Source: Candidatus Bathyarchaeota archaeon
GTDB lineage: Archaea; Thermoproteota; CALKCG01; B24; DRYS01
NCBI GenBank assembly: GCA_018396535.1
Contig: JAGTQC010000004.1
Span: 1-64,000, forward strand
DNA length: 64,000 nucleotides
Reading direction: 5' to 3'
The notes beneath the pieces are model-generated. The model did no database searches. It had not been told where the DNA came from and saw only the letters and a list, made by a program, of their open reading frames with translations. The position numbers and the translations under genes are program-made. Below, piece after piece: positions 1 to 64,000 of this stretch; position 1 is the first letter of the stretch, and every line of letters starts with the position of its first letter.

Positions 1-302
1 CTAAGCTCATTATCCAAGTTCTCGACGAGCTTCCTCAGAAGCCTATTCTCCTCTCGTAGGCGCTTAACCTCCTCCTCAGTATTCCTAAGCCTCTTAATTA
101 AATCGGCCCTGCTGAGATAGCCCTCCTCGCCATCCTCGCGCCTAATAGAGTCTAGGACACGCTCAATAACAAACTTAGATAGCGATACACCAGCCCTCTC
201 GGCTCGACGCTTCCAATCCTCAACCATCTCCAGAGAAGGCAGATAAATATAGACGGTTCTCTCCTTAATAGTCTCAGTCTTACCCCTATTAGCGCGCGGC
301 AT
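1..302 (-). CDS. Ribbon-helix-helix/coiled-coil protein, possible N-terminus of an archaeal integrase (partial)
   Basis: This reading frame starts at the ATG complementary to 300-302 and runs off the left edge, so only about 100 residues are visible. It begins MPRANRGKTETIKERTVYIY, followed by a segment with the look of a ribbon-helix-helix fold (strand RTVYIYLP, helix EMVEDWKRRAERAG, helix SLSKFVIERVLDSI). From about residue 64 it becomes a charged coiled coil with repeated R/E/L heptads. I recall crenarchaeal tyrosine integrases that open with this arrangement, and the gene begins 53 bases beyond the 3' end of tRNA-Leu, the usual position of an integrase at its attachment site. The catalytic domain would lie outside the window, so the integrase call is inference. 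A plain RHH DNA-binding protein is the alternative. Confidence 0.55.
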   Translation of the reverse strand, partial: MPRANRGKTETIKERTVYIYLPSLEMVEDWKRRAERAGVSLSKFVIERVLDSIRREDGEEGYLSRADLIKRLRNTEEEVKRLREENRLLRKLVENLDNEL

Positions 303-354
303 ATATAATCAAAAGAATAAATTCAAACCTAGATATAAATTTTTACCGGTAAAA

Positions 355-442
355 TGGTGCGGGGGGTGGGATTTGAACCCACGAAGGGCTACCCCACAGG
401 GTCCTAAGCCCTGCGCCTTAGACCAGGCTTGGCTACCCCCGC
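355..442 (-). tRNA. tRNA-Leu (anticodon UAG)
   Basis: On the minus strand the 88 bases fold as a class II tRNA. The acceptor stem is GCGGGGG with CCCCCGC, the D arm is closed by GCC/GGC, and the anticodon stem CAGGG/CCCTG holds loop CTTAGGA, giving anticodon UAG (reads CUA). There is a long variable arm, and the T arm is GTGGG-TTCAAAT-CCCAC. The discriminator is A and CCA is encoded, followed by TTTT, which probably ends transcription. No intron is visible. The 3' end faces the truncated protein at the left edge, consistent with use as an integration site. Confidence 0.96.
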
Positions 443-539
443 TTTATTTTAAATAAAGGTTTTACTAGGGTTTAAAGTCTTTCCATGTATTTTACCATGT
501 AGTTTCTATTCTTTTCCATATAGGGGTTGTATATGTAGC

Positions 540-1250
540 TTATGGTTGCACCACTATTCCTTTCTCGGTTATTTCGAATATATGTTTTTGCATGGAGTGC
601 CTAGTCCCCATCATTTTTGGTATAGTGAGTATTCTTCGATATCCTTCTCCTATATCTTCTAGATCTAATTTTATCACACCATCTGCTATATGTTCTACGT
701 AGGTTGTAGGTAGGTTTTTATCCGTTACACCTTTCTGCCATATTAAGAGCGATGTGCATCCTAAGCTTACTAGTAGACGTTTGATAAGCACTATCGTTTG
801 TCTGAACATCTCAGGCTTTATAAGGTATAGTGTGGATATGGAGTCGATAGCAACTCTTTTTGCCTTTACATCTTTGATAGCTGTTTTTAAGGCATCTACT
901 ATGCTGGGTATCTCGTTTGGATCCTTAACTGTATACTTCTCCTTTCTATCGGGTTCTCCTACCCCTCCTGTGAAGCAGTCTATGATAGCGAATGCTCTAT
1001 TATCTTCGTATGGCTTTACATCCCATCCGAACATAGACATATTCATCCTAACCCTAGCAGGATAATCCTCGAATTCTAAGAGTACTCCAGGCTCCCCCTG
1101 TCTTATCCCTCTATATAGGAATTGGTATGCGAATATAGATTTACCTGTTCCAGGTCCTCCAGATAATAGTACTGTAAGCCCTCTCGGCAAACCTCCATGG
1201 AGGATTTCATTCATACCAGGGATACCTATATCTACTCTACCTGGAAGCAT
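540..1250 (-). CDS. KaiC/RadA-superfamily ATPase
   Basis: A single-domain RecA-fold ATPase of the archaeal KaiC-like family, which bind and hydrolyse ATP and often act in signalling. Visible features are the opening GIPGMNEILHGGLPRG, Walker A GGPGTGKS, the LLEFEDYPARVRMNM segment typical of KaiC, and a Walker B-like strand KRVAIDSIST. Length is about 236 residues, one KaiC domain. A longer start at 1307 is possible. I prefer 1250 because GGGGGT lies just upstream, an AT-rich TATA-like stretch precedes that, and it leaves an intergenic region to the divergent aspS. The partner or process is not evident from the neighbours. Confidence 0.85.
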   Translation of the reverse strand: MLPGRVDIGIPGMNEILHGGLPRGLTVLLSGGPGTGKSIFAYQFLYRGIRQGEPGVLLEFEDYPARVRMNMSMFGWDVKPYEDNRAFAIIDCFTGGVGEPDRKEKYTVKDPNEIPSIVDALKTAIKDVKAKRVAIDSISTLYLIKPEMFRQTIVLIKRLLVSLGCTSLLIWQKGVTDKNLPTTYVEHIADGVIKLDLEDIGEGYRRILTIPKMMGTRHSMQKHIFEITEKGIVVQP

Positions 1251-1292
1251 AGTACCCCCTTTCGATATTCCTACGAGACGTATACTAAAATG

Positions 1293-1299
1293 TTTAATA
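1293..1299 (+). promoter_or_regulatory. Possible TATA box for the aspS-gatCAB operon
   Basis: TTTAATA lies about 40 bases ahead of the aspS ATG, a distance that would give a short leader. The 88-base interval between the KaiC-like gene and aspS would have to hold promoters for both directions. This is a by-eye assignment only. Confidence 0.35.
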
Positions 1300-1338
1300 C
1301 AATCCATAGAGGTGTTAAAGTGGTTGACTGATTAGGCT

Positions 1339-2646
1339 ATGAAGCGTAGAATCTCATCGCAGTTTCGTAGCCACTACTCAGCAGAACTAGTTAAGCTACC
1401 TGAAGGGTATAGGGTATCTATCGCTGGCTACGTAGTATCTGTTAGACTTCATGGAGGGGTTATATTCTTCGTAGTCTACGATGGCGGTTATATACAATGC
1501 GTAGCTCATATGGATGAGGTTGATGTTGAAGTATGGAAGAAGATGCTGGAGGTTAGAGAATATTTCTATGTCTCCATATCAGGTTGTGTATCGTATACTG
1601 AGAGAGCTCCGAATGGTGTGGAGATCGTTATGGATGATGTTAGGATTGTAGCTAAACCTAATAGGATACCCCCGTTCCACCCATATTCTAGGAAGCTTCC
1701 AAGCTTAGATAAGAGATTAGATATAAGAGCTGTGGATTTGCGTAGACCTCAGCTCCATGCTATATTTAAGATTAGGCATGAAGTTCTACAGGCTATTAGG
1801 AGATTCCTCGTAGCTAGAGGATTCATAGAAGTTAATACTCCTAAGATAATAGCATCGGCTACGGAGGGTGGGGCAGCTCTATTCCCTCTATTCTACTATG
1901 ATAAGGAAGCGTTCCTAGCTCAAAGCCCTCAGCTTTATAAGGAGCAGCTATCCGCTGCTCTGGATAGGGTTTTCGAGATAGCTCCTATATTCAGAGCTGA
2001 GGAGTTTAAGACGGATAGACATCTAAGCGAGACTATATCGCTAGATGTGGAGATGGCTTTCGCAGATTATAGAGACGTTATGAATCTGCTAGAGGATCTG
2101 ATAGTATATATTGTAAACTCTGTTAGGAGGTACTGTATAGCTCAGCTAGCATTCCTGAATATAGGCGATCTCAAGGTTAGAAAACCGTTTAGACGTATAT
2201 CTTATGATAGGGTTATATCGAAGCTTAAAGATCTCGGTCTAGAAGTGGGGTGGGGTGAGGATCTATCTACAGCGGCTCTGAGGAGACTTGCAGAGGTGTA
2301 TAGAGAGCCATACTTCATAGTAGATTGGCCTAGAGGGTTGAAACCATTCTACATAAAGTCTAAGAGGGGGGGTGTTACAGAATCCTTCGATCTGATGTGG
2401 GGTCATGTAGAGATAGCTTCGGGTGGTAGTAGAGTTAACTCTAAGAGATCTCTTGCTAGGAGGATCAGGATGCAAGGGTTGAATACCGAAAGCTTCGAAT
2501 ACCATCTCAAGGTATTCGATTACGGTATGCCTCCGCATGCAGGTTTCGGTCTAGGTGTAGATAGACTTATCATGGTGTTAACTAATCGAGATGATATAAG
2601 AGAGGTGGTATTCTATCCTAGGGATCCGTCGAGGCTTACACCTTAG
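1339..2646 (+). CDS. aspS: Aspartyl-tRNA synthetase, archaeal type (probably non-discriminating)
   Basis: A class IIb synthetase of 435 residues, the usual archaeal length. An N-terminal OB-fold anticodon domain is followed by the catalytic core: ATEGGAALFP, QSPQLYKEQL, FRAEEF...RHLSE and motif 3 GFGLGVDRL, ending with FYPRDPSRLTP. It should charge tRNA-Asp. Its position at the head of gatCAB suggests that it also makes Asp-tRNA-Asn as substrate for the amidotransferase. The positions matching Thermococcus W26 and K85, which enforce tRNA-Asp specificity, appear to be V and R here, so the discriminating pair is not present in its known form. gatC begins directly after the stop codon. Confidence 0.95.
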   Translation: MKRRISSQFRSHYSAELVKLPEGYRVSIAGYVVSVRLHGGVIFFVVYDGGYIQCVAHMDEVDVEVWKKMLEVREYFYVSISGCVSYTERAPNGVEIVMDDVRIVAKPNRIPPFHPYSRKLPSLDKRLDIRAVDLRRPQLHAIFKIRHEVLQAIRRFLVARGFIEVNTPKIIASATEGGAALFPLFYYDKEAFLAQSPQLYKEQLSAALDRVFEIAPIFRAEEFKTDRHLSETISLDVEMAFADYRDVMNLLEDLIVYIVNSVRRYCIAQLAFLNIGDLKVRKPFRRISYDRVISKLKDLGLEVGWGEDLSTAALRRLAEVYREPYFIVDWPRGLKPFYIKSKRGGVTESFDLMWGHVEIASGGSRVNSKRSLARRIRMQGLNTESFEYHLKVFDYGMPPHAGFGLGVDRLIMVLTNRDDIREVVFYPRDPSRLTP

Positions 2647-2952
2647 ATGGAGGTGTTCAACCTAGGGTTGAGCATTAGAGAATCTAGATTCGATGTTAAG
2701 CGTCTAGCATCGCTTGTAAAGCTTAGGCTATCACCTGAGGAGGAGAAGCTATTTAGCGTTCAGCTATCTAGGATATTGGAGTTCTTTAATCGGTTAGATA
2801 AAGCTCAGGTAGATGATGTTGAACCTACCTTCCACCCCCTCGAGATATACAATGTATTCCGTGAGGATATTGTCTCACCATATCCTAGCGATAAGCTTCT
2901 AAGCCTACCTAGTAGGGTTAAGGAGCGTTATATATGGGCTCCGAGGATGTAG
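2647..2952 (+). CDS. gatC: Asp/Glu-tRNA amidotransferase subunit C
   Basis: A 101-residue GatC, the small subunit that wraps GatA and GatB together. It shows the typical DVKRLASLVKLRLSPEEE start, a helical LSRILEFFNRLDKAQVDDVEPT centre and a short tail with LPSRVKERYIWAPRM. Its ATG follows the aspS stop with no gap, so translation is probably coupled. It completes the set GatA, GatB, GatC needed for transamidation. Confidence 0.93.
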   Translation: MEVFNLGLSIRESRFDVKRLASLVKLRLSPEEEKLFSVQLSRILEFFNRLDKAQVDDVEPTFHPLEIYNVFREDIVSPYPSDKLLSLPSRVKERYIWAPRM

Positions 2953-2958
2953 GTAGCC

Positions 2959-4395
2959 TTGAAGGAGACCTATACTTTGAAACTTATACAGGAGATAGAA
3001 TCTGGTAGTCTACCATTAGATGAGTATCTAGCTAGGAAAGCTGAAGCTATAGCGAAGCTGGAGCCGATACTTAATAGCTTCATAACAGTGGTTAAAGGTT
3101 TCGAAAAGAGTAGAATCGAGAGATTAGGCTTACTTAAGGGGTTAACCGTAGCTATCAAGGATAACATATGTATGGAGGGTATAGAGACAACTTGTGGAAG
3201 CCTTATACTTAGAGGTTATAAGCCGAGCTATGATGCTACAGTCGTGGAGAGGATTAAGAAGAATTCAGGGGTTATAACTGGTAAAACCAATATGGATGAA
3301 TTCGCTATGGGGTCGACTACAGAGTGGAGTGCATTCGGTCCTACTAGGAACCCATGGGATCCATGTAGAGTTCCAGGTGGATCCTCTGGTGGAAGTGCTG
3401 CAGCAGTAGCTTCAGGTGAATCAGATCTAGCTCTAGGATCAGATACAGGTGGATCTATAAGATGCCCAGCCTCATTCTGCGGGGTGGTAGGGTTGAAGCC
3501 TACATACGGGCTTGTAAGTAGGTATGGGTTAATAGCTTACGCCAACAGTTTAGAGCAGATAGGGCCTATAGCTAGGGATGTATATGGGTGCGCTCTCCTT
3601 CTAACAGCTATAGCCGGCTACGATCCTAGAGATTCTACATCGATCGATAGATCCTATACGGATTATAGGTATGCTTTAATCGAAGGTTTAGAAGGGTTTA
3701 GGCTAGGTGTAGTAAGGGAGCTTCTAGGTGAAGGTGTCGATCAACGAGTATCATCATGTATAGAAGAGTCTATCTATAGGTTTGAATCGCTAGGTGCAAC
3801 TGTTGAGGAGGTTTCGATACCATCGATAAGCTTCGCTCTCCCAGCCTACTATATCATAGCTATGGCTGAAGCTAGCTCTAACCTAGCTAGATACGATGGT
3901 GTGAGGTACGGTATGAGTCTATCCGCGAGGGATTATGATTGGAGCCGATACTATGAGGATGTTAGGAGTAGGGGGTTCGGTTTAGAGGTTAAGAGGAGGA
4001 TTATCTTAGGTGCATACGTACTCTCAGCAGGATACTATGATAGATACTATATTAAGGCTTTGAAGGTTAGGACTCTGATAAAGAAGGGATTCATGGAGGT
4101 ATTTAAAAGATTCGATGCGTTGATAGGCCCATCCATGCCTATCCTACCCTTTAGGATAGGTGAGAAGATAGAGGATCCATTAGAGCTGTATATGTGCGAT
4201 ATAGATACAGTTCCTGTAAATCTAGCAGGTTTACCAGCTATTTCGATACCATGCGGCTTAGTCGATGATTTACCAGTGGGGTTGCAGATTATAGGCTCGT
4301 ATTTCTGTGAGGATACGATACTTAGGATAGCCTATAACTTGGAGGCTGCGTTAGATCTAAGATTGAAACCGGTATTCTCGGAGGTATGCGTATAG
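2959..4395 (+). CDS. gatA: Asp/Glu-tRNA amidotransferase subunit A (amidase)
   Basis: The 478-residue amidase-signature subunit releases ammonia from glutamine or asparagine and passes it to GatB. The Ser-cis-Ser-Lys triad is visible: Lys67 in VAIKDN, the GGSSGGSAAA loop near 140 and the nucleophile Ser in GSDTGGSIR near 166. The start is TTG, six bases after gatC. The C-terminal segment NLAGLPAISIPCG...PVGLQIIG is also typical. The last ten bases overlap gatB, supporting co-translation. Confidence 0.95.
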   Translation: MKETYTLKLIQEIESGSLPLDEYLARKAEAIAKLEPILNSFITVVKGFEKSRIERLGLLKGLTVAIKDNICMEGIETTCGSLILRGYKPSYDATVVERIKKNSGVITGKTNMDEFAMGSTTEWSAFGPTRNPWDPCRVPGGSSGGSAAAVASGESDLALGSDTGGSIRCPASFCGVVGLKPTYGLVSRYGLIAYANSLEQIGPIARDVYGCALLLTAIAGYDPRDSTSIDRSYTDYRYALIEGLEGFRLGVVRELLGEGVDQRVSSCIEESIYRFESLGATVEEVSIPSISFALPAYYIIAMAEASSNLARYDGVRYGMSLSARDYDWSRYYEDVRSRGFGLEVKRRIILGAYVLSAGYYDRYYIKALKVRTLIKKGFMEVFKRFDALIGPSMPILPFRIGEKIEDPLELYMCDIDTVPVNLAGLPAISIPCGLVDDLPVGLQIIGSYFCEDTILRIAYNLEAALDLRLKPVFSEVCV

Positions 4396-5834
4396 TGTCC
4401 GAGCTTAAGCCTATTATAGGCTTAGAAGTTCACTGTCAGCTTACAAACCTTAGGAGTAAGCTTTTCTGCTCATGCTCAGCAGATTATAGGGGTAAGCCTC
4501 CGAATACGAATATATGCCCTGTATGTATAGGGGAGCCCGGCTCCCTACCAGTATTGAATAGGGAGGCGTTGATATCTGTGTTGAAGGTAGCTATAGCGCT
4601 TAAAGCTGATATATCTAGGTTCACATACTTCTCACGTAAGAACTACTTCTACCCAGATCTACCTAAAAACTTCCAGATATCACAGTATGATGGAGCTGGT
4701 GGTATACCTATCGCTAGAGGAGGCTCGATAGATATAGGGGGGCGTATCGTAAGGATAAGACGTATACAGCTAGAGGAGGATCCGGGTAGGATAGTCTACG
4801 AGGGTACGATAACAAGTTCTACAGGGCTACTAATGGACTATAATAGGTCTGGGATAGCTCTAGTAGAGATAGTTACCGAGCCTGATATAACCTCTCCGAG
4901 AGAGGCTAGAGTATTCTTAGAGAAGCTTAGATCGCTCTTAGAGTATATAGGGGTTTTCGATGGAAGCTTGGAGGGTGCTATGAGATGTGATGCTAACATA
5001 TCTATACCTGGTGGTGGTAGGGTTGAGATTAAGAATATCTCCTCCTTCCACGATGTTGAGAAAGCGTTAAGCTTCGAGTTAGCTAGGCAGAAGCAGAGGA
5101 TGGTGAGAGGGTTGGGTGTAATACGTGAAACTAGGCATTGGGATCCTCGTAGACGTATAACCGTATCCCTAAGGGTTAAGGAGGAGGAGCAGGATTACAG
5201 GTATTTCCCAGAGCCTGATCTACCACCGATAATAGTTACGGATGCGTTGATAGAGGAGGCGGAGAGGTCTATGCCGATACTCCCATACGAGAAGATCGAT
5301 TTATACGTATCGAAGTATGGTTTAAGTAGGGGTTTAGCAGAGATCCTCGTAAGTTCTAAAGATTTATCCGAGTTATACGATAAGATCGTAGAATGCTATG
5401 GTAAACCAGGTAGGGTTGCCTCATGGCTTATAGAAGATCTACTACCACTCCTAGATAAGCTTGGAGTAGGGGTTAAGGATTCTAAAGCTAAACCTGAGGA
5501 TATAGCATATCTATTAAAGTCTATCGATGAAGGGCTTATAGATAGATCTAGAGCGCTATCTATGCTTAGATCTATGGTGCTCGAAGGTTCTAGACCAGTT
5601 ATAGTGTTTGAGCATAGCTTAGAATCTAGGATAAGCCTTGTCGAGCTGGATAGGATTATATCCGAGGTTGTAGAAGCTGAGGGGAAGGCGTTCCAGGATG
5701 CTATACGCAACCCTAAGGCTTTAAACTATCTTGTAGGGTTGGTTGTTAAGAGGTGTGGAGGTAGAGCTGATCCTAGAGAGGTTTATAAGCTTCTATCGAA
5801 GAAGGTTAGAGAGTATAGGAGGTCTAGAAGATAG
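4386..5834 (+). CDS. gatB: Asp/Glu-tRNA amidotransferase subunit B
   Basis: The 482-residue kinase/amidase-partner subunit activates the acyl group on misacylated tRNA and amidates it. The opening PIIGLEVHCQL, the zinc-site cysteines CSCSADY and CPVC, the segment YFYPDLPKNFQISQYD and the C-terminal tail domain with GRADPREVYKLL all match GatB. Archaea normally make Gln-tRNA with GatDE, so with aspS in the same operon the main product here is expected to be Asn-tRNA-Asn. It overlaps gatA by ten bases. Confidence 0.95.
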   Translation: MRIVSELKPIIGLEVHCQLTNLRSKLFCSCSADYRGKPPNTNICPVCIGEPGSLPVLNREALISVLKVAIALKADISRFTYFSRKNYFYPDLPKNFQISQYDGAGGIPIARGGSIDIGGRIVRIRRIQLEEDPGRIVYEGTITSSTGLLMDYNRSGIALVEIVTEPDITSPREARVFLEKLRSLLEYIGVFDGSLEGAMRCDANISIPGGGRVEIKNISSFHDVEKALSFELARQKQRMVRGLGVIRETRHWDPRRRITVSLRVKEEEQDYRYFPEPDLPPIIVTDALIEEAERSMPILPYEKIDLYVSKYGLSRGLAEILVSSKDLSELYDKIVECYGKPGRVASWLIEDLLPLLDKLGVGVKDSKAKPEDIAYLLKSIDEGLIDRSRALSMLRSMVLEGSRPVIVFEHSLESRISLVELDRIISEVVEAEGKAFQDAIRNPKALNYLVGLVVKRCGGRADPREVYKLLSKKVREYRRSRR

Positions 5835-5835
5835 T

Positions 5836-5863
5836 TTAACGTTTATCAAGGAGTAAACGTTAA
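5836..5863. repeat. Perfect 10-base inverted repeat with 8-base spacer
   Basis: TTAACGTTTA at 5836-5845 and its exact reverse complement at 5854-5863 flank TCAAGGAG. The element starts two bases after the gatB stop and ends 37 bases before the next gene. It could be a transcript-end hairpin for the gat operon or an operator for the radical SAM gene. Confidence 0.6.
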
Positions 5864-5900
5864 TCTATAAGATTACGGGGATAAATATTATTCGGATGTT

Positions 5901-6998
5901 ATGAGCTGGTTTCTTCTAAGACCCGATGCCTTTAAAGTTCTAGGTGATGAAAGGGTTAGGAGAAGTTTGAATAGGTATTTCGGTATACTAGAGGGTAGGT
6001 ATCATCCTAAGTTTATGATAGCTTCCAGAGTTGATGTAGATTTCTCAGATGACGATTCTCTTAGAAGCCTATGGGACGCTCATAGAGCTGCTCTCGAAGA
6101 GTATGTAGAGTTGGAGCGTAGATTAGATTCAGGAGAAGCTAGATTCGAAGATCTACAGATTCCTAAACGCTCTCTTCTAGATCTTAAATCTGTTATAGCT
6201 CGTAGACTCCTAGAGGAATGCTGCTTCTGCGAGAGGAGGTGTAGGGTTAATAGGGCTAGAGGTGAGCTAGGCTTCTGTAGGTGTGGGGAGGTATTCCTCC
6301 TATCATCAGCTTTCCACCATCTAGGTGAGGAACCGGAGCTTGTACCAAGTGGTACAGTATTCTCCATAGGATGCAACCTCGTATGCCTACACTGCCAGAA
6401 TTGGACTATATCACAGAGGTATGAAGCTGGGGATCCGTTAACTATTAGAGAGCTAGCTCGTATAGTCGAGAAGCTTAGGAGAGAGGGTTGTAGGAATTGT
6501 AATATGGTAGGTGGGGATCCTACACCATGGCTTCACGTATGGATAGATACATTTAGGTATGTAAGGGTAGCGATACCGACAGTCTGGAATAGCAATAGCT
6601 ACTATAGTATAGAAGCATCGGAGCTTCTAAAAGGCTTCATAGATATATACCTACTAGACTTTAAGTATGGTAACGATAGATGTGCTGAAAGGATATCATC
6701 CGCACCTAGATACGTAGAGGTTTGTAGAAGGAATCATATAGAAGCTTTGAGAAGTGGTGAGCTTATAATAAGGATATTACTCCTACCCGAGCATATAGAA
6801 TGCTGTGCTAAACCCATACTGGAATGGATAGCTGAAAACCTCGGTACATGGGTTAGAGTCAATATAATGGATCAGTATACACCTCACTGGAGAGCGTACG
6901 AAGTGCCTGAGCTTAGAAGGAGGCTGTATAGAGAGGAGTATGAGGAAGCCCTACGCTATGCTGAAAGGTTAGGTTTCACAAACCTGGTTCCACCTTAA
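5901..6998 (+). CDS. Radical SAM protein related to pyruvate formate-lyase activating enzymes (PflX/AmmeMemoRadiSam-like)
   Basis: A 365-residue protein. The SAM-cluster motif is CNLVCLHCQNW at about residues 155-165, of the CxxxCxxC type. An extra N-terminal cysteine group (ECCFCERRCRVNRARG and FCRCG, residues 102-130) marks the PflX-like subgroup. Downstream segments MVGGDPTPWLHVWIDTFR and YLLDFKYGNDRCAERIS also fit that subgroup. Its substrate is unknown; it is probably a radical-generating activase or modifying enzyme. It is a single gene between the gat operon and two convergent small genes. Confidence 0.8.
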   Translation: MSWFLLRPDAFKVLGDERVRRSLNRYFGILEGRYHPKFMIASRVDVDFSDDDSLRSLWDAHRAALEEYVELERRLDSGEARFEDLQIPKRSLLDLKSVIARRLLEECCFCERRCRVNRARGELGFCRCGEVFLLSSAFHHLGEEPELVPSGTVFSIGCNLVCLHCQNWTISQRYEAGDPLTIRELARIVEKLRREGCRNCNMVGGDPTPWLHVWIDTFRYVRVAIPTVWNSNSYYSIEASELLKGFIDIYLLDFKYGNDRCAERISSAPRYVEVCRRNHIEALRSGELIIRILLLPEHIECCAKPILEWIAENLGTWVRVNIMDQYTPHWRAYEVPELRRRLYREEYEEALRYAERLGFTNLVPP

Positions 6999-7018
6999 CC
7001 TCGCAGGGAATAGGCATC

Positions 7019-7483
7019 CTAAGACTGCTTCGGCTTCTCCCTAACCCATAGAGCCCCCTTCTCAGAATAGCTTGAAGGGAATCTAACATAGGTCCTAGTC
7101 TTCAAAGGCTTCTCGTATATCCTTCTATAACCTCCATCTACCGCTACTAGATGCTCCACCTCCATCTGGAAGCTACCGTAGGCTTCATAGGATGCATAGT
7201 GAAGCTGGAAGCAGCAAGGTCTAGTCATAGATATTACACGCTTAAGCTTTAAACCGTATGCGATGAATCTACGAATCGAAGACTCTATAGATTCATAGTT
7301 CTCTATCTCTGGGCATGCAGATAACACTAGATCCACATCCCCTAGAAGCTTAACGTGTAGCTCAGGATATGTTAAAGCGAAGCAATCAGCTACTATAGCG
7401 AAAACCTCTACACCTTCTAGAAGCGGATCATCAATCTTAGTTAGGGTTAAACGCCAACATCTAACCCGATCAGATCTAACCAT
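7019..7483 (-). CDS. Conserved Cys-motif protein with ADC...H, CP and PCC motifs
   Basis: A 154-residue soluble protein. It carries VADCFALTYPELHVKLL, SACPEIENYESI and TRPCCFQLHY. These three motifs resemble those I recall in a family of small ferredoxin-like proteins (ADC..FAY..FH, GCPK..D.E, VPCC.GL), but the N-terminal 2x[4Fe-4S] domain of those proteins is missing. The role of that family is unknown, though redox or metal-cluster handling is suspected. It lies just after the 85-residue zinc-ribbon gene with a one-base gap, so they form a pair transcribed away from the hydrogenase genes. Confidence 0.6.
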   Translation of the reverse strand: MVRSDRVRCWRLTLTKIDDPLLEGVEVFAIVADCFALTYPELHVKLLGDVDLVLSACPEIENYESIESSIRRFIAYGLKLKRVISMTRPCCFQLHYASYEAYGSFQMEVEHLVAVDGGYRRIYEKPLKTRTYVRFPSSYSEKGALWVREKPKQS

Positions 7484-7484
7484 C

Positions 7485-7742
7485 CTAGATCCCGCCGATC
7501 CTACTCTCTTTAACCTTCTCTATAAACTCCCTACATCTATCTGCATACTTACACCATTCTAAGCATGAGAAGCGTTGTTCGCGAACAACTATAGCTCCAC
7601 AGCTGCTGCATCTAGTCTCATCTTCATCGCTCCAGATTTCTACCTCTGAACCGCAGTTAGGACACTCGATATACTCGGGTATAGGTCTTAGGAGGTTAGC
7701 TATACCTGGGCATAACCTCCAATCCCTAGATCGCGCATACAT
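7485..7742 (-). CDS. Small zinc-ribbon protein of unknown function
   Basis: The 85 residues contain a zinc ribbon, CPNCGSEVEIWSDEDETRCSSCG, followed by CLEWCKYADRC, and a further Cys in RLCPGI near the start. Similar short proteins occur in many anaerobic archaea and bacteria, but I know no established function. The layout suggests a metal-binding scaffold. It is divergent from the hydrogenase genes, with a 147-base gap, and leads the two-gene unit with the PCC-motif protein. Confidence 0.65.
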   Translation of the reverse strand: MYARSRDWRLCPGIANLLRPIPEYIECPNCGSEVEIWSDEDETRCSSCGAIVVREQRFSCLEWCKYADRCREFIEKVKESRIGGI

Positions 7743-7820
7743 GCTGATATTATCCTAGATATAACGATGCTATAAGGGTTTCTTCTCTTACGTAAACCTG
7801 GTAGCATAACCTATCCTAAT

Positions 7821-7830
7821 ATTTAAAAAT
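7821..7830 (+). promoter_or_regulatory. Probable TATA box for the hydrogenase genes
   Basis: ATTTAAAAAT stands in an otherwise mixed intergenic stretch, preceded by purine-poor CCTATCCTA. A start site about 25 bases downstream would give a leader of roughly 20-40 bases before the TTG at 7872 or the ATG at 7890. Confidence 0.5.
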
Positions 7831-7889
7831 CTGAAACTTTATTAGTCATCGGCGATCCTCAAGATAATAGGTTGAGTGTAGTCGGAAGC

Positions 7890-8912
7890 ATGAATACTTT
7901 CATAGCGGATCTACATGATCTCGATAGGCTTGTAGAAGTTGCTAGGTCTAGGTATAGTGTTTACGCACCTGTGAGAAGGGGGAGAGGCTACGTATTCTCT
8001 AAGATAGAAGGTATGAGCGATACCGATCTAAGATATAATAGGACTATACTCCCACCTACGAAGATCTTCCATAGACCTAAGGAGGTTCTCCTAAGGTTTC
8101 AGCTTGCCGATGGACCTGAATTCGGCGAAGTAGTTGAGGTGGAACCGATGATGATCTTCGGTGTTCATGCATGCGATCTTAACGCTATACTCCGTCTAGA
8201 TAGATTCTTTACACGTAGGTTTGAGGATCCATACTATCTTGCTAGGAGGAGGGGTAGCGTTGTAGTAGCTTTGAATTGCAACGGTCCTAGGGATGAGTAC
8301 TGCTTTTGTGCATCGCTAGGTACAGGTCCCACTGTGTACGGAGGCTACGATATACTGTTAACCGAGGTTAGGGATAGGATGTTCCTAGTTGAAGCCGGAT
8401 CCGAGATAGGAGCTAATCTAATCGATGAAGCTAGGTTTAGGAGAGCTTCGATGAGCGATATGGAGGCTAAGAAAGCTGTAGCTTCGACTGCTAAAAGGGA
8501 GTTTAGGAGGTATGCCGATTTTAGAAGCTTATCGTATCCTGTGATAGAGGTTTTAGCTCACACTGTATGGGATGAGGAGGCTGATAAATGCTTCTCTTGT
8601 GGTAATTGTAGCCTAGTATGCCCTACATGTTACTGCTATGAGATATACGATACACTTGATATGGATTTAAATAGCGGTTTCAGAGTTAGAAGGCTTGATT
8701 CATGCCAGCTATACGGGTATGCCGAAGTTGCTCTCGGAGGGAATTTCAGAAAGTCTAGGAAGGCTAGGCTTAGACATTGGATGGTATGTAAGTTCGGCGG
8801 AGCAGCCGGCGGGGAGCTATCGAGCTGCGTAGGATGCGGTAGATGCATATTCTATTGTCCAGCTAGGATAGATATAACTAGCGTAGCTTCTAGACTTAGG
8901 GAGGCTGTCTAG
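7890..8912 (+). CDS. hydB: Sulfhydrogenase-type hydrogenase beta subunit (4Fe-4S electron-transfer)
   Basis: About 340 residues, like the Pyrococcus HydB and anaerobic sulfite reductase A family. Visible are RYNRTILPPTK, FGVHACDLNAI, and two ferredoxin-type cluster sites: CFSCGNCSLVCPTCYCYE and CVGCGRCIFYCPA. It passes electrons between the small subunit and the flavin subunit. A TTG at 7872 would add six residues. I chose the ATG at 7890 because family-like sequence begins there. The stop is followed closely by the gamma gene, with GGGAGG at 8899-8904 as its likely ribosome site. Confidence 0.88.
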   Translation: MNTFIADLHDLDRLVEVARSRYSVYAPVRRGRGYVFSKIEGMSDTDLRYNRTILPPTKIFHRPKEVLLRFQLADGPEFGEVVEVEPMMIFGVHACDLNAILRLDRFFTRRFEDPYYLARRRGSVVVALNCNGPRDEYCFCASLGTGPTVYGGYDILLTEVRDRMFLVEAGSEIGANLIDEARFRRASMSDMEAKKAVASTAKREFRRYADFRSLSYPVIEVLAHTVWDEEADKCFSCGNCSLVCPTCYCYEIYDTLDMDLNSGFRVRRLDSCQLYGYAEVALGGNFRKSRKARLRHWMVCKFGGAAGGELSSCVGCGRCIFYCPARIDITSVASRLREAV

Positions 8913-8914
8913 GA

Positions 8915-9739
8915 TTGACTAACCCCTATATACCTATGAAAGCTGAGATAGTATCGATAAAGACTGAAACTAGAGATATTAAAACCTTCAGGTTAAAGCC
9001 TCTCGGAGGTAAGCTAAAGTTTGAAGCAGGGCAGTTCGTAGAGGTGTCGGTCTTCGGTGTCGGTGAAGCTCCTATAAGCATATCCTCTGATCCAGATGTA
9101 GATGACTACTTCGAGTTATCTGTCAGGAGGGTTGGAAGCGTTACAGGGGCTCTATTCAAGCTTAGCGAAGGAGCTATCATAGGTGTTAGAGGCCCATATG
9201 GTAGGGGATGGCCTCTTAAGGAATCTGAGGGGATGGATGTGTTAATCGTGGGAGGTGGATGCGGCGCGGCGCCGCTCAGACCGGCTATCCTGAAGCTACT
9301 CAGAAGTAGAGATAGGTATGGTAGGATAGAGTTGCTATACGGTGCCAGGACTCCTAGCGACGTCATGTATATGGAGGAGTTTGAAGCTATCGCAGAGGGT
9401 AGCGGATGTAGAGTCTTATTAACGGTGGACACTATAGCTCCAGATAACAGGTGGCGTTACAGTGTAGGCGTCGTAACAAGCTTGTTCGACAAGATATCTG
9501 TAAATCCATTTAGATCTGTAGCTTTAGTATGCGGACCGGAGATTATGATGATGTACGCGGTGAGGGATCTGTTAAGGTTAGGTTTCAAACCTGAAAACAT
9601 ATATCTGTCTATGGAGAGGAGGATGAGGTGTGGTCTAGGTTTCTGCGGCCATTGCCAGATAGGTAGGAAGTATGTATGCCTTGATGGACCGGTATTCAGC
9701 TATAGCGAGATAGCACCTATGCCTGATAAGATCGTCTAG
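8915..9739 (+). CDS. hydG: Sulfhydrogenase-type hydrogenase gamma subunit (FAD/NAD(P)-binding)
   Basis: A 274-residue ferredoxin-reductase-like subunit that exchanges electrons with NAD(P)H. An FAD-binding barrel (FEAGQFVEVSV, APISISS) is followed by a nucleotide domain (VGGGCGAAPLRPA) and a C-terminal [2Fe-2S] site CGLGFCGHCQIGRKYVC. The TTG start is favoured because the N-terminus NPYIPMKAEIV aligns by eye with the NPY start of Pyrococcus HydG and has GGGAGG ten bases upstream. An ATG at 8936 is the alternative. Confidence 0.88.
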   Translation: MTNPYIPMKAEIVSIKTETRDIKTFRLKPLGGKLKFEAGQFVEVSVFGVGEAPISISSDPDVDDYFELSVRRVGSVTGALFKLSEGAIIGVRGPYGRGWPLKESEGMDVLIVGGGCGAAPLRPAILKLLRSRDRYGRIELLYGARTPSDVMYMEEFEAIAEGSGCRVLLTVDTIAPDNRWRYSVGVVTSLFDKISVNPFRSVALVCGPEIMMMYAVRDLLRLGFKPENIYLSMERRMRCGLGFCGHCQIGRKYVCLDGPVFSYSEIAPMPDKIV

Positions 9740-9757
9740 CGGAGGTGTGGTGCAGGT

Positions 9758-10513
9758 ATGTTGAAGATCGGGTTATTTAAATTCTCATCGTGTTCAGGTT
9801 GCCAGCTGTCGTTTCTAAGGCTTAACGAGAAACTGTTAGATCTAGTAGATAAGCTGGATATAGCCTACTGGGTTATGGTTAGCGATAACGATGTAGAAGA
9901 TTCATACGATGTAGCTTTCGTAGAAGGCTCTATATCGACGCCTGAAGATATATACTCCATAAAGGATGTGAGAGCTAGATCTAAAGTGTTGATAGCTTTC
10001 GGGGCGTGCGCTTCGTTCGGAGGTTTAAACAGCATTAGGAACTATATGGTTCAGAAGGATGTGGAGAAGATAGTGTATGGTAGTAGCGGAGCTCTATCGG
10101 TTAAATCCATCATATCATACCCTATAGACTTCTACGTAGATGTGGATATATATCTCGGTGGATGCCCCCCATCCCTAAGCGATATATTAGAGGTTATCAA
10201 AGCCTCTATACTAGGCTTTAAACCTAGGCTTCCAGATTACCCTGTCTGCGTCGAGTGTAAGCTAAGCGAGAATGAGTGTCTACTTGTAAACGGGGAACCC
10301 TGTATGGGGCCTATCATCAGAGCTGGATGCGGAGCTCTATGCCCCTCTCTAGGTAGAACCTGTGAGGGATGCTACGGGCCTCAGGCTGATCCAAACCCTA
10401 ACTCGCTAGCAGATAAGTTTAGAGAGATAGGGCTATCAGAAGACGAGATTCTATGCAGACTCCGTAAATATGCAGGTATGCATAGAGATTTCAGAGGAAT
10501 AGCTAAGCTTTAG
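9758..10513 (+). CDS. hydD: NiFe-hydrogenase small (delta) subunit
   Basis: 251 residues, matching the small subunit of group 3 hydrogenases. The proximal cluster cysteines are seen in SSCSGCQ, GACASFGG and GGCPPS. A Cys-rich C-terminal domain (CVECKLSENEC, EPCMGPI, GCGALCPS, CEGCYGP) should hold further clusters. All cluster ligands look intact. The expected next gene, the NiFe large subunit, is missing: no RxCGxC or DPCxxC-type reading frame occurs anywhere in the window, and the next gene is a cysteine synthase. Confidence 0.9.
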   Translation: MLKIGLFKFSSCSGCQLSFLRLNEKLLDLVDKLDIAYWVMVSDNDVEDSYDVAFVEGSISTPEDIYSIKDVRARSKVLIAFGACASFGGLNSIRNYMVQKDVEKIVYGSSGALSVKSIISYPIDFYVDVDIYLGGCPPSLSDILEVIKASILGFKPRLPDYPVCVECKLSENECLLVNGEPCMGPIIRAGCGALCPSLGRTCEGCYGPQADPNPNSLADKFREIGLSEDEILCRLRKYAGMHRDFRGIAKL

Positions 10514-10750
10514 CATCGGTATTGAAGCTGACTATATATAACGATGACTTCATGCGATCGACCTCCTATAAGGTTGCTCTAGCTAAATCCCGCATACGAT
10601 AGCCCGCTACGTTCTTAGTGGTATACGATTAGAGGATATACGTAGAGTAGATGTATCGATCGATACATCCATCATCCTGTATCTACATTGGTTTATTGCG
10701 TGTATAACGTAAAACTTTTATCCGCCATGTTACCTCTCCATAACGGTGTT
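10514..10750. other. Gap after the hydrogenase small subunit; no large-subunit remnant recognised
   Basis: I read both strands for parts of a NiFe large subunit (RxCGxC or DPCxxC motifs) and found none. A TATA-like AACTTTTAT just ahead of 10720 could drive the cysteine synthase fusion. The rest shows many stops in all frames. Confidence 0.4.
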
Positions 10751-12070
10751 ATGGGAAGGGTTGAGTTAACACCTATAGACGAGGTTAAGCAGCCGGTAGC
10801 GGTAGATATTAGACACGCAGTACCCATCTATTCAGAATTGCTGAGAAAAGGCGTCATAGAGAAACCTATAATAGTGGAGGAGGAATCTGGAGTCGCCCTC
10901 TCGGATTTCGATCTACTGGAAGCGTTGAATCTTCTAGGCGTAGATATGGCTCCGACTATAGCTTTAGATAGAAGCGAATTTGAGATATCATCCACTTGCG
11001 GTAGACCTATCAGCTTAGAAGATATAGTGAACGCCGGTACAGGAGGATCTAAGCTAGGATATGGAAGCTTTCAGGTGAAGCTACGTTTCCATGAACCATC
11101 GATAAGTGTAGATCTAGATTCCCTCGGATTCTTCAACGAGTATAAGCGTAGAAGTAACCTTAGAGTCTACAACGATACTTTAGAATTGCTATATAAAGGT
11201 TGGCCTACCCCTCTAGTTAGACTAAAATCTTTCTCATCGAATGATAGGATCGTATTAGCTAAGCTTGAAGGGTTTAACCCTTTCAGTAACAGCGTTAAGG
11301 ATAGGATAGGATGGGCTATGATCATGGAGGCGTTGGGTAGAGGGATCTTAAGAGAGATTTTATATGAAGCTACATCGACTAATACCGGTATAGCTTTAGC
11401 ATCTATAGGCAATATACTGGGGTTGAGGAGCAGGTTCTTCATACCAAAGACTGTTCAGAGGGTTAGCGATGCATATCTGAAGATTCTCGGCGCAGAAGTT
11501 GAGAGGGTGCCAGTAAATCTGACGGTGGAAGCGATCTCAGAAGTTGAATCTAAAGCTAGGATGGATGGCGCTACCCATCTGAATCAGTTCGAGAACGATG
11601 CTAACCTTAAAGTTCACTTAAAGTATACAGCCAAAGAGATAGATCTTCAACTCAGAGAGTTTGGGGTTAAACCTGATTGTATCATAGGTGGACTGGGAAC
11701 CTCGGGTCATATGAGCGCCATCTCCCTATACTTTAGAAGCAAGTATAACGGCGGTGTGAAGATCGTCGGGGTTCAACCTGCTCAAGATGAAGCTATACCG
11801 GGTATCCGGAGGGTGGAGACTGGTATGAAGTGGGTGCATTGGTTTGAATTCGATCGTATAGTCGATGTGAGGCGTAGCGAAGCGGTGGAAGGCTGTATAG
11901 AGGTCGCTAGGAGGGAGGGCTTACTGATAGGGTTAAGCTCTGGAGCAGTCTTCCAAGCATTCAAGAAGATAGCAAAAGAGAGCGGGGTATACGTGCTAGT
12001 ATTCCCGGATACGGGTTACAAGTATGGAGAGCAGTTCGAAGAATATATCAGGATATATGGAAAACTTTGA
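10751..12070 (+). CDS. Cysteine synthase/O-phosphoserine sulfhydrylase-type enzyme with N-terminal ParB/SerK-like domain
   Basis: About 439 residues in two parts. Residues 1-70 have the ParB/Srx pattern seen in the serine kinase SerK: TPIDEVKQPVAVD, ELLRKGVIEKPIIVEEESGVAL and LEALNLLG. The catalytic DGHHR stretch reads SDFDL here, so kinase activity is doubtful. The C-terminal part is a PLP fold-type II enzyme: PLP lysine in NSVKDRIG, ATSTNTGIALAS substrate loop, GLGTSGHMSA phosphate loop and SSGAVF. It probably makes cysteine from O-phosphoserine or O-acetylserine. A TTG at 10688 would lengthen it by 21 residues. ATG 10751 is preferred because a TATA-like stretch falls inside the longer version. 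Confidence 0.8.
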   Translation: MGRVELTPIDEVKQPVAVDIRHAVPIYSELLRKGVIEKPIIVEEESGVALSDFDLLEALNLLGVDMAPTIALDRSEFEISSTCGRPISLEDIVNAGTGGSKLGYGSFQVKLRFHEPSISVDLDSLGFFNEYKRRSNLRVYNDTLELLYKGWPTPLVRLKSFSSNDRIVLAKLEGFNPFSNSVKDRIGWAMIMEALGRGILREILYEATSTNTGIALASIGNILGLRSRFFIPKTVQRVSDAYLKILGAEVERVPVNLTVEAISEVESKARMDGATHLNQFENDANLKVHLKYTAKEIDLQLREFGVKPDCIIGGLGTSGHMSAISLYFRSKYNGGVKIVGVQPAQDEAIPGIRRVETGMKWVHWFEFDRIVDVRRSEAVEGCIEVARREGLLIGLSSGAVFQAFKKIAKESGVYVLVFPDTGYKYGEQFEEYIRIYGKL

Positions 12071-12492
12071 CAGCTATATAGAAGCTATGACGGTGTAGCG
12101 GGGGCTCCATGTAGAATATCCATTTAGATTATTATAGAAAGCCTTATGCATCCTCCTACATAGCCTTCAAAGTTAAACTATCCACTTCCATATACCTGTT
12201 TCCTATACCGTTAGATATTTATGCAGGTATAGGGGTCTAGTCCTGATAACAGAACGCTGATCCTCCTACTAGATAGAGGCTACTCTAAGGTGACGTAGTT
12301 TTCAACTTCGCTACCAGCTATCGATTATAACGGTGTTTACTAGGGGTTGGCTTAGATATCGTTTAAAGCGATCTATACTCATCTGAAGTATCCGATCCTA
12401 TACTTTGGATGTATAGATTCTTCGTGTATACATGTGTCTCCATAACGATACCCCTATCTATAAGCTTCATATTCTTCATCGAAGGATGGATG
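12071..12492. other. Gene-free stretch
   Basis: No convincing reading frame, RNA fold or repeat was recognised on either strand. Short open stretches of under 50 codons exist on the minus strand near 12360-12490 but resemble nothing I know. Given the decayed transporter next to it, this is probably degraded sequence. Confidence 0.5.
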
Positions 12493-13585
12493 TTAAGCTT
12501 CTGAGGAGCTCTCCCTACGGGTTATAAGCCTTGAGATGTGGAAAGCTGTTAATCTGAAGAGGTAGCCTACTGCTAGATCGTATAGCATAGATATCAGTCC
12601 TACCGATACTACTAGTATAAGCTTAGATCCTTTAAGCTCTAGGATGGATTTACACGATTCTATGGATGTAAAGAGTATCATAGCTCCTACGACGGCTAGA
12701 GAGTATTCAGCGAATACTCCTATGAGGGGTCTAGCGAATAGTAATATTAACGCTAGTTCGAATATACCCTCCATCACCATCGCCCCTCCGGTTAGCTCTG
12801 AAGAAATATTGGAAGGTAAACCCTCCGGCTCCATGACACATCTGTACTCCCACGATCAACGATGAGAAAATGTTGAGTACACCTATATTCAAAGCTAGCT
12901 CCATCCCCTTCAGCCTCGTTTACAGCGAGGCATGTAGCTAAAACTGCGTTGGAGAGTGTTAACACTATCTGAGAGGATATAACCTTCAATACCCCTAACG
13001 TGATATCGGATACCGGTAGGAGATGTATGGTTGGAGGTTGGAAGCCTATACCGAGCTTCAAGCTTTCGTTAGCTATCTAGGAGTTTAACACTGAGATAAC
13101 GCCTAAACGGAAAACGGCTAATGCAGACGATATAATCTTCACCTTGGATAGGATGGTTATCAACGCTATACAGGATAGAGCTAGCGTTATATTGGATACT
13201 ATCGCGTTTAACGATTTCTTTACGAGGATTAATGCAAGCCCGAATCATACGCCCCGTATCACTAGCATAGGGGGTTATACGTGCTAGAGGATCGATTAAA
13301 CCCGGTAAGCCTAGTGTAAACCATACTAAACCTGTTATCAAACCGGATAGGTATACGTACTACGGCTCCCATCCCTCAGATAAAGCTGCTGTAGCTATAG
13401 CTTTCTTAGGTTCGACTGAGAGTGGGAGCCTATGTATTAAGCCTAAAAGCTATATTCGTTACACCCATAGCTAGAAATATGCTTGTAGGGTTAAGCTTCA
13501 ATACGACCATATACCCTACTATGAGCGAGTTTACCTGAAAACTCCCTTATACTGAACTCTAACCTCTTTACTCTAGCCGTATAGA
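12493..13585 (-). pseudogene. Decayed MOT1-family molybdate/sulfate transporter
   Basis: Read on the minus strand, consecutive pieces of one membrane transporter appear in shifting frames. In order they are EFSIREFSG (about 13560), LNPTSIFLAMGVTNIAF (about 13490), RLPLSVEPKKAIATAALSEG (about 13420), LGLPGLIDPLARITP (about 13290), FGLALILVKKS (about 13240), VLTLSNAVLATCLAVNE (about 12950), IGVLNIFSSL and QMCHGAGGF (about 12860), then a hydrophobic C-terminal part (12493-12800). The order and the motifs QIPLTLGNAV-like and CHGAGG fit the MOT1 (PF16983) family. At least four frame changes and several in-frame stops separate the pieces, so it cannot make a full protein. Confidence 0.82.
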
Positions 13586-13709
13586 CGACGCTCCTCTAGC
13601 TATCCAGCTTCGGTTATAAGCTACTTCTATAGCAGGTATAGTATCTTATATTACGTAGCCTTAATGCCTACGGTTTACGGTGGATACATCGTATAACACG
13701 TTTGTCGAT

Positions 13710-14927
13710 CTAAGCAAGGTGAAATAGTATGCATGAGCTTAGGAATAGTATCCCCGCTATCGTGAATAGATGGTCGAAGCCGTATTGCGTTACGATATAT
13801 CCACCTATAGCCATACCAGCTATACTTCCGATCCTAGTTAAGCATGCGTATAGCCCCATCCACCCCTCAGGTATCATCTCCATCCTCACTACTCTGCTAG
13901 ATAGAGCGAATAGAGTATAGAAGATACCCACCACCATCAATATGATCGTATCTACGATCACAGCTGCTATGTATGGTAGGTAGCCGCACGGTATGAGTGT
14001 AAGTATGAGGATAGCTCTGATGAAAGCAGATAGTCTAAGACTTCTATAGCTTCCATAGTACTCGTATACATCCTTGAACAGTATATATCCCGCTATAGAT
14101 CCGATCTCGTTTAGTAGTAGTATAGTGAAAGCTATACTCTGCGGTATACCTAAAACTCTACACAGGTATATCGCGATGAAGGTGAATATAGCATCCGTAG
14201 CCATAGTGAAGGTTAACGCACCTATACCGAAGAATAGTATACTTCTAGATGGATCAACCCCAATCCTAGGGTAGGCTAACCTCGCTATACGCTCTCCATA
14301 TAGATCTTGAGATACTAGTATCATCGATAACTTCTCCACGCTACCTATACATCTTTCGAGACGTACCATCTTCCTCTCAACCATGATCATAGGATCCTCT
14401 ACGAATATTAGCGATGCTAAAGCTGATGATAACGCTAAGAACCCGCATAGATATACTACCTGTACATGCTCATAGAATGATAGTACTAGAGCCCCCATAG
14501 CTAACCCTAATAGATCCCCTATCTCAGATACGATACCGTAAGATCTAGATTCATCACACCACTCATCCCTACTACTCCCCTCCGCTATAAGTATATCCTC
14601 GACTGGTGGTATAGCCGATCCGAAGAATCCGATAAGTAGGCATAGAGCTACTAGATCGAGTAAGCCTCCAACCCTTGTGAAAAGTATTAGGAGGATGGAG
14701 TATACGATTATCGATGATACAGTTATAAACCTGCATCTCCTAGTCCTATCAGCTAGATAACCCCAGATGAATGATCCCGGGATATAAGCTAGCCATACCG
14801 ATGCTGCAACCACCCCTACATCTACCGAATCCCTACCTAGAGTATACGCTACATATAGCGGTAGAAGGTTGGTAAATAGGGTAGAAGCTATCTTACGAGG
14901 TAGTAGAGCGATATACCATACCCTCAT
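13710..14927 (-). CDS. Major facilitator superfamily transporter
   Basis: 405 residues with about twelve hydrophobic segments in two halves. The conserved MFS loop is seen as GYLADRTRRCR between the second and third helices, after WLAYIPGSFIWGYL. The second half contains ISIAGYILF-like and GLYACLTRIGSIAGMAIGGYI stretches. The substrate cannot be told from sequence. It lies upstream of the decayed MOT1 transporter on the same strand and is itself intact. Confidence 0.85.
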   Translation of the reverse strand: MRVWYIALLPRKIASTLFTNLLPLYVAYTLGRDSVDVGVVAASVWLAYIPGSFIWGYLADRTRRCRFITVSSIIVYSILLILFTRVGGLLDLVALCLLIGFFGSAIPPVEDILIAEGSSRDEWCDESRSYGIVSEIGDLLGLAMGALVLSFYEHVQVVYLCGFLALSSALASLIFVEDPMIMVERKMVRLERCIGSVEKLSMILVSQDLYGERIARLAYPRIGVDPSRSILFFGIGALTFTMATDAIFTFIAIYLCRVLGIPQSIAFTILLLNEIGSIAGYILFKDVYEYYGSYRSLRLSAFIRAILILTLIPCGYLPYIAAVIVDTIILMVVGIFYTLFALSSRVVRMEMIPEGWMGLYACLTRIGSIAGMAIGGYIVTQYGFDHLFTIAGILFLSSCILFHLA

Positions 14928-15074
14928 TACATACTCAAGCGGTATTAGCGGGTTTAAAACTAGATTTATAACGATTTAACACTATAGGGATGATAAACTC
15001 TGATAAGATGATGTACGATCGATAGATCTACTATAGTATACCTAAATCATAAACTAAACCTGCTACACACCTCT

Positions 15075-15536
15075 CTACAACGATACTCTAAGATCCTCCT
15101 TAACCCTTGTCAAACATATATGGGTTATAGTCCTATCTACATGAGGCATAGCTAGTATCCTCTTTACGAAAGCGCTAAGCTCCCTCCTATTCCTAAACCT
15201 AGCTATTATGATAGCATCAGTCTCACCGGTTATATCGTAGACACAGATAACCGATGGATTAGAAGCTATCTCCTTCTCAACCTCTACAAGATATCCTCTA
15301 GATACCACGACCTCTATTATCGCTGTTATATCGTAGCCTACAAGTTCAGGATTAACTATAGCTGTATAACCCTCTATAACACCCTCCTCCTCCAACGCTT
15401 TAACCCTAGATATAACCGCCGTAGTCGATAACCCAACCTTCTTAGCTAGCTCCCTATAGGATATCCTAGCATCCCTCTGCAGCTCCCTCAATATCCTAAT
15501 ATCGTATTCATCTAGCTTCACAACACCCATACACAT
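15075..15536 (-). CDS. Lrp/AsnC-family transcription regulator
   Basis: 153 residues: an N-terminal winged helix (LDEYDIRILRELQRDARISYRELAKKVGLSTTAVISRVKALEEEGVI) and a C-terminal RAM ligand/oligomer domain (ITAIIEVVVSRG...VYDITGETDAIIIARF). It is divergent from thioredoxin reductase with a 100-base gap and may control that promoter or its own. An ATG two codons further in is an equally possible start. Confidence 0.92.
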   Translation of the reverse strand: MCMGVVKLDEYDIRILRELQRDARISYRELAKKVGLSTTAVISRVKALEEEGVIEGYTAIVNPELVGYDITAIIEVVVSRGYLVEVEKEIASNPSVICVYDITGETDAIIIARFRNRRELSAFVKRILAMPHVDRTITHICLTRVKEDLRVSL

Positions 15537-15649
15537 ACACCTGGATAGATAATCTAGGTACTGCTAGATTCTACTCAGAATAATTTAAGCTATTTAACAC
15601 TAATACCACCTATAGATCGCTGATAAGGTTTGAGTCGTAGGTGGAGTAC

Positions 15650-16561
15650 ATGCCCGATATATGGGATTCGATAATCATCGGAGCAGGTCCAGCTGGGCTA
15701 ACTGCCGGTATATACCTATCTAGACTTGGATTCAAGGTTTTAATACTAGACGCTGGTAAAGCTGGTGGAAGACTCAGATCAGCTGGATTGATAGAGAACT
15801 ACCCAGGATTCCCTGAAGGTATAGAAGGCTCCACCCTAGCTGATAGATTCGTAGAGCATGCACGTAGATTCAAAGCCGATATCAGAGAGTATGAGGAGGT
15901 AACAGCTCTACAACTAGATACATCACCCAAGATCATAGCTACTCGTAGAGGTAGCATATACCAGGGCTACACGATCATACTAGCTATAGGTGCTCCTAGA
16001 AGAACCTATAGTATAGATGGTGAGGAAAGGCTGCTAGGTAGAGGAGTATCATACTGTGCCGTATGCGATGGGCCATTATACTATGGTAGAGATGTAGCTA
16101 TACTAGGCTCAGGTATAGAAGCTATAGAAGATGCACAGCTCCTATCAAGGTTTGCTAGCAGAGTCTATATCCTAGCATCTAAACCTAGCCGCGAATTAAG
16201 GGAGGCGAAGTTTCAAGATAACGTCAAGGTATACGAAGACGTAGAGGTGGAGGGTATAATAGGCGGGGATAGGGTTGAATCAGTAAGGTTCAGGTATATG
16301 GATAGGGTTATAGATCTACCAGTATCCGCTGTATTCATAGCTCTAGGAGTTCTACCACCATCCAAACTTCTAAGATCCACATCTATCGAGCTAACCCCTG
16401 AAGGATTCATAAAGGTGGATTCTAAGTGTAATACGAGGGTTGAAGGTGTATACGCAGCTGGGGATTGCGTAGGCTTAGGATTCCAGATCGCTATAGCTGT
16501 AGGTCAAGCAGCTACAGCCGCGCTATCCGCTCTAGAATATCTAAGGAAGCTAAAGGGTTAG
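15650..16561 (+). CDS. trxB: Thioredoxin reductase
   Basis: About 303 residues. The FAD-binding IIGAGPAGLTAGIYLSR opens the protein, the redox pair is CAVC (Cys136 and Cys139, the usual spacing), followed by DGPLYYG. A second Rossmann motif AILGSGIEAIEDA binds NAD(P)H, and the C-terminal GVYAAGDCVG binds FAD. The enzyme keeps thioredoxin or glutaredoxin-like proteins reduced. ATG 15650 is chosen over GTG 15641 because AGGTGGAG sits just ahead of it. Confidence 0.93.
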   Translation: MPDIWDSIIIGAGPAGLTAGIYLSRLGFKVLILDAGKAGGRLRSAGLIENYPGFPEGIEGSTLADRFVEHARRFKADIREYEEVTALQLDTSPKIIATRRGSIYQGYTIILAIGAPRRTYSIDGEERLLGRGVSYCAVCDGPLYYGRDVAILGSGIEAIEDAQLLSRFASRVYILASKPSRELREAKFQDNVKVYEDVEVEGIIGGDRVESVRFRYMDRVIDLPVSAVFIALGVLPPSKLLRSTSIELTPEGFIKVDSKCNTRVEGVYAAGDCVGLGFQIAIAVGQAATAALSALEYLRKLKG

Positions 16562-16562
16562 G

Positions 16563-16588
16563 TAACGTTTAAGTTATGCATAACGTTT
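16563..16588. repeat. Two direct copies of TAACGTTT, 18 bases apart
   Basis: Copies at 16563-16570 and 16581-16588 follow the trxB stop. The second is 11 bases ahead of the structured RNA candidate. The same core AACGTTT occurs in the inverted repeat at 5836-5863. They could be regulator sites or part of the upstream element of the RNA gene. Confidence 0.35.
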
Positions 16589-16598
16589 GATATCCTAT

Positions 16599-16666
16599 GA
16601 GCGGCTCTGATGATTCAGAGTTATAGGGTACCCCCTATGCCCTTAAGGCATTAGGCTGAGCCGCTC
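16599..16666 (+). ncRNA. Structured RNA candidate, box C/D-like
   Basis: GAGCGGCT (16599-16606) pairs perfectly with AGCCGCTC (16659-16666). Inside, box C-like TGATGA lies at 16608-16613 and box D CTGA at 16656-16659, directly next to the closing stem, as in a kink-turn of an archaeal C/D guide RNA. Unlike most such RNAs the interior holds small hairpins: CTGA-TGAT-TCAG, ATAGGG-TACC-CCCTAT and TGCC-CTTAA-GGCA. ACCC and TTTTT follow, giving a likely terminator. It lies between trxB and the MocA-type gene with no overlapping reading frame. A leader element of the downstream gene is the alternative. Confidence 0.55.
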
Positions 16667-16670
16667 ACCC

Positions 16671-16675
16671 TTTTT
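16671..16675 (+). terminator. T-run after the structured RNA
   Basis: TTTTT directly follows the GC-rich closing stem and ACCC. Such runs end transcription in archaea. It supports an independent small RNA rather than a leader, though read-through is possible. Confidence 0.45.
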
Positions 16676-16707
16676 AGGTATAAAGGTAAGTTTTATCTCC
16701 CTAGCAT

Positions 16708-17874
16708 ATGGTAGAGCTAGTCGAGGGACCCCGTATGTTCAACGTTAAATGTGGTATAGTTGGATGTGGTGTAGTAGCGCATAACAAGTATATACCCGCT
16801 GTTAAGAAGTATGCTATACTAGAAGCTGTATGCGATATACGGGAGGAGAGAGCACGTAGGACTGCTGAAGTTTGGCATATCAGATCCTACTATACAGATT
16901 TCACCGATATGCTTGAGAAGGCGGATATCGATGCTGTACTCATACTAACAGGTATGGATATACATGCAGATCAAGTCGTAGAAGCAGCTAGGATGGGTAA
17001 GCATATACTGGTACAGAAGCCTCTAGCTACAAAGCTGGATAAGCTTAGAGAAGCGGTTGAAGCAGTCGAGAAAGCTAGAGTTAAAGTTCTAGTAGAGCCT
17101 AACGTACAGCTCAACCCGATATACTTGAAAGCTTCGAATATAGTAGAGGGTATAGGCTCCCCATACTGGTTTAGAGCAGGATTCGGCCGTCATCCACCTA
17201 GCTGGGGTGAACATACATTCTTCTCGAAGGAGGGGGGAGGACCCCTATTCGATCTAGCTGTATACGAAGTCTCGCTTCTAACATTCATCCTAGGCCCGGC
17301 TAAGAGTGTTACAGCTATAGGTAGGATATCGGTGCCGGAATTGGATCTAGTAGAAGACGATTATCTAAACCATCATCTACCCGAATCCGTATCGAAAAGT
17401 GTATGGGAGATTATAGCATCAGCTCCTAGAACGCGTAGGATAAGAGTCGAAGTAGAGGATAACGTTATGATCCTAATGGAGATGGTTAACGGAGCTATAG
17501 GTGTAGTAGTATCGAACTATGTAACTCCGAGAGAATTCGCCCGTCCACCTAGAGTCGAAGTATACGGGTCTACAGGCTTCCTAGATATACCCGTCCACTC
17601 GAGTCGTAACCCCGTTATATCTGGAGCGGTAAAGATTGGTGGTACGGTGGAGACTATATCAATCGATGGAGCTAGCCTAGGCTTAGTAGAGCATAACGGA
17701 TGGTTCTCATGGGATTACTACGAAGCATCTGTTAAACATCTACTAGAATGTATAGTCACCGATAGGGAACCCCTACCAAGTATACGTTGGGGTGCACATG
17801 TAAGTGAGATATTGATAAGATCCCTCGATTCGATGAGATCAGGTAGATCTATGGATATATCCTACAGATTCTAG
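16708..17874 (+). CDS. GFO/IDH/MocA-family oxidoreductase
   Basis: About 388 residues: an N-terminal Rossmann domain (CGIVGCGVVAHNKYIPAV, GKHILVQKPLATKLD with the family Lys-Pro) and a C-terminal alpha/beta substrate domain (GGGPLFDLAVYEVSLLTFILG). It is an NAD(P)-dependent sugar or inositol-type dehydrogenase of unknown substrate. A TATA-like TATAAA at 16679-16684 would make the ATG at 16708 nearly leaderless. ATG 16735 is an alternative start that removes nine residues. The zinc-less MDR dehydrogenase at 19965 may act in the same pathway, since such pairs are sometimes fused in bacteria. Confidence 0.85.
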   Translation: MVELVEGPRMFNVKCGIVGCGVVAHNKYIPAVKKYAILEAVCDIREERARRTAEVWHIRSYYTDFTDMLEKADIDAVLILTGMDIHADQVVEAARMGKHILVQKPLATKLDKLREAVEAVEKARVKVLVEPNVQLNPIYLKASNIVEGIGSPYWFRAGFGRHPPSWGEHTFFSKEGGGPLFDLAVYEVSLLTFILGPAKSVTAIGRISVPELDLVEDDYLNHHLPESVSKSVWEIIASAPRTRRIRVEVEDNVMILMEMVNGAIGVVVSNYVTPREFARPPRVEVYGSTGFLDIPVHSSRNPVISGAVKIGGTVETISIDGASLGLVEHNGWFSWDYYEASVKHLLECIVTDREPLPSIRWGAHVSEILIRSLDSMRSGRSMDISYRF

Positions 17875-17909
17875 GATGGTGTCAAGCTATCGATCCACCA
17901 TCTAGATCT

Positions 17910-18230
17910 ATGAGAGGATTCTACGCTATACTATGGCTCACAACTATATGCATATCATCAATCGTACCTGTAGATAGCGGCGAGATCGGTGAGCTACTAG
18001 ATATAGGACATATAATCGTATACATAGTTCAGACTATACTATGGGCTTGGTACTTCGATTTCGAATACACTTTCATACCGGTATCCATAGCATCTACGCC
18101 GGTAACAGAGCTTCTACAACTCGCAACGCCATGGAGGAATCCATGCCTGATAGATATACTGAACAATATGCTAGGCGTATGCATAGGTATCATACTAGTC
18201 TACGCTATAACCCTCCATCACGGATCTTAA
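17910..18230 (+). CDS. VanZ-like small membrane protein
   Basis: 106 residues with about four hydrophobic segments. GHIIVYIVQTILW, the acidic PVTELLQL and DILNNMLGVCIGIILV match the short VanZ fold, in which a membrane Glu and DxxxN are conserved. Function is unknown in archaea. It begins 35 bases after the MocA-type gene and its end overlaps the convergent aconitase-X small subunit by four bases. Confidence 0.72.
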   Translation: MRGFYAILWLTTICISSIVPVDSGEIGELLDIGHIIVYIVQTILWAWYFDFEYTFIPVSIASTPVTELLQLATPWRNPCLIDILNNMLGVCIGIILVYAITLHHGS

Positions 18231-18649
18231 AGTATCTCTATAAACCCTCTATCACCATCAACCCTTACCCTACATCCATCCCTAACTAAGGTGAATATAT
18301 CCCGCTCAGGCTTATCTACCACGGGTAGTCTACCACCATAGAATACCTCTATCGATAGAGGCCCAGATAAGAGTATAAAATCTGTCTTAAGATTAACTAT
18401 AGCTGCCGGAGCCTTCCCCCTCCTATAAGCTTCGACTATCACACCACCACTACCAGTAGACCCCCTACCATAGGGGAAGATCAATACCTTACCAGCTATA
18501 CATCTACCATACCACTCGTGATGCACATCTACAACCATACCCGTATAAGGGTCTAGCTCACCCCAGAAGCCGAAGGGCTGCTTCGAAACTAGAGCCTCAC
18601 CTAAAGCTACACCGCTAGTTAATCTCCTACACCTAATCCTAACACTCAT
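18227..18649 (-). CDS. Aconitase-X small (swivelling) subunit, probable phosphomevalonate dehydratase
   Basis: 140 residues of the DUF126/AcnX swivel domain: RCRRLTSGVALGEALVS, GRCIAGKVLIFPYGRGSTGS and APAAIVNLKTDFIL. The GRGSTGS loop is the hallmark. It forms one enzyme with the large subunit upstream, whose stop it overlaps by four bases. In archaea this pair dehydrates mevalonate 5-phosphate to trans-anhydromevalonate phosphate in the modified mevalonate pathway that supplies isoprenoid lipids. Confidence 0.88.
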   Translation of the reverse strand: MSVRIRCRRLTSGVALGEALVSKQPFGFWGELDPYTGMVVDVHHEWYGRCIAGKVLIFPYGRGSTGSGGVIVEAYRRGKAPAAIVNLKTDFILLSGPLSIEVFYGGRLPVVDKPERDIFTLVRDGCRVRVDGDRGFIEIL

Positions 18650-19887
18650 CTAGCTATCCTCCCCTCTAAAGCTACCCTTATACACTCTTCTAAACTACCA
18701 TAGAATACATCTGTCTTAGCTTGCATAGGAGCGTAATGCGCAGTTTTAGCAGAATCTGTAGCCATAGCTTTAAACCCTCTCGTATACGTGGGAGCGTTCA
18801 TAGCGCATGAGCCAACCATGAATTTAACACCAGCCCCCTCTATTATATCCCTATACCCCATCCTACATGCTAGTGTATAGGTGAGATTATCTGTAGCAAG
18901 CCATACCTCTACACCAGGATGGATCCTCCTACCTCTAAGTAGATAAGCAGCCATACCTATCTGATCGATAGAGTAGTGTGGGCATCCTAGAAATACTAGA
19001 TCGACCGATCCATCCTCGATAGTAGATAACTCTCGGTAAGCCTTCCTAACATCCTCAACACAGATTTCAACCCTATCCTCAGGTTTATCATCTCCGAAAG
19101 CTTCTTCCAAACTCCTAGCTTCAGGTGTAACACCTAGGATATGGTATAACGCTACAGATCCAGATGACGCAGCTGCTGCACCCATAGCTCTAAGCATCCT
19201 CTTAGATACACCCTCAGGTATACCATCGATCACAGGTATCCCCCCAGCAGATACTAAGCCTATAGCATAGCCTAACGCACCGTAATCCTTAATCGTCATA
19301 CTAGATATATCTAATCCCTTAACCCTAACTAGTATATCCCCCCTCCTATTCTCAGGTATATGAAGTTCTATCATAGGTATACGTCCAACTATAGCTGCGC
19401 ATAACTCTATATAGGATGCGTACCTATTAGTCCTAGCCCCTATCACAGAGTTAGCATATGAGACACAGTTAGATTCACCCCAAGCGATATGCTCACCATA
19501 CCTAGGAACATTCATATTCCAGTATGGTATACATGTCCAGTTATCCAATCCACCCATAGCTCTGTAAAGCATACATAGCTTCAACTGCTTCTCAACCCAC
19601 TCATCTGGGAATAGGAATTTCTCCGCATCCTCCAACGGTATAGAAGCGGTGCATAGACTCGTAGGTACAGTAAACCTAGCACCCATCCTATAGAACATAT
19701 CAGCTATCTCTAAACCACTATCATAGACCACATTGTATACGCAGGATACTAGATGGCATGAAGATACCTCCACCATACGTTCAGCTCCATAAGCATCGCC
19801 GAGCTTAACTAGAAGCTCCATAGCCCTTCTAGCAGCCTCACCAACCTCCCCATCTAGTATACGCTCCTCCTCCCTAGTTAGATACAT
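18646..19887 (-). CDS. Aconitase-X large subunit, probable phosphomevalonate dehydratase
   Basis: 413 residues of the DUF521/AcnX catalytic subunit. Candidate cluster cysteines are in FLGCPHYSIDQI and VGSCAMNAPTY, with further conserved stretches ARTNRYASYIELCAAIVGR and MATDSAKTAHYAP. A [4Fe-4S] cluster binds the substrate. Split large and small subunits are usual in archaea. The alternative substrate in bacteria is cis-3-hydroxyproline, but the split form in an ether-lipid organism favours phosphomevalonate dehydratase. The neighbouring genes are not mevalonate genes. Confidence 0.88.
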   Translation of the reverse strand: MYLTREEERILDGEVGEAARRAMELLVKLGDAYGAERMVEVSSCHLVSCVYNVVYDSGLEIADMFYRMGARFTVPTSLCTASIPLEDAEKFLFPDEWVEKQLKLCMLYRAMGGLDNWTCIPYWNMNVPRYGEHIAWGESNCVSYANSVIGARTNRYASYIELCAAIVGRIPMIELHIPENRRGDILVRVKGLDISSMTIKDYGALGYAIGLVSAGGIPVIDGIPEGVSKRMLRAMGAAAASSGSVALYHILGVTPEARSLEEAFGDDKPEDRVEICVEDVRKAYRELSTIEDGSVDLVFLGCPHYSIDQIGMAAYLLRGRRIHPGVEVWLATDNLTYTLACRMGYRDIIEGAGVKFMVGSCAMNAPTYTRGFKAMATDSAKTAHYAPMQAKTDVFYGSLEECIRVALEGRIAR

Positions 19888-19964
19888 AGCCTACAGAGAT
19901 GGCTCTAAACCCGCTACTCTTATATCTTTAACTATCCTTAAGCAGTGATACGTAGGATCAAGCT

Positions 19965-20975
19965 ATGCGTAGAGGTGTAGGTGTAGTATTCAAGGATAAA
20001 GGAGTAGTATCCCTAGAAGAATTCGATATCGATAGCTTAGAACCCGGCCGCCTCCTTGTTAAAACACTCTATACGCTTATAAGCCCAGGTACGGAGACAG
20101 CATTCCTACTAGGCTTACCCAACACCCCGGCTACCTACCCTCAGTATCCAGGCTATAGTAACGTAGGTATAGTAGAGGATATCGCTAGCGATATAAGGGG
20201 GTTCAGTATCGGGGATATAGTTGCATCACCATCAAGGCATGCTAGTATAGTAGCACCTAGAGCTGAGAATACTTTTAAAATACCGGGGAGCATAGATCCT
20301 ATAGAAGCCTCCTTCTTCTATCTATCAGCTATAGCTCTCCAAGGTGTACGTAAATCCGAGCCTGAGATAGGTGAATCAGCTGTAGTCCTAGGCCTAGGTC
20401 TTGTAGGACAGCTTACAGCACAGCTCCTAGCTCTATGCGGGGTCATACCGGTTATAGGTGTAGATCTATACGATTATAGGATAGAAGTAGCTAGATCCCT
20501 ATCCATAGACTATGGTTTAAACCCATCGAAGATCGATACCGTATCAGAGGTATACAGGATAACTGATGGTAGGGGGGCATCGATAGTTATAGAATCTACA
20601 GGTAATCCTGAAGCTATAAACCTAGCTTTAAAGCTAGCAGGTAGAAGAGGGCGGGTCATACTCCTAGGTAGTACTAGAGGCTTATCCACCGTCAACTTCT
20701 ATAGCGATGTACATAGGAAGGGGTTGATAATAATAGGAGCTCATAACTCTATAAGACCTAGATCCGAATCATCTAGATGGTACTGGACGATTAGAGATGA
20801 TGTAGAGCTAGTCTTTAAACTCCTATCTATGAAGCGTCTAAGAGTTAGGGAGCTTATATCATCTATACTAGAGTATAGGCAAGCTGAGGAAGCCTACAAG
20901 CTACTGATAGATCATAAAGATAGGGTTATATCCGTAGTTTTAGATTGGAGGGTTATATCAGATAGCCTTAGATAG
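19965..20975 (+). CDS. Zinc-less medium-chain dehydrogenase/reductase
   Basis: 336 residues of the MDR superfamily: an N-terminal GroES-like domain (LISPGTETAFLLG, YPGYSNVGIVEDI) and a Rossmann domain (AVVLGLGLVGQLTAQLLALCG, VIGVDLYDYR). The usual catalytic-zinc Cys and His ligands are absent, so it belongs to the non-zinc group often found with MocA-type oxidoreductases. Substrate unknown. It is divergent from aconitase-X. The end overlaps the convergent HIT gene by 18 bases. Confidence 0.8.
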   Translation: MRRGVGVVFKDKGVVSLEEFDIDSLEPGRLLVKTLYTLISPGTETAFLLGLPNTPATYPQYPGYSNVGIVEDIASDIRGFSIGDIVASPSRHASIVAPRAENTFKIPGSIDPIEASFFYLSAIALQGVRKSEPEIGESAVVLGLGLVGQLTAQLLALCGVIPVIGVDLYDYRIEVARSLSIDYGLNPSKIDTVSEVYRITDGRGASIVIESTGNPEAINLALKLAGRRGRVILLGSTRGLSTVNFYSDVHRKGLIIIGAHNSIRPRSESSRWYWTIRDDVELVFKLLSMKRLRVRELISSILEYRQAEEAYKLLIDHKDRVISVVLDWRVISDSLR

Positions 20976-21476
20976 AGCGTTCACAGCCTCCCTAACCCTA
21001 CGATAGGTCTGCTGCAAAGCTTCAGATACAACCTTAACATCAGATATAACAGGCATGAAGTTTGTATCCCCCTCCCATCTAGGAACTATATGCACATGTA
21101 TATGCTTATCAACCCCAGCTCCAGCAGCCCTACCTATATTCAAACCTATGTTAAACCCGTGGGGTTTATACGCATATCTCAACCATAGTATACACGATCT
21201 AACGGTGGAGATCAGCTCGTAAAGCTCATCATCGGTAAGCTCTTCTAGATTAGCTTTATGACTATATGGTGCAACCATGAGATGCCCGTTATTATATGGA
21301 TACCTATTAAGCATAACGAAGCATAGCCTCCCACGATACACTATCAGATTCTCCTCATCCCTACCCTCACTAGGCTTAACGCAGAATATACATGCTTCAC
21401 TAGAGGTATCGGTAGACTCTACATAGTGTATACGCCACGGAGCCCATAGGATCCTCCTCATAGCATAACACGTCAA
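20958..21476 (-). CDS. HIT-family nucleotide hydrolase or transferase
   Basis: 172 residues. The zinc-type CIFC at the N-terminus, NNGHLMVAPYSHKANLEEL and the histidine triad HIHVHIVPRW are all visible. Proteins of this branch cleave Ap4A-like dinucleotides or AMP conjugates. The start ATG has a second ATG-free N-terminus MTCYAMRRILWAPWR, typical of the family (WAPWR). It ends inside the last codons of the convergent dehydrogenase. Confidence 0.9.
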   Translation of the reverse strand: MTCYAMRRILWAPWRIHYVESTDTSSEACIFCVKPSEGRDEENLIVYRGRLCFVMLNRYPYNNGHLMVAPYSHKANLEELTDDELYELISTVRSCILWLRYAYKPHGFNIGLNIGRAAGAGVDKHIHVHIVPRWEGDTNFMPVISDVKVVSEALQQTYRRVREAVNALSKAI

Positions 21477-21547
21477 ATATATATCCTAATCACTATATAA
21501 GAAAATGTTTATCTCCCAGGATACGTTTATCTTCAGATAAGAGCGGC

Positions 21548-23167
21548 TTGGATAGGGGTATTCTCTCCATCCTAATAGTCATCACCCTACTACTAGCATT
21601 CTCTATAGCATCCATAACCCCGAAGGTAGAGTATACACCTACCATGGTTTACAAGTATAGATTCAACATAGACTACGATGGGAATACCTGTACGCTTATA
21701 AGATTCGAATCACAGGAGCCGGGTATAAGCTGGGTTATACTACCATCATACACGAACTGGACTATCTCCGTATCAAACGGTACTATAATCGAAGGCGTAT
21801 TCAAACCCCTACCCGATGGAAATCCATTCTGGGGTAACTACACCTTCAGATTCGAATCAAACGGTAGGATCTTCTCTATGCTTATAGCCTACGCTATCCC
21901 CCTATACACGTTTATAATAGAGCCTAACGGATTCTTCCTCTCACCTCTCATAGGCTTCGATCGTAGAGCTAGGGGTTCAGCTACAATCTACATGGATGGT
22001 AGAATCAGTATCGGTACAGCATTCTATCTAAGCGAATCTCTAAACGTTATGAGAACGGTTAACCCTAGGAGGGTATCGGCCGAGGATGATAAGACTATGA
22101 TAGAGTTCGATGCTATCTCAGTATCACGTATAGGATTCACATTCTCTAGGAAAGGTTCACCTGATACGGTATCGCTGGTAGATCCACCATTCCGTATGGA
22201 TATACCATCCAGGTACATAGATATAGGTAGGCATATAATGGAGCTGTACAGAGACGCGTATAGGATACTATCAAACATGCTCTGTATAGAATTCGATAGC
22301 ATAGTCGAGGTTAAGCTATTCGTACCTACACTACAACAATTCCAGGAGGGTGTAGCTGGATTCGTACCCATATCCCCAGGGGATCTTCAATCCATAAACT
22401 TGAATCTATTCAATCTAAGATATACAAGCGGAACTATGGAGCTTGTAGCCCTCCACGAGCTCGTCCACCACTTCATAAAATCCATAGGTATATCGATAGA
22501 TAAGCTGTGGATCCATGAAGGTCTAGCAGAGTATATATCGATAAAGCTAGCTTCTATGCTAGGCTACGAGGATGCAGCATACGCTAGATATAACCAGCAT
22601 ATGCAAACGCTACAGAGTATACGCTCACGATCGCTAAACTTTATACAAGGTTGGAGCTTCGTAAATAAGCCAGCTGATATCAGACTCCTATACGCTGCAT
22701 CATTCTACATATTCCATTACATAGGTGAGAAGTACGGTGGTCTAGAATTCTATGGTAGGGTATTCGATATAATTAGAGCTATGGATGGCGTGAAGGAGGA
22801 TTCGATCCTAGCTACATCGATAGGCGTAGTTCTAGGCGATATATCCATAGGGTTATCCGAGTTTAGAAGATTCGGTTTAACCGTAGTTGATACGATTAGC
22901 CTATCAGCTACCCTATCCTATCTAAGGGAAGCTACTAAATCTATACCCGAACTACTAATATCTAAATCCATACTAGAAGCGTTACTACGACAGGTGGAGG
23001 AGCTATATGCGAGAGGGTTGTACACATCGGCTGAATCCCTACTAGGATTATATCAGCAGCTAGTTAAGCTACCATATACACTCACCGTATCAATCTATGC
23101 TATACTAGCTATACTAGCCTTGGTAGGTTTATCGCTAAAAAAGAGGGTGGAGGAATACTATTCGTAG
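21548..23167 (+). CDS. Membrane-anchored gluzincin metallopeptidase
   Basis: 539 residues with a TTG start. An N-terminal hydrophobic segment (ILIVITLLLAFSIASI) acts as signal or anchor, and a second near the C-terminus (VSIYAILAILALVGLSL) is followed by a short basic tail. Between them an extracellular beta-rich part leads to the zinc site LVALHELVHHF near residue 304, with the third ligand in WIHEGLAEYIS 19 residues on, as in M1 and related peptidases. The exact family and substrate are uncertain. It ends three bases before the convergent nth gene. Confidence 0.75.
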   Translation: MDRGILSILIVITLLLAFSIASITPKVEYTPTMVYKYRFNIDYDGNTCTLIRFESQEPGISWVILPSYTNWTISVSNGTIIEGVFKPLPDGNPFWGNYTFRFESNGRIFSMLIAYAIPLYTFIIEPNGFFLSPLIGFDRRARGSATIYMDGRISIGTAFYLSESLNVMRTVNPRRVSAEDDKTMIEFDAISVSRIGFTFSRKGSPDTVSLVDPPFRMDIPSRYIDIGRHIMELYRDAYRILSNMLCIEFDSIVEVKLFVPTLQQFQEGVAGFVPISPGDLQSINLNLFNLRYTSGTMELVALHELVHHFIKSIGISIDKLWIHEGLAEYISIKLASMLGYEDAAYARYNQHMQTLQSIRSRSLNFIQGWSFVNKPADIRLLYAASFYIFHYIGEKYGGLEFYGRVFDIIRAMDGVKEDSILATSIGVVLGDISIGLSEFRRFGLTVVDTISLSATLSYLREATKSIPELLISKSILEALLRQVEELYARGLYTSAESLLGLYQQLVKLPYTLTVSIYAILAILALVGLSLKKRVEEYYS

Positions 23168-23170
23168 ATC

Positions 23171-23818
23171 CTAGGTTTTAGATGGGCATATATCGTTTAG
23201 AGGGCATAAGCTGCATCTAGGCTTCCTACTCCTACAGAAGCTTCTACCAAGAGCTATGAATAGTAGGTGTACATCCATATAGTCTTCAGGTCTATATAGC
23301 GATTCAAGCTTCATCCTAACCCTCTCATATCCCATACCCCTACTCGTCAATCCTAGCCTACTCGATACCCTTCTAACATGAGTATCTACAGGTATAACTG
23401 GCTTACCACCATAGAATAGTAGGATAACATCAGCCGTCTTCCAGCCAACCCCCTCTATCTCCATCAGCTTAGCCCTAGCCTCCTCCAACGGTAGCTTCAA
23501 TATCTCCTCCATAGATCCACCAATACTAGCTATAAACCTAGCAGCCTCCCTTATCCTCCTAGCCTTCCCCCTCTGCAAGCCAGCGATCCTTATAGCATCA
23601 ACTATACGCTCCTCATCAGCTGCGAGTATATCTTCAATCCTCAACCCCACCATCTCATCCAGCCTCCTATACGCGGTGTAGGCGTATACATCTCTAGTAT
23701 TCTGTGATAGTATAGTCAATATCAACCCGCGGAATGGATCCACTTCAGATCTAAACTTAATATTCGGGAAAGCTTTTCTCAACCTATCTAGAACCTCGTA
23801 TGCGTAGTCTCCATCCAT
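23171..23818 (-). CDS. nth: Endonuclease III (DNA glycosylase/AP lyase)
   Basis: 215 residues. The helix-hairpin-helix LMEIEGVGWKTADVILLF with catalytic Lys, the PVIPVDTHVRRVSSRLGL segment with catalytic Asp, and the cluster loop CRSRKPRCSLCPLNDIC (C-x6-C-x2-C-x5-C) are complete. It removes oxidised pyrimidines and nicks the strand. A single-gene unit. Confidence 0.93.
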   Translation of the reverse strand: MDGDYAYEVLDRLRKAFPNIKFRSEVDPFRGLILTILSQNTRDVYAYTAYRRLDEMVGLRIEDILAADEERIVDAIRIAGLQRGKARRIREAARFIASIGGSMEEILKLPLEEARAKLMEIEGVGWKTADVILLFYGGKPVIPVDTHVRRVSSRLGLTSRGMGYERVRMKLESLYRPEDYMDVHLLFIALGRSFCRSRKPRCSLCPLNDICPSKT

Positions 23819-23886
23819 AGCGATACTATAAAGTACACCTTGAGTAAGGTTAAAAACGTATAGCTCAACTACTAGTAGAGGGGTTC

Positions 23887-24585
23887 ATGATCGATATAGA
23901 TGTTAAAGCCGTAGCTACAGATATAGATGGAACCCTAACCGATAGAAGCTACAAGCTTAGCATAGAGGCTATAGAAGCGTTAAGGCTTCTCGAATCTAAA
24001 GGTATACCTGTAATACTTGTATCCGGTAACGCCTATCCGCTAGTTAAAGCTCTACAGATATACCTTGGATGTACCGGAGCTATAGTATGTGAGGGTGGAG
24101 CTGTAGTAGAGTACAGGCATATAGTAAAGGTACTCTCATCTAAGAATAGAGCTCTGGATGCTCTTAGAAGATTGAGAGAAGCGTATGGGGATAGGATAGT
24201 AGAGAGCTGGTGTAACATATATCGTTTCGCCGATATAGCTCTACATAGGACTATAGCTAGAGATGAGTTGTACACGATCCTAAAGGATTATCCAGATCTT
24301 AAGCTATGGGATAGCGGATTCGCATACCACATCCTAGATCGTAGCATAGATAAGGGTGTAGGTTTGAAAACTGCAGCTAATCTCATGAATATTCGAGTCG
24401 AAGATATAGTAGCTATAGGCGATAGCGAGAACGATATACCTATGTTCGATATAGCAGGGTTTAGTATAGCTGTAGGCGATGCTAGCGAAGATGTTAAGCA
24501 TAGAGTAGATCTAGCTCTAGATAAACCCGATGGGGAGGGGTTCGCTGAAGCCGTAGGTATAATCCTGAGTTTGAAGAAGGGATAG
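23887..24585 (+). CDS. Phosphoglycolate phosphatase, archaeal HAD type
   Basis: 232 residues. HAD motif I is VATDIDGTLTD, motif II VILVSGNAY, and the C-terminal GDSENDIPMFDIAGFSIAVGDA carries motifs III and IV. Length and the YPLVKALQIYLG cap match the Thermoplasma-type archaeal phosphoglycolate phosphatase (TA0175). It salvages phosphoglycolate. Its last 69 bases overlap the convergent DUF2110 gene. Confidence 0.9.
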   Translation: MIDIDVKAVATDIDGTLTDRSYKLSIEAIEALRLLESKGIPVILVSGNAYPLVKALQIYLGCTGAIVCEGGAVVEYRHIVKVLSSKNRALDALRRLREAYGDRIVESWCNIYRFADIALHRTIARDELYTILKDYPDLKLWDSGFAYHILDRSIDKGVGLKTAANLMNIRVEDIVAIGDSENDIPMFDIAGFSIAVGDASEDVKHRVDLALDKPDGEGFAEAVGIILSLKKG

Positions 24586-25302
24586 ATACCCTATAGGTTT
24601 AGGCTTAACCAGGTATACAGCGATATCGCTAGATAAACTCTTCAAAACCTGTATAATCCTCTGCGGATTTGAAGCAATCTTACATACGATATGATGCTCG
24701 AGTATACCTAGCCTCTCATAGTAGGCTACATACCTCTCCAGCCCCATCCTCCTAAGATATCTTCTAACCATACTAAGCGTAGCCCCCGTTATCAATACTC
24801 TACTTAAACCAGTAGCACCCCACTCATAGAGTCTAGATAGGAATCTATCTGAGAAGGACGCTGCATAACATCCCCCCTCCATCAACTTGTATAACCTGAT
24901 CTCCACCGGTACACCTGGATACAATCCATACATAGCTATAGCCTCCTCATAATCACTCTCTAATTGTAGCTTAACCATCTCCGCTGCTATCATAGCTTCC
25001 ACAACCCCTACATCGATTATCAATCCTCCACTCGCTACAGCCTTTATACGTCCAACCCATACGCTAAACCTATCTAGATCACGATCGTATACAAGTCTAA
25101 CACCTAGAATCCTCTCTATAATCCTACAAGCTATACTAGAATCCTCCCCATCTAGCTCCACATCCACCCAGCCATCATCATTTACTAAAACCTTAAACCT
25201 GATGTTCAAACCCTTTAGATACTCTCTAAGAATAACGTATAGAGACTCCAACCCCCTATCCCTATATACTCCATAGAGTTTACCAGATGTGTAGATTATC
25301 AT
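24517..25302 (-). CDS. DUF2110 family protein
   Basis: 261 residues of an archaeal family of unknown function. It begins MIIYTSGKLYGVYRDRG and holds a mid region EIRLYKLMEGGCYAASFSD. No catalytic motif is visible. It overlaps the upstream tfe gene by four bases. I recall this family next to tfe in several archaea, which suggests a link with transcription initiation, but that is inference. The C-terminus runs 69 bases into the convergent phosphatase gene. Confidence 0.7.
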   Translation of the reverse strand: MIIYTSGKLYGVYRDRGLESLYVILREYLKGLNIRFKVLVNDDGWVDVELDGEDSSIACRIIERILGVRLVYDRDLDRFSVWVGRIKAVASGGLIIDVGVVEAMIAAEMVKLQLESDYEEAIAMYGLYPGVPVEIRLYKLMEGGCYAASFSDRFLSRLYEWGATGLSRVLITGATLSMVRRYLRRMGLERYVAYYERLGILEHHIVCKIASNPQRIIQVLKSLSSDIAVYLVKPKPIGYLSLLQTQDYTYGFSEPLPIGFI

Positions 25303-25808
25303 ATAGATCTCTCTATCTCCTCTATCACCTTCTCTAGAATCCCCCTAAGCCTACTATTATCGATAGGTTTGAGTATAGCTCCACACTTCTTACACTTGAA
25401 GTTCACATCCATAGCTTCATCGAAGGTATACCTATGGTCGCCGTCATTCTCGCATACATAGAACTGGTTACTCTCCTCGAACTCCATACGTTCTCTAAGC
25501 CTCTTAAGGATCTTCCTCTTCTCCTGATTGATAAACCCGTCAACCCTCTCTTTATGTAGAATCCACTTATACTGGTATACCCCATACTGACCACCACTAT
25601 ACTCTCTTATCGTAGAGGCTAAAGCTAGCTTAGATAAAGTATATAATGCTTTCCTTATATCGCTCATTCTTATACCTGTCTGAAAAGCTATCTCCTCGAC
25701 AGTCCTAGGTACCCCATCCTCTAGGAGCTTGATTAGTTTAACCCCATCCCTACCGATTATAGAGGATACGATAGACTCCAGTAGCTTAGACGATTCCTCC
25801 AACCCCAC
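25299..25808 (-). CDS. tfe: Transcription initiation factor TFE (alpha)
   Basis: 169 residues: an N-terminal extended winged helix (VEEIAFQTGIRMSDIRKALYTLSKLALA), a charged linker and a C-terminal zinc ribbon (FYVCEND...HRYTFDEAMDVNFKCKKCG). It helps RNA polymerase open promoters. Only three of the usual four ribbon cysteines are present. The stretch after the first Cys reads CENDGDHRY where CPxC is usual, so Asp or His may bind zinc instead. It lies 51 bases after reverse gyrase on the same strand and is translationally coupled to DUF2110. Confidence 0.93.
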   Translation of the reverse strand: MGLEESSKLLESIVSSIIGRDGVKLIKLLEDGVPRTVEEIAFQTGIRMSDIRKALYTLSKLALASTIREYSGGQYGVYQYKWILHKERVDGFINQEKRKILKRLRERMEFEESNQFYVCENDGDHRYTFDEAMDVNFKCKKCGAILKPIDNSRLRGILEKVIEEIERSI

Positions 25809-25859
25809 CTAGATAATACATCCAGCCTCCCTAGTTATTTACTTTACTTCACCTAGATC

Positions 25860-28800
25860 CTAGTAGACTAGCGGATACTCTGCTATACTCCTTATATCAG
25901 CCTCAAGCTCTTTAAGAATATCTATATAGGATACCCTACCCTCCTCCACAGCCCTCATAGCCTCCTCGAGTCTACGCGTAGTCTCCTCTGAAACATATTT
26001 AGCATACCCTCTATAAAGGTACTCGTAGGTCTTTCTACCTAGACTAGTAGGTATTATATATCCCCTAGGCAGCTGGATAACATAACCTCTCCTAAACAAT
26101 GTCGATATAGCCTTCGCATACGTCGAAGGCCTCCCTATCCCACGCTCCTTCATAAGCCTTACTAGATCGCTCTCCGTATAGAATCTAATCGTAGACCCCC
26201 TCCAATACTGTACATCAACTATCCTAAACCTCCCCTCAAGCTTCTCAGGTAGTAGCTGTATAGGTTTAATCATGGTGAAACCCGGATCCAGTATCTTAAA
26301 GTAGCCTACCCCCTCGACTATATAATCCAGTATATCCACTCTATACTTAGCCTCGATAACCTTAGCCTCCCTCATCTGGCTTGCGATAAACCTATCGAAG
26401 ATAAGCTTGTAAAGCATATAGTGGTTCTTCGTTAAAGCTATCGGAAAGGTATATACGCGTAGAGTTACCAGCTGCTTAAGTCTATCAGCATCTATAGGCC
26501 TAGTAGGTCTTATACATTCATGAGCACCCTCCACACCCCATACCCTAGGCTTGAATAACTCGATAGCTCTAGATCCAAACCTCTCCTCTAGATACCTCTG
26601 AGCTACACCCCTACCTACATCGGATACCCTTACACTATCCGTCCTATGATACGTTATCAAACCCATCTCGAATAGCTCCTGAGCTATATTCATAACATCA
26701 TCAGCCGACATCCTTAAGCTAGACGTAGCTTCAGCTAGCATAGAATCAGTAGAGAATGGAGGATACGGTTTAACCTCAACCTCCTCTAGAGATTCTATCC
26801 TCACAGAAGCCTCACCCTCTCTCAATCTAGCTAGAAGCTCATCAACATACCTGCGCTCCATCTTCGGCTTCTCTAGAATAACCGTCAACCCGTTTTCAAG
26901 AATTATTCTAAAGAAATCTCTTATACTAGCCCTCGCTTTATCATACCTATCTACAACCCATCCTAATACAACCGTCTGCACCCTACCCGCAGATAGAGTA
27001 GGCTTACCGAAAACCTTCTGAACCCTACTACTAAGTTCGAAGCCTATCCACCTATCCTCTATACGTCTTAAAAGCTGTGCCTCCACCATAGCCTGATCGA
27101 AATCCCTAGGTTTATTCAAAGCTTCGAGTATAGCTCTACGCGTTATCTCATGAAACTCCACCCTGCTAACATGCGAAGTATACGGTGATAGCATACACGC
27201 AGTATCCCACCCTATCTTCTCCCCTTCAGAATCCGCATCAGTCCCTATGAATACTGTATCCACCTCGGTAGAAACCTCTCTCAGAGACTCTACGATACCA
27301 GCTTTATCGACTAGCTTAGCACCACACTGTAGACACGATTCAACATCATCCGTATATTGCTCTCCACATTTCAAACACCTCTTAAGGGATCCATAGACAG
27401 GTATATACCTTCCATCCTCGACTATAACCCCGTGATAACCTACATCGGTAACGAGATCATATATATGCCCTCCAGAAGCAGCTATATTCAGGTGGAAACC
27501 AGTCCCAGTATCTACTTCATACACTGTTAGAGAACCGATACGCTTCTTAAGAGGTCTACCGAAGAATCTAGCTATAGTCTTAGCCTTATTAGGCGATTCT
27601 ACTACGAGTAGAGCAGTCCTAACTATATCCTTAACCTCGCTAGGCTCTATCCTACCCGATGTAAGTCTAGCTATATAATCCCTCTCCTCATCTATCTGCT
27701 TCAATACAGAATCTAGATCCACCGATTCTAGAGGCTTCCACTTAATATCATCTATATACCATGAAACCTCTTCGACTAAGCCGTTGAAAGCCTTCCTCTC
27801 ATCGATTATAACTATCGATAAACCCTTCGATAACCCCCTACTATAGAGTCTAGAAGTTCTACCAGATCCTTGAATATAGCCTACAGGATCAGGTACTATG
27901 AGTGTAAGCCTCTCTCCACCCTCCAGTATAAGTCTAGGACTCTCTTCCAAAGCTCTCTTAACATCCTCCCTAGCGATAAGCTTCCTAGCAAATTCGACAG
28001 CATCCTGGTACACTGCTTGAACCCTACCTAGGAATCCATCCAGCTTCTCCCCTCTAGCTATAGCATCCTCTATCATCTTACCCTCAGATGTAGAGATCAT
28101 AGACGTATACCGGCGTAGAGCCGTAATATAATAGTCTATCTGGATCTTCTCATCCTCTGATACGTAATCTCTGAGATGCGATAGGAGTATCGAAACCCTC
28201 CAAGGCTTAAACCCTTCTAAACCTAGATCTATACGAATCTTAGGTACACCAGCGAATATAGCATACCTTATCCTCTGGGGTAAATCTATACCCCTAGCTA
28301 GCGGGCTCCTAAAGGATGCTACTCCAACAAGTATATCGTAGACACCGGATGCATACTCTTCTAGTATACGCCTCCTAGGTTTAACATACGCATACGCTTT
28401 TATACCCCTACTGTTAAGATAATCTGCAAGCTTAGCAGCGTATGCAGCCCCCATATCCATAGGTACAAAGACCAACCCTCCACCTCCAAGCTTAAGTATA
28501 AGGTTAGCCGTCTCCTCCTCGATAACTCCTCTACACTCGATATACAGATCCTCTACATTCCTTAGAAGCTCGAATCTACCTCCAAGCTCGAATCTTAGAA
28601 GCTCCTTGAATAGCATAACCCTCTTAGTACGTCTAGCCCTTATAGATGCACCTGAAACTATAAGTATACCGGGTCTACCATCTCTAAGGAATCTAGCTAT
28701 CTTAGATTCAAGCTCATCAACCTCGACTCTAGCTTCATCGATATTCTCCCTACTGCTTAAAGCCTTCCTAAGCCTCCTCCTAGCCTCTATTAGTTTATAA

Positions 28801-29594
28801 CCAGCATCGATAATATCATCCGGAAATCCTAGAAGCTTAAGAACCCTATCCACATTCTTAGAAGCTCTTAGAAATGAGTCTACATCATCTACGAATACTG
28901 CATCGAATTTAGCGTTAGCTAATAGGTCATACCTCCTAGATAGGAAGGCAGAGGTCGTTACTAGTATATCGTAATCCATGCGGAGGATACGCTCATACAT
29001 CTCCCTAGACTCCTTCTCAGTCATGAGGGAATGGTATACTGCAACCCTAATATCCGTAAACCCACCTCTCTCTATGAATGCTGAAATCTTTGATTGAACT
29101 TGACGTGCAAGTAGAGATGTAGGTAGGATCATATACCCCTTCATACCCTTCGATGCTAGGTATACAAGCAAAGCTATACCGAATGAGGTTTTACCCATAC
29201 CTGTAGGCGCAACTATAGCTATGGATCTACCCTTAAAGATCTGTTTAGCCCAGCTCCTCTGTACGCTTAGAAGCCTAGACCCCGTACCTTTATAGAATAC
29301 CTCTTCAAACTCCTCCACCCTCCCCTCTAGTCTAGCTATACTAGCATAACGCTTCAATCTACCACTATGTATAAGCTCATCCAAGATTATCCTCCTTAAC
29401 TCACTCCTAGATAATCTACGTGCAAGCTCGATATAATTATCGCCAGGTAAGCATGATTCACATGGAATACCATAGATAAGCCTGAGATCGGATATATCAC
29501 CCCCACAGTTAGGGCATGCACCACGGAATACACAGTGAACTATAGGTGAAACTACAGCCTCCCCCTCTCTAGCTTCCTTCATAATACCACTCAT
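25860..29594 (-). CDS. rgy: Reverse gyrase
   Basis: 1244 residues, the standard single-chain enzyme that introduces positive supercoils and marks hyperthermophiles. The order is N-terminal zinc finger (CPNC...CESC), helicase domain with Walker A APTGMGKTSF near residue 130 and DDVD box, then topoisomerase IA with VESPNKAKTIARFFG, a second zinc finger CLKC...CLQC, and active-site Tyr about 982 in LITYHRTDSVRVS. All parts look intact. It is divergent from the ABC exporter and upstream of tfe. Confidence 0.97.
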   Translation of the reverse strand: MSGIMKEAREGEAVVSPIVHCVFRGACPNCGGDISDLRLIYGIPCESCLPGDNYIELARRLSRSELRRIILDELIHSGRLKRYASIARLEGRVEEFEEVFYKGTGSRLLSVQRSWAKQIFKGRSIAIVAPTGMGKTSFGIALLVYLASKGMKGYMILPTSLLARQVQSKISAFIERGGFTDIRVAVYHSLMTEKESREMYERILRMDYDILVTTSAFLSRRYDLLANAKFDAVFVDDVDSFLRASKNVDRVLKLLGFPDDIIDAGYKLIEARRRLRKALSSRENIDEARVEVDELESKIARFLRDGRPGILIVSGASIRARRTKRVMLFKELLRFELGGRFELLRNVEDLYIECRGVIEEETANLILKLGGGGLVFVPMDMGAAYAAKLADYLNSRGIKAYAYVKPRRRILEEYASGVYDILVGVASFRSPLARGIDLPQRIRYAIFAGVPKIRIDLGLEGFKPWRVSILLSHLRDYVSEDEKIQIDYYITALRRYTSMISTSEGKMIEDAIARGEKLDGFLGRVQAVYQDAVEFARKLIAREDVKRALEESPRLILEGGERLTLIVPDPVGYIQGSGRTSRLYSRGLSKGLSIVIIDERKAFNGLVEEVSWYIDDIKWKPLESVDLDSVLKQIDEERDYIARLTSGRIEPSEVKDIVRTALLVVESPNKAKTIARFFGRPLKKRIGSLTVYEVDTGTGFHLNIAASGGHIYDLVTDVGYHGVIVEDGRYIPVYGSLKRCLKCGEQYTDDVESCLQCGAKLVDKAGIVESLREVSTEVDTVFIGTDADSEGEKIGWDTACMLSPYTSHVSRVEFHEITRRAILEALNKPRDFDQAMVEAQLLRRIEDRWIGFELSSRVQKVFGKPTLSAGRVQTVVLGWVVDRYDKARASIRDFFRIILENGLTVILEKPKMERRYVDELLARLREGEASVRIESLEEVEVKPYPPFSTDSMLAEATSSLRMSADDVMNIAQELFEMGLITYHRTDSVRVSDVGRGVAQRYLEERFGSRAIELFKPRVWGVEGAHECIRPTRPIDADRLKQLVTLRVYTFPIALTKNHYMLYKLIFDRFIASQMREAKVIEAKYRVDILDYIVEGVGYFKILDPGFTMIKPIQLLPEKLEGRFRIVDVQYWRGSTIRFYTESDLVRLMKERGIGRPSTYAKAISTLFRRGYVIQLPRGYIIPTSLGRKTYEYLYRGYAKYVSEETTRRLEEAMRAVEEGRVSYIDILKELEADIRSIAEYPLVY

Positions 29595-29728
29595 CTAAAT
29601 ATTCTAAAGCTTCGATTTAGATCTTTATATATGATTGCTCTAAGCCCAATTCAGTTAAGCTCTACAAAGGAAATGTTTAAGAAGAAGTTTGATGCAGCTT
29701 GTACTAGGTATCTTATATACCTAGGTAT

Positions 29729-31513
29729 ATGAGGTGGTATCAGGGATTGAAAACATCTCTCGCTAGACTCTTCGCATACATGGTTAGAGAGAAGAAGACG
29801 CTAGCATCATTCCTAATAGTCAGTGTAACAGGCATCGCTGCAAGTATGCTTGTACCATGGGTCGTAAGAGATATGGTAAACTATATAATCTCGCTAATAG
29901 GTACTGGAAACTTCAACTTATCCATCATGATCTTCTATGCTTCAGCTCTCGTATCTCTATTCGTCGCATCAGGTTTCCTAGAGTTCCTAGATAGATACTT
30001 TTCAGAGCTTCTATCACAGAAAGTTATCTTTAGACTTAGAGTTGATCTATACAGCCACCTACAGGATCTATCATATGGGTTCTACGATAAGATCGATACA
30101 GGTCAAATAATACTGAGAACAACCGGTGATATGGATACTATAGGTAGGTTCATAGGCTTCTCCTTCTCGCGTCTAATACACTCTATACTAACGTTCATCA
30201 TAGCTATAACAATACTGCTATCAATCAACGCAGAACTCACCGTGATAGCTTTCATAATACTTCCATTACTCACCTTCGTCGTGATAGTATTCAATAGAAA
30301 GATAGCTCCTATACTAGAGGAGCAGTGGACAGTTTTCAGCCGCTTCAATACGGTGATCAAAGAGTATATAACCGGTATGCGTGTGGTTAAAGCATTAGGT
30401 CTCGAACCTGTATTCAGAGATAACTATATGGATAAAGCTGATAGAGTTTACGATCTAAGAGTATCCTTCGCTAAATTCGCATCGTTTATGTGGCCTTCGA
30501 TAGGTTTACTATCAGGTATAGCGAGCGTTCTAGTATACGTTTACGGAGGGTTTAAAGTTATATCTCATACGCTAAGCCTCGGTGATCTAGTAGCCTTCAT
30601 AACATACCTATCGATGCTTAACAGGCCTATCATATCCTTCGGTTTCTTCATCATAAACTATAAGAGAGCTATGGTCTCGGCGAGTAAGATATTCGAAGTA
30701 CTCGATGCAGAACCTGAAGTTAGGGAGGAACCTGAAGCTATAGAGCTTAGAGAGGTTAAAGGTGCTATAGAGTTTAGAAACGTGACGTTTGGATACGTCG
30801 AAGAGAAACCTGTATTGAAGGGTATATCGTTTAAGATAAGGCCTGGAGAGAAGGTAGCTATCGTCGGAGGTACAGGATCTGGTAAAAGTACTATACTTAA
30901 ACTTATACCTAGATTCTACGACCCATGGAGTGGGCAAGTGCTTATAGATGGTATCGATGTTAGGAAGGTTAAGCTATCCTCTCTAAGAAGGCATATAGGT
31001 ATAGTGCACCAGGATGTATTCATATTCTCAGGTACTATAAAGGATAATATAGCCTATGGCAAGCCTAACGCTAAGATGGATGAGATAATAGAAGCCGCAC
31101 GTATAGCAGGTATCCACGACTTCATATCCCAGCTACCTAGAGGCTATGAGACACCTGTAGCAGAGCGTGGTATAACACTCTCAGGAGGACAGAGGCAGAG
31201 GATAGCTATAGCTAGAGCTATACTCATGAACCCGGAGATTCTACTACTAGATGATCCGACTTCAAACCTAGATGCAGAGACTGAAGCTCGCGTAGTCGAA
31301 GCTTTAAAGAAGCTTATCGAGGATAGAACAGCGATAATCGTTACACAGAGGCTTTCGACACTTAAACTCGCAGATAGGATACTAGTCTTAGATAAGGGTG
31401 AGATAGTAGAGGATGGTACTCATGAAGAACTTCTCAGTAAAGGTGGGGTATACGCTAGGCTATACATGTCGCAGTTCGCCCATCAGGAGGCGTTACTAGC
31501 TAGGGAGGTGTAA
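29729..31513 (+). CDS. ABC exporter half-transporter, degenerate-site subunit
   Basis: 594 residues: a six-helix transmembrane domain (residues 1-310) and an ATPase domain with Walker A GGTGSGKST, signature LSGGQRQ and Walker B ILLLDDPTS. The usual catalytic Glu after Walker B is Asp and the switch His is Gln (VTQRLST), so its own Walker site is probably inactive. Its signature motif is canonical and would complete the active site of the partner encoded four bases downstream. Substrate unknown. Confidence 0.92.
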   Translation: MRWYQGLKTSLARLFAYMVREKKTLASFLIVSVTGIAASMLVPWVVRDMVNYIISLIGTGNFNLSIMIFYASALVSLFVASGFLEFLDRYFSELLSQKVIFRLRVDLYSHLQDLSYGFYDKIDTGQIILRTTGDMDTIGRFIGFSFSRLIHSILTFIIAITILLSINAELTVIAFIILPLLTFVVIVFNRKIAPILEEQWTVFSRFNTVIKEYITGMRVVKALGLEPVFRDNYMDKADRVYDLRVSFAKFASFMWPSIGLLSGIASVLVYVYGGFKVISHTLSLGDLVAFITYLSMLNRPIISFGFFIINYKRAMVSASKIFEVLDAEPEVREEPEAIELREVKGAIEFRNVTFGYVEEKPVLKGISFKIRPGEKVAIVGGTGSGKSTILKLIPRFYDPWSGQVLIDGIDVRKVKLSSLRRHIGIVHQDVFIFSGTIKDNIAYGKPNAKMDEIIEAARIAGIHDFISQLPRGYETPVAERGITLSGGQRQRIAIARAILMNPEILLLDDPTSNLDAETEARVVEALKKLIEDRTAIIVTQRLSTLKLADRILVLDKGEIVEDGTHEELLSKGGVYARLYMSQFAHQEALLAREV

Positions 31514-31517
31514 CGCG

Positions 31518-33338
31518 ATGGCTCACCCCCCACATATTCATAGATACATAACCATGGAGGAGAAGGGTAGACCTAGAGAATCCACTATTAAGCTTATACA
31601 ACGTCTACTATCACTGATAGTTAGGTATAAGCTTAGATTATCCATACTACTAATCTCGGCAAGCCTTTCGATTATCCTAAACCTATACACACCCTATATA
31701 GGCCGTCTACTCATAGATCAGGGTATAATGGCTGCTAATGTAGATAATATGATTAGGTATGGTATACTCCTCGCATCCATAGCTTTCACAGGATGGTGTG
31801 CAGGTGTTTCCAGATTTTACATGCTATCATGGATTACTCAGAAACTACTATACGATCTTAGGAAGCTCATGTTTGAGAAGTCTATGCAACTAGACTACGG
31901 ATACTTCTCATCGATAGAGCCTGGGCAGATTATATCGAGGTTCACGAATGATGTCGATACCGTAGGTGAAACAGCTACATCCGGCCTCCTAGATACTCTA
32001 TTCAACAGCTTCACCATAATCGGTGCTATAATCGCTATGCTATCGATAAACTGGAAGCTCACTATAGCCGTATTCTTCATGATGCCGCTGATCATCTTCA
32101 CCGTTATAACTATAGCTGAGAGGAGTAGGGCTGCGTATAGGGTGGTTAGAAGTAAGGTTGGAGAACTTACATCTAAGGTTGAGGAGAGTATATCCGGTAT
32201 TAGGGAGGCTCAATCATATAGCGAAAGGAGACGTATAGATGTAGAATCCTTCAGCCGTATAGGCTTAGAAGTTATGCAAGCTAATATACGTGCTACTAAG
32301 GTTATCGGTCTCATGAACCCTCTGATGAACTTGATAAGGGGTGGAGCTATAGCTATAATCATAGTCTACGGAGGATACCTCGTATCTATAGGTGAAGCTA
32401 CGATCGGATCCCTAGTAGCATTCTACAGCTATCTCGAGATGTTCTTCGGTCCGATAACTATGGTAGCTTTATTCTACAATACATTTCAATCTGCTCTAGC
32501 CGCAGCTGAGAGGATATTCGATTTCATAGATGCTAAACCATCAGTTGTAGAAGCTTCAGATGCTATCGATCTCGAGATAGAGAAGGGTGAGATAACGCTT
32601 GAAGATGTATACTTCAGCTATGATAATACCCCCGTCTTCCAGGATTTCAACCTAAGGATAAAGCCGGGGGAGATCTTAGCAGTCGTAGGACCTACAGGTG
32701 CTGGTAAGACTACCCTAGCTAACCTTATCCTAAGATTATACGATCCTCAGAAGGGTAGAATTACCGTGGATGGTGTGGATATCAGGAAGATTAAGATATC
32801 ATCCCTACGTAGGCAGACAGCTCTAGTACCTCAAGAGCCTATACTATTCGAGGATACTGTTATAGGAAATATAAGATATGGTAGGCCTGATGCATCTGAT
32901 GAAGAGATAACCGAAGCTATACGGAGGCTCGGGTTAGAAGAGCTTATAGAGAGGCTTCCTGAAGGGCTATATACACGTGTAACTGAGGGTGGAGCAAACC
33001 TATCGGTCGGTCAGAGACAGCTTATAAATATAGCTAGAGCTTTGATAAGGAATCCAAAGATAGTGGTATTAGATGAAGCTACTAGTAGCGTTGATCCATA
33101 TACTGAGAGTCTAATACAGAAAGCTTTAAAGAAGCTTCTAGAAAACAGGACGTGCATAATAATAGCTCATAGGCTATCGACCACATTCCTAGCGGATAGG
33201 GTTATAGTACTCGAGAATGGTAGGATAGTAGAAGAGGGCTCCCATATAGATTTACTTAGGATGGGCGGGGTGTATGCTAAGCTATACGAGGCTCAGCTTG
33301 GAGAAGCAGTTAAAGCTATAAGAATGGCTTCTGGGTGA
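31518..33338 (+). CDS. ABC exporter half-transporter, catalytic-site subunit
   Basis: 606 residues with the same layout as its partner. Walker A is GPTGAGKTT, Walker B VVLDEATSS keeps the catalytic Glu, and the switch His is present in IIAHRLST. Its signature is LSVGQRQ rather than LSGGQ, so it supplies the weak half of the other site. Together the two genes fit a heterodimeric exporter of the TM287/288 or TmrAB type. It follows the first subunit with a four-base gap. Confidence 0.92.
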   Translation: MAHPPHIHRYITMEEKGRPRESTIKLIQRLLSLIVRYKLRLSILLISASLSIILNLYTPYIGRLLIDQGIMAANVDNMIRYGILLASIAFTGWCAGVSRFYMLSWITQKLLYDLRKLMFEKSMQLDYGYFSSIEPGQIISRFTNDVDTVGETATSGLLDTLFNSFTIIGAIIAMLSINWKLTIAVFFMMPLIIFTVITIAERSRAAYRVVRSKVGELTSKVEESISGIREAQSYSERRRIDVESFSRIGLEVMQANIRATKVIGLMNPLMNLIRGGAIAIIIVYGGYLVSIGEATIGSLVAFYSYLEMFFGPITMVALFYNTFQSALAAAERIFDFIDAKPSVVEASDAIDLEIEKGEITLEDVYFSYDNTPVFQDFNLRIKPGEILAVVGPTGAGKTTLANLILRLYDPQKGRITVDGVDIRKIKISSLRRQTALVPQEPILFEDTVIGNIRYGRPDASDEEITEAIRRLGLEELIERLPEGLYTRVTEGGANLSVGQRQLINIARALIRNPKIVVLDEATSSVDPYTESLIQKALKKLLENRTCIIIAHRLSTTFLADRVIVLENGRIVEEGSHIDLLRMGGVYAKLYEAQLGEAVKAIRMASG

Positions 33339-33465
33339 CCATTCAACCTTCCCAATTATACTATCATATATACCCCCTATTTAGTTAAACAGTCTTTCAA
33401 GGATGTGTACGCTTCTCTTAAGTAAGTTACGTTAATAAACTATGTCTAACATAATTCTATTGGGT

Positions 33466-33918
33466 ATGCAGATACATTTAGATGAGGTGGATAGACGGAT
33501 ACTCGAAATACTCCAGTATAATGCACGTACACCGCTTAAACGTATAGCTTCAGCTTTAAACGTAAGTGAGGGTACAGTACATATCCGTCTAAAGAGGCTT
33601 ATAGCTAACGGTGTTATAAAAGGCTTCTATACTATCCTAGATGAGGAGAAGCTAGGCTACAACGTTAAAGCTATAGTAGCTTTAAAAGCAGATCCGTCGA
33701 TGTATAGCCGTATACTCGAATCTCTTAAGGATATAGACGGTATAACAGAGATATACGATGTGACAGGTGAATACTATGCTATACTAAAGGTTAAAGCTAC
33801 TAGTAGAGAGGAGCTTGCAAGCATAATAGATCGTATAGGCTCTATAAAGGGTGTACAATCTACGTCGACTATGATAATATTACGTACCATAAAGGAGGAT
33901 CCAACTCTCAAGATCTAG
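33466..33918 (+). CDS. Lrp/AsnC-family transcription regulator
   Basis: About 150 residues: winged helix (LDEVDRRILEILQYNARTPLKRIASALNVSEGTVHIRLKRL) and RAM domain (VKAIVALKADPS...EIYDVTGEYYAILKV). ATG 33466 starts at the usual place just before the helix-turn-helix. ATG 33442 would add eight residues, but the TATA-like TTAATAAA directly before it favours the shorter form. The end overlaps the convergent SerRS gene by 11 bases. Confidence 0.9.
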   Translation: MQIHLDEVDRRILEILQYNARTPLKRIASALNVSEGTVHIRLKRLIANGVIKGFYTILDEEKLGYNVKAIVALKADPSMYSRILESLKDIDGITEIYDVTGEYYAILKVKATSREELASIIDRIGSIKGVQSTSTMIILRTIKEDPTLKI

Positions 33919-35470
33919 TACTCCTAGTACGTGGAGGATTCGGTAGCCTACCTATCTTCCTCCTAACCTCCTTAGGCCATTTATCGTAGTCGAATCCATG
34001 TTGAGCTAGGAAAGCTGTAACCCATCTTGTTAAACCGAATCCAGCACATCCAGTCCAAACCTCCCTATCCTTAACCTCATGTATGTTGAAGCTTCTAACA
34101 TACTTATCCTTAGCGCACGTATACGCCCCTATCTCTAACCACTCACTCTCACTCCGGCTACCCCTATAGGGAAGCCACGCTTCTAGATCGACTGTCGGAT
34201 AGCCCTCAGGACTAGATATATCCACATAGGTTCTACCTGCCTCCTCGCTACTCATATAGAACGGTGCGCCTACCACCATTCTCACCTCAAGCTCTAATAG
34301 TTTATCTGCAAGCTTATAGGATTCCTCAGCAACCCTATCCCTAAGCTCTACAGCATCGCTTCTAGATGTAAGCCAGACTGCCTCAAGTCTATAGAACTCT
34401 ATGGTACGCTCCAACCCTCTAACACCCTTACCCTCCCACCTCCACGTCCATCCACTCTGATCGTAAACCTTAACTGGTAGATCCTCATCTACATCGATAT
34501 ACTCGCCTGAGAAGAACTGGTAGAACGGCGTACACTGTGCAGGTTCTAAGACGTATAGAGGCCCTTCAAGCTCCCTCCTCAGAGATTCTACATCTACCTC
34601 CCTTCTAGTGATGAAATTCCTCTTGAAATCTGCTAAGGCATCTTCACGTCTAGGTGGAACCATACAGTATATCATACCTTCAGCTAGATGATCTAGGTAT
34701 CCAGGCATTCTAGCTATAACAGAGAGAGGTGTGAGTTTAGGTAGCATCCACTCCTCGAAGCCTAGAGGGTTCAGTACACCATCTACTATCATAGATTTTA
34801 TAGCGTTTAGTAGACTGGTTATCGGAGCTGTAAGTATCCATTGACCCCTACCTGGATAGCGTTTAGCCCATCCAAGCTTAACTATAAACTCGGCTACATC
34901 CCCCTCAAACTCGATTTCCTTCTCTCCAGTATACTTTAACGTATATCCTAACGGTACGAGGTTAGCTTCTACAAGCTCAGCGGGTTTAGACTTCACCTCA
35001 GATAACGCTATGCTAACTATTCTATCGATAACCCTATTCTCTAGATCTCTCTCATCGATATTATGGAATTCGATCACGGAATATCCATCCATATTACGGA
35101 TGGTAGCCATCCCTCCAGCCATCGATACTACACTACTATAGTCAGCTTTCGGTAGACCTTCGATCAAGTATTTATCGATTATTAACCCTCTAATACCTAT
35201 CTTATGTTCCCTACCCAGCTTCTCCGATAGATACCTCCTAATCCTAAGGAGAGCATCATGAGCTCTTACATAACGATCAGATACTATACGTAGCTTAAGA
35301 TACTGTCCATCTATACTCCACCACTCTATCCTCGCCCCCTCAGCTTTAGCAGGCGCCCCCCTCCTAAGGAGAGGCTTAACTTCATCCAGATACTCAGATA
35401 GCTTAGTAGCTATATCCTCTAAGCTACGGCTAGCCTTGATGCTAGCCTCAAGTTTAAACAAGATATTCAT
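33908..35470 (-). CDS. serS: Seryl-tRNA synthetase, methanogen-type (type II)
   Basis: 520 residues of the rare zinc-dependent SerRS. The zinc ligands appear as Cys near 311 in PAQCTPFYQFF, Glu near 362 in YRLEAVWLTS and Cys near 474 in TGCAGFGLTRW. The unusual long N-terminal tRNA-binding domain precedes the core. This type was described from methanogens, while most archaea and all bacteria use type I. It charges tRNA-Ser. It is a single gene between an Lrp regulator and a cytidylate kinase-like gene. Confidence 0.93.
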   Translation of the reverse strand: MNILFKLEASIKASRSLEDIATKLSEYLDEVKPLLRRGAPAKAEGARIEWWSIDGQYLKLRIVSDRYVRAHDALLRIRRYLSEKLGREHKIGIRGLIIDKYLIEGLPKADYSSVVSMAGGMATIRNMDGYSVIEFHNIDERDLENRVIDRIVSIALSEVKSKPAELVEANLVPLGYTLKYTGEKEIEFEGDVAEFIVKLGWAKRYPGRGQWILTAPITSLLNAIKSMIVDGVLNPLGFEEWMLPKLTPLSVIARMPGYLDHLAEGMIYCMVPPRREDALADFKRNFITRREVDVESLRRELEGPLYVLEPAQCTPFYQFFSGEYIDVDEDLPVKVYDQSGWTWRWEGKGVRGLERTIEFYRLEAVWLTSRSDAVELRDRVAEESYKLADKLLELEVRMVVGAPFYMSSEEAGRTYVDISSPEGYPTVDLEAWLPYRGSRSESEWLEIGAYTCAKDKYVRSFNIHEVKDREVWTGCAGFGLTRWVTAFLAQHGFDYDKWPKEVRRKIGRLPNPPRTRSTRS

Positions 35471-35561
35471 AGCAGAGCGGCTCCCTACAGATAGCTAAGG
35501 CTAAAAAGGTTTAAACGGGATATATATGTGTATAGTTAGGCTAAACTATTAACCTAACTTA

Positions 35562-36110
35562 CTATAGCTGTTTAACATATACATTGTATGCATCCAGTAT
35601 AAGTTTAGCTACTATAGCTGCATCCAATCCTGTCGTATTCAGTACAAGGTGATAGAGGCATGGATCAAGCCAATTCAACCTATAGAATCTTCTAACGAGA
35701 GCTTCACGTTCATCATCACTAACTTCTATCTCCCTCATAGCTTCAGCTAGGCTTACACCCCTAACCTTAGATATATGCTCAGCTCTAGCCCTCTTATCTG
35801 CTACCAATAATACCTTCAGGAAATTCCTTCTAGGTATAAGAAAGAATGCAGCCCTACCCTCTACTATAACCTTACTCTCAGCGTTAACAACCTCGTATGT
35901 ATAACTTTCAAGTATCCTATCAAGGTTTATCTCACCAGACCTTATATGCTCCTGAAAGCCTGCGAAGCTCTCCCCTCTCTCGATTACAAGCTTCTTAATT
36001 ATACTCTCACTATTATAGACCTTAGCCCCCGTCTCGTTAGATATAGCTTCAGCTACCTCTGTACATCCAGCTCCAAGCTGTCCGGCTAAAGCTATCTTAA
36101 GAGTGGACAT
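35562..36110 (-). CDS. Cytidylate kinase-like protein
   Basis: 182 residues of the P-loop cytidylate kinase-like family. The nucleotide loop is GQLGAGCTEVA, where the usual Walker Lys position is Cys. Related Cytidylate_kin2 proteins also lack Lys there (GSGGRE). Other features are VIVEGRAAFF and the arginine-rich lid RAEHISKVRGVSLAEAMREIEVSD. It may phosphorylate CMP, but the missing Lys makes the activity uncertain. Confidence 0.75.
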   Translation of the reverse strand: MSTLKIALAGQLGAGCTEVAEAISNETGAKVYNSESIIKKLVIERGESFAGFQEHIRSGEINLDRILESYTYEVVNAESKVIVEGRAAFFLIPRRNFLKVLLVADKRARAEHISKVRGVSLAEAMREIEVSDDEREALVRRFYRLNWLDPCLYHLVLNTTGLDAAIVAKLILDAYNVYVKQL

Positions 36111-36150
36111 CGTAAATTATTTAGTTGAGACGAAATTTAAGTTTTAGCTT

Positions 36151-36930
36151 TTGATAGAAATTTCTGATATGCATAGCGATGTAAGAGTCGTGCAGATTAT
36201 AGGTGTTAAACTTCCTGAGATAAGATTCGGTGATGATATAGGCTGTCTAATAGTCGATGCATGTAGGAAGCAGAGTGTTAAACTCGAGGATGGTGATATA
36301 GTAGTCGTAACTCATAAGATAGTATCTAAAGCTGAAGGCTATCTATACAGGCTTAGCGATATCCATCCATCGATATTCGCTGAGAGGATTAGCTTAGAAC
36401 TTGGGAAGGATCCTAGACACGTAGAGTTGATTCTCAGACAGGCTAGACGTATAGTTAAGATGAGAGGTCCACATATAATAACCGAGACTATACATGGATT
36501 CGTATGCGCTAACAGCGCCGTAGATCTATCCAATGTATCAGGTGGGGATACAGCCGTAACTCTACCTGAAAACCCAGATTCATCCGCTATGAGGATAGGT
36601 TTAAGGATAAGAGAGCTTACAGGTGTAGACGTGGCTGTTATTATAAGTGATACATTCGGTAGAGCTTGGCGTAGAGGTCTCACAGATGTAGCAGTAGGTG
36701 TATGGAATATGAAGCCTCTACTAGACTATAGGGGTTTAAGAGATCCGTATGGTTATGAGCTTAGAGCAACAGTTGTAGCTGTAGCAGATGAGGTAGCATC
36801 AGCTGCAGAACTCGTAATGGGTAAGACCGAGGGTATACCCGTAGCTATAGTTAAAGGTGTTAGATACGAGAAGGGTGAGGGATCGTTTAGAGATCTTGTA
36901 AGACCATTAGAGGAGGATCTATTTAGGTAG
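36151..36930 (+). CDS. cofE: Coenzyme F420-0:gamma-glutamyl ligase
   Basis: 259 residues: VKLPEIRFGDDIG, DIVVVTHKIVSKAEG, the central SDTFGRAWRRGLTDVAVG and GYELRATVVAVADEVASAAELVMGK are CofE signatures. It adds glutamate to F420-0 with GTP, showing that the organism makes or uses F420. The TTG at 36151 gives six extra residues over ATG 36169. An AATTTAAGT stretch about 30 bases upstream would make ATG 36169 nearly leaderless. The last 12 bases overlap the convergent L15e gene. Confidence 0.94.
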   Translation: MIEISDMHSDVRVVQIIGVKLPEIRFGDDIGCLIVDACRKQSVKLEDGDIVVVTHKIVSKAEGYLYRLSDIHPSIFAERISLELGKDPRHVELILRQARRIVKMRGPHIITETIHGFVCANSAVDLSNVSGGDTAVTLPENPDSSAMRIGLRIRELTGVDVAVIISDTFGRAWRRGLTDVAVGVWNMKPLLDYRGLRDPYGYELRATVVAVADEVASAAELVMGKTEGIPVAIVKGVRYEKGEGSFRDLVRPLEEDLFR

Positions 36931-37437
36931 ATTAACCTCTTCAAGCTCCTCTATCCTACGTATAAACCTCCTAGTAGTAGGTCCTGGAAGCTGTACGCTA
37001 ATCTTTCTATCCTTTAAAACTATCATAGGATCCACCATTATAACCTCATACCACTCATACATCCCATCCTCGTATACGTAGTAGCATCCTATAGGTTTAA
37101 GATTCGGATACTTCCTCTGCGCTCTATACACCGCTATCTCCTCCTTAGATATCTCCCGCTTAATCTTCTTAACACCTAGCGCTTTAGGTCTCCTACCAGA
37201 TCTAGGTCTAGGCTTCTCTCCTGAACCCTTACGTACACGAACCCTAACTACGATAAACCCCCTCTTAGCTTTATAACCAAGCTTCCTAGCCGTATGTAGT
37301 TTAGTCGGTTTATCAACTCTAACTACAGCTGGCTGGCTCCTCCACTCTATCATACGGCTACGCATAATATCCTTTATAGGCTCATGGAATGATCTACGCC
37401 ATAGCTCAGATAACGCTTTATACATCGTCAACGTCAT
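36919..37437 (-). CDS. rpl15e: Ribosomal protein L15e with altered C-terminus
   Basis: 172 residues. The N-terminal part is typical (ELWRRSF, SRMIEWRSQPAVVRVDKPT, ARKLGYKAKRGFIVVRVRVRKG, GRRPKALGVKKI, RKYPNLKPIGCYYVYEDG, YEVIMVDP). After VDP it reads MIVLKDRKISVQLPG and ends in an acidic EELEEVNLPK tail. The usual HPAIKSD and RTFRGLTSAGRK segment of archaeal L15e is absent, so about 20-40 residues are lost or replaced. The stop lies inside the convergent cofE gene. Confidence 0.9.
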   Translation of the reverse strand: MTLTMYKALSELWRRSFHEPIKDIMRSRMIEWRSQPAVVRVDKPTKLHTARKLGYKAKRGFIVVRVRVRKGSGEKPRPRSGRRPKALGVKKIKREISKEEIAVYRAQRKYPNLKPIGCYYVYEDGMYEWYEVIMVDPMIVLKDRKISVQLPGPTTRRFIRRIEELEEVNLPK

Positions 37438-37519
37438 ATCCCGATCCTACTTCTTGAAAGAGGGATAGAACAGGTTTAGATAAATATTTCTCAGTTAGTA
37501 GAATCTCATCTTCTCAAGC

Positions 37520-39655
37520 CTATTTTGAAAACTTTGTTACACCCTTCGCTACCCTAACTTCATTGAATATTCCATCCCTATAGTATAGTAGGGTTCCAGG
37601 CGCCTCGCTCTCTATGAAGATCTCTCCATCAGCTTCGATCATTCTGATAGGATATGGTGGAAGCATATACTCCTTCAAACCTACGATAGCCGATTCGTTA
37701 CGTATAGGTGTAAACACCATTATCTCAGTCTCAAGCTCTCTGAGAGATACGTTAACCCCGCTTCCAGGCTTAACTACGCTATAACTTTCATCGAACACCC
37801 TATAGCATAGATATTCCCCATCATCCACCTTGAACGGTAGTATATCTAGCTTCACATAATCGTTTAGAGTAGAACCCTCCTTATACACGTTGAATAACGC
37901 TATAGCTGCATATCCTCTAACAGTCGATGCTATCTTCAATATTATAGGCTCGTTATACGGGTCTCTTAGTAGTATATCACGAGTAGGTAATCCAGGTTTA
38001 TCAACTCTAACAATCCTACCATCTGGTAGGATAATCCTCCTAAGTAAATCTACATCCGTTTTCTCAGGATGCCTATCCGTTATGTATACCGGTCCACCGC
38101 TGAATATTCTAGCTACGAGATGCATCTTCGCATATGGATCATACGATATGAACATATCGTAATCTGGGTAGGCTATATTACTAAAGAATAGAGCGTTGTA
38201 TACGCTGAATAGTGTATGTAGCTTAGCATCAGCCTTCCAGAATGGTATATAATCTATCGATACCCTCATAGCGTTGCTAAATAGGAAGTAGCTGTAATCC
38301 TCTGGAGCCATACACATACAATTCAATATATCTAGATCGTTAGCGTATGCAGATATCTGCATAGCTAGCTGTATATTCCTAGAAGCTACACCGACAGGAT
38401 AATCACCTAGATATAAGCTATGGATAATCCATTGATTATCTATTTTAACGAAATCGAATCCAGATTCCTTAACCCAGGAGAAGAACCGATTATAGAATTC
38501 GTAAGCTCCATCCATACTAGCTGGTGGGACATAGCTATCTGTAAACCTCGATCTATACCCGTCGATACATAGCTCTCTGATAACCTCCTCCTCAACCCCT
38601 CCCCAATGGATGTTTATAGTATGCCATAAACCTACAAGCTCTACACCTAACTTCTTCAGATCCGTAGTAAGACTCTTCAACCCTCTCGGGAATCTATCGT
38701 TAGCTGAAAGCCTTCTTAACACTCTACGAGGCCACTTATCCCTAGATACTTCATCCTGCCATCCATCATCTATTATAACCCAACTGATAGGTATACCCCT
38801 AGCCTTTAAGCCTTCGACGATCCTAATCACGTTCTCATGCGATAGATCATCCGTTAGTAGAGCATTCCATGAGCACCATCCTAATTTATCCATGAATATA
38901 GGTATCCTCTTTCTATCCCTACACTTAAACACAGATGAAGATGCCGCTATCTCTACACATCTATCTACAGCTCTATATGGATCGCTATCTAGAGCGATAG
39001 ATGCAAACCAGCTTAGATCTATCCTTCCAGTCTCTATTCCAGATAGAATCTTAAAAGTTAGATACGGCTCTATATACGAGGTTACATAACCGTTCGTAAT
39101 CGTAGCGATAGCTAGGTATGTATCACCATACGATGCTAATGTGAAGATTGTATAGTATGGAATAGCTTCGAGCCTCTCTACCACTATAGGATATGTCCAG
39201 CATGGAGCCCCTCTCACATACTCTTCGTGAGATATATAACTTAGATCATACGGATATACAGGATCATCTGGAGGCTTAGCACCTTTAGGCTCTCTATCCG
39301 TAGCAACAGGGTTATAGTATCTAAAGGCATCCGAGTAGAATCCAGCCGCACCCCTATGGGTGGTTAAAGCTAATATCCTCCTAGGACTACCTGCTTCAAC
39401 CTCTATATCGATTGGGTATAGAGCATTAAGCATCCTAGGAGAGTTTATAGATAAACCTAAACCTATACCTCCATTAAACCTAGCTACATGAATGTTAGCA
39501 TATGAATCTATACACCTATACCTGTATACCCTATAATCATCTCTCCTCCACTCTACCCCTTCAAGACTACCACTCGCTCCCGCTCCATCACTAAAGTTAA
39601 GCTTCACTGATTTAATATCCACACGTACATCCTTCGAGTCTATGACTACGACCAT
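37520..39655 (-). CDS. GH36 alpha-galactosidase/raffinose synthase-like protein
   Basis: 711 residues. The (beta/alpha)8 core shows LGWCSWNALLTDDLSHENV, WVIIDDGWQDE, and the probable nucleophile Asp in FVKIDNQ. A beta-rich N-terminal part precedes the barrel and a beta-rich tail follows. This is the raffinose-synthase-like branch, which includes the Sulfolobus alpha-galactosidase GalS. A glycosidase on galactosides is the best guess. No signal peptide is seen, so it acts in the cytoplasm. Confidence 0.88.
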   Translation of the reverse strand: MVVVIDSKDVRVDIKSVKLNFSDGAGASGSLEGVEWRRDDYRVYRYRCIDSYANIHVARFNGGIGLGLSINSPRMLNALYPIDIEVEAGSPRRILALTTHRGAAGFYSDAFRYYNPVATDREPKGAKPPDDPVYPYDLSYISHEEYVRGAPCWTYPIVVERLEAIPYYTIFTLASYGDTYLAIATITNGYVTSYIEPYLTFKILSGIETGRIDLSWFASIALDSDPYRAVDRCVEIAASSSVFKCRDRKRIPIFMDKLGWCSWNALLTDDLSHENVIRIVEGLKARGIPISWVIIDDGWQDEVSRDKWPRRVLRRLSANDRFPRGLKSLTTDLKKLGVELVGLWHTINIHWGGVEEEVIRELCIDGYRSRFTDSYVPPASMDGAYEFYNRFFSWVKESGFDFVKIDNQWIIHSLYLGDYPVGVASRNIQLAMQISAYANDLDILNCMCMAPEDYSYFLFSNAMRVSIDYIPFWKADAKLHTLFSVYNALFFSNIAYPDYDMFISYDPYAKMHLVARIFSGGPVYITDRHPEKTDVDLLRRIILPDGRIVRVDKPGLPTRDILLRDPYNEPIILKIASTVRGYAAIALFNVYKEGSTLNDYVKLDILPFKVDDGEYLCYRVFDESYSVVKPGSGVNVSLRELETEIMVFTPIRNESAIVGLKEYMLPPYPIRMIEADGEIFIESEAPGTLLYYRDGIFNEVRVAKGVTKFSK

Positions 39656-39715
39656 GAAGCCCCGCCCCCATAGTCGGTGTACTCTAACCTAGGATATATA
39701 GATTACCATCATCTA

Positions 39716-40144
39716 TCAAGCATATACTCTGATTATAACTAGTACTCTAGTATCCTCCCGTCTAAGTATATCCACAACTTCTCTAGGTATATCGATCGCA
39801 GCTTTATCCGCTCTTATCATTAATGTACGACTACAGGTATAGCTACTCTTCCTGCAAACTATATCTCTAGGATGATCGGCTATAAGCTTCCCCGAGCCAT
39901 ACCCTTTCACTTCGAAGATATAGCCATCTATATCTAGAGTGAGTGTTACGATAGATCCATTCCTACATATCCATGATCTGATATCCTCATGCAGATCCCT
40001 TAAGGCTTTCTCAGCTCTAACCGCTACTATACAATCGCCTCTAGGTGTAACGTAATCATCCTTAGTTACCATTAGCGTCGATCTATGCCTAGCCATTATA
40101 TTAGGGTGACCCCAGGCATAGAAATAGTCCTCGTATACTACCAC
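39716..40144 (-). CDS. DUF371 family protein
   Basis: 142 residues of an archaeal family of unknown function. Signature pieces are YAWGHPNIMARHRSTLMVTKDDYVTPRGDCIVAVRAEKAL and a closing VDILRREDTRVLVII. It overlaps the end of the PCMT gene by seven bases, so the two are co-translated; this suggests, but does not show, a role in protein repair or RNA modification. Confidence 0.82.
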   Translation of the reverse strand: MVVYEDYFYAWGHPNIMARHRSTLMVTKDDYVTPRGDCIVAVRAEKALRDLHEDIRSWICRNGSIVTLTLDIDGYIFEVKGYGSGKLIADHPRDIVCRKSSYTCSRTLMIRADKAAIDIPREVVDILRREDTRVLVIIRVYA

Positions 40145-40812
40145 CCATAATCCCCTCTTAAAGGTACGAAGATCACATCTAGTAGGCTTCTCCTCTCGAT
40201 TCTCCCATCCATCTTCTTCTCGACTTTAACCAATACCTGCGTCGAGTATGGTCTACCTATAGGTATCAGTAGTATCCCTCCAGGTTTAAGCTGGTCTATC
40301 AGAGGTTGAGGTATATCTGGTGCAGCAGCTGTTACGAGTATGCGATCGTAGGGGGCGTACTCGGCTAGACCTTTAGATCCATCCCCATGTATAACCGTAA
40401 CCCTATCCCCGTATCCAGCTTTCTCTACGTTACGTCTAGCGTAATTCGCCAAATCCTCTATTATCTCTATAGTCCATACATGCCCCCATAGATTCCTTTC
40501 CGTATCGCTAGGTGCGACTATCTCAGCTATAGTACATGCATGATAACCGGATCCAGCCCCAACCTCTAGAACCTTATACCCGATTTTCAACTCAAGCTCT
40601 TCATTCATCAAGCAGACCATATGCGGTGCGGATATAGTCTGACCAGAACCTATCGGTAGGGGTGTATCTAGGTATGCATACATCCTTAGATGCTCAGGTA
40701 GGAATAACTCCCTAGGAACCTTGCGGAAAGCCTCTTCTACAGGCTTAGATCTAATAGCGCCTAAAGCCTTAAGTTCATGTATAAGTCTCTCCTTCTCTCT
40801 AGCTAAACTCAA
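40138..40812 (-). CDS. pcm: Protein-L-isoaspartate O-methyltransferase
   Basis: 224 residues: FRKVPRELFLPEHLRMYAYLDTPLPIGSGQTISAPHMV, SAM-binding VLEVGAGSGYHACTIAEI and PYDRILVTAAAPDIPQPLIDQLKPGGILLIPIG are all typical. It methylates damaged isoaspartyl residues for repair, useful at high temperature. It leads a two-gene unit with DUF371. The 237-base gap upstream to the FGGY kinase holds nothing recognised. Confidence 0.94.
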   Translation of the reverse strand: MSLAREKERLIHELKALGAIRSKPVEEAFRKVPRELFLPEHLRMYAYLDTPLPIGSGQTISAPHMVCLMNEELELKIGYKVLEVGAGSGYHACTIAEIVAPSDTERNLWGHVWTIEIIEDLANYARRNVEKAGYGDRVTVIHGDGSKGLAEYAPYDRILVTAAAPDIPQPLIDQLKPGGILLIPIGRPYSTQVLVKVEKKMDGRIERRSLLDVIFVPLRGDYGW

Positions 40813-41049
40813 CCTCTACCACCATGAACCGAGTATGCGTCATTCTCTACCACGTCTCGACGAATATCCTACATTTAAGGTTAAAGATATACCTTGATAC
40901 CATATACGATACGAGCGGTTACATAGGCTATAACCATAATCTAGCCGTCTATGCTTGTATATGTAAGATTTAACAGGGTGCATAATATAGGCTAGCATCG
41001 TTCTAAACGATTTATCTAATCGTTATCTACCTTATCTTTTGAGTATACC

Positions 41050-42516
41050 TTGCGTATACTAGCCGTAGATATAGGGACTGGTAGTATTAAAGCTGCGATA
41101 TTCGAGGATAACTTTAAGTTATCGTCTATAGCTAGGGTTGAGCTTGAAGTAGGTGCTGAGCAGGATCCAGAAGCGATGTATAAAGGCTTCTTGGAAGCTT
41201 GTAGATCCGTATCTAGAGATTCTAAGCTTAGGTTTATAGATGCGTTAGTCTTAAGCGGGCAGATGCATGGCCTCGTATGTATAGGTGTAGATGGTAAGCC
41301 TCTGACAATGCTTCATACGTACATCGATACTAGGCCAGCGGAAGCCGTTAAATTCATGGAAGAGAGGATTGATGGGTATAGATTGTATACCGAGACTGGA
41401 TGCCCCCCTCTATTCATATACCCCCTAGCTAAACTTTTATGGTTTAAACTATCTAAGCCTAGTATATTCAACTCTACTAGATGGTTTCTATCAGCTAAAG
41501 ACTACGTCGTATATAGGCTTATAGGTGAGCCGTACATCGATAGATCTACGGCTTCTGGTAGTCAACTTCTTAATATACATAGCTTAAGCTGGAATGATGA
41601 ATCTCTAGAGCTGGTAGGGATGGATGAATCAAAGCTGTCTAGATTATGTGATGGAGAGAAGCCTCTCATAGAGCTACCTAGAAGTATAGCTTTAAGCCTA
41701 GGCTTAGATTGTAATCCCCCCATCTTCCTCGGCGCATCTGATGGGGCCCTACATAGCTTAGGTGTAGGCGCGGTATCAGATGGTATAGCGGCTATTAACC
41801 TAGGTACTAGCGGAGCGTTTAGGCTATCTTCAGATAGGCCGGTAGTAGATAGATCTAGGAGTATGCGTTTCTTCTGCTATTATCTAGGCTATGGTATATG
41901 GATACCTGGCGGCGCCGTCAATAACGCTGGCTTATGTCTCAGATGGTTCAGGGATAGTATACTAGGCTCACGCCATAGTTACGAGGATCTGATAAGGGAG
42001 GCTGAATCGGTAGATCTAGATCGATTAAACCCTCTAATCCTACCATTCCTATCCGGTGAGAGATTTCCTATCAGAGATCCGTATGCTAAAGCGTTATTCT
42101 TCGGCTTAACTATAGATCATCGTAGAGGGCATATCGTTCGAGCTTTAATGGAGGCTCCGATCTACACATTGAGATGGATAGCTGACTCTATGAGTGAGAA
42201 TATGCTTAACGCTAGAGTTGCACGTATAGGTGGCGGTGGATCCTCATCAAAATTATGGAGGAGGATATGCTCAGGCATCCTTAATCTAAGGATAGAATAT
42301 GTAGGGTTCGAAGAATCATCGCTCATGGGAGCGGCTATAATGGCTGCGCTAGGATTAGGATACTACAGCTCCATAGATGAGGCTTTAGATAAAGCTATTA
42401 ATATAATGGATGCTGATGATCCAGTACCGAATGAGGTTGAAGTATACGAAGAGCGTTATAGACTATATCGTAGCCTATATGAATCAGTATCCCGCTACCA
42501 CCCCCTTCTAACATAA
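41050..42516 (+). CDS. FGGY-family carbohydrate kinase (xylulokinase-like)
   Basis: 488 residues with a TTG start. ILAVDIGTGSIKAAIF forms the phosphate loop, DALVLSGQMHGLVCI matches xylulokinase, FLGASDGALHSLGVGA carries the catalytic Asp, and ARIGGGGSSSKLWRRI is the second ATP motif. It phosphorylates a sugar or polyol; xylulose is a guess. A 2-hydroxyacid dehydrogenase follows 47 bases on, in the same direction. Confidence 0.88.
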   Translation: MRILAVDIGTGSIKAAIFEDNFKLSSIARVELEVGAEQDPEAMYKGFLEACRSVSRDSKLRFIDALVLSGQMHGLVCIGVDGKPLTMLHTYIDTRPAEAVKFMEERIDGYRLYTETGCPPLFIYPLAKLLWFKLSKPSIFNSTRWFLSAKDYVVYRLIGEPYIDRSTASGSQLLNIHSLSWNDESLELVGMDESKLSRLCDGEKPLIELPRSIALSLGLDCNPPIFLGASDGALHSLGVGAVSDGIAAINLGTSGAFRLSSDRPVVDRSRSMRFFCYYLGYGIWIPGGAVNNAGLCLRWFRDSILGSRHSYEDLIREAESVDLDRLNPLILPFLSGERFPIRDPYAKALFFGLTIDHRRGHIVRALMEAPIYTLRWIADSMSENMLNARVARIGGGGSSSKLWRRICSGILNLRIEYVGFEESSLMGAAIMAALGLGYYSSIDEALDKAINIMDADDPVPNEVEVYEERYRLYRSLYESVSRYHPLLT

Positions 42517-42563
42517 AGTTTTTCCTGTGAATCTATCTTCGATATCCTAGCGGTGTTAAGTCG

Positions 42564-43553
42564 TTGACTCGTATAGCTATCCTATCCTCGAGTTTCGGTG
42601 TATATACGCCTGAAGCGGTTGAGAGACTCAGATCTATAGCAGAAGTCGTTAGGATAGAGTTGAAGGGTAGAAGCCTATCTGAGGATGAATCGATCGAAAT
42701 CCTAAGAGGCTTCGATATACTTATACTAGGTGGTGGATGTATCGTAACCGAGAGGGTTCTACGTGAAACAGGACTTAAAGTCGTAGCTAGGCATGGTGTA
42801 GGTCTCGATAATGTAGATGTGGAAGCTGCTACAAAGCTAGGTGTCCCCGTACTATATACACCTCACGCTAATTCTAGAGCAGTTGCCGAGCATACGTTTG
42901 CTTTGATACTCTCCCTCTCACGTAGGATAACGTTAGCTCATGAATACGTTAGGAGATTACGCGCTTCTCCACCTAAACTCATAGGATTCGAACTTGAAGG
43001 TAAGAAGCTAGGTGTAATAGGGTTCGGTGCTATAGGTAGACTCGTAGCAGGTATCGGTAAAGGCTTCGGTATGTTAATCTTAGTCTACGATCCATACGTG
43101 GATCCCAAGATTATAGAGGATTATGGATGTAGACCAGTAGATCTAGAGACGCTTCTTAGAGAATCGGATATAGTTACGATACATGTCCCTCTAACCAGGG
43201 AGACCTACCATATGATAGGTGAAAGGGAGCTTAAACTCATGAAGCCTACCGCCCTTATAGTAAATACATCTAGAGGCGCTGTTATAGATGAATCCATTCT
43301 AGTTAAAGCTCTAAGAGAGGGGTGGATAGCAGGTGCAGCTCTAGATGTATTCGAAGAGGAACCTTTAAAACCTGAAAACCCGCTCCTATCTATGGATAAC
43401 GTAGTAGCTACACCTCATATAGCCTTTCTGACGGTGGAATCTGTAAGAAGGATGGATACCATGCTCGTAGAAGATATAGAGAGAATACTTTCAGGTAGGA
43501 AACCTCTAAGGATAGCGAATCCAAAAGTCTTAGAGAAACTACCCCTTATCTAA
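42564..43553 (+). CDS. D-2-hydroxyacid dehydrogenase (phosphoglycerate or glyoxylate/hydroxypyruvate type)
   Basis: 329 residues with a TTG start. The NAD motif is GVIGFGAIGRL, and the catalytic Arg (NTSRGAVID), Glu (FEEEPL) and His (ATPHIAFLT) are present. The NLVARHGVG-like ARHGVGLDNVD loop fits phosphoglycerate dehydrogenases, but no ACT or other regulatory domain follows. Either serine synthesis or hydroxypyruvate/glyoxylate reduction is possible. It may be co-transcribed with the kinase. Confidence 0.85.
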   Translation: MTRIAILSSSFGVYTPEAVERLRSIAEVVRIELKGRSLSEDESIEILRGFDILILGGGCIVTERVLRETGLKVVARHGVGLDNVDVEAATKLGVPVLYTPHANSRAVAEHTFALILSLSRRITLAHEYVRRLRASPPKLIGFELEGKKLGVIGFGAIGRLVAGIGKGFGMLILVYDPYVDPKIIEDYGCRPVDLETLLRESDIVTIHVPLTRETYHMIGERELKLMKPTALIVNTSRGAVIDESILVKALREGWIAGAALDVFEEEPLKPENPLLSMDNVVATPHIAFLTVESVRRMDTMLVEDIERILSGRKPLRIANPKVLEKLPLI

Positions 43554-43569
43554 ACTCGGATATATACAG

Positions 43570-43851
43570 CTATACTTCCTGTTTAACAGTTGTTTTCAAC
43601 ATATCATCTATCTCTTTAAGCTTTAGCGCTACCTGTCTTCCAAGCTCTGTTAACTTAAATGCTTTCCGAGCCCCCTCCGCCTCTTCTTCGATAAGCCCCA
43701 TCTTAATCAGAGGTATTAGGCTCCTATAGAACGTACTATACCCTATATTCAATCGTCTAGCATCGCTAACTATGACTTTTTCTTGTGTTAGTAGGAATAA
43801 TAGTATTGTTACACCGTGTCTACTGATATCTTCTATCAACTTACTTCTCAC
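43570..43851 (-). CDS. Winged-helix transcription regulator
   Basis: 93 residues: helix-turn-helix VIVSDARRLNIGYSTFYRSLIPLIKMGLIEEE, wing, and a C-terminal helix LGRQVALKLKEIDDMLK. It resembles small MarR/PadR-like archaeal regulators. Target unknown. It is transcribed after the GGR-CoaD group on the same strand but has its own likely promoter (43881-43890). Confidence 0.8.
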   Translation of the reverse strand: MRSKLIEDISRHGVTILLFLLTQEKVIVSDARRLNIGYSTFYRSLIPLIKMGLIEEEAEGARKAFKLTELGRQVALKLKEIDDMLKTTVKQEV

Positions 43852-43880
43852 CTACTCATCTTCTATTGATGTTTTTGGTC

Positions 43881-43890
43881 TATATAAACT
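43881..43890 (-). promoter_or_regulatory. Probable TATA box of the small wHTH gene
   Basis: On the minus strand AGTTTATATA lies about 30-35 bases before the ATG at 43851, so transcription would start almost at the first codon. Confidence 0.5.
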
Positions 43891-43938
43891 TTAAGAAAGA
43901 GTTTAAATAGATCTAATAGCTTTATTTAAAATTTGATA

Positions 43939-45303
43939 TTAAGCATTAATAAAGGTTTTTACAGTTACTTCAATAAAAATTCTTTTCGATTTATATAACC
44001 ATTCTCTAAATCCATCTACATCTACAGGATATTCCTCATAAAGCTTCCTAACCTCATGCATAATCTTAACCGCTCTCCTAAACTTACGTAGAAGCTCTAT
44101 CCTACCTAAACCCTTAGCAAACCTCTTAAGTTTCTCTAGAAAACCAGCCTCTACTCTACCATACATACTCGCTTTAAGTATATCTTCCTCTGATAGAAGC
44201 CTAACCGACATACCGTAGTCTATATCTTCATCTGATAAACTTTGTAGAAACATCCTCAATACGTCTAAAGATGCTTGCTTAGCTCCATAACTTCTCATAT
44301 ACCTTACATTATACATCCATAAATCTCTAGCAGTCATCGATCCTCGATCATACGCCTCAAGTATCGCTTCAGCAGCTAACCTACCTGCATACATTGATGG
44401 CCCTATCCCTCCTCCATGTATAGGGTTAACCTGGCATGCAGAATCACCTACAAGTATAAGCCCATCGGCTACGAGGCTTGATAAAGGTCGCCGCGTAGGT
44501 ACCAGCCCTCCTCCACTGTTTATAATATCCTCGCTTACGCCCTTAACTGTATATAGAAACTTGTAGAATAGCATCTTAGGATTAGGATATCCACGTCCAC
44601 ATTGAACACCTACACCTATGTTAGCCGTCCCATCACTTCTAGGAAACAGCCACGCGTAACCACCCGGAGCATAAACTCTGCTAAGATAGATCTCTCCATA
44701 ATTATAATCGTAGTATTCACCCTCGATTAACCTAATCTCTCTATAGGTAGCTTGAATATCCTCGGGTTTAACATCCCTCTCCGGTAGGAAGCCTTCAGGT
44801 AGGCATCTTCTCAATACTGCCGTAGCTCCGCTTGCATCTACGATAACCCTCCCCCTAAATTCTATACTACCATCCATATGCTTCGCTGTAACCCCTACAA
44901 CCCTTCTACCATCGATTATCGGTTTAAGGACTCTAGTCGAATCGTATAGCTCTACACCCCTTCTTAAAGCCTCTTTAAGTAGGATCTGACCAAATTCGTA
45001 ACGCTTCAACATGAAGCCTGATACACCCTCTCCTACTATCTCGAACACCGTGGACCTACTAGGAGAGTATATTCTCATACCTTTAACTTCGTTTATTATA
45101 GCATTCCAGGGATAAGGTAAGCTTAAGTTATCGAAGTGGTGTCTACCGATGGCATCACCGCATACCTTCCTACCTATATCCTCCTCCTTCTTAACATCTA
45201 CTATACATACCTTTAATCCATTCTTAGCTGTAAATAACGCTGTAGAACACCCTCCAGTTCCGGCACCTACTATCACAACGTCGTATACCTTGCTAGACTC
45301 CAT
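43939..45303 (-). CDS. Geranylgeranyl reductase family FAD enzyme
   Basis: 454 residues. FAD-binding DVVIVGAGTGGCSTALFTAKNG, GRKVCGDAIG and the substrate motif YAWLFPRSDGTANIGVGV are typical, with GLILVGDSACQVNPIHGGGIGPSMYAGRLA closing the FAD site. It saturates the isoprenoid chains of archaeal ether lipids. It begins six bases after coaD, so the two are probably co-transcribed. Confidence 0.9.
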   Translation of the reverse strand: MESSKVYDVVIVGAGTGGCSTALFTAKNGLKVCIVDVKKEEDIGRKVCGDAIGRHHFDNLSLPYPWNAIINEVKGMRIYSPSRSTVFEIVGEGVSGFMLKRYEFGQILLKEALRRGVELYDSTRVLKPIIDGRRVVGVTAKHMDGSIEFRGRVIVDASGATAVLRRCLPEGFLPERDVKPEDIQATYREIRLIEGEYYDYNYGEIYLSRVYAPGGYAWLFPRSDGTANIGVGVQCGRGYPNPKMLFYKFLYTVKGVSEDIINSGGGLVPTRRPLSSLVADGLILVGDSACQVNPIHGGGIGPSMYAGRLAAEAILEAYDRGSMTARDLWMYNVRYMRSYGAKQASLDVLRMFLQSLSDEDIDYGMSVRLLSEEDILKASMYGRVEAGFLEKLKRFAKGLGRIELLRKFRRAVKIMHEVRKLYEEYPVDVDGFREWLYKSKRIFIEVTVKTFINA

Positions 45304-45309
45304 ATTATC

Positions 45310-45789
45310 TCACCTATGTAGTATTCTACCTTCAGAATCTATCTCACCCATCTTTATCCTCCTCGATGATATAGGTTCTCCATCATCAGCTAGGACGAAT
45401 GGTACGATAACTATACTTAAAGGCTTTAACCCCTTAGAAGCTCTTATACTATTTATCTCTTCAGCTCTAGGTCTAGTCTCCTCCGTTACGAATATAGCTT
45501 CAAGCTCCGCCATATCGGCGGCTACACCGTATACATCATCGAGTTTAACTATACTATAACGCTCCTTATACATGGAATCTAGGTATGCTCTAAGCCTCTT
45601 CTCCCTACACCTGTACGGTGAAACATTGTAGGGTTTATTAAGCTTCGAAGCAAGCTCATCTGAAGTTAACCCTATGAGGACGTGGTCAGATTGTTTGAAG
45701 GCTTCATCGAGTAGTTTTTTATGTCCTGCATGTATTGTTTCGAATGTGCCGCCTACACATGCTAATCTAAACAATCTTCCATACCCCAT
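45310..45789 (-). CDS. coaD: Phosphopantetheine adenylyltransferase, archaeal type
   Basis: 159 residues. The nucleotidyltransferase motif is VGGTFETIHAGHKKLL (T/HxGH), with IGLTSDELASKLNK and the C-terminal ISSRRIKMGEID. It makes dephospho-CoA from phosphopantetheine. It sits 16 bases after DUF1854 and six before the geranylgeranyl reductase on the same strand. Confidence 0.92.
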   Translation of the reverse strand: MGYGRLFRLACVGGTFETIHAGHKKLLDEAFKQSDHVLIGLTSDELASKLNKPYNVSPYRCREKRLRAYLDSMYKERYSIVKLDDVYGVAADMAELEAIFVTEETRPRAEEINSIRASKGLKPLSIVIVPFVLADDGEPISSRRIKMGEIDSEGRILHR

Positions 45790-45805
45790 CGGTTATACAC
45801 CTAAC

Positions 45806-46315
45806 CTATATTATCTTCATAAGCTCCTCCTTAGACCTTCTATCCATCTTCTCGTAATCTTCTATCAGATAGATATTCTCATCGATATCAACTATGACTA
45901 TCTTATTATCGATTCTATACACGTTTCTCCTACCTATTATCTTGAACGTTCTATCACCTTTATCAGTATTAACCCTGCATATATAGTATTCGCCTGTATA
46001 CGTTATATCGTATACGCGTATAATCGAGGGTACGAAATATCTTCTATCAAGTATACGTTCTAATAGCCTTCTCTGATCCTCCTTAAGCTTACGCATATCT
46101 CTAACTACACATATATCTTCATGAGTTATAGAGGATCTAAATAGAACATAGTATGGGTTTGATAAAGGAAACGGTTTAATAGGTTCTACATCATCATACC
46201 GTTCTCCATCAATATATATGGTTAGCAAATCCTTCTCCTTATCGTATTCTATCTCTATCCTATCCGGGTCTACTATACGGAAGGCTATCCTAGCATAATC
46301 CTTAATACTGCTCAT
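45806..46315 (-). CDS. DUF1854 protein paired with an ABC exporter
   Basis: 169 residues. PIKPFPLSNPYYVLFRS, RLLERILDRRYFVPSIIRVYDI and DKGDRTFKIIGRRNVYRIDNKIVIVDIDENIYLIEDYEKMDRRSKEEL match the DUF1854 family, known in bacteria beside an ABC transporter in cyanophycin loci. It follows the ABC gene directly, with no gap, so both should be made together. Function unknown. Confidence 0.8.
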   Translation of the reverse strand: MSSIKDYARIAFRIVDPDRIEIEYDKEKDLLTIYIDGERYDDVEPIKPFPLSNPYYVLFRSSITHEDICVVRDMRKLKEDQRRLLERILDRRYFVPSIIRVYDITYTGEYYICRVNTDKGDRTFKIIGRRNVYRIDNKIVIVDIDENIYLIEDYEKMDRRSKEELMKII

Positions 46316-48433
46316 CTACGGGTTCACCGGGGTTTCGATAGGTTTCTCCTGGAATTGCGTATTCCAGAGTTTAGCATATAACCCGTTTTTCGCGAGCAGT
46401 TCTTCATGAGTACCTATCTCGACTATCTCACCCTTATCGAGAACTATCAGTTTATCTACATCCTTAACTGTGCTAAGTCTATGAGCTATTATAATCGTAG
46501 TCCTACCCCTAGCTATATTATCTAACGCCTTCTTTATCCCATCCTCGGTTATGGTATCCACACTACTAGTAGCTTCATCTAATATAAGTATCTTAGGATC
46601 AGATATCACTGTTCTAGCTATAGCTATCCTCTGACGTTCACCCCCAGATAGCATGCCTCCCCCCTCACCGCACGGCGTATCATATCGTAGAGGTTTCTCT
46701 AGTATGAAGTCGTGTGCTAAAGCTATCTTAGCCGCAGCCATAACCTCTTCTGGTGTAGCATCAGGCTTACCGTAGCGTATATTGTTAAATATGGAATCGT
46801 TGAATAACCTCGGATCCTGGCTTACTATACCTATCTGTCTCCTTAAGCTCTCTATCCTTATATCCCTTATATCGACTCCATCTAAGAGTATCCTACCCCT
46901 ACTTACATCGTAGAATCTTAGTAGTAGCTTGGTTATAGTCGTCTTGCCGCTGCCTGTAGGCCCAACTATGCCTACTTTCTCTCCAGGCTTTATCTCAAAG
47001 TTTATATTCTTCAATACATTGGTGTAGGGGGTATAGCCAAACCATACATTCTCGAACTTTATCCACCCCCTAATATCTAGATCAATACTCTTAGGTGAAT
47101 CCTTTATACTCGGCTCCATAGACATTAGGCTTTGAATCCTCTCCGCGGCTGTACTAGCTCTCTTCATAGGTTCAACCATACTTATAAGCGTCTGTATCGG
47201 CCCGTAGAACTGGCTTACATAGGATATGAAAGCTGAAAGTACCCCTAAAGTTATCCTTCCTCCTAGAACTTCTAATCCTCCAACCCACCATATGATAGCT
47301 GTAGCCGATGATATCGCGAAGCCTAACATAGGGAAGAATTTCAGGTTGAGTATTGTCGATTTTAAGCCTGCTTTAACGACTTCGTTCAACTTCGTCTTTA
47401 ATCTATCTTCCTCGTATCCCTCCATACAGTATGCCTTAACAACAGTAAACCCAGGTATAACATCTACTAGTAGTGCAGATACATCGGTAGACCTCCTCCA
47501 CTCATAGTGGTAGACCCATCTAGCCTTTCTACTAAACATGGATACACCCAAGATGAGTAGAGGTAGGGGTGCTGAAGCTATCATAGCTAGTCTCGGATCT
47601 AACGCGAATATCATCGTAGCTACTGATGCTAGCGATATTATGCTCCTTAAAAGCTGCTCCAACCCCCATGATAAGAACCAGTTCACCCTACTAGCATCAT
47701 CGGTTATCCTAGATATGAGTCGACCAGACTCATATGTATCCAGTATATTCGGTTGGAACCGCATTATATGCTTAAACAAGTTAACCCTTATAGAATACAT
47801 AACTTTAAGGCTTACATAGGATAACGTATAGCTACGCACCGCACCTAACATAGAGCTTAAGGCTTGTGTAACAACTATTATCACGATTATAACGATAAGC
47901 TGCTCCCTCCTCTGACCAAGGATAACATCATCGATCAATATCCTGAGATAGTATGGTGGTAATAGCCCTAGGAATATGCTAGCTATCCCAGATGCTATAC
48001 CTAGAATTAGAGCTAGCTTATAAGGTAGAGCAAATCTTAAAACAAAGAGTAGGGGGGTCATTTTGAAACTGGTTCTCTCCTGCTCCCCTCTCTGATTACT
48101 GATAATCGCTCTCGTAGATGATGCATTCTCTATAAGGTTGGCGGCTTCGTTAAACTCTCTTCTCAAACTCTTCGTAAACCTTATGAGATGCATAGCTCTT
48201 CCATCTTTAAGTATCAGCTTTAACTCGCTATTACCTACATAATCCACTATATTTACTGAGGATATAGATGATAGATCTATGGAGTTCACAATCCTACCCC
48301 TATCATCGCATACTATACAACGTTTATTCGTGATGATAAGCTGGCTAACACCGTATCTTCCATCTACTCCTATATCGCTTTCAAACCTAGCTATTATACT
48401 CTCATCATCGCTTAAATCTAAGTTAACCTCCAT
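46316..48433 (-). CDS. ABC exporter with extra N-terminal domain
   Basis: 705 residues. About 110 N-terminal residues form an extra beta-rich, PH-like domain (QLIITNKRCIVCDDRGRIVNSIDL), followed by six transmembrane helices and an ATPase domain: Walker A GPTGSGKTT, signature LSGGERQ, Walker B ILILDEATSSVD, switch His IIAHRLST, all canonical. It should work as a homodimer. The layout matches the cyanophycin-associated ABC transporter of bacteria, which also pairs with DUF1854. The substrate is unknown. Confidence 0.88.
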   Translation of the reverse strand: MEVNLDLSDDESIIARFESDIGVDGRYGVSQLIITNKRCIVCDDRGRIVNSIDLSSISSVNIVDYVGNSELKLILKDGRAMHLIRFTKSLRREFNEAANLIENASSTRAIISNQRGEQERTSFKMTPLLFVLRFALPYKLALILGIASGIASIFLGLLPPYYLRILIDDVILGQRREQLIVIIVIIVVTQALSSMLGAVRSYTLSYVSLKVMYSIRVNLFKHIMRFQPNILDTYESGRLISRITDDASRVNWFLSWGLEQLLRSIISLASVATMIFALDPRLAMIASAPLPLLILGVSMFSRKARWVYHYEWRRSTDVSALLVDVIPGFTVVKAYCMEGYEEDRLKTKLNEVVKAGLKSTILNLKFFPMLGFAISSATAIIWWVGGLEVLGGRITLGVLSAFISYVSQFYGPIQTLISMVEPMKRASTAAERIQSLMSMEPSIKDSPKSIDLDIRGWIKFENVWFGYTPYTNVLKNINFEIKPGEKVGIVGPTGSGKTTITKLLLRFYDVSRGRILLDGVDIRDIRIESLRRQIGIVSQDPRLFNDSIFNNIRYGKPDATPEEVMAAAKIALAHDFILEKPLRYDTPCGEGGGMLSGGERQRIAIARTVISDPKILILDEATSSVDTITEDGIKKALDNIARGRTTIIIAHRLSTVKDVDKLIVLDKGEIVEIGTHEELLAKNGLYAKLWNTQFQEKPIETPVNP

Positions 48434-48542
48434 ACCAAGGATATAGACCGGAAGTACCTTGTCAGAATTAAAGTTTACGTACCTAGTTCAAGTAAACCTG
48501 GTAGTTAGCGTCGTATAAGTTAAATCGTAGACTTACGTACTT

Positions 48543-49718
48543 TCAACCCTCACCTTCGCAATATTCCTCTAGATCTAGTAAAGCTGACATATGTCTTGCA
48601 AACGCCTCGTATGGAGACTCATATGGGCTGAAATACATGTGAACCATACCTGCCCCACCTCCTTTAACGCTTTGATAATATAGTAGATCGCTACACTGCA
48701 GCATCCTCCAAGCTTCTAAAGCCCCCCTATCGTTAGAAGATTTAACGATCGACTCCAGCCGTTCTATCCGGTTGAAGCATAATCTTTGCATATCGTTGCC
48801 TATCCATGCGGAGAGATCTCTCTCTTCATCAGCCCACGATACCGGGTTGCTATCAGGGACCTCCACCTCATCTACCGGATGGTATTCATCTATTACCTGG
48901 CTTGGTGTCAAGAATCTTATACCTCGCTTAATAGCCTCCCTAGGTAGCCATGCTAGAAAATCCATTATACCAGTCTCTGCTGGATGATGCTCACCGAATG
49001 TCTCGTAATCCATGAAGACTAGTACATACTGTCCACTACTCCTAGCTATCCACTCACTATACTTATCCGCTGTTAGGGGGTATTCCACCCAATCCCTAGC
49101 TGAGAATCTAAACCCTATATCATCTGAAAGCCTGTAATTCCTAGTTAATATCCTCAAACTACTATCCTTAGCCTTGTATAGATAGTTAGGGCTCCTCCAA
49201 TTCAACACTCTTTCAGCCCCCTCTGTTATAACAGCTTCGAATCCTAGACTCTCCGCTTCAACACCTATCGAATCGCTGTATATGAGTTCAGTATTCTCTA
49301 GTATCCTCGGCTTAATTCCGAATGCCTTTCTCATAATGTCTACATGCTTCTTAACTTGAAATCTAAATTCATCCTTCTCTTTATAGATCGATGCGAGGCT
49401 ATGATAGTATGTTTGAGCTATGAATTCTACACATCCCGTATCAGCTAGTATCTGGAATGAATCTATAACCTCAGGCATCCACATCTCAGCTTGTTTGAGT
49501 AGGAGTCCTGAAATCGAGAATGCTACCTTAAACCGGCCGTCACTTTCCTCTATAATCTCCGATATTATCCTATTAGCTGGTAGATAGCATCTATAGGATA
49601 CCCTCTCCAGCATCTTCCTATTAAGCTGATTATCGAAGTATCTATATGGTAGTCTACCCTTAAACCTGCGTCTAAGTCTAAAGGGTTGATGTACTTCGAA
49701 AACTAGGACTAAATCCAA
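48543..49718 (-). CDS. GH57 glycoside hydrolase (alpha-amylase/transferase family)
   Basis: 391 residues with a TTG start preceded by GGTGG. Family signatures: FEVHQPFR at the N-terminus, ISGLLLKQAEMW, catalytic Glu near 143 in ILENTELIYSDSI and Asp near 235 in FMDYETFGEHHP. GH57 enzymes cleave or branch alpha-glucans in thermophiles. It is divergent from the nucleotidyltransferase-glycogen synthase genes, so glycogen or starch-like glucan metabolism is likely. No signal peptide, so intracellular. Confidence 0.9.
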   Translation of the reverse strand: MDLVLVFEVHQPFRLRRRFKGRLPYRYFDNQLNRKMLERVSYRCYLPANRIISEIIEESDGRFKVAFSISGLLLKQAEMWMPEVIDSFQILADTGCVEFIAQTYYHSLASIYKEKDEFRFQVKKHVDIMRKAFGIKPRILENTELIYSDSIGVEAESLGFEAVITEGAERVLNWRSPNYLYKAKDSSLRILTRNYRLSDDIGFRFSARDWVEYPLTADKYSEWIARSSGQYVLVFMDYETFGEHHPAETGIMDFLAWLPREAIKRGIRFLTPSQVIDEYHPVDEVEVPDSNPVSWADEERDLSAWIGNDMQRLCFNRIERLESIVKSSNDRGALEAWRMLQCSDLLYYQSVKGGGAGMVHMYFSPYESPYEAFARHMSALLDLEEYCEGEG

Positions 49719-49754
49719 TAATGATCCACCCTCTACCGTTAACTCCTATAGAAA

Positions 49755-49765
49755 GTTTATTTTAT
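49755..49765 (+). promoter_or_regulatory. Probable TATA box of the nucleotidyltransferase operon
   Basis: TTTATTTTATG stands about 30 bases before the GTG at 49791 in the 72-base divergent region shared with GH57. The short distance implies a near-leaderless mRNA. Confidence 0.5.
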
Positions 49766-49790
49766 GCATTCATCATAAAACTTTTACGAG

Positions 49791-52289
49791 GTGCGAGCTC
49801 CTCCTGTTTTTATAATGGCTGGTGGTGAAGGAACTAGACTACGTCCTCTCACTTCGAATAGACCTAAGCCTATGGTTCCTATAGCTAATAAACCTGTACT
49901 CAAGCATACTTTCGAAACCCTTCTATCATTCGGGTTCAAGAAGTTCATATTAACCCTCCACTACATGCCTATGGTGGTTGAGAAGTACTTCGGTAATGGC
50001 TCGAGCATAGGTGCAGAGGTATCCTATAGCATAGAGGATAGACCTATGGGTACTGCTGGAGGTGTAAAATCTGCTATAGAGATGTATGGAGTCGAAGAAG
50101 GTACCATCCTAGTTTGGAGTGGTGACGTACTTTCATACTTTGATGTAAGCGATATGTTAGATTTCCATAAAGATAAAGGTTCTATTCTGACTATAGCATC
50201 TACCAAGATCGATAATCCTGTAGAGTTTGGTGTACTAGTATTCGATGATGAGTATAGGGTTAAGCGGTTGCAAGAGAAGCCTTCATACTCTGAAGTTTCT
50301 AGTCTATGGATAAACTGCGGTATATATATCTTAGAACCTGAAGCCTATAACCAGATACCTCCTGGTAAATCATACGATTTCTCTAAGGATCTTATACCTC
50401 AACTCATAAGCGAGGGTGAGCCAGTTTACATCTACCCTCTTAAAGGCTACTGGAACGATATAGGTACCCCTTTAAACTATCTACAGGCGAATATCGATGT
50501 TCTAAACCGTAGAGCTGGTATGCTAAAACCAGCTGGTTTAGAGTATGAGCCAGGTATATGGGTTGAAGATCCTGATGTTATCAACAATATCCATTTGACT
50601 CCACCTGTAGCTATAGGTGGAGGTTCAACTATAAGCTCTGATGCATCGATAGGGCCATCATCGGTCTTGGGACGTAATGTATCAGTAGGTGATGGTGTCT
50701 CAATATCTAGGAGTATTATATGGGATTCCTCGGTTATAGGAGCATATTCTAGGATCGATGGCTCGATTATATGTGAATCATGTATACTAGGCGAAAGCGT
50801 TTTATGCAACCCAGGTGTAGTAGTGGGTGATAGATGTAGGATCGGTAAGCATAGCGTTATCCGTTCTAGTATTAGGATATGGCCTGAGAGACTCGTAGAC
50901 TCATACTCGATAGTCAGCTCAGATATCAGATGGGGGATAAGATGGTATTCGACATTATTCACGGTTGAAGGTGTAACTGGAGCTGTAAACGTAGAGGTTA
51001 CACCAGATTTTGCAGCTAAACTAGGTTTAGCTATAGGTTCATGGTTGAATATCGGTGGAAGGGTAGCTGTAGCTAGAGATAACTCTACGATATCCAGGAT
51101 GATTAAGCGTAGCCTTGTTTCAGGTCTCCTCGCTGCTGGTATCGATGTAGAGAATCTTACAGTAACACCGCTACCGCTTCTTAACTCCTACATACCCAGA
51201 TATAAACTCGACGGCGGGGTATATGTATCTGCCCCCGCTCATGCTCCTGGGCATATCGTTATAAAGGTGTTAGATAGGCATGGGGTAGAGATAGGCGGAT
51301 CTGAGAGAAGAGCTATAGATGAGATTTTATTTAAGGAGTCATTTCGTAGAGTTAAACCTGAGGATATAGGTGAGCTAACTTATCCAACCGGGTTTATGGA
51401 GGAGTATGTAGACGATCTACTGGCCCGCTCATCGATCGGTAGCTTGAGAGGTATAAAGCTTGTAGTAAACGCTGTCGAAGGATCGACTTCTGCTATACTA
51501 CCTATACTCCTAGATAGGCTCGACGCCGATGTATTCCTTCTAGGCGTACGGAGTGTTAGATCTACGAAAACTAAAGGTATATTAGAGGAGGTTGAAGCGA
51601 CATCTAGAGTTGTTCGCTCTATCAATGCTGATCTAGGCTTCATATTCGATTGTAGCGGTTCTAGAATACTTGTAGTAGATGATGAAGGTATCCCGTTACA
51701 AAGCGAGTTAACTCTAGGTATGCTAGCGTATTATCTAGCTGAAATAGGTAGTATAGGCAATGTAGTTTTATCATCGTGTATCCCCGAATCCATATACAAC
51801 TATATATCCAATTTAGGTTACAACGTTATGAGATGTAAGAGAGACCCATCCGCTCTACTTAGAAGTATAATAGATTCTAAAGCGGTATTCGGAGGGGATG
51901 AAACTGGTAGAATCTGTATATCTAGATTAACACCGTTCTTTGATTCTATAGCTTCGATGCTAGTTATGCTAGAACTTCTATCTAAGCATAGGATTAGCTC
52001 TATCAGAAGACAGATACCTTTAAAGTATAAGGTTGATGGTTCAGTAGAGTTGCCTAGGAGATCTATGAGTAGAGTTATAGCGAGGCTGAGGGAGGAGCTT
52101 GGAGATTACGATGCTCCTGGTATAGAAGGGTTGAAGATAATCGAGGGCGATGCATATATATCTATCGTACCCTCCCTAGAGGAACCTAAGATACTACTAT
52201 ACGTCGAATCTGAGAATCCTGAGATAGCTAAGAGCATTCTGAGAAGGTATGAAGATATAGTTAAGCTCATCGTATCATCAGAGGGTTGA
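49791..52289 (+). CDS. Sugar-1-phosphate nucleotidyltransferase fused to a degenerate phosphomannomutase-like domain
   Basis: 832 residues. Residues 1-230 are a nucleotidyltransferase (MAGGEGTRLRPLTSNRPKPM, WSGDVLSYFD, YWNDIGTPLNYL). Residues about 260-380 are a left-handed beta-helix of I/V-rich hexapeptides. The rest resembles phosphomannomutase, but the phosphoserine loop reads SAPAHAPGH where SASHNP is usual and the metal loop reads FDCSGSR instead of DxDxDR, so that part should be inactive. It makes a GDP-, UDP- or ADP-sugar. The start is GTG. The GT4 gene follows four bases later. Confidence 0.88.
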   Translation: MRAPPVFIMAGGEGTRLRPLTSNRPKPMVPIANKPVLKHTFETLLSFGFKKFILTLHYMPMVVEKYFGNGSSIGAEVSYSIEDRPMGTAGGVKSAIEMYGVEEGTILVWSGDVLSYFDVSDMLDFHKDKGSILTIASTKIDNPVEFGVLVFDDEYRVKRLQEKPSYSEVSSLWINCGIYILEPEAYNQIPPGKSYDFSKDLIPQLISEGEPVYIYPLKGYWNDIGTPLNYLQANIDVLNRRAGMLKPAGLEYEPGIWVEDPDVINNIHLTPPVAIGGGSTISSDASIGPSSVLGRNVSVGDGVSISRSIIWDSSVIGAYSRIDGSIICESCILGESVLCNPGVVVGDRCRIGKHSVIRSSIRIWPERLVDSYSIVSSDIRWGIRWYSTLFTVEGVTGAVNVEVTPDFAAKLGLAIGSWLNIGGRVAVARDNSTISRMIKRSLVSGLLAAGIDVENLTVTPLPLLNSYIPRYKLDGGVYVSAPAHAPGHIVIKVLDRHGVEIGGSERRAIDEILFKESFRRVKPEDIGELTYPTGFMEEYVDDLLARSSIGSLRGIKLVVNAVEGSTSAILPILLDRLDADVFLLGVRSVRSTKTKGILEEVEATSRVVRSINADLGFIFDCSGSRILVVDDEGIPLQSELTLGMLAYYLAEIGSIGNVVLSSCIPESIYNYISNLGYNVMRCKRDPSALLRSIIDSKAVFGGDETGRICISRLTPFFDSIASMLVMLELLSKHRISSIRRQIPLKYKVDGSVELPRRSMSRVIARLREELGDYDAPGIEGLKIIEGDAYISIVPSLEEPKILLYVESENPEIAKSILRRYEDIVKLIVSSEG

Positions 52290-52293
52290 AGCT

Positions 52294-53472
52294 TTGCGTA
52301 TAATTATGCTTTCATGGGAGTATCCTCCTAGGATAGTTGGAGGTATATCTAGACATGTCTACTTCCTTAGTAGAGCTCTAGCTTCAGAAGGATGTGAAGT
52401 CCACGTCGTGACACTCGACTTCCCAGGTAAGTCTATCTACGAGGTGGAGGATGGTGTACATGTACATAGGGTTCCCGTAGAGATAGGAGCGTCAAATTTC
52501 CATATGTGGGTAGCTCTATTCAACCATTTCTTCGAGAAGCGTATAGGGTATATAACTCATAATTTCGGTAAACCTGATGTAGTGCATAGTCATGACTGGC
52601 TTACCGCTCTATCTGGTATATCTGCTAAGCATATGCTTAGAATACCGCTCGTAGTAACCTTCCATAGTACTGAGAGGGGTAGATCACAAGGATTAGCAAA
52701 CCCAGAATCTTATATGGTAGACTCTATAGAATGGTGGGCATCCTATGAGGCTTCGATCGTTATAACGGTAAGTAGTCATATGAAAGATGAGCTTATCCGC
52801 TACTTTAAGCTTCCAGAGGATAAGGTATACGTCATCCATAATGGAGTTGATCCATCAATCTTCAATATAAGCGTAGATAGAGATTCTATACGTGGCAGGC
52901 TAGGTGTCAAACCCTGGGAGAAGCTTATAGTATCTGTTGGGAGGATGAGCCATCAGAAGGGCTTCCATATACTACTGCAAGCTATGAGTATCGTAATTCA
53001 CAGGTATAGGGATGTTAAGCTTATCCTAGTAGGTGACGGGTATATGAGGGGGGAGCTTGAAAGGCAAGCTTCAGATCTAGGTTTATCTGAGCATGTAGTA
53101 TTCACAGGATTTATAGACGATGTCTATCTTAAAGCTATACTAAAATCTGCAGATATCATGGTTGTATGCTCACTATACGAGCCGTTCGGTATAGTTGCCT
53201 TAGAAGGTATGGCTTCAGGTCTACCTGTAATAGTCTCAGCTACAGGTGGGTTGAAGGAGATAGTTGAGCATGAAGTAGATGGTTTATGGGCTAGCCCTGG
53301 GGATCCTGCCAGTTTAGCTTCATGTATTGAGAGACTACTGGTAGATGCTGATCTAGTATCGAAACTCCGATTTAACGCTATAGTAAAAGCTAAAAGGTTT
53401 GATTGGAGAAATATAGCTAAGAAGGTGCTCGAAGCTTATGGGGATGCTGGAAGGAGAGCAAGGTTTCAGTAG
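52294..53472 (+). CDS. GT4-family glycosyltransferase (glycogen synthase-like)
   Basis: 392 residues with a TTG start. It opens IIMLSWEYPPRIVGGISRHVYFLSRAL, the donor-binding part shows VSVGRMSHQKGFHILLQA and the EX7E motif EPFGIVALEGMASG. WEYPPRIVGG starts mark glycogen synthase-like GT4 enzymes often found near GH57. It probably uses the nucleotide sugar made by the upstream gene. A second member lies at 59022-60266. Confidence 0.87.
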   Translation: MRIIMLSWEYPPRIVGGISRHVYFLSRALASEGCEVHVVTLDFPGKSIYEVEDGVHVHRVPVEIGASNFHMWVALFNHFFEKRIGYITHNFGKPDVVHSHDWLTALSGISAKHMLRIPLVVTFHSTERGRSQGLANPESYMVDSIEWWASYEASIVITVSSHMKDELIRYFKLPEDKVYVIHNGVDPSIFNISVDRDSIRGRLGVKPWEKLIVSVGRMSHQKGFHILLQAMSIVIHRYRDVKLILVGDGYMRGELERQASDLGLSEHVVFTGFIDDVYLKAILKSADIMVVCSLYEPFGIVALEGMASGLPVIVSATGGLKEIVEHEVDGLWASPGDPASLASCIERLLVDADLVSKLRFNAIVKAKRFDWRNIAKKVLEAYGDAGRRARFQ

Positions 53473-53704
53473 TCTTGTGAAAAACCTCCTCTCATCCCTA
53501 TTAACCTTAGGAGCTGTAGATCGATCCAAAGCTCTAACCATTGTGGAGCTATCTAAAAGAACCGGTATGGAAGCTAGATGCATAGACTCTACCATAACTC
53601 TCCTTATACGTTCTGGATACGTAGCCTCCATAGACTCTGAGAATGGTGCTAGATTCTATCTAACACCGAACGGTATATTAGCAGCCTCCTCACTCTACTC
53701 CTAA
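53438..53704 (+). CDS. Small winged-helix protein
   Basis: 88 residues: ALTIVELSKRTGMEARCIDSTITLLIRSGYVASIDSENGARFYLTPNGILAA reads as a winged helix. It overlaps the end of the GT4 gene by 35 bases and ends seven bases before galT, so it is part of the operon. It may regulate the sugar cluster. The exact start is uncertain: ATG 53444 (M3) is also possible. Confidence 0.65.
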   Translation: MGMLEGEQGFSSLVKNLLSSLLTLGAVDRSKALTIVELSKRTGMEARCIDSTITLLIRSGYVASIDSENGARFYLTPNGILAASSLYS

Positions 53705-53711
53705 CACAGGT

Positions 53712-54635
53712 TTGTCTAAACTTATACGTAACCAACTAACAGGTGAATGGATCGTAGTAGCTCCACGTAGAGGTAGACGTCCTATTCACTATGGTGGAGT
53801 AGAGGGGTGCCCATTCTGCCCGGGTAACGAACGTGCAACACCTCCTGCAAAGCTTATTTATGTAAGATCAGATGATGGATCTATACATCGGTTTAGAGAT
53901 GAAGATGATGCTAGAAGGAGTGATTGGCTAGTTAGAGTATTCGATAACCTATACCCGATATTCTCTACCACATATGAAGGCGTATATGGGTACCATGAGG
54001 TTCTTGTAGAAACACCTAAACATGAGGATAAGCCTTGGAGTATATCAATCGATCAGCAAGCATTAGCTATAAAAGCAGCTCTTGAACGTATAGATATACT
54101 GAAGCTAGATCCAAATATAAGATACGTACTATTGTTCAAGAATTATGGTAGATCAGCTGGTGCTTCGATAGAGCATATGCATATGCAGATAGCTGCTTCA
54201 CCTATTATCCCACCTAGAGTAGAGCTTGAGCTATCCTCGTATAGGGGTGAATGCCCAGTATGTATGCTTATAGAGGAGAGCTCCTTAATCAATAGATATG
54301 ATGATATCCTTGCTATATGCCCTAAAGCTAGCTCCAAACCGTACGAAGTTATGGTGACATCGATCGAACATAAGCCTGATATACCACGTACAGAGAGTTA
54401 TATCGAAGCTTTAGCTAGAATACTAGTAGATGTTATGCGTAGGTTACGATCAATCCTCGGTGAGTTTGAATTTAACTACTGGCTACACTATGGCTTAACT
54501 CGAGATCACCATTGGCATATCGAGATACTACCGAAAACATCCATATGGGCTGGATTAGAGCTTGGTGGATGGATATATGTGAATGCTATACCTCCTAGTG
54601 AAGCAGCTGAGAATCTTAGAAAAGCTCTTAGTTAA
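53712..54635 (+). CDS. galT: Galactose-1-phosphate uridylyltransferase family protein
   Basis: 307 residues with a TTG start. LTGEWIVVAPRRGRRP and CPFCPGNE (zinc Cys pair) open the protein. The HxHxQ site appears as EHMHMQIA and the C-terminal half shows LHYGLTRDHHWHIEILPKT. It moves UMP between glucose-1-P and galactose-1-P, or is a related ADP/UDP-sugar phosphorylase. It belongs to the carbohydrate operon. The GH36 galactosidase-like protein in this window could supply galactose. Confidence 0.9.
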   Translation: MSKLIRNQLTGEWIVVAPRRGRRPIHYGGVEGCPFCPGNERATPPAKLIYVRSDDGSIHRFRDEDDARRSDWLVRVFDNLYPIFSTTYEGVYGYHEVLVETPKHEDKPWSISIDQQALAIKAALERIDILKLDPNIRYVLLFKNYGRSAGASIEHMHMQIAASPIIPPRVELELSSYRGECPVCMLIEESSLINRYDDILAICPKASSKPYEVMVTSIEHKPDIPRTESYIEALARILVDVMRRLRSILGEFEFNYWLHYGLTRDHHWHIEILPKTSIWAGLELGGWIYVNAIPPSEAAENLRKALS

Positions 54636-54695
54636 AAATAATGTTTCAGCTTAAAACCTGTATAGAAACATAGGTTTCACTAGTTTCTCGGAATC

Positions 54696-54708
54696 CCTTA
54701 TATTAAGG
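54696..54708 (+). promoter_or_regulatory. Probable TATA box of the NEW3 surface-protein operon
   Basis: CCTTATATTAAGG is nearly palindromic and lies about 25-30 bases before the GTG at 54731. GGAGG at 54721-54725 is a good ribosome site for that start. Confidence 0.5.
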
Positions 54709-54730
54709 CTGGCTTTCTAAAGGAGGAATA

Positions 54731-57070
54731 GTGAAAGATATGGGTGAAGCTAGCGTCATACCATCAAAGACTTCTATGATAGCTACACTCCTACTAATAC
54801 TAGCATCTAGCTTACCACAGTTATCAGCTCAAACAGTAAATTACACCTTCGTATACGGCTATGTACTAGACGAGAATGGATCAGGCTTATCTAGTGTTAG
54901 AATCCTAGTATCAGCTCAGGATGGATCGGTAAAAACCCTATCATATACAAATAGTGATGGATACTTTGGGCTACTATTAGAGAGGGGTTATACGTATACG
55001 TTAACCTTCTCTAAGCCCGGCTACGTTACCGTTACTAGGAGTATAAATGCTCAGAAGTTCGATATGAATATAGGTAATATTACTTTACGGGAGGCTATAA
55101 GGGTTACATCCATGACAGCGACCATAGCTTCTACAGCGGGATCAGATATATCGATACCAGTTACTATATCTAATGAAGGTGAGGTAGCAGAGCTTTTAAC
55201 ACTTAGCGTAGAGAAGCCTGAGGAGTGGGGTGTTAGGATAGTCTATCAGAATAGGGAGGTTTTGAGTATAGTTTTATCTAAGGGGCAGAGTATATCGATG
55301 GATGTTATACTCTCCATACCTAAGGATGCTCTTGAAGGCTTGTACAAACTAACAATTATAGTTAATGGAACGCTTATGCTTCGTAAAGTGTTCTATATCT
55401 ATGTCCAGCCTCAACCTACAGTAAGGATATATGGCTCCGTATTAGATGATGATGGATCCGCTTTAGGTAATGTTAAGATAGATGTATACTCTCAGGATGG
55501 TATTCTTATAGGATGTTTCGAATCTCTTACCGATGGATCCTTCTATTTAGTATTACCTTCCGTATCTAAGAGTATGTCGTTAACCTTCTCCAAGCCTGGC
55601 TACGTTAAACTATCTAAGGTGGTATCCATATCTAGTGGTGAACTCGATCTCGGTGCGTTAACTCTTCGTAAAGCTATAAAGCTTCGATCACAGATGGTGT
55701 CGCTATCTACTGATCCAGGTAGGAAGATACAGTTACCATTAACTATAAGCAACCTGGCTGATGAAGCGAAGATGGTGGAGTTATCAGTGGATAAACCTGC
55801 ATCATGGCTTACACGTATATTGCTGCAAAACCAGGAGGTTTCTAAGATTCTACTACAACCTAACGAAGCAGTTAATCTACAATTAGAGATTTTTATACCT
55901 ATAGATTCTCGTGGACAGTATACTTTAACCTTGAAAGCTTCATCTGATATAGTATCAGCAATAGAGTTTATGGTATACGTTAATCCTCTAACATCTACGA
56001 TACTGTACTGTCCTATACCTGGTAGAACGGCTATACCAGGTGATACCGTTAGATTTCAAGTTAAAGTTAGGAATCCTGTGGAACTAGATCAAAGATTTAA
56101 GGTATCCGTAGAGCCTACGATTATTGGATGGGTTGTATCCGTTAAAACTCTAGATGGTACCCCTGTATCTGAGGTAACCCTACCGAGTGCTGGATCGTTA
56201 GATCTCATAGTAGATATCTCTATACCATCTACAGTTAGCGATGGTGTATATAAGCTAACTCTTAAAGCAGATTCGGGTATCCTATCGGATGAGATAGATT
56301 TAAGGATAGATGTAAAGAGGGCGCCTCCATACATTAAGCTTGTAGCTGCACCGCCATACATAGACGTATACTCTGGATCCGATGCACGTTTTAAGATATT
56401 AGTCCAGAATATGGGTGGCTATGATGAGCTACTAGATCTGTTTGTCGAAGGTATACCAGGAGGTTGGAGATATAGATTCGAAGATTCAGGTAGACAAGAG
56501 ATAACCAAGCTTTATGTAGAAGCAGGTAGATCCAAGGAATTCTATTTAGTAGTATCAGTTCCATCAGCTTCGTCTCTAGGAACTGTGGATCTAACGGTGT
56601 ATGCTAAGAGTAGCGATGTATCTGATAGGATCGATCTAAAACTAAACATCCTAGGCTTATATAAGCTATCGATAATTACTCAGAACTTCTATACATCACT
56701 AACTGTCGGAGGAGAGACAACCTTCACCCTAACCGTTAAGAATACGGGTAGCCGGGATACTACTAATGTAAAACTCCTATACTCCAGTATTCCTAGCGGC
56801 TTCAATATAGATGTATCTCCTACGAGCTTAAGTGTATTAAGGGTAGGTGAGGAAGCCTCCTTCACTATACGTATCTCGACGACGCCCGATATTAACGCTG
56901 GAAACTACTACATAGATTTCACATTATCTTCAGATCAGGTTCCCCCATCACAGTTTACGCTTAGGGTGGAGTTATTCCATGAAACTAGTTGGCTTCTCTA
57001 CGGAGGTATAGCTATAGTTTTAGCGTTAACAAGCCTGTTCCTCATGTATAGGAGGATCGGTAGGAGGTGA
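54731..57070 (+). CDS. Membrane-anchored surface protein with carboxypeptidase-regulatory-like and NEW3 repeats
   Basis: 779 residues. A signal segment (MIATLLLILASSLPQLSAQ) is followed by a tandem block: carboxypeptidase-regulatory-like domain (YGYVLDENGSGLSSVRI...FSKPGYVTV) plus NEW3-type Ig-like domain, then the same again (YGSVLDDDGSALGNVKI...FSKPGYVKL). At least two more NEW3 domains follow (PSAGSLDLIVDISIPSTVSDG, VGEEASFTIRISTTPDINAG). A C-terminal helix WLLYGGIAIVLALTSLFLMY with RRIGRR anchors it outside the cell. The start is GTG with GGAGG upstream. The stop TGA overlaps the next GTG. Confidence 0.82.
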   Translation: MKDMGEASVIPSKTSMIATLLLILASSLPQLSAQTVNYTFVYGYVLDENGSGLSSVRILVSAQDGSVKTLSYTNSDGYFGLLLERGYTYTLTFSKPGYVTVTRSINAQKFDMNIGNITLREAIRVTSMTATIASTAGSDISIPVTISNEGEVAELLTLSVEKPEEWGVRIVYQNREVLSIVLSKGQSISMDVILSIPKDALEGLYKLTIIVNGTLMLRKVFYIYVQPQPTVRIYGSVLDDDGSALGNVKIDVYSQDGILIGCFESLTDGSFYLVLPSVSKSMSLTFSKPGYVKLSKVVSISSGELDLGALTLRKAIKLRSQMVSLSTDPGRKIQLPLTISNLADEAKMVELSVDKPASWLTRILLQNQEVSKILLQPNEAVNLQLEIFIPIDSRGQYTLTLKASSDIVSAIEFMVYVNPLTSTILYCPIPGRTAIPGDTVRFQVKVRNPVELDQRFKVSVEPTIIGWVVSVKTLDGTPVSEVTLPSAGSLDLIVDISIPSTVSDGVYKLTLKADSGILSDEIDLRIDVKRAPPYIKLVAAPPYIDVYSGSDARFKILVQNMGGYDELLDLFVEGIPGGWRYRFEDSGRQEITKLYVEAGRSKEFYLVVSVPSASSLGTVDLTVYAKSSDVSDRIDLKLNILGLYKLSIITQNFYTSLTVGGETTFTLTVKNTGSRDTTNVKLLYSSIPSGFNIDVSPTSLSVLRVGEEASFTIRISTTPDINAGNYYIDFTLSSDQVPPSQFTLRVELFHETSWLLYGGIAIVLALTSLFLMYRRIGRR

Positions 57071-58032
57071 CCTCTATACCTGAATATGTTATCGAAACAT
57101 ATGGATTAACTAAAGTTTATAGATCTGGCGGCGGCGCGGTCGTAGCTGTAGATAAGCTTGATTTCACCGTTGAGAAATCATCTATATTCGGTCTACTAGG
57201 ACCTAATGGTGCAGGTAAAACTACGCTTTTGATGATGCTAACAGGCTTAACCCTCCCCACAAATGGTTCCGGTAGGGTTCTAGGATACGATATAGTTAGG
57301 GAATCTCGTGAGATACGTAGGAGGGTTGGTTTTCTACCTGAAGGTTTCGGTTTCTACGAGCATCTCACAGCTGAACAGAATCTAGAGTATATAGCTGCTT
57401 TGAACGATATACCTAAGCCTGAGAGGAGGAAACGTATCGAAGATATCCTATCTCTAGTAGGTTTATACGAGGTTAAAAATAGGAGGGTTTCAAGTTTCTC
57501 TAGAGGTATGAAGCAGAGGCTTGGTATAGCTCAAGCGTTAATTAAAGATCCAGAGCTACTCCTACTAGATGAGCCTACCGCTGGTTTAGATCCAGAGGGG
57601 TCTAGAGCATTTAAAGATCTCGTATTGAAGCTGAATAGCGAGGGTAGGACTATAGTTCTAAGTACGCATCTACTATTCGAAGTTGGGCCCCTCTGTAGTT
57701 CTATCGCTATAATGAACCGCGGTAGGATTGTCGTTCAGGGTAGGGTTAAAGATCTGATATCCAAGCTTATGAGCGAGGTAGGCTACAAGATATACGTAGA
57801 GGTTCGAGGTGATTTAGGGAAGCTTGCTTCAGCTCTAACCGGTATGGAGGGGGTGAGGGGTGTGAGGATAGGTGTAGATAGCCTCTATGTGGATTCTACG
57901 AGGGATATCAGGGTGGATATAGTTAAGATCGCTTCAGATATGAAGGTTGAGATATCGAGTATAAGAGTTGAAGAACCGTCTCTGGAGGATCTATTCATAA
58001 GATATTATAGGGGTGAGGCTTCCAATGCCTAG
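57067..58032 (+). CDS. ABC transporter ATP-binding protein (ABC-2 type)
   Basis: 321 residues: Walker A GPNGAGKTT, signature SRGMKQRL, Walker B LLLLDEPTAGLD, switch His VLSTHLLFE, and a C-terminal domain of about 90 residues typical for ABC-2 exporters. It forms a GTGA overlap with the surface-protein gene and its end overlaps the permease start, so all three are translated together. Confidence 0.93.
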   Translation: MTSIPEYVIETYGLTKVYRSGGGAVVAVDKLDFTVEKSSIFGLLGPNGAGKTTLLMMLTGLTLPTNGSGRVLGYDIVRESREIRRRVGFLPEGFGFYEHLTAEQNLEYIAALNDIPKPERRKRIEDILSLVGLYEVKNRRVSSFSRGMKQRLGIAQALIKDPELLLLDEPTAGLDPEGSRAFKDLVLKLNSEGRTIVLSTHLLFEVGPLCSSIAIMNRGRIVVQGRVKDLISKLMSEVGYKIYVEVRGDLGKLASALTGMEGVRGVRIGVDSLYVDSTRDIRVDIVKIASDMKVEISSIRVEEPSLEDLFIRYYRGEASNA

Positions 58033-58975
58033 CGTGTATACTGTCGCATCTAGAGAATTCTCTGATATAATACATAGTAAACGCTTCATAATACTCGTAG
58101 CTGTATTCTCGATTGTATTCATGGTCGGTATGGCTTCGATATACCTTACAGTCCTCTCCATGGCTCAGGGTCTCGGTATAGCTATGCCTACAGGGTTCCT
58201 AGGTAGAGCTGCATCGATAATAGCATCATCCATGTCCTACTTCGCTCCGATAGTAGGTATAGCTTTAGGATGCGATGCTATATCCGGGGAAAGGGAGAAG
58301 GGTACTCTGAAGACGATCCTAGCTCAACCCATATATAGAGATACATTTATAACTGGGAAATTCATAGCGGCAATCTTAGCTGTATCTATAGCAGTCTCCA
58401 TAGCATCCCTGGTTAATGTAGGAGGATCCATAGTAATCCTAGGTGTGACACCTACAAGCGAGGATATAGCTAGGCTAGCTCTATTCATAGTATTCTCGAT
58501 ACTATACGCTATAAGCTACTATGGTATAGCTATACTATTATCCACTATAGCGAGGAGGACTACTCAGAGTGTGATAGTAAGCGTAACGCTATGGGCTATA
58601 TTCACATTCGCTATACCTATAATCGCCTCTCTCGTAGCATACATGTATAGGCCAATAACTGGTATAGAAATAATACAGCGTCCAGGTGGGAATGTAACTA
58701 TTAGAAGACCTAGCCCTGAGGAGATGCAGCGTATAATAGAGCAGACAAGGGCTAGAGCTACTATAACGGAAGCTATAAATAGTATAACGCCAAACTACCA
58801 TTTCACGAAGATAATTCAGTACATTCTCGGCTTTATGCAGGGTGGGCTTAATCAATCGTTATCCATATATCAAGGTCTAGTATCAGCGTGGCCTAATATA
58901 CTGGTACTAGTGTTGGTAGCCTGTATAACGTTGATAGCATCGTACATGGTGTTTATAAGGCAGGAGGCAAGGTAG
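58025..58975 (+). CDS. ABC-2 type permease
   Basis: About 316 residues with six hydrophobic segments. VASREFSDIIHSKRFIILVAVFSIVFM at the N-terminus and GCDAISGEREKGTLKTILAQPIYRDTFITGKF are the classic ABC-2/NosY signature. A soluble loop of about 75 residues lies near the middle. ATG 58025 is preferred over GTG 58013 for fit with the family start. The NEW3 protein may be the exporter's surface partner. Confidence 0.9.
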   Translation: MPSVYTVASREFSDIIHSKRFIILVAVFSIVFMVGMASIYLTVLSMAQGLGIAMPTGFLGRAASIIASSMSYFAPIVGIALGCDAISGEREKGTLKTILAQPIYRDTFITGKFIAAILAVSIAVSIASLVNVGGSIVILGVTPTSEDIARLALFIVFSILYAISYYGIAILLSTIARRTTQSVIVSVTLWAIFTFAIPIIASLVAYMYRPITGIEIIQRPGGNVTIRRPSPEEMQRIIEQTRARATITEAINSITPNYHFTKIIQYILGFMQGGLNQSLSIYQGLVSAWPNILVLVLVACITLIASYMVFIRQEAR

Positions 58976-59021
58976 AGGCGGGTATAGGTTGAAGATAGAG
59001 ACCCGGTTAATTCATCCGCTA

Positions 59022-60266
59022 TTATTTCTTGATAAGCTTTTCATAGATTTCAATAGTTTTCTCAGCTATCCTATCCCATGTAAACTCCTCTAGAACTCTT
59101 CTTCTACCGTTTCTACCCAGCTTCTCCGCCAGCTTAGGATCATCTAATAGTATGTTAATACCCCAAGCTATATCCTCAGGTCTTCTAGGATCTACATGTA
59201 TACCGGTCTGGTTTTCGCCTGACGGTACGACTATCTCCCTCATACCGCTTATACCTGCCGCACCTACTACTACTGGTTTAGCCATAGACATAGCTTCTAG
59301 AGAAACTATACCGAAGGGTTCGTAGAGACTTGGGAAGACGCATATATCTGACATAGCGTAATGAAGTATACGCTCATCCTCGCTTAGGAAGTCAAATCTC
59401 AAGATAACTTTATCCTCGAGATTTAGGGTTTTCGTAAGGTTGACGAGGTAGTCTCTAAGCTCTCCTAGACCTACTACGATAAGCTTAGCTTCGGGATGCT
59501 TCGCTGCTATGTATGACATAGCCTGTATGAGCTTATCGACACCTTTAACCGCTGTAAGCCTACCTATAAATAGTATAATCTTTTCATCTTCCTTGACACC
59601 GTATCTTTCTCTAAGCTTGTAGACCTCCCCTCTATCTATCTTGCTAGGATCATACTTATCAGGGTCTACGCCATTATATACTACCTCTACCTTACTTATG
59701 GGAAATCCAAGCGTCTCTAATTCTGATTTCATAGCATATGATACCGTTACTATTTTATCAGCCCCATCAGCCCCCTTTCTTTCAAGCTCCATAACGGTCA
59801 TAGATCCATTTCCTAGAGTTCTACCTCTCTCAGTACTATGTATATGGAAAGCCATAGGTATTCCTAAATGCTTCTTAACGAGTAGCCCAGCTATCACTGA
59901 AAGCCAATCGTGAACCGATACTATATCAAACTTGTAGCCTTCGAATCGGTGTAGATCGTTTACTAGCTTGGAGGCTGATAGAAGATTGTACAGGTATATA
60001 TCTGAGAAGAATTTGAATCCTGGACCCCAATTCTTAAGTTCTGATGCTACTATATCGAACATTATACTCGTTATATCCATAAGTAGTGGTCTATGAACCT
60101 CTACTCCTCCTATAAGCTCTCTAGTCTTAAGATTTCCATCGTTTAACGTGAATACGTAGACGTTATGTCCCATCTTAACGTATCTACGAGTAACTTCATA
60201 CGAGTATACACCGAGTCCTCCGACTATTCTAGGTGGGTACTCCCATGTGAAGAACGCTATATCCAT
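59022..60266 (-). CDS. GT4-family glycosyltransferase (glycogen synthase-like)
   Basis: 414 residues. It opens IAFFTWEYPPRIVGGLGVYSYEVTRRY, the donor part has LFIGRLTAVKGVDKLIQAMS and the EX7E motif EPFGIVSLEAMSMAKP. It is a relative of the gene at 52294 and probably also uses a nucleotide sugar. It is alone in its transcription unit, with a likely leaderless promoter at 60291-60300. Confidence 0.87.
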   Translation of the reverse strand: MDIAFFTWEYPPRIVGGLGVYSYEVTRRYVKMGHNVYVFTLNDGNLKTRELIGGVEVHRPLLMDITSIMFDIVASELKNWGPGFKFFSDIYLYNLLSASKLVNDLHRFEGYKFDIVSVHDWLSVIAGLLVKKHLGIPMAFHIHSTERGRTLGNGSMTVMELERKGADGADKIVTVSYAMKSELETLGFPISKVEVVYNGVDPDKYDPSKIDRGEVYKLRERYGVKEDEKIILFIGRLTAVKGVDKLIQAMSYIAAKHPEAKLIVVGLGELRDYLVNLTKTLNLEDKVILRFDFLSEDERILHYAMSDICVFPSLYEPFGIVSLEAMSMAKPVVVGAAGISGMREIVVPSGENQTGIHVDPRRPEDIAWGINILLDDPKLAEKLGRNGRRRVLEEFTWDRIAEKTIEIYEKLIKK

Positions 60267-60290
60267 AGCTTCTAAGGCTAATAGCTACTC

Positions 60291-60300
60291 CTATATAAAA
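60291..60300 (-). promoter_or_regulatory. Probable TATA box for the GT4 gene at 59022
   Basis: TTTTATATAG on the minus strand lies about 25-34 bases before the ATG at 60266, giving an mRNA that starts at or next to the first codon. Confidence 0.55.
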
Positions 60301-60426
60301 TAATCTTAGAGTTCTAGCTTAAGATTAAACTTAACTCCTCTATATCCTGATGAAGCATATGGCTGTATACTATTCGCTTCGACTTGCGAAACTTACAGAT
60401 ATACTTTCCCTATCCGCTATACATAT

Positions 60427-60444
60427 CTAATATTTAAATATTAG
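60427..60444 (+). promoter_or_regulatory. Palindromic TATA region ahead of the YkgJ-like gene
   Basis: An 18-base perfect palindrome (CTAATATTT and its reverse complement) contains TTTAAATA and sits 31 bases before the ATG at 60476. This fits a TATA box with a near-leaderless transcript. Symmetry may reflect a bound dimeric regulator. Confidence 0.45.
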
Positions 60445-60475
60445 AAAGGTAAAAACCATAGGTTTTCTACTTAGA

Positions 60476-61117
60476 ATGACGTTATCGCATTTATCTAGCT
60501 ATTTAACGCATAGGACATGCATCCTATGTGCATCTCTAGGTTTAGGATGCTGTAATCGATGTCAACCATTCATACTGTATGCTGATATTAAGCGTATGGT
60601 TGCCCATATAGATTCAAGGATTGTTAAAGAGTTGATCGAGTGTAGCATGATACCTGAAGCTTATCGTGATCATTTGGAGAATCCTGAGATGAGGATGGTA
60701 TACTATCAATGGGGTGGGTCATGGTATAGGATTCAGATGAGGTTTTCGAATGGCTCATGTATAGCCCTTAAACATGGCCTTGGCTGTATGCTTAATAGAT
60801 ATAGGCCCCTGATATGCGTAGTATGGCCGTTTTGGTGGAGTGAAGACTCAAATCCGTTAGGTAATGATTTTGAGATAGAAGTTATCGGTGAATGTACCAT
60901 GGCTATACGTTGGATGTTTACACCTGAGAGAATAATGTTCGAGCTTGATATGGATGAAGCAGAGTTGAAGAAGTATCTGAGGAGTATGTATATTGCGTTG
61001 AGGGAGCATGAGTCTATACTTAGGGAAGCCTATAGTAAAGGTGTGGAGCCATCTATGCTTCTAGAATGGCTTATAACTAAGGCTGTATCCAGCTATCCTA
61101 TGGAGGAGTATCTTTGA
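60476..61117 (+). CDS. YkgJ-like Cys-cluster protein
   Basis: 213 residues. The N-terminal CILCASLGLGCCNRC and the later ALKHGLGCMLNRYRPLICVVWPFWW, with GECT further on, match the zinc or iron-chelating YkgJ pattern (Cys group plus GC...YxxRPxxC). The Trp-rich middle is unusual. Function unknown. The downstream ATP-grasp gene begins at a TTG overlapping its TGA stop, so the two are coupled. Confidence 0.72.
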   Translation: MTLSHLSSYLTHRTCILCASLGLGCCNRCQPFILYADIKRMVAHIDSRIVKELIECSMIPEAYRDHLENPEMRMVYYQWGGSWYRIQMRFSNGSCIALKHGLGCMLNRYRPLICVVWPFWWSEDSNPLGNDFEIEVIGECTMAIRWMFTPERIMFELDMDEAELKKYLRSMYIALREHESILREAYSKGVEPSMLLEWLITKAVSSYPMEEYL

Positions 61118-62115
61118 GTATGAAGGTCGCTATACTATATAATGCACCAGCTGGTAAGCCTGATAGTATCGAATATCTATCTGAAGCAGGGGTGCTAGAG
61201 GAAGTTGAAGCTGTTAGACTAGCTCTAGAGAGGCTTGATTTAAAGTACGATATTATCCCACTTAGAGATGATATAATCGAGTTTGCTAGAGCTGTTAAAA
61301 ACTGTAATCCTGATGTAGCTGTAAATCTATGTGAGGGAGCCTTCGGTTATAGTATGTATGAGATGAATGTAGCAGCACTCCTAGAGCTTCTAGGGGTTCC
61401 GTATACTGGGGCAGATCCTTTAACCTTGGCTTTAGCTAGGGATAAGGGGTTATCCAAGGATATATTTAGAGCTAAGGGTATACCTACACCAGAGTATAGG
61501 GTTTTGAACAGTATCTTGGATTGGGATTCTAAACTGAGTTTCCCACTTATAGTTAAACCTGTAGCTGAGGATGCTAGTATCGGTTTAACGCGTAGAAATT
61601 TTGTTAGATGCTTCGATGAGCTTAAAGATATCGTCGAGTATATAGTCGTAAGGTATGGTCAGCCAGCGTTGGTTGAGGAGTATATCGCGGGTAGAGAGCT
61701 TAACGTAGCGTTCATAGGAGGTGAAGAACCTGTGATGCTACCTATCTCTGAGATCGTATTCGAGTTCGAAGAGGAGCCTAGGATAGTAGACTATTATGCT
61801 AAATGGGTTAAAGGTAGCTATGAGTATGAGAGGACTAGGCCTCTATGTCCAGCACCTCTTGATGAAGGGGTAAGGGTTAGAGTGGAGGATGCTGCTAGAA
61901 GGGCCTATAAAGCTTTAAAGTGTAGGGATTATGGTCGTGTAGATATAAGGCTTAGAGGTATGGTGCCATATGTTCTAGAAGTTAATCCAAACCCGGATAT
62001 ATCGCTAGATTCAGGTTTCGTTAGGAGTTTGAATGCTGCTGGTATACGTTATGAGGATTTCATAGCTAGGATAATATCCTATGCCTTAGATAGGTCTAGG
62101 AAGTTTAACAAGTGA
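61114..62115 (+). CDS. ATP-grasp enzyme of the D-Ala-D-Ala ligase family
   Basis: 333 residues: VAILYNAPAG, NLCEGAFGYSMYE, LGVPYTGADPLTLALARDKGLSKDIF, ATP loop LIVKPVAEDASIGL and magnesium site LEVNPNPDIS. It ligates a carboxylate to an amine with ATP. The substrate is unknown, and no murein genes are present. TTG 61114 gives overlap with the YkgJ-like stop; ATG 61120 is the alternative. Its last 30 bases overlap the convergent paralogue. Confidence 0.85.
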   Translation: MSMKVAILYNAPAGKPDSIEYLSEAGVLEEVEAVRLALERLDLKYDIIPLRDDIIEFARAVKNCNPDVAVNLCEGAFGYSMYEMNVAALLELLGVPYTGADPLTLALARDKGLSKDIFRAKGIPTPEYRVLNSILDWDSKLSFPLIVKPVAEDASIGLTRRNFVRCFDELKDIVEYIVVRYGQPALVEEYIAGRELNVAFIGGEEPVMLPISEIVFEFEEEPRIVDYYAKWVKGSYEYERTRPLCPAPLDEGVRVRVEDAARRAYKALKCRDYGRVDIRLRGMVPYVLEVNPNPDISLDSGFVRSLNAAGIRYEDFIARIISYALDRSRKFNK

Positions 62116-63144
62116 TCTATTATCTAGCTTATCCTCCATGCCATACCTTTCTAGAGCGTACCAGAGGATGGTGCATATTAGCTCGTCGTAGCTATATCCG
62201 GCTGCTCTAGCAGCTGTAGGTAGGGCTGAGTGTGCATCTGGATTCGGTATCAATCCTGGTAGAGGGTTGACTTCCATTATGCGTGGTTCACCGTATCTAT
62301 CTAGCCTGACGTCTATACGGCATAGATCTCTGCATCCTAGGACTCTAAACGTTTTGAGAGCTATATCTTTAAGCTTGGATTCTAAGCTTAACGGTATATC
62401 TGCCGGGCATCGTAGTATATCTAGCGGATTGTTCGGTGTATCCCAAAGCCATTTAGCTTCGTAGGAGTATATGGGGCTAGCTTCCCTCGGTAATTTATCG
62501 AGTAGAATCTCTACTATCGGTAGTACGACTGGACTCCTATTACCTAGGATTCCTATAGTGAATTCTCTACCAGGTAGGAATTCCTCGACTATAGCGGGTT
62601 GTTTATAAGTCGATATAACCCATGAAACCTGTTTTCTAAGAGCCTCCGCATCCCTGACGAGAGATGTGCTTCTAATACCTTTGCTCGACCCCTCTCTTAG
62701 AGGTTTAACTATGAGTGGAAATTCCAGATAGTCTTCGAGCTTCTCTTCAACTGATTCAAACACCTGGAATTTAGGTGATGGCAGCCCATACGATGATAAT
62801 ACCTGGTGGGTTAGAGCTTTATCCAGACATATAGCTAGGGTAGCGGGGCCAGATCCGGTATATGGTATACCCAGCATCTCGAGTATGGAAGGTATATGCG
62901 ATTCTCTACTCTCACCTCTTAGCCCCTCAGCTATATTGAACACTATATCTGGTTTCTCGCTTCTAAGCCGTAGGTAGGAATCCTCATCGGCTTCGATCTT
63001 CACGACACTACATCCACTCTTCTCTAGAGCTTTAGCTATAGCTTCTACAGTTTCCTCTTCATCATATTCTACATAGTAGTCTTCTGGTAGATCTGATGCG
63101 GCAGGTCTTCTTAGATTATACGTTATACATACCTTCAGCGGCAT
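62086..63144 (-). CDS. ATP-grasp enzyme of the D-Ala-D-Ala ligase family
   Basis: 352 residues, a paralogue of the convergent gene: VCITYNLRRPAASDLPEDYYVEYDEEETV, NIAEGLRGESRESHIPSILEMLGIPYTGSGPATLAICLDKALTHQVL, ATP loop LIVKPLREGSSKGI, and MEVNPLPGLIPNPDAH. All ATP-grasp motifs look intact. It follows the lysine 2,3-aminomutase gene by 27 bases on the same strand, so it may act on beta-lysine or a product of it. That link is inference. Confidence 0.85.
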   Translation of the reverse strand: MPLKVCITYNLRRPAASDLPEDYYVEYDEEETVEAIAKALEKSGCSVVKIEADEDSYLRLRSEKPDIVFNIAEGLRGESRESHIPSILEMLGIPYTGSGPATLAICLDKALTHQVLSSYGLPSPKFQVFESVEEKLEDYLEFPLIVKPLREGSSKGIRSTSLVRDAEALRKQVSWVISTYKQPAIVEEFLPGREFTIGILGNRSPVVLPIVEILLDKLPREASPIYSYEAKWLWDTPNNPLDILRCPADIPLSLESKLKDIALKTFRVLGCRDLCRIDVRLDRYGEPRIMEVNPLPGLIPNPDAHSALPTAARAAGYSYDELICTILWYALERYGMEDKLDNRSLVKLPRPI

Positions 63145-63171
63145 AGCTCTTCTAATAGCCTCCCTTTAAGT

Positions 63172-64000
63172 CTAGGGAGGCGTAGCGTAGGCTATAGCCT
63201 CCTCCTCTATGGGAGGCTGCGGATACACGTATATATTGCCTTCATAGTTCCTGAGGATCACCTTATCCTTATCGAATGCTACTATATAGTTTGGTTGAAT
63301 CGGTATTTTACCCCCGCCGCCCGGAGCATCTATAACGTATCTAGGTATAGCTAAACCAGATGTATAGCCTATAAGCGATTCGAGTATCTTTATACCCGTC
63401 TCTACTCTGGTTCTGAAGTGGGATGCCCCCTTAACTAGATCCATCTGGAATAGGTAGTATGGCCTAACACGTATCTTTAATAGTTTATGTAGGAGTTCCT
63501 TCATAACCTTGGGGTCGTCGTTGACCCCCTTCAATAGTACGGATTGATTACCTAGTGGTATACCCGCATCTGCTAGTAATCCGCATGCTCTTTCACTCTC
63601 CTCCGTTATCTCTCTAGGATGATTGAAGTGTACGTTAACATATAGTGGATGATATTTCTTCAATATACTGCATAGCTTAGGGGTTATCCTTTGCGGTAGT
63701 GTACAGGGCATTCTAGATCCTATTCTTACAATCTCCACATGCTGTATAGCTCTAACCTTACCTAATATGCGATCTAGAGTCTCATCTGGAAGCATGAATG
63801 GATCTCCACCGGAGAGTAGTACATCTCTTATAGATGGGTTACCCTTGATATACTCTATCTGTTTAGCCCATTCATCCATAGACAACCTCGCAGGGGATCT
63901 TCCCACCATCCTCTTCCTAGTACAGAATCTACAGTATGTAGCGCATACGGTTGATACACACATAAGAACTCTATCAGGGTATCTATGAACTAAACCTGGT
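63172..64000 (-). CDS. kamA: Lysine 2,3-aminomutase (partial at right edge)
   Basis: The gene runs past the right edge. The frame continues upstream of the first internal ATG as [12 protein letters not shown], so the true start is outside. The radical SAM motif is [34 protein letters not shown] and the PLP lysine in [10 protein letters not shown] are present. The two aspartates that bind the lysine side chain in the clostridial enzyme appear conserved, in YLFQMDLV and VIDAPGG, so lysine is the likely substrate and beta-lysine the product. The tail after YPQPP is short. It leads an apparent unit with the ATP-grasp gene. Confidence 0.9.

Follow-up and report, generated by a model that had tools for sequence, protein, structure and literature searches.

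A probable box C/D guide RNA gene of a Bathyarchaeota archaeon with two conserved 23S rRNA guides and degenerate internal boxes

The closest described systems are the archaeal double-guide box C/D sRNAs. The double guides often target nearby sites, and the methylated nucleotide is given by the N+5 rule (PMC7994747). A hotspot of archaeal guide targets is domain IV, helices 68-71 (PMC4644070). The internal C'/D' motif is reported to be one that archaeal guide RNAs cannot do without, but that does not function in more than 80% of the yeast ones (PMC8413462). In yeast 25S rRNA, two sites are methylated 25 nt apart, Am2256 (snR63) and Am2281 (snR13), both of which are listed at the inter-subunit bridge (PMC8307265).

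The RNA described here lies in the window, i.e. the whole stretch of 64,000 nucleotides (64 kb) that was analysed. It resembles the archaeal double-guide sRNAs in its size, terminal stem, kink-turn and C and D boxes, and in having two guides with close targets on one rRNA (PMC7994747). Its stem-to-stem length of 70 nt lies within the range of about 50-70 nt used for archaeal C/D sRNAs, and its D guide fits the antisense element of 10-12 nt against rRNA or tRNA that these carry beside box D. However, in the window's genus the C'/D' boxes are degenerate and a hairpin possibly takes their place. Judging from spacing and sequence, yeast snR63 (25S Am2256) and snR13 (25S Am2280/2281) guide to equivalent positions (PMC8307265), but these are two separate snoRNAs while the window has one RNA, and we do not suggest that they are homologous. 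A single recognisable C/D motif is likewise found in yeast C/D snoRNAs that lack a functional C'/D' (PMC8413462); unlike them, the window RNA is archaeal and short, and its D' guide is intact.

No Rfam family covers the sRNA at either gathering or relaxed thresholds. The families snoZ223, snoZ266 and sn2343 match weakly over the boxes and the stem (17-19 bits, E 0.3-0.8), far under their gathering scores (43-60 bits). In the article texts searched, the two guide strings do not occur together. The kind, an archaeal double-guide C/D sRNA, is already known, and the family may already have been named.

We consider it very probable that 16598-16667 on the forward strand is a box C/D guide RNA gene, orthologous to a double-guide sRNA found across the phylum. 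Its main features are the following.

16568..16577, forward strand: possible TATA-like element TTTAAGTTAT, about 25-30 nt upstream, seen by eye
16598..16667, forward strand: box C/D sRNA gene, minimal extent from stem to stem, from sequence and orthologues; the window's sole candidate
16598..16605, forward strand: 5' arm of the terminal stem, TGAGCGGC, pairing with 16660-16667; covariation in 30 relatives
16608..16613, forward strand: core of box C, TGATGA; invariant or nearly so among relatives
16615..16624, forward strand: D' guide TCAGAGTTAT; 10 bp (one G-U) to 23S GTAACTCTGA, its best 23S site; conserved
16645..16654, forward strand: D guide AAGGCATTAG; 9 of 10 pairs to 23S CAAATGCCTT, its best 23S site; conserved
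16656..16659, forward strand: box D, CTGA; conserved
16660..16667, forward strand: 3' arm of the terminal stem, GCCGCTCA; covariation
16671..16675, forward strand: T5 run, possible archaeal terminator; not conserved among relatives

The sRNA (16598-16667, forward) reads TGAGCGGC-TC-TGATGA-TTCAGAGTTATA-GGGTACCCCCTATGCCCT-TAAGGCATTAGG-CTGA-GCCGCTCA. The terminal stem of TGAGCGGC and GCCGCTCA is exactly 8 bp long, and its 3' arm is separated from the T5 run by CCC. The kink-turn bulge, ahead of the G-A steps, has 3 nt on the 5' strand (TCT, 16606-16608) and 0 on the 3' strand, which is the canonical C/D geometry; TC at 16606-16607 contributes to it together with box C. The R of the (R)UGAUGA box C is a C in the window's genus. 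Both strands of the window were scanned for TGATGA and CTGA separated by 25-55 nt and closed by a stem of at least 4 bp, and 16598-16667 is the only match. In first-order Markov random sequence, 0.09 matches are expected per 64 kb with this stem, and 0.005 if the stem must have 7 bp or more. The original prediction, that stem, TGATGA, CTGA and T-run are hard to obtain together by chance, is borne out by this low expectation, and both the 8 bp and the T5 run are confirmed. The sRNA also folds more stably than its shuffles (z = -3.55). Just upstream of the sRNA and adjoining the possible TATA box there is a 12-nt palindrome, GTTATGCATAAC (16574-16585), which could be the site of a regulator or a product of chance.

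A DNA search recovers the RNA at 92% identity over its length in the sister genome G001 of the same genus, and at 74% in two genomes of another family, G002 and G003. A first covariance model based on these sequences detects G004 (E 1e-16). Rebuilt from five sequences, the model has matches in 135 of 300 genomes of the phylum, covering 58 of 127 genera. Both complementarities to 23S are present in 30 of 30 aligned relatives, a conservation that is partly selected for, as the collecting covariance model includes the guides. The terminal stem is 96% paired in these relatives, and in five of its six pairs both partners vary. Its pairing exceeds that of 500 of 500 shuffles and is lost when the alignment is slid. 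Covariation in related genomes had been proposed as a check of the original prediction, and these compensatory changes provide it. Ignoring the stem, the exact two-guide pattern in this order occurs in 77 of the 300 genomes and the reversed pattern in 0; a few of the 77 matches, e.g. G066 and G027:C55, are without boxes and look like chance. The pattern with swapped order was meant as a control. It matches permuted sRNAs as well as rRNA genes, the latter because the two guides jointly are antisense to that rRNA stretch, and it is not a null.

A single copy of the sRNA was found in the window's genome and in G001. The neighbours in the window's genus are a thioredoxin-reductase-like and a Gfo/Idh-like gene, whereas those in family f2 resemble SRP54 and a family-4 glycosidase, as we read the translations. 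A scan of the genome contigs with the neighbouring protein returned distant reductases only and no useful synteny. Four of the five closest orthologues have a TTTAA-like box some 30 nt upstream, those of G001, G002 and G003 being at a similar distance. As the gene context varies between families while the RNA and such upstream boxes persist, the sRNA is most likely an independent, trans-acting gene.

The targets were scored using guide positions 2 to 11 beside each D-type box against 23S rRNA. The window's own genome assembly (G000, 93%-complete) contains no 16S or 23S rRNA genes, presumably a binning or assembly gap, and its guides were therefore compared with the 23S of G001. The best 23S site of the D' guide, GTAACTCTGA, scores 9.5 out of 10 with a runner-up at 7.0, and that of the D guide, CAAATGCCTT, 9.0 out of 10 with a runner-up at 8.0. 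Comparing the 12 bases before CTGA with rRNA, as had been suggested, thus gave a positive result in the best match of the D guide. An A-A mismatch falls at position 3 of the D guide in the window's genus, and in G003 and G004 this guide matches 23S at 10 of 10 positions. The guides of the window and of G001, both scored on the rRNA of G001, have the same top pair of sites as those of G003 and G004. The joint guide score is reached by 0 of 1000 shuffled guide pairs, both for the window and for G001. No site in 16S is equally good or common across genomes. In several lineages (L123 and L125 of f18; G002-G004) the D' guide is TCAAAGTTAC, with a single mismatch (A-C, position 8) to the GTAACTCTGA site, the remainder being conserved.

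The two target sites are 25 nt apart in the 23S of G001. By the N+5 rule, methylation is predicted to fall on the second A in GTAAC and the third in CCAAAU, also 25 nt apart. We take the target A of the D' guide to be the equivalent of E. coli A1913 (helix 69, inter-subunit bridge) and that of the D guide to be the equivalent of A1938 (between helices 69 and 71). Going by the numbering and by the spacing of 25 nt that they share, the yeast equivalents of the two predicted sites are presumably Am2256 and Am2281. Both sites would then sit at the subunit interface, in functionally central parts of the large ribosomal RNA.

Some relatives differ in the order of the guides. Nine loci (L146-L154, in G224, G236, G260, G212, G090, G200, G065, G016 and G099) from families f4, f13, f31, f43 and f54 resemble complete C/D sRNAs in which this guide pair has exchanged places. 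In the swapped form AAGGCATTT precedes D' and TCAGAGTTA precedes D; the boxes are good and the terminal stems short. The arrangement fits a circular rearrangement of the gene or an independent assembly. Circular gene rearrangement has been proposed for one Methanopyrus sRNA (PMC4644070).

In three relatives the 23S gene has an insertion between the two target sites, of 558 nt in G002 (L091), 563 nt in G003 (L090) and 47 nt in G004 (L092), and there is none in G001. The long insertions encode GFIDADGS, by eye a LAGLIDADG-like stretch, and thus look like archaeal rRNA introns. Given this position, the insertion would lie between the two bound guides in an unspliced precursor, and it can be speculated that the sRNA holds the 23S exons together.

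The internal part of the sRNA contains three further features.

16623..16638, forward strand: hairpin ATAGGG-TACC-CCCTAT in the place of the C'/D' kink-loop, from sequence; weaker in the sister genome
16626..16629, forward strand: position of the D' box, degenerate (GGGT), from alignment to relatives with CTGA, GTGA, ATGA etc.
16636..16642, forward strand: approximate position of the C' box, degenerate (TATGCCC), from alignment to TGTGAA or GATGAA of relatives

Most of the 30 relatives have the internal boxes; their D' ends in GA and their C' contains TGA, for example CTGA...GATGAA in L142 and GTGA...TGTGAA in G002-G004. Recognisable C'/D' boxes of a kink-loop are absent in both genomes of the window's genus. 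Degenerate boxes are also found in L123 and L125, and L136 has an odd D'. The original prediction was right that internal C'/D' boxes are unclear, with GGGT and approximately TATGCCC in their places, and this is the one unusual feature of the sRNA. Membership of the C/D class is kept despite the missing C'/D' because of the clear orthology to members that have the boxes. A variable C'/D' is compatible with this RNA class, and the function of the D' half is uncertain.

Three internal hairpins had also been described, and all can be drawn in the window (CTCTGA-TGAT-TCAGAG, ATAGGG-TACC-CCCTAT and GCC-CTTAA-GGC). However, the minimum-energy fold does not contain the full set, and they are not conserved in relatives: the first and third are interrupted outside the window's genus, and the second has lost its outer-loop G-C pairs even in G001, where it is shortened to ATAG-GGTAT-CTAT. 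The first overlaps box C and the first guide. What had been seen as a hairpin-rich interior is instead two antisense guides conserved across the phylum. The C/D reading stands, whereas the earlier alternatives of a divergent guide RNA or a new class are not supported and give way to a conserved double-guide sRNA.

We suggest a mechanism that follows what is known of the family. L7Ae would bind the kink-turn, and Nop5 and fibrillarin would then join; fibrillarin is encoded in the window's genome. Fibrillarin would 2'-O-methylate the nucleotide opposite the fifth guide base before each D-type box. The products would be Am at the A1913 equivalent through the D' guide and Am at the A1938 equivalent through the D guide, and from the sequence we infer 2'-O-methylation at both 23S sites. 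In the window's genus the inner C'/D' motif has decayed with the D' guide left intact, which would mean either that D' methylation can proceed with a degenerate motif or that it has given way to a role in annealing (chaperone). The boldest form of this proposal is an archaeal guide RNA that keeps both guides and has exchanged the C'/D' kink-loop for a plain hairpin, giving an asymmetric, eukaryote-like particle with one motif; we put it forward as a speculation that is rather unlikely to hold.

Alternatively, the RNA of the window's genus could be effectively a single-guide (D only) or chaperone form, in which methylation at the A1913 equivalent was lost with C'/D' and the D' segment merely anneals to helix 69. 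D' and C' are degenerate in both genomes of the genus, and archaeal guide RNAs reportedly need C'/D' (PMC8413462), so this account is possible, if doubtful. However, the D' guide retains 10 bp (one G-U), a match at least as good as in the boxed relatives G002-G004, which argues for its continued use. It is improbable that the gene is a decaying copy, a pseudogene in progress whose sites are covered by another sRNA. The loss of the C'/D' boxes and the mismatch at position 3 of the D guide would agree with decay, but two species of the genus, at 92% identity over the RNA, still have the long perfect stem, the two guides and boxes C and D, and a single copy per genome was found.

A terminator or cis-regulatory hairpin of the adjacent genes is very improbable. 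It would account for a strong stem followed by T5 in a short intergenic gap; however, the orthologues of family f2 lie between other genes, the T-run is not conserved, and boxes and guides are conserved rather than the stem alone. The terminator was rejected on this change of gene context between families. A new structured-RNA class defined by the three hairpins, for which the drawable hairpins and the low folding energy speak, is hardly credible and was rejected as already contradicted by the relatives, since these hairpins are not retained there, are not all in the predicted fold and overlap guides and boxes.

Read as a double-guide box C/D sRNA, an unannotated RNA gene gains a concrete predicted function with exact predicted methylation sites. 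The guide pair is kept in many genera, in contrast to the fast turnover reported for archaeal guides (PMC7994747). Lineages without C'/D' or with swapped guides are natural experiments on how far methylation depends on the C/D architecture. If true, the form with a hairpin in place of the kink-loop would be an archaeal precedent for the loss of C'/D' in most yeast snoRNAs.
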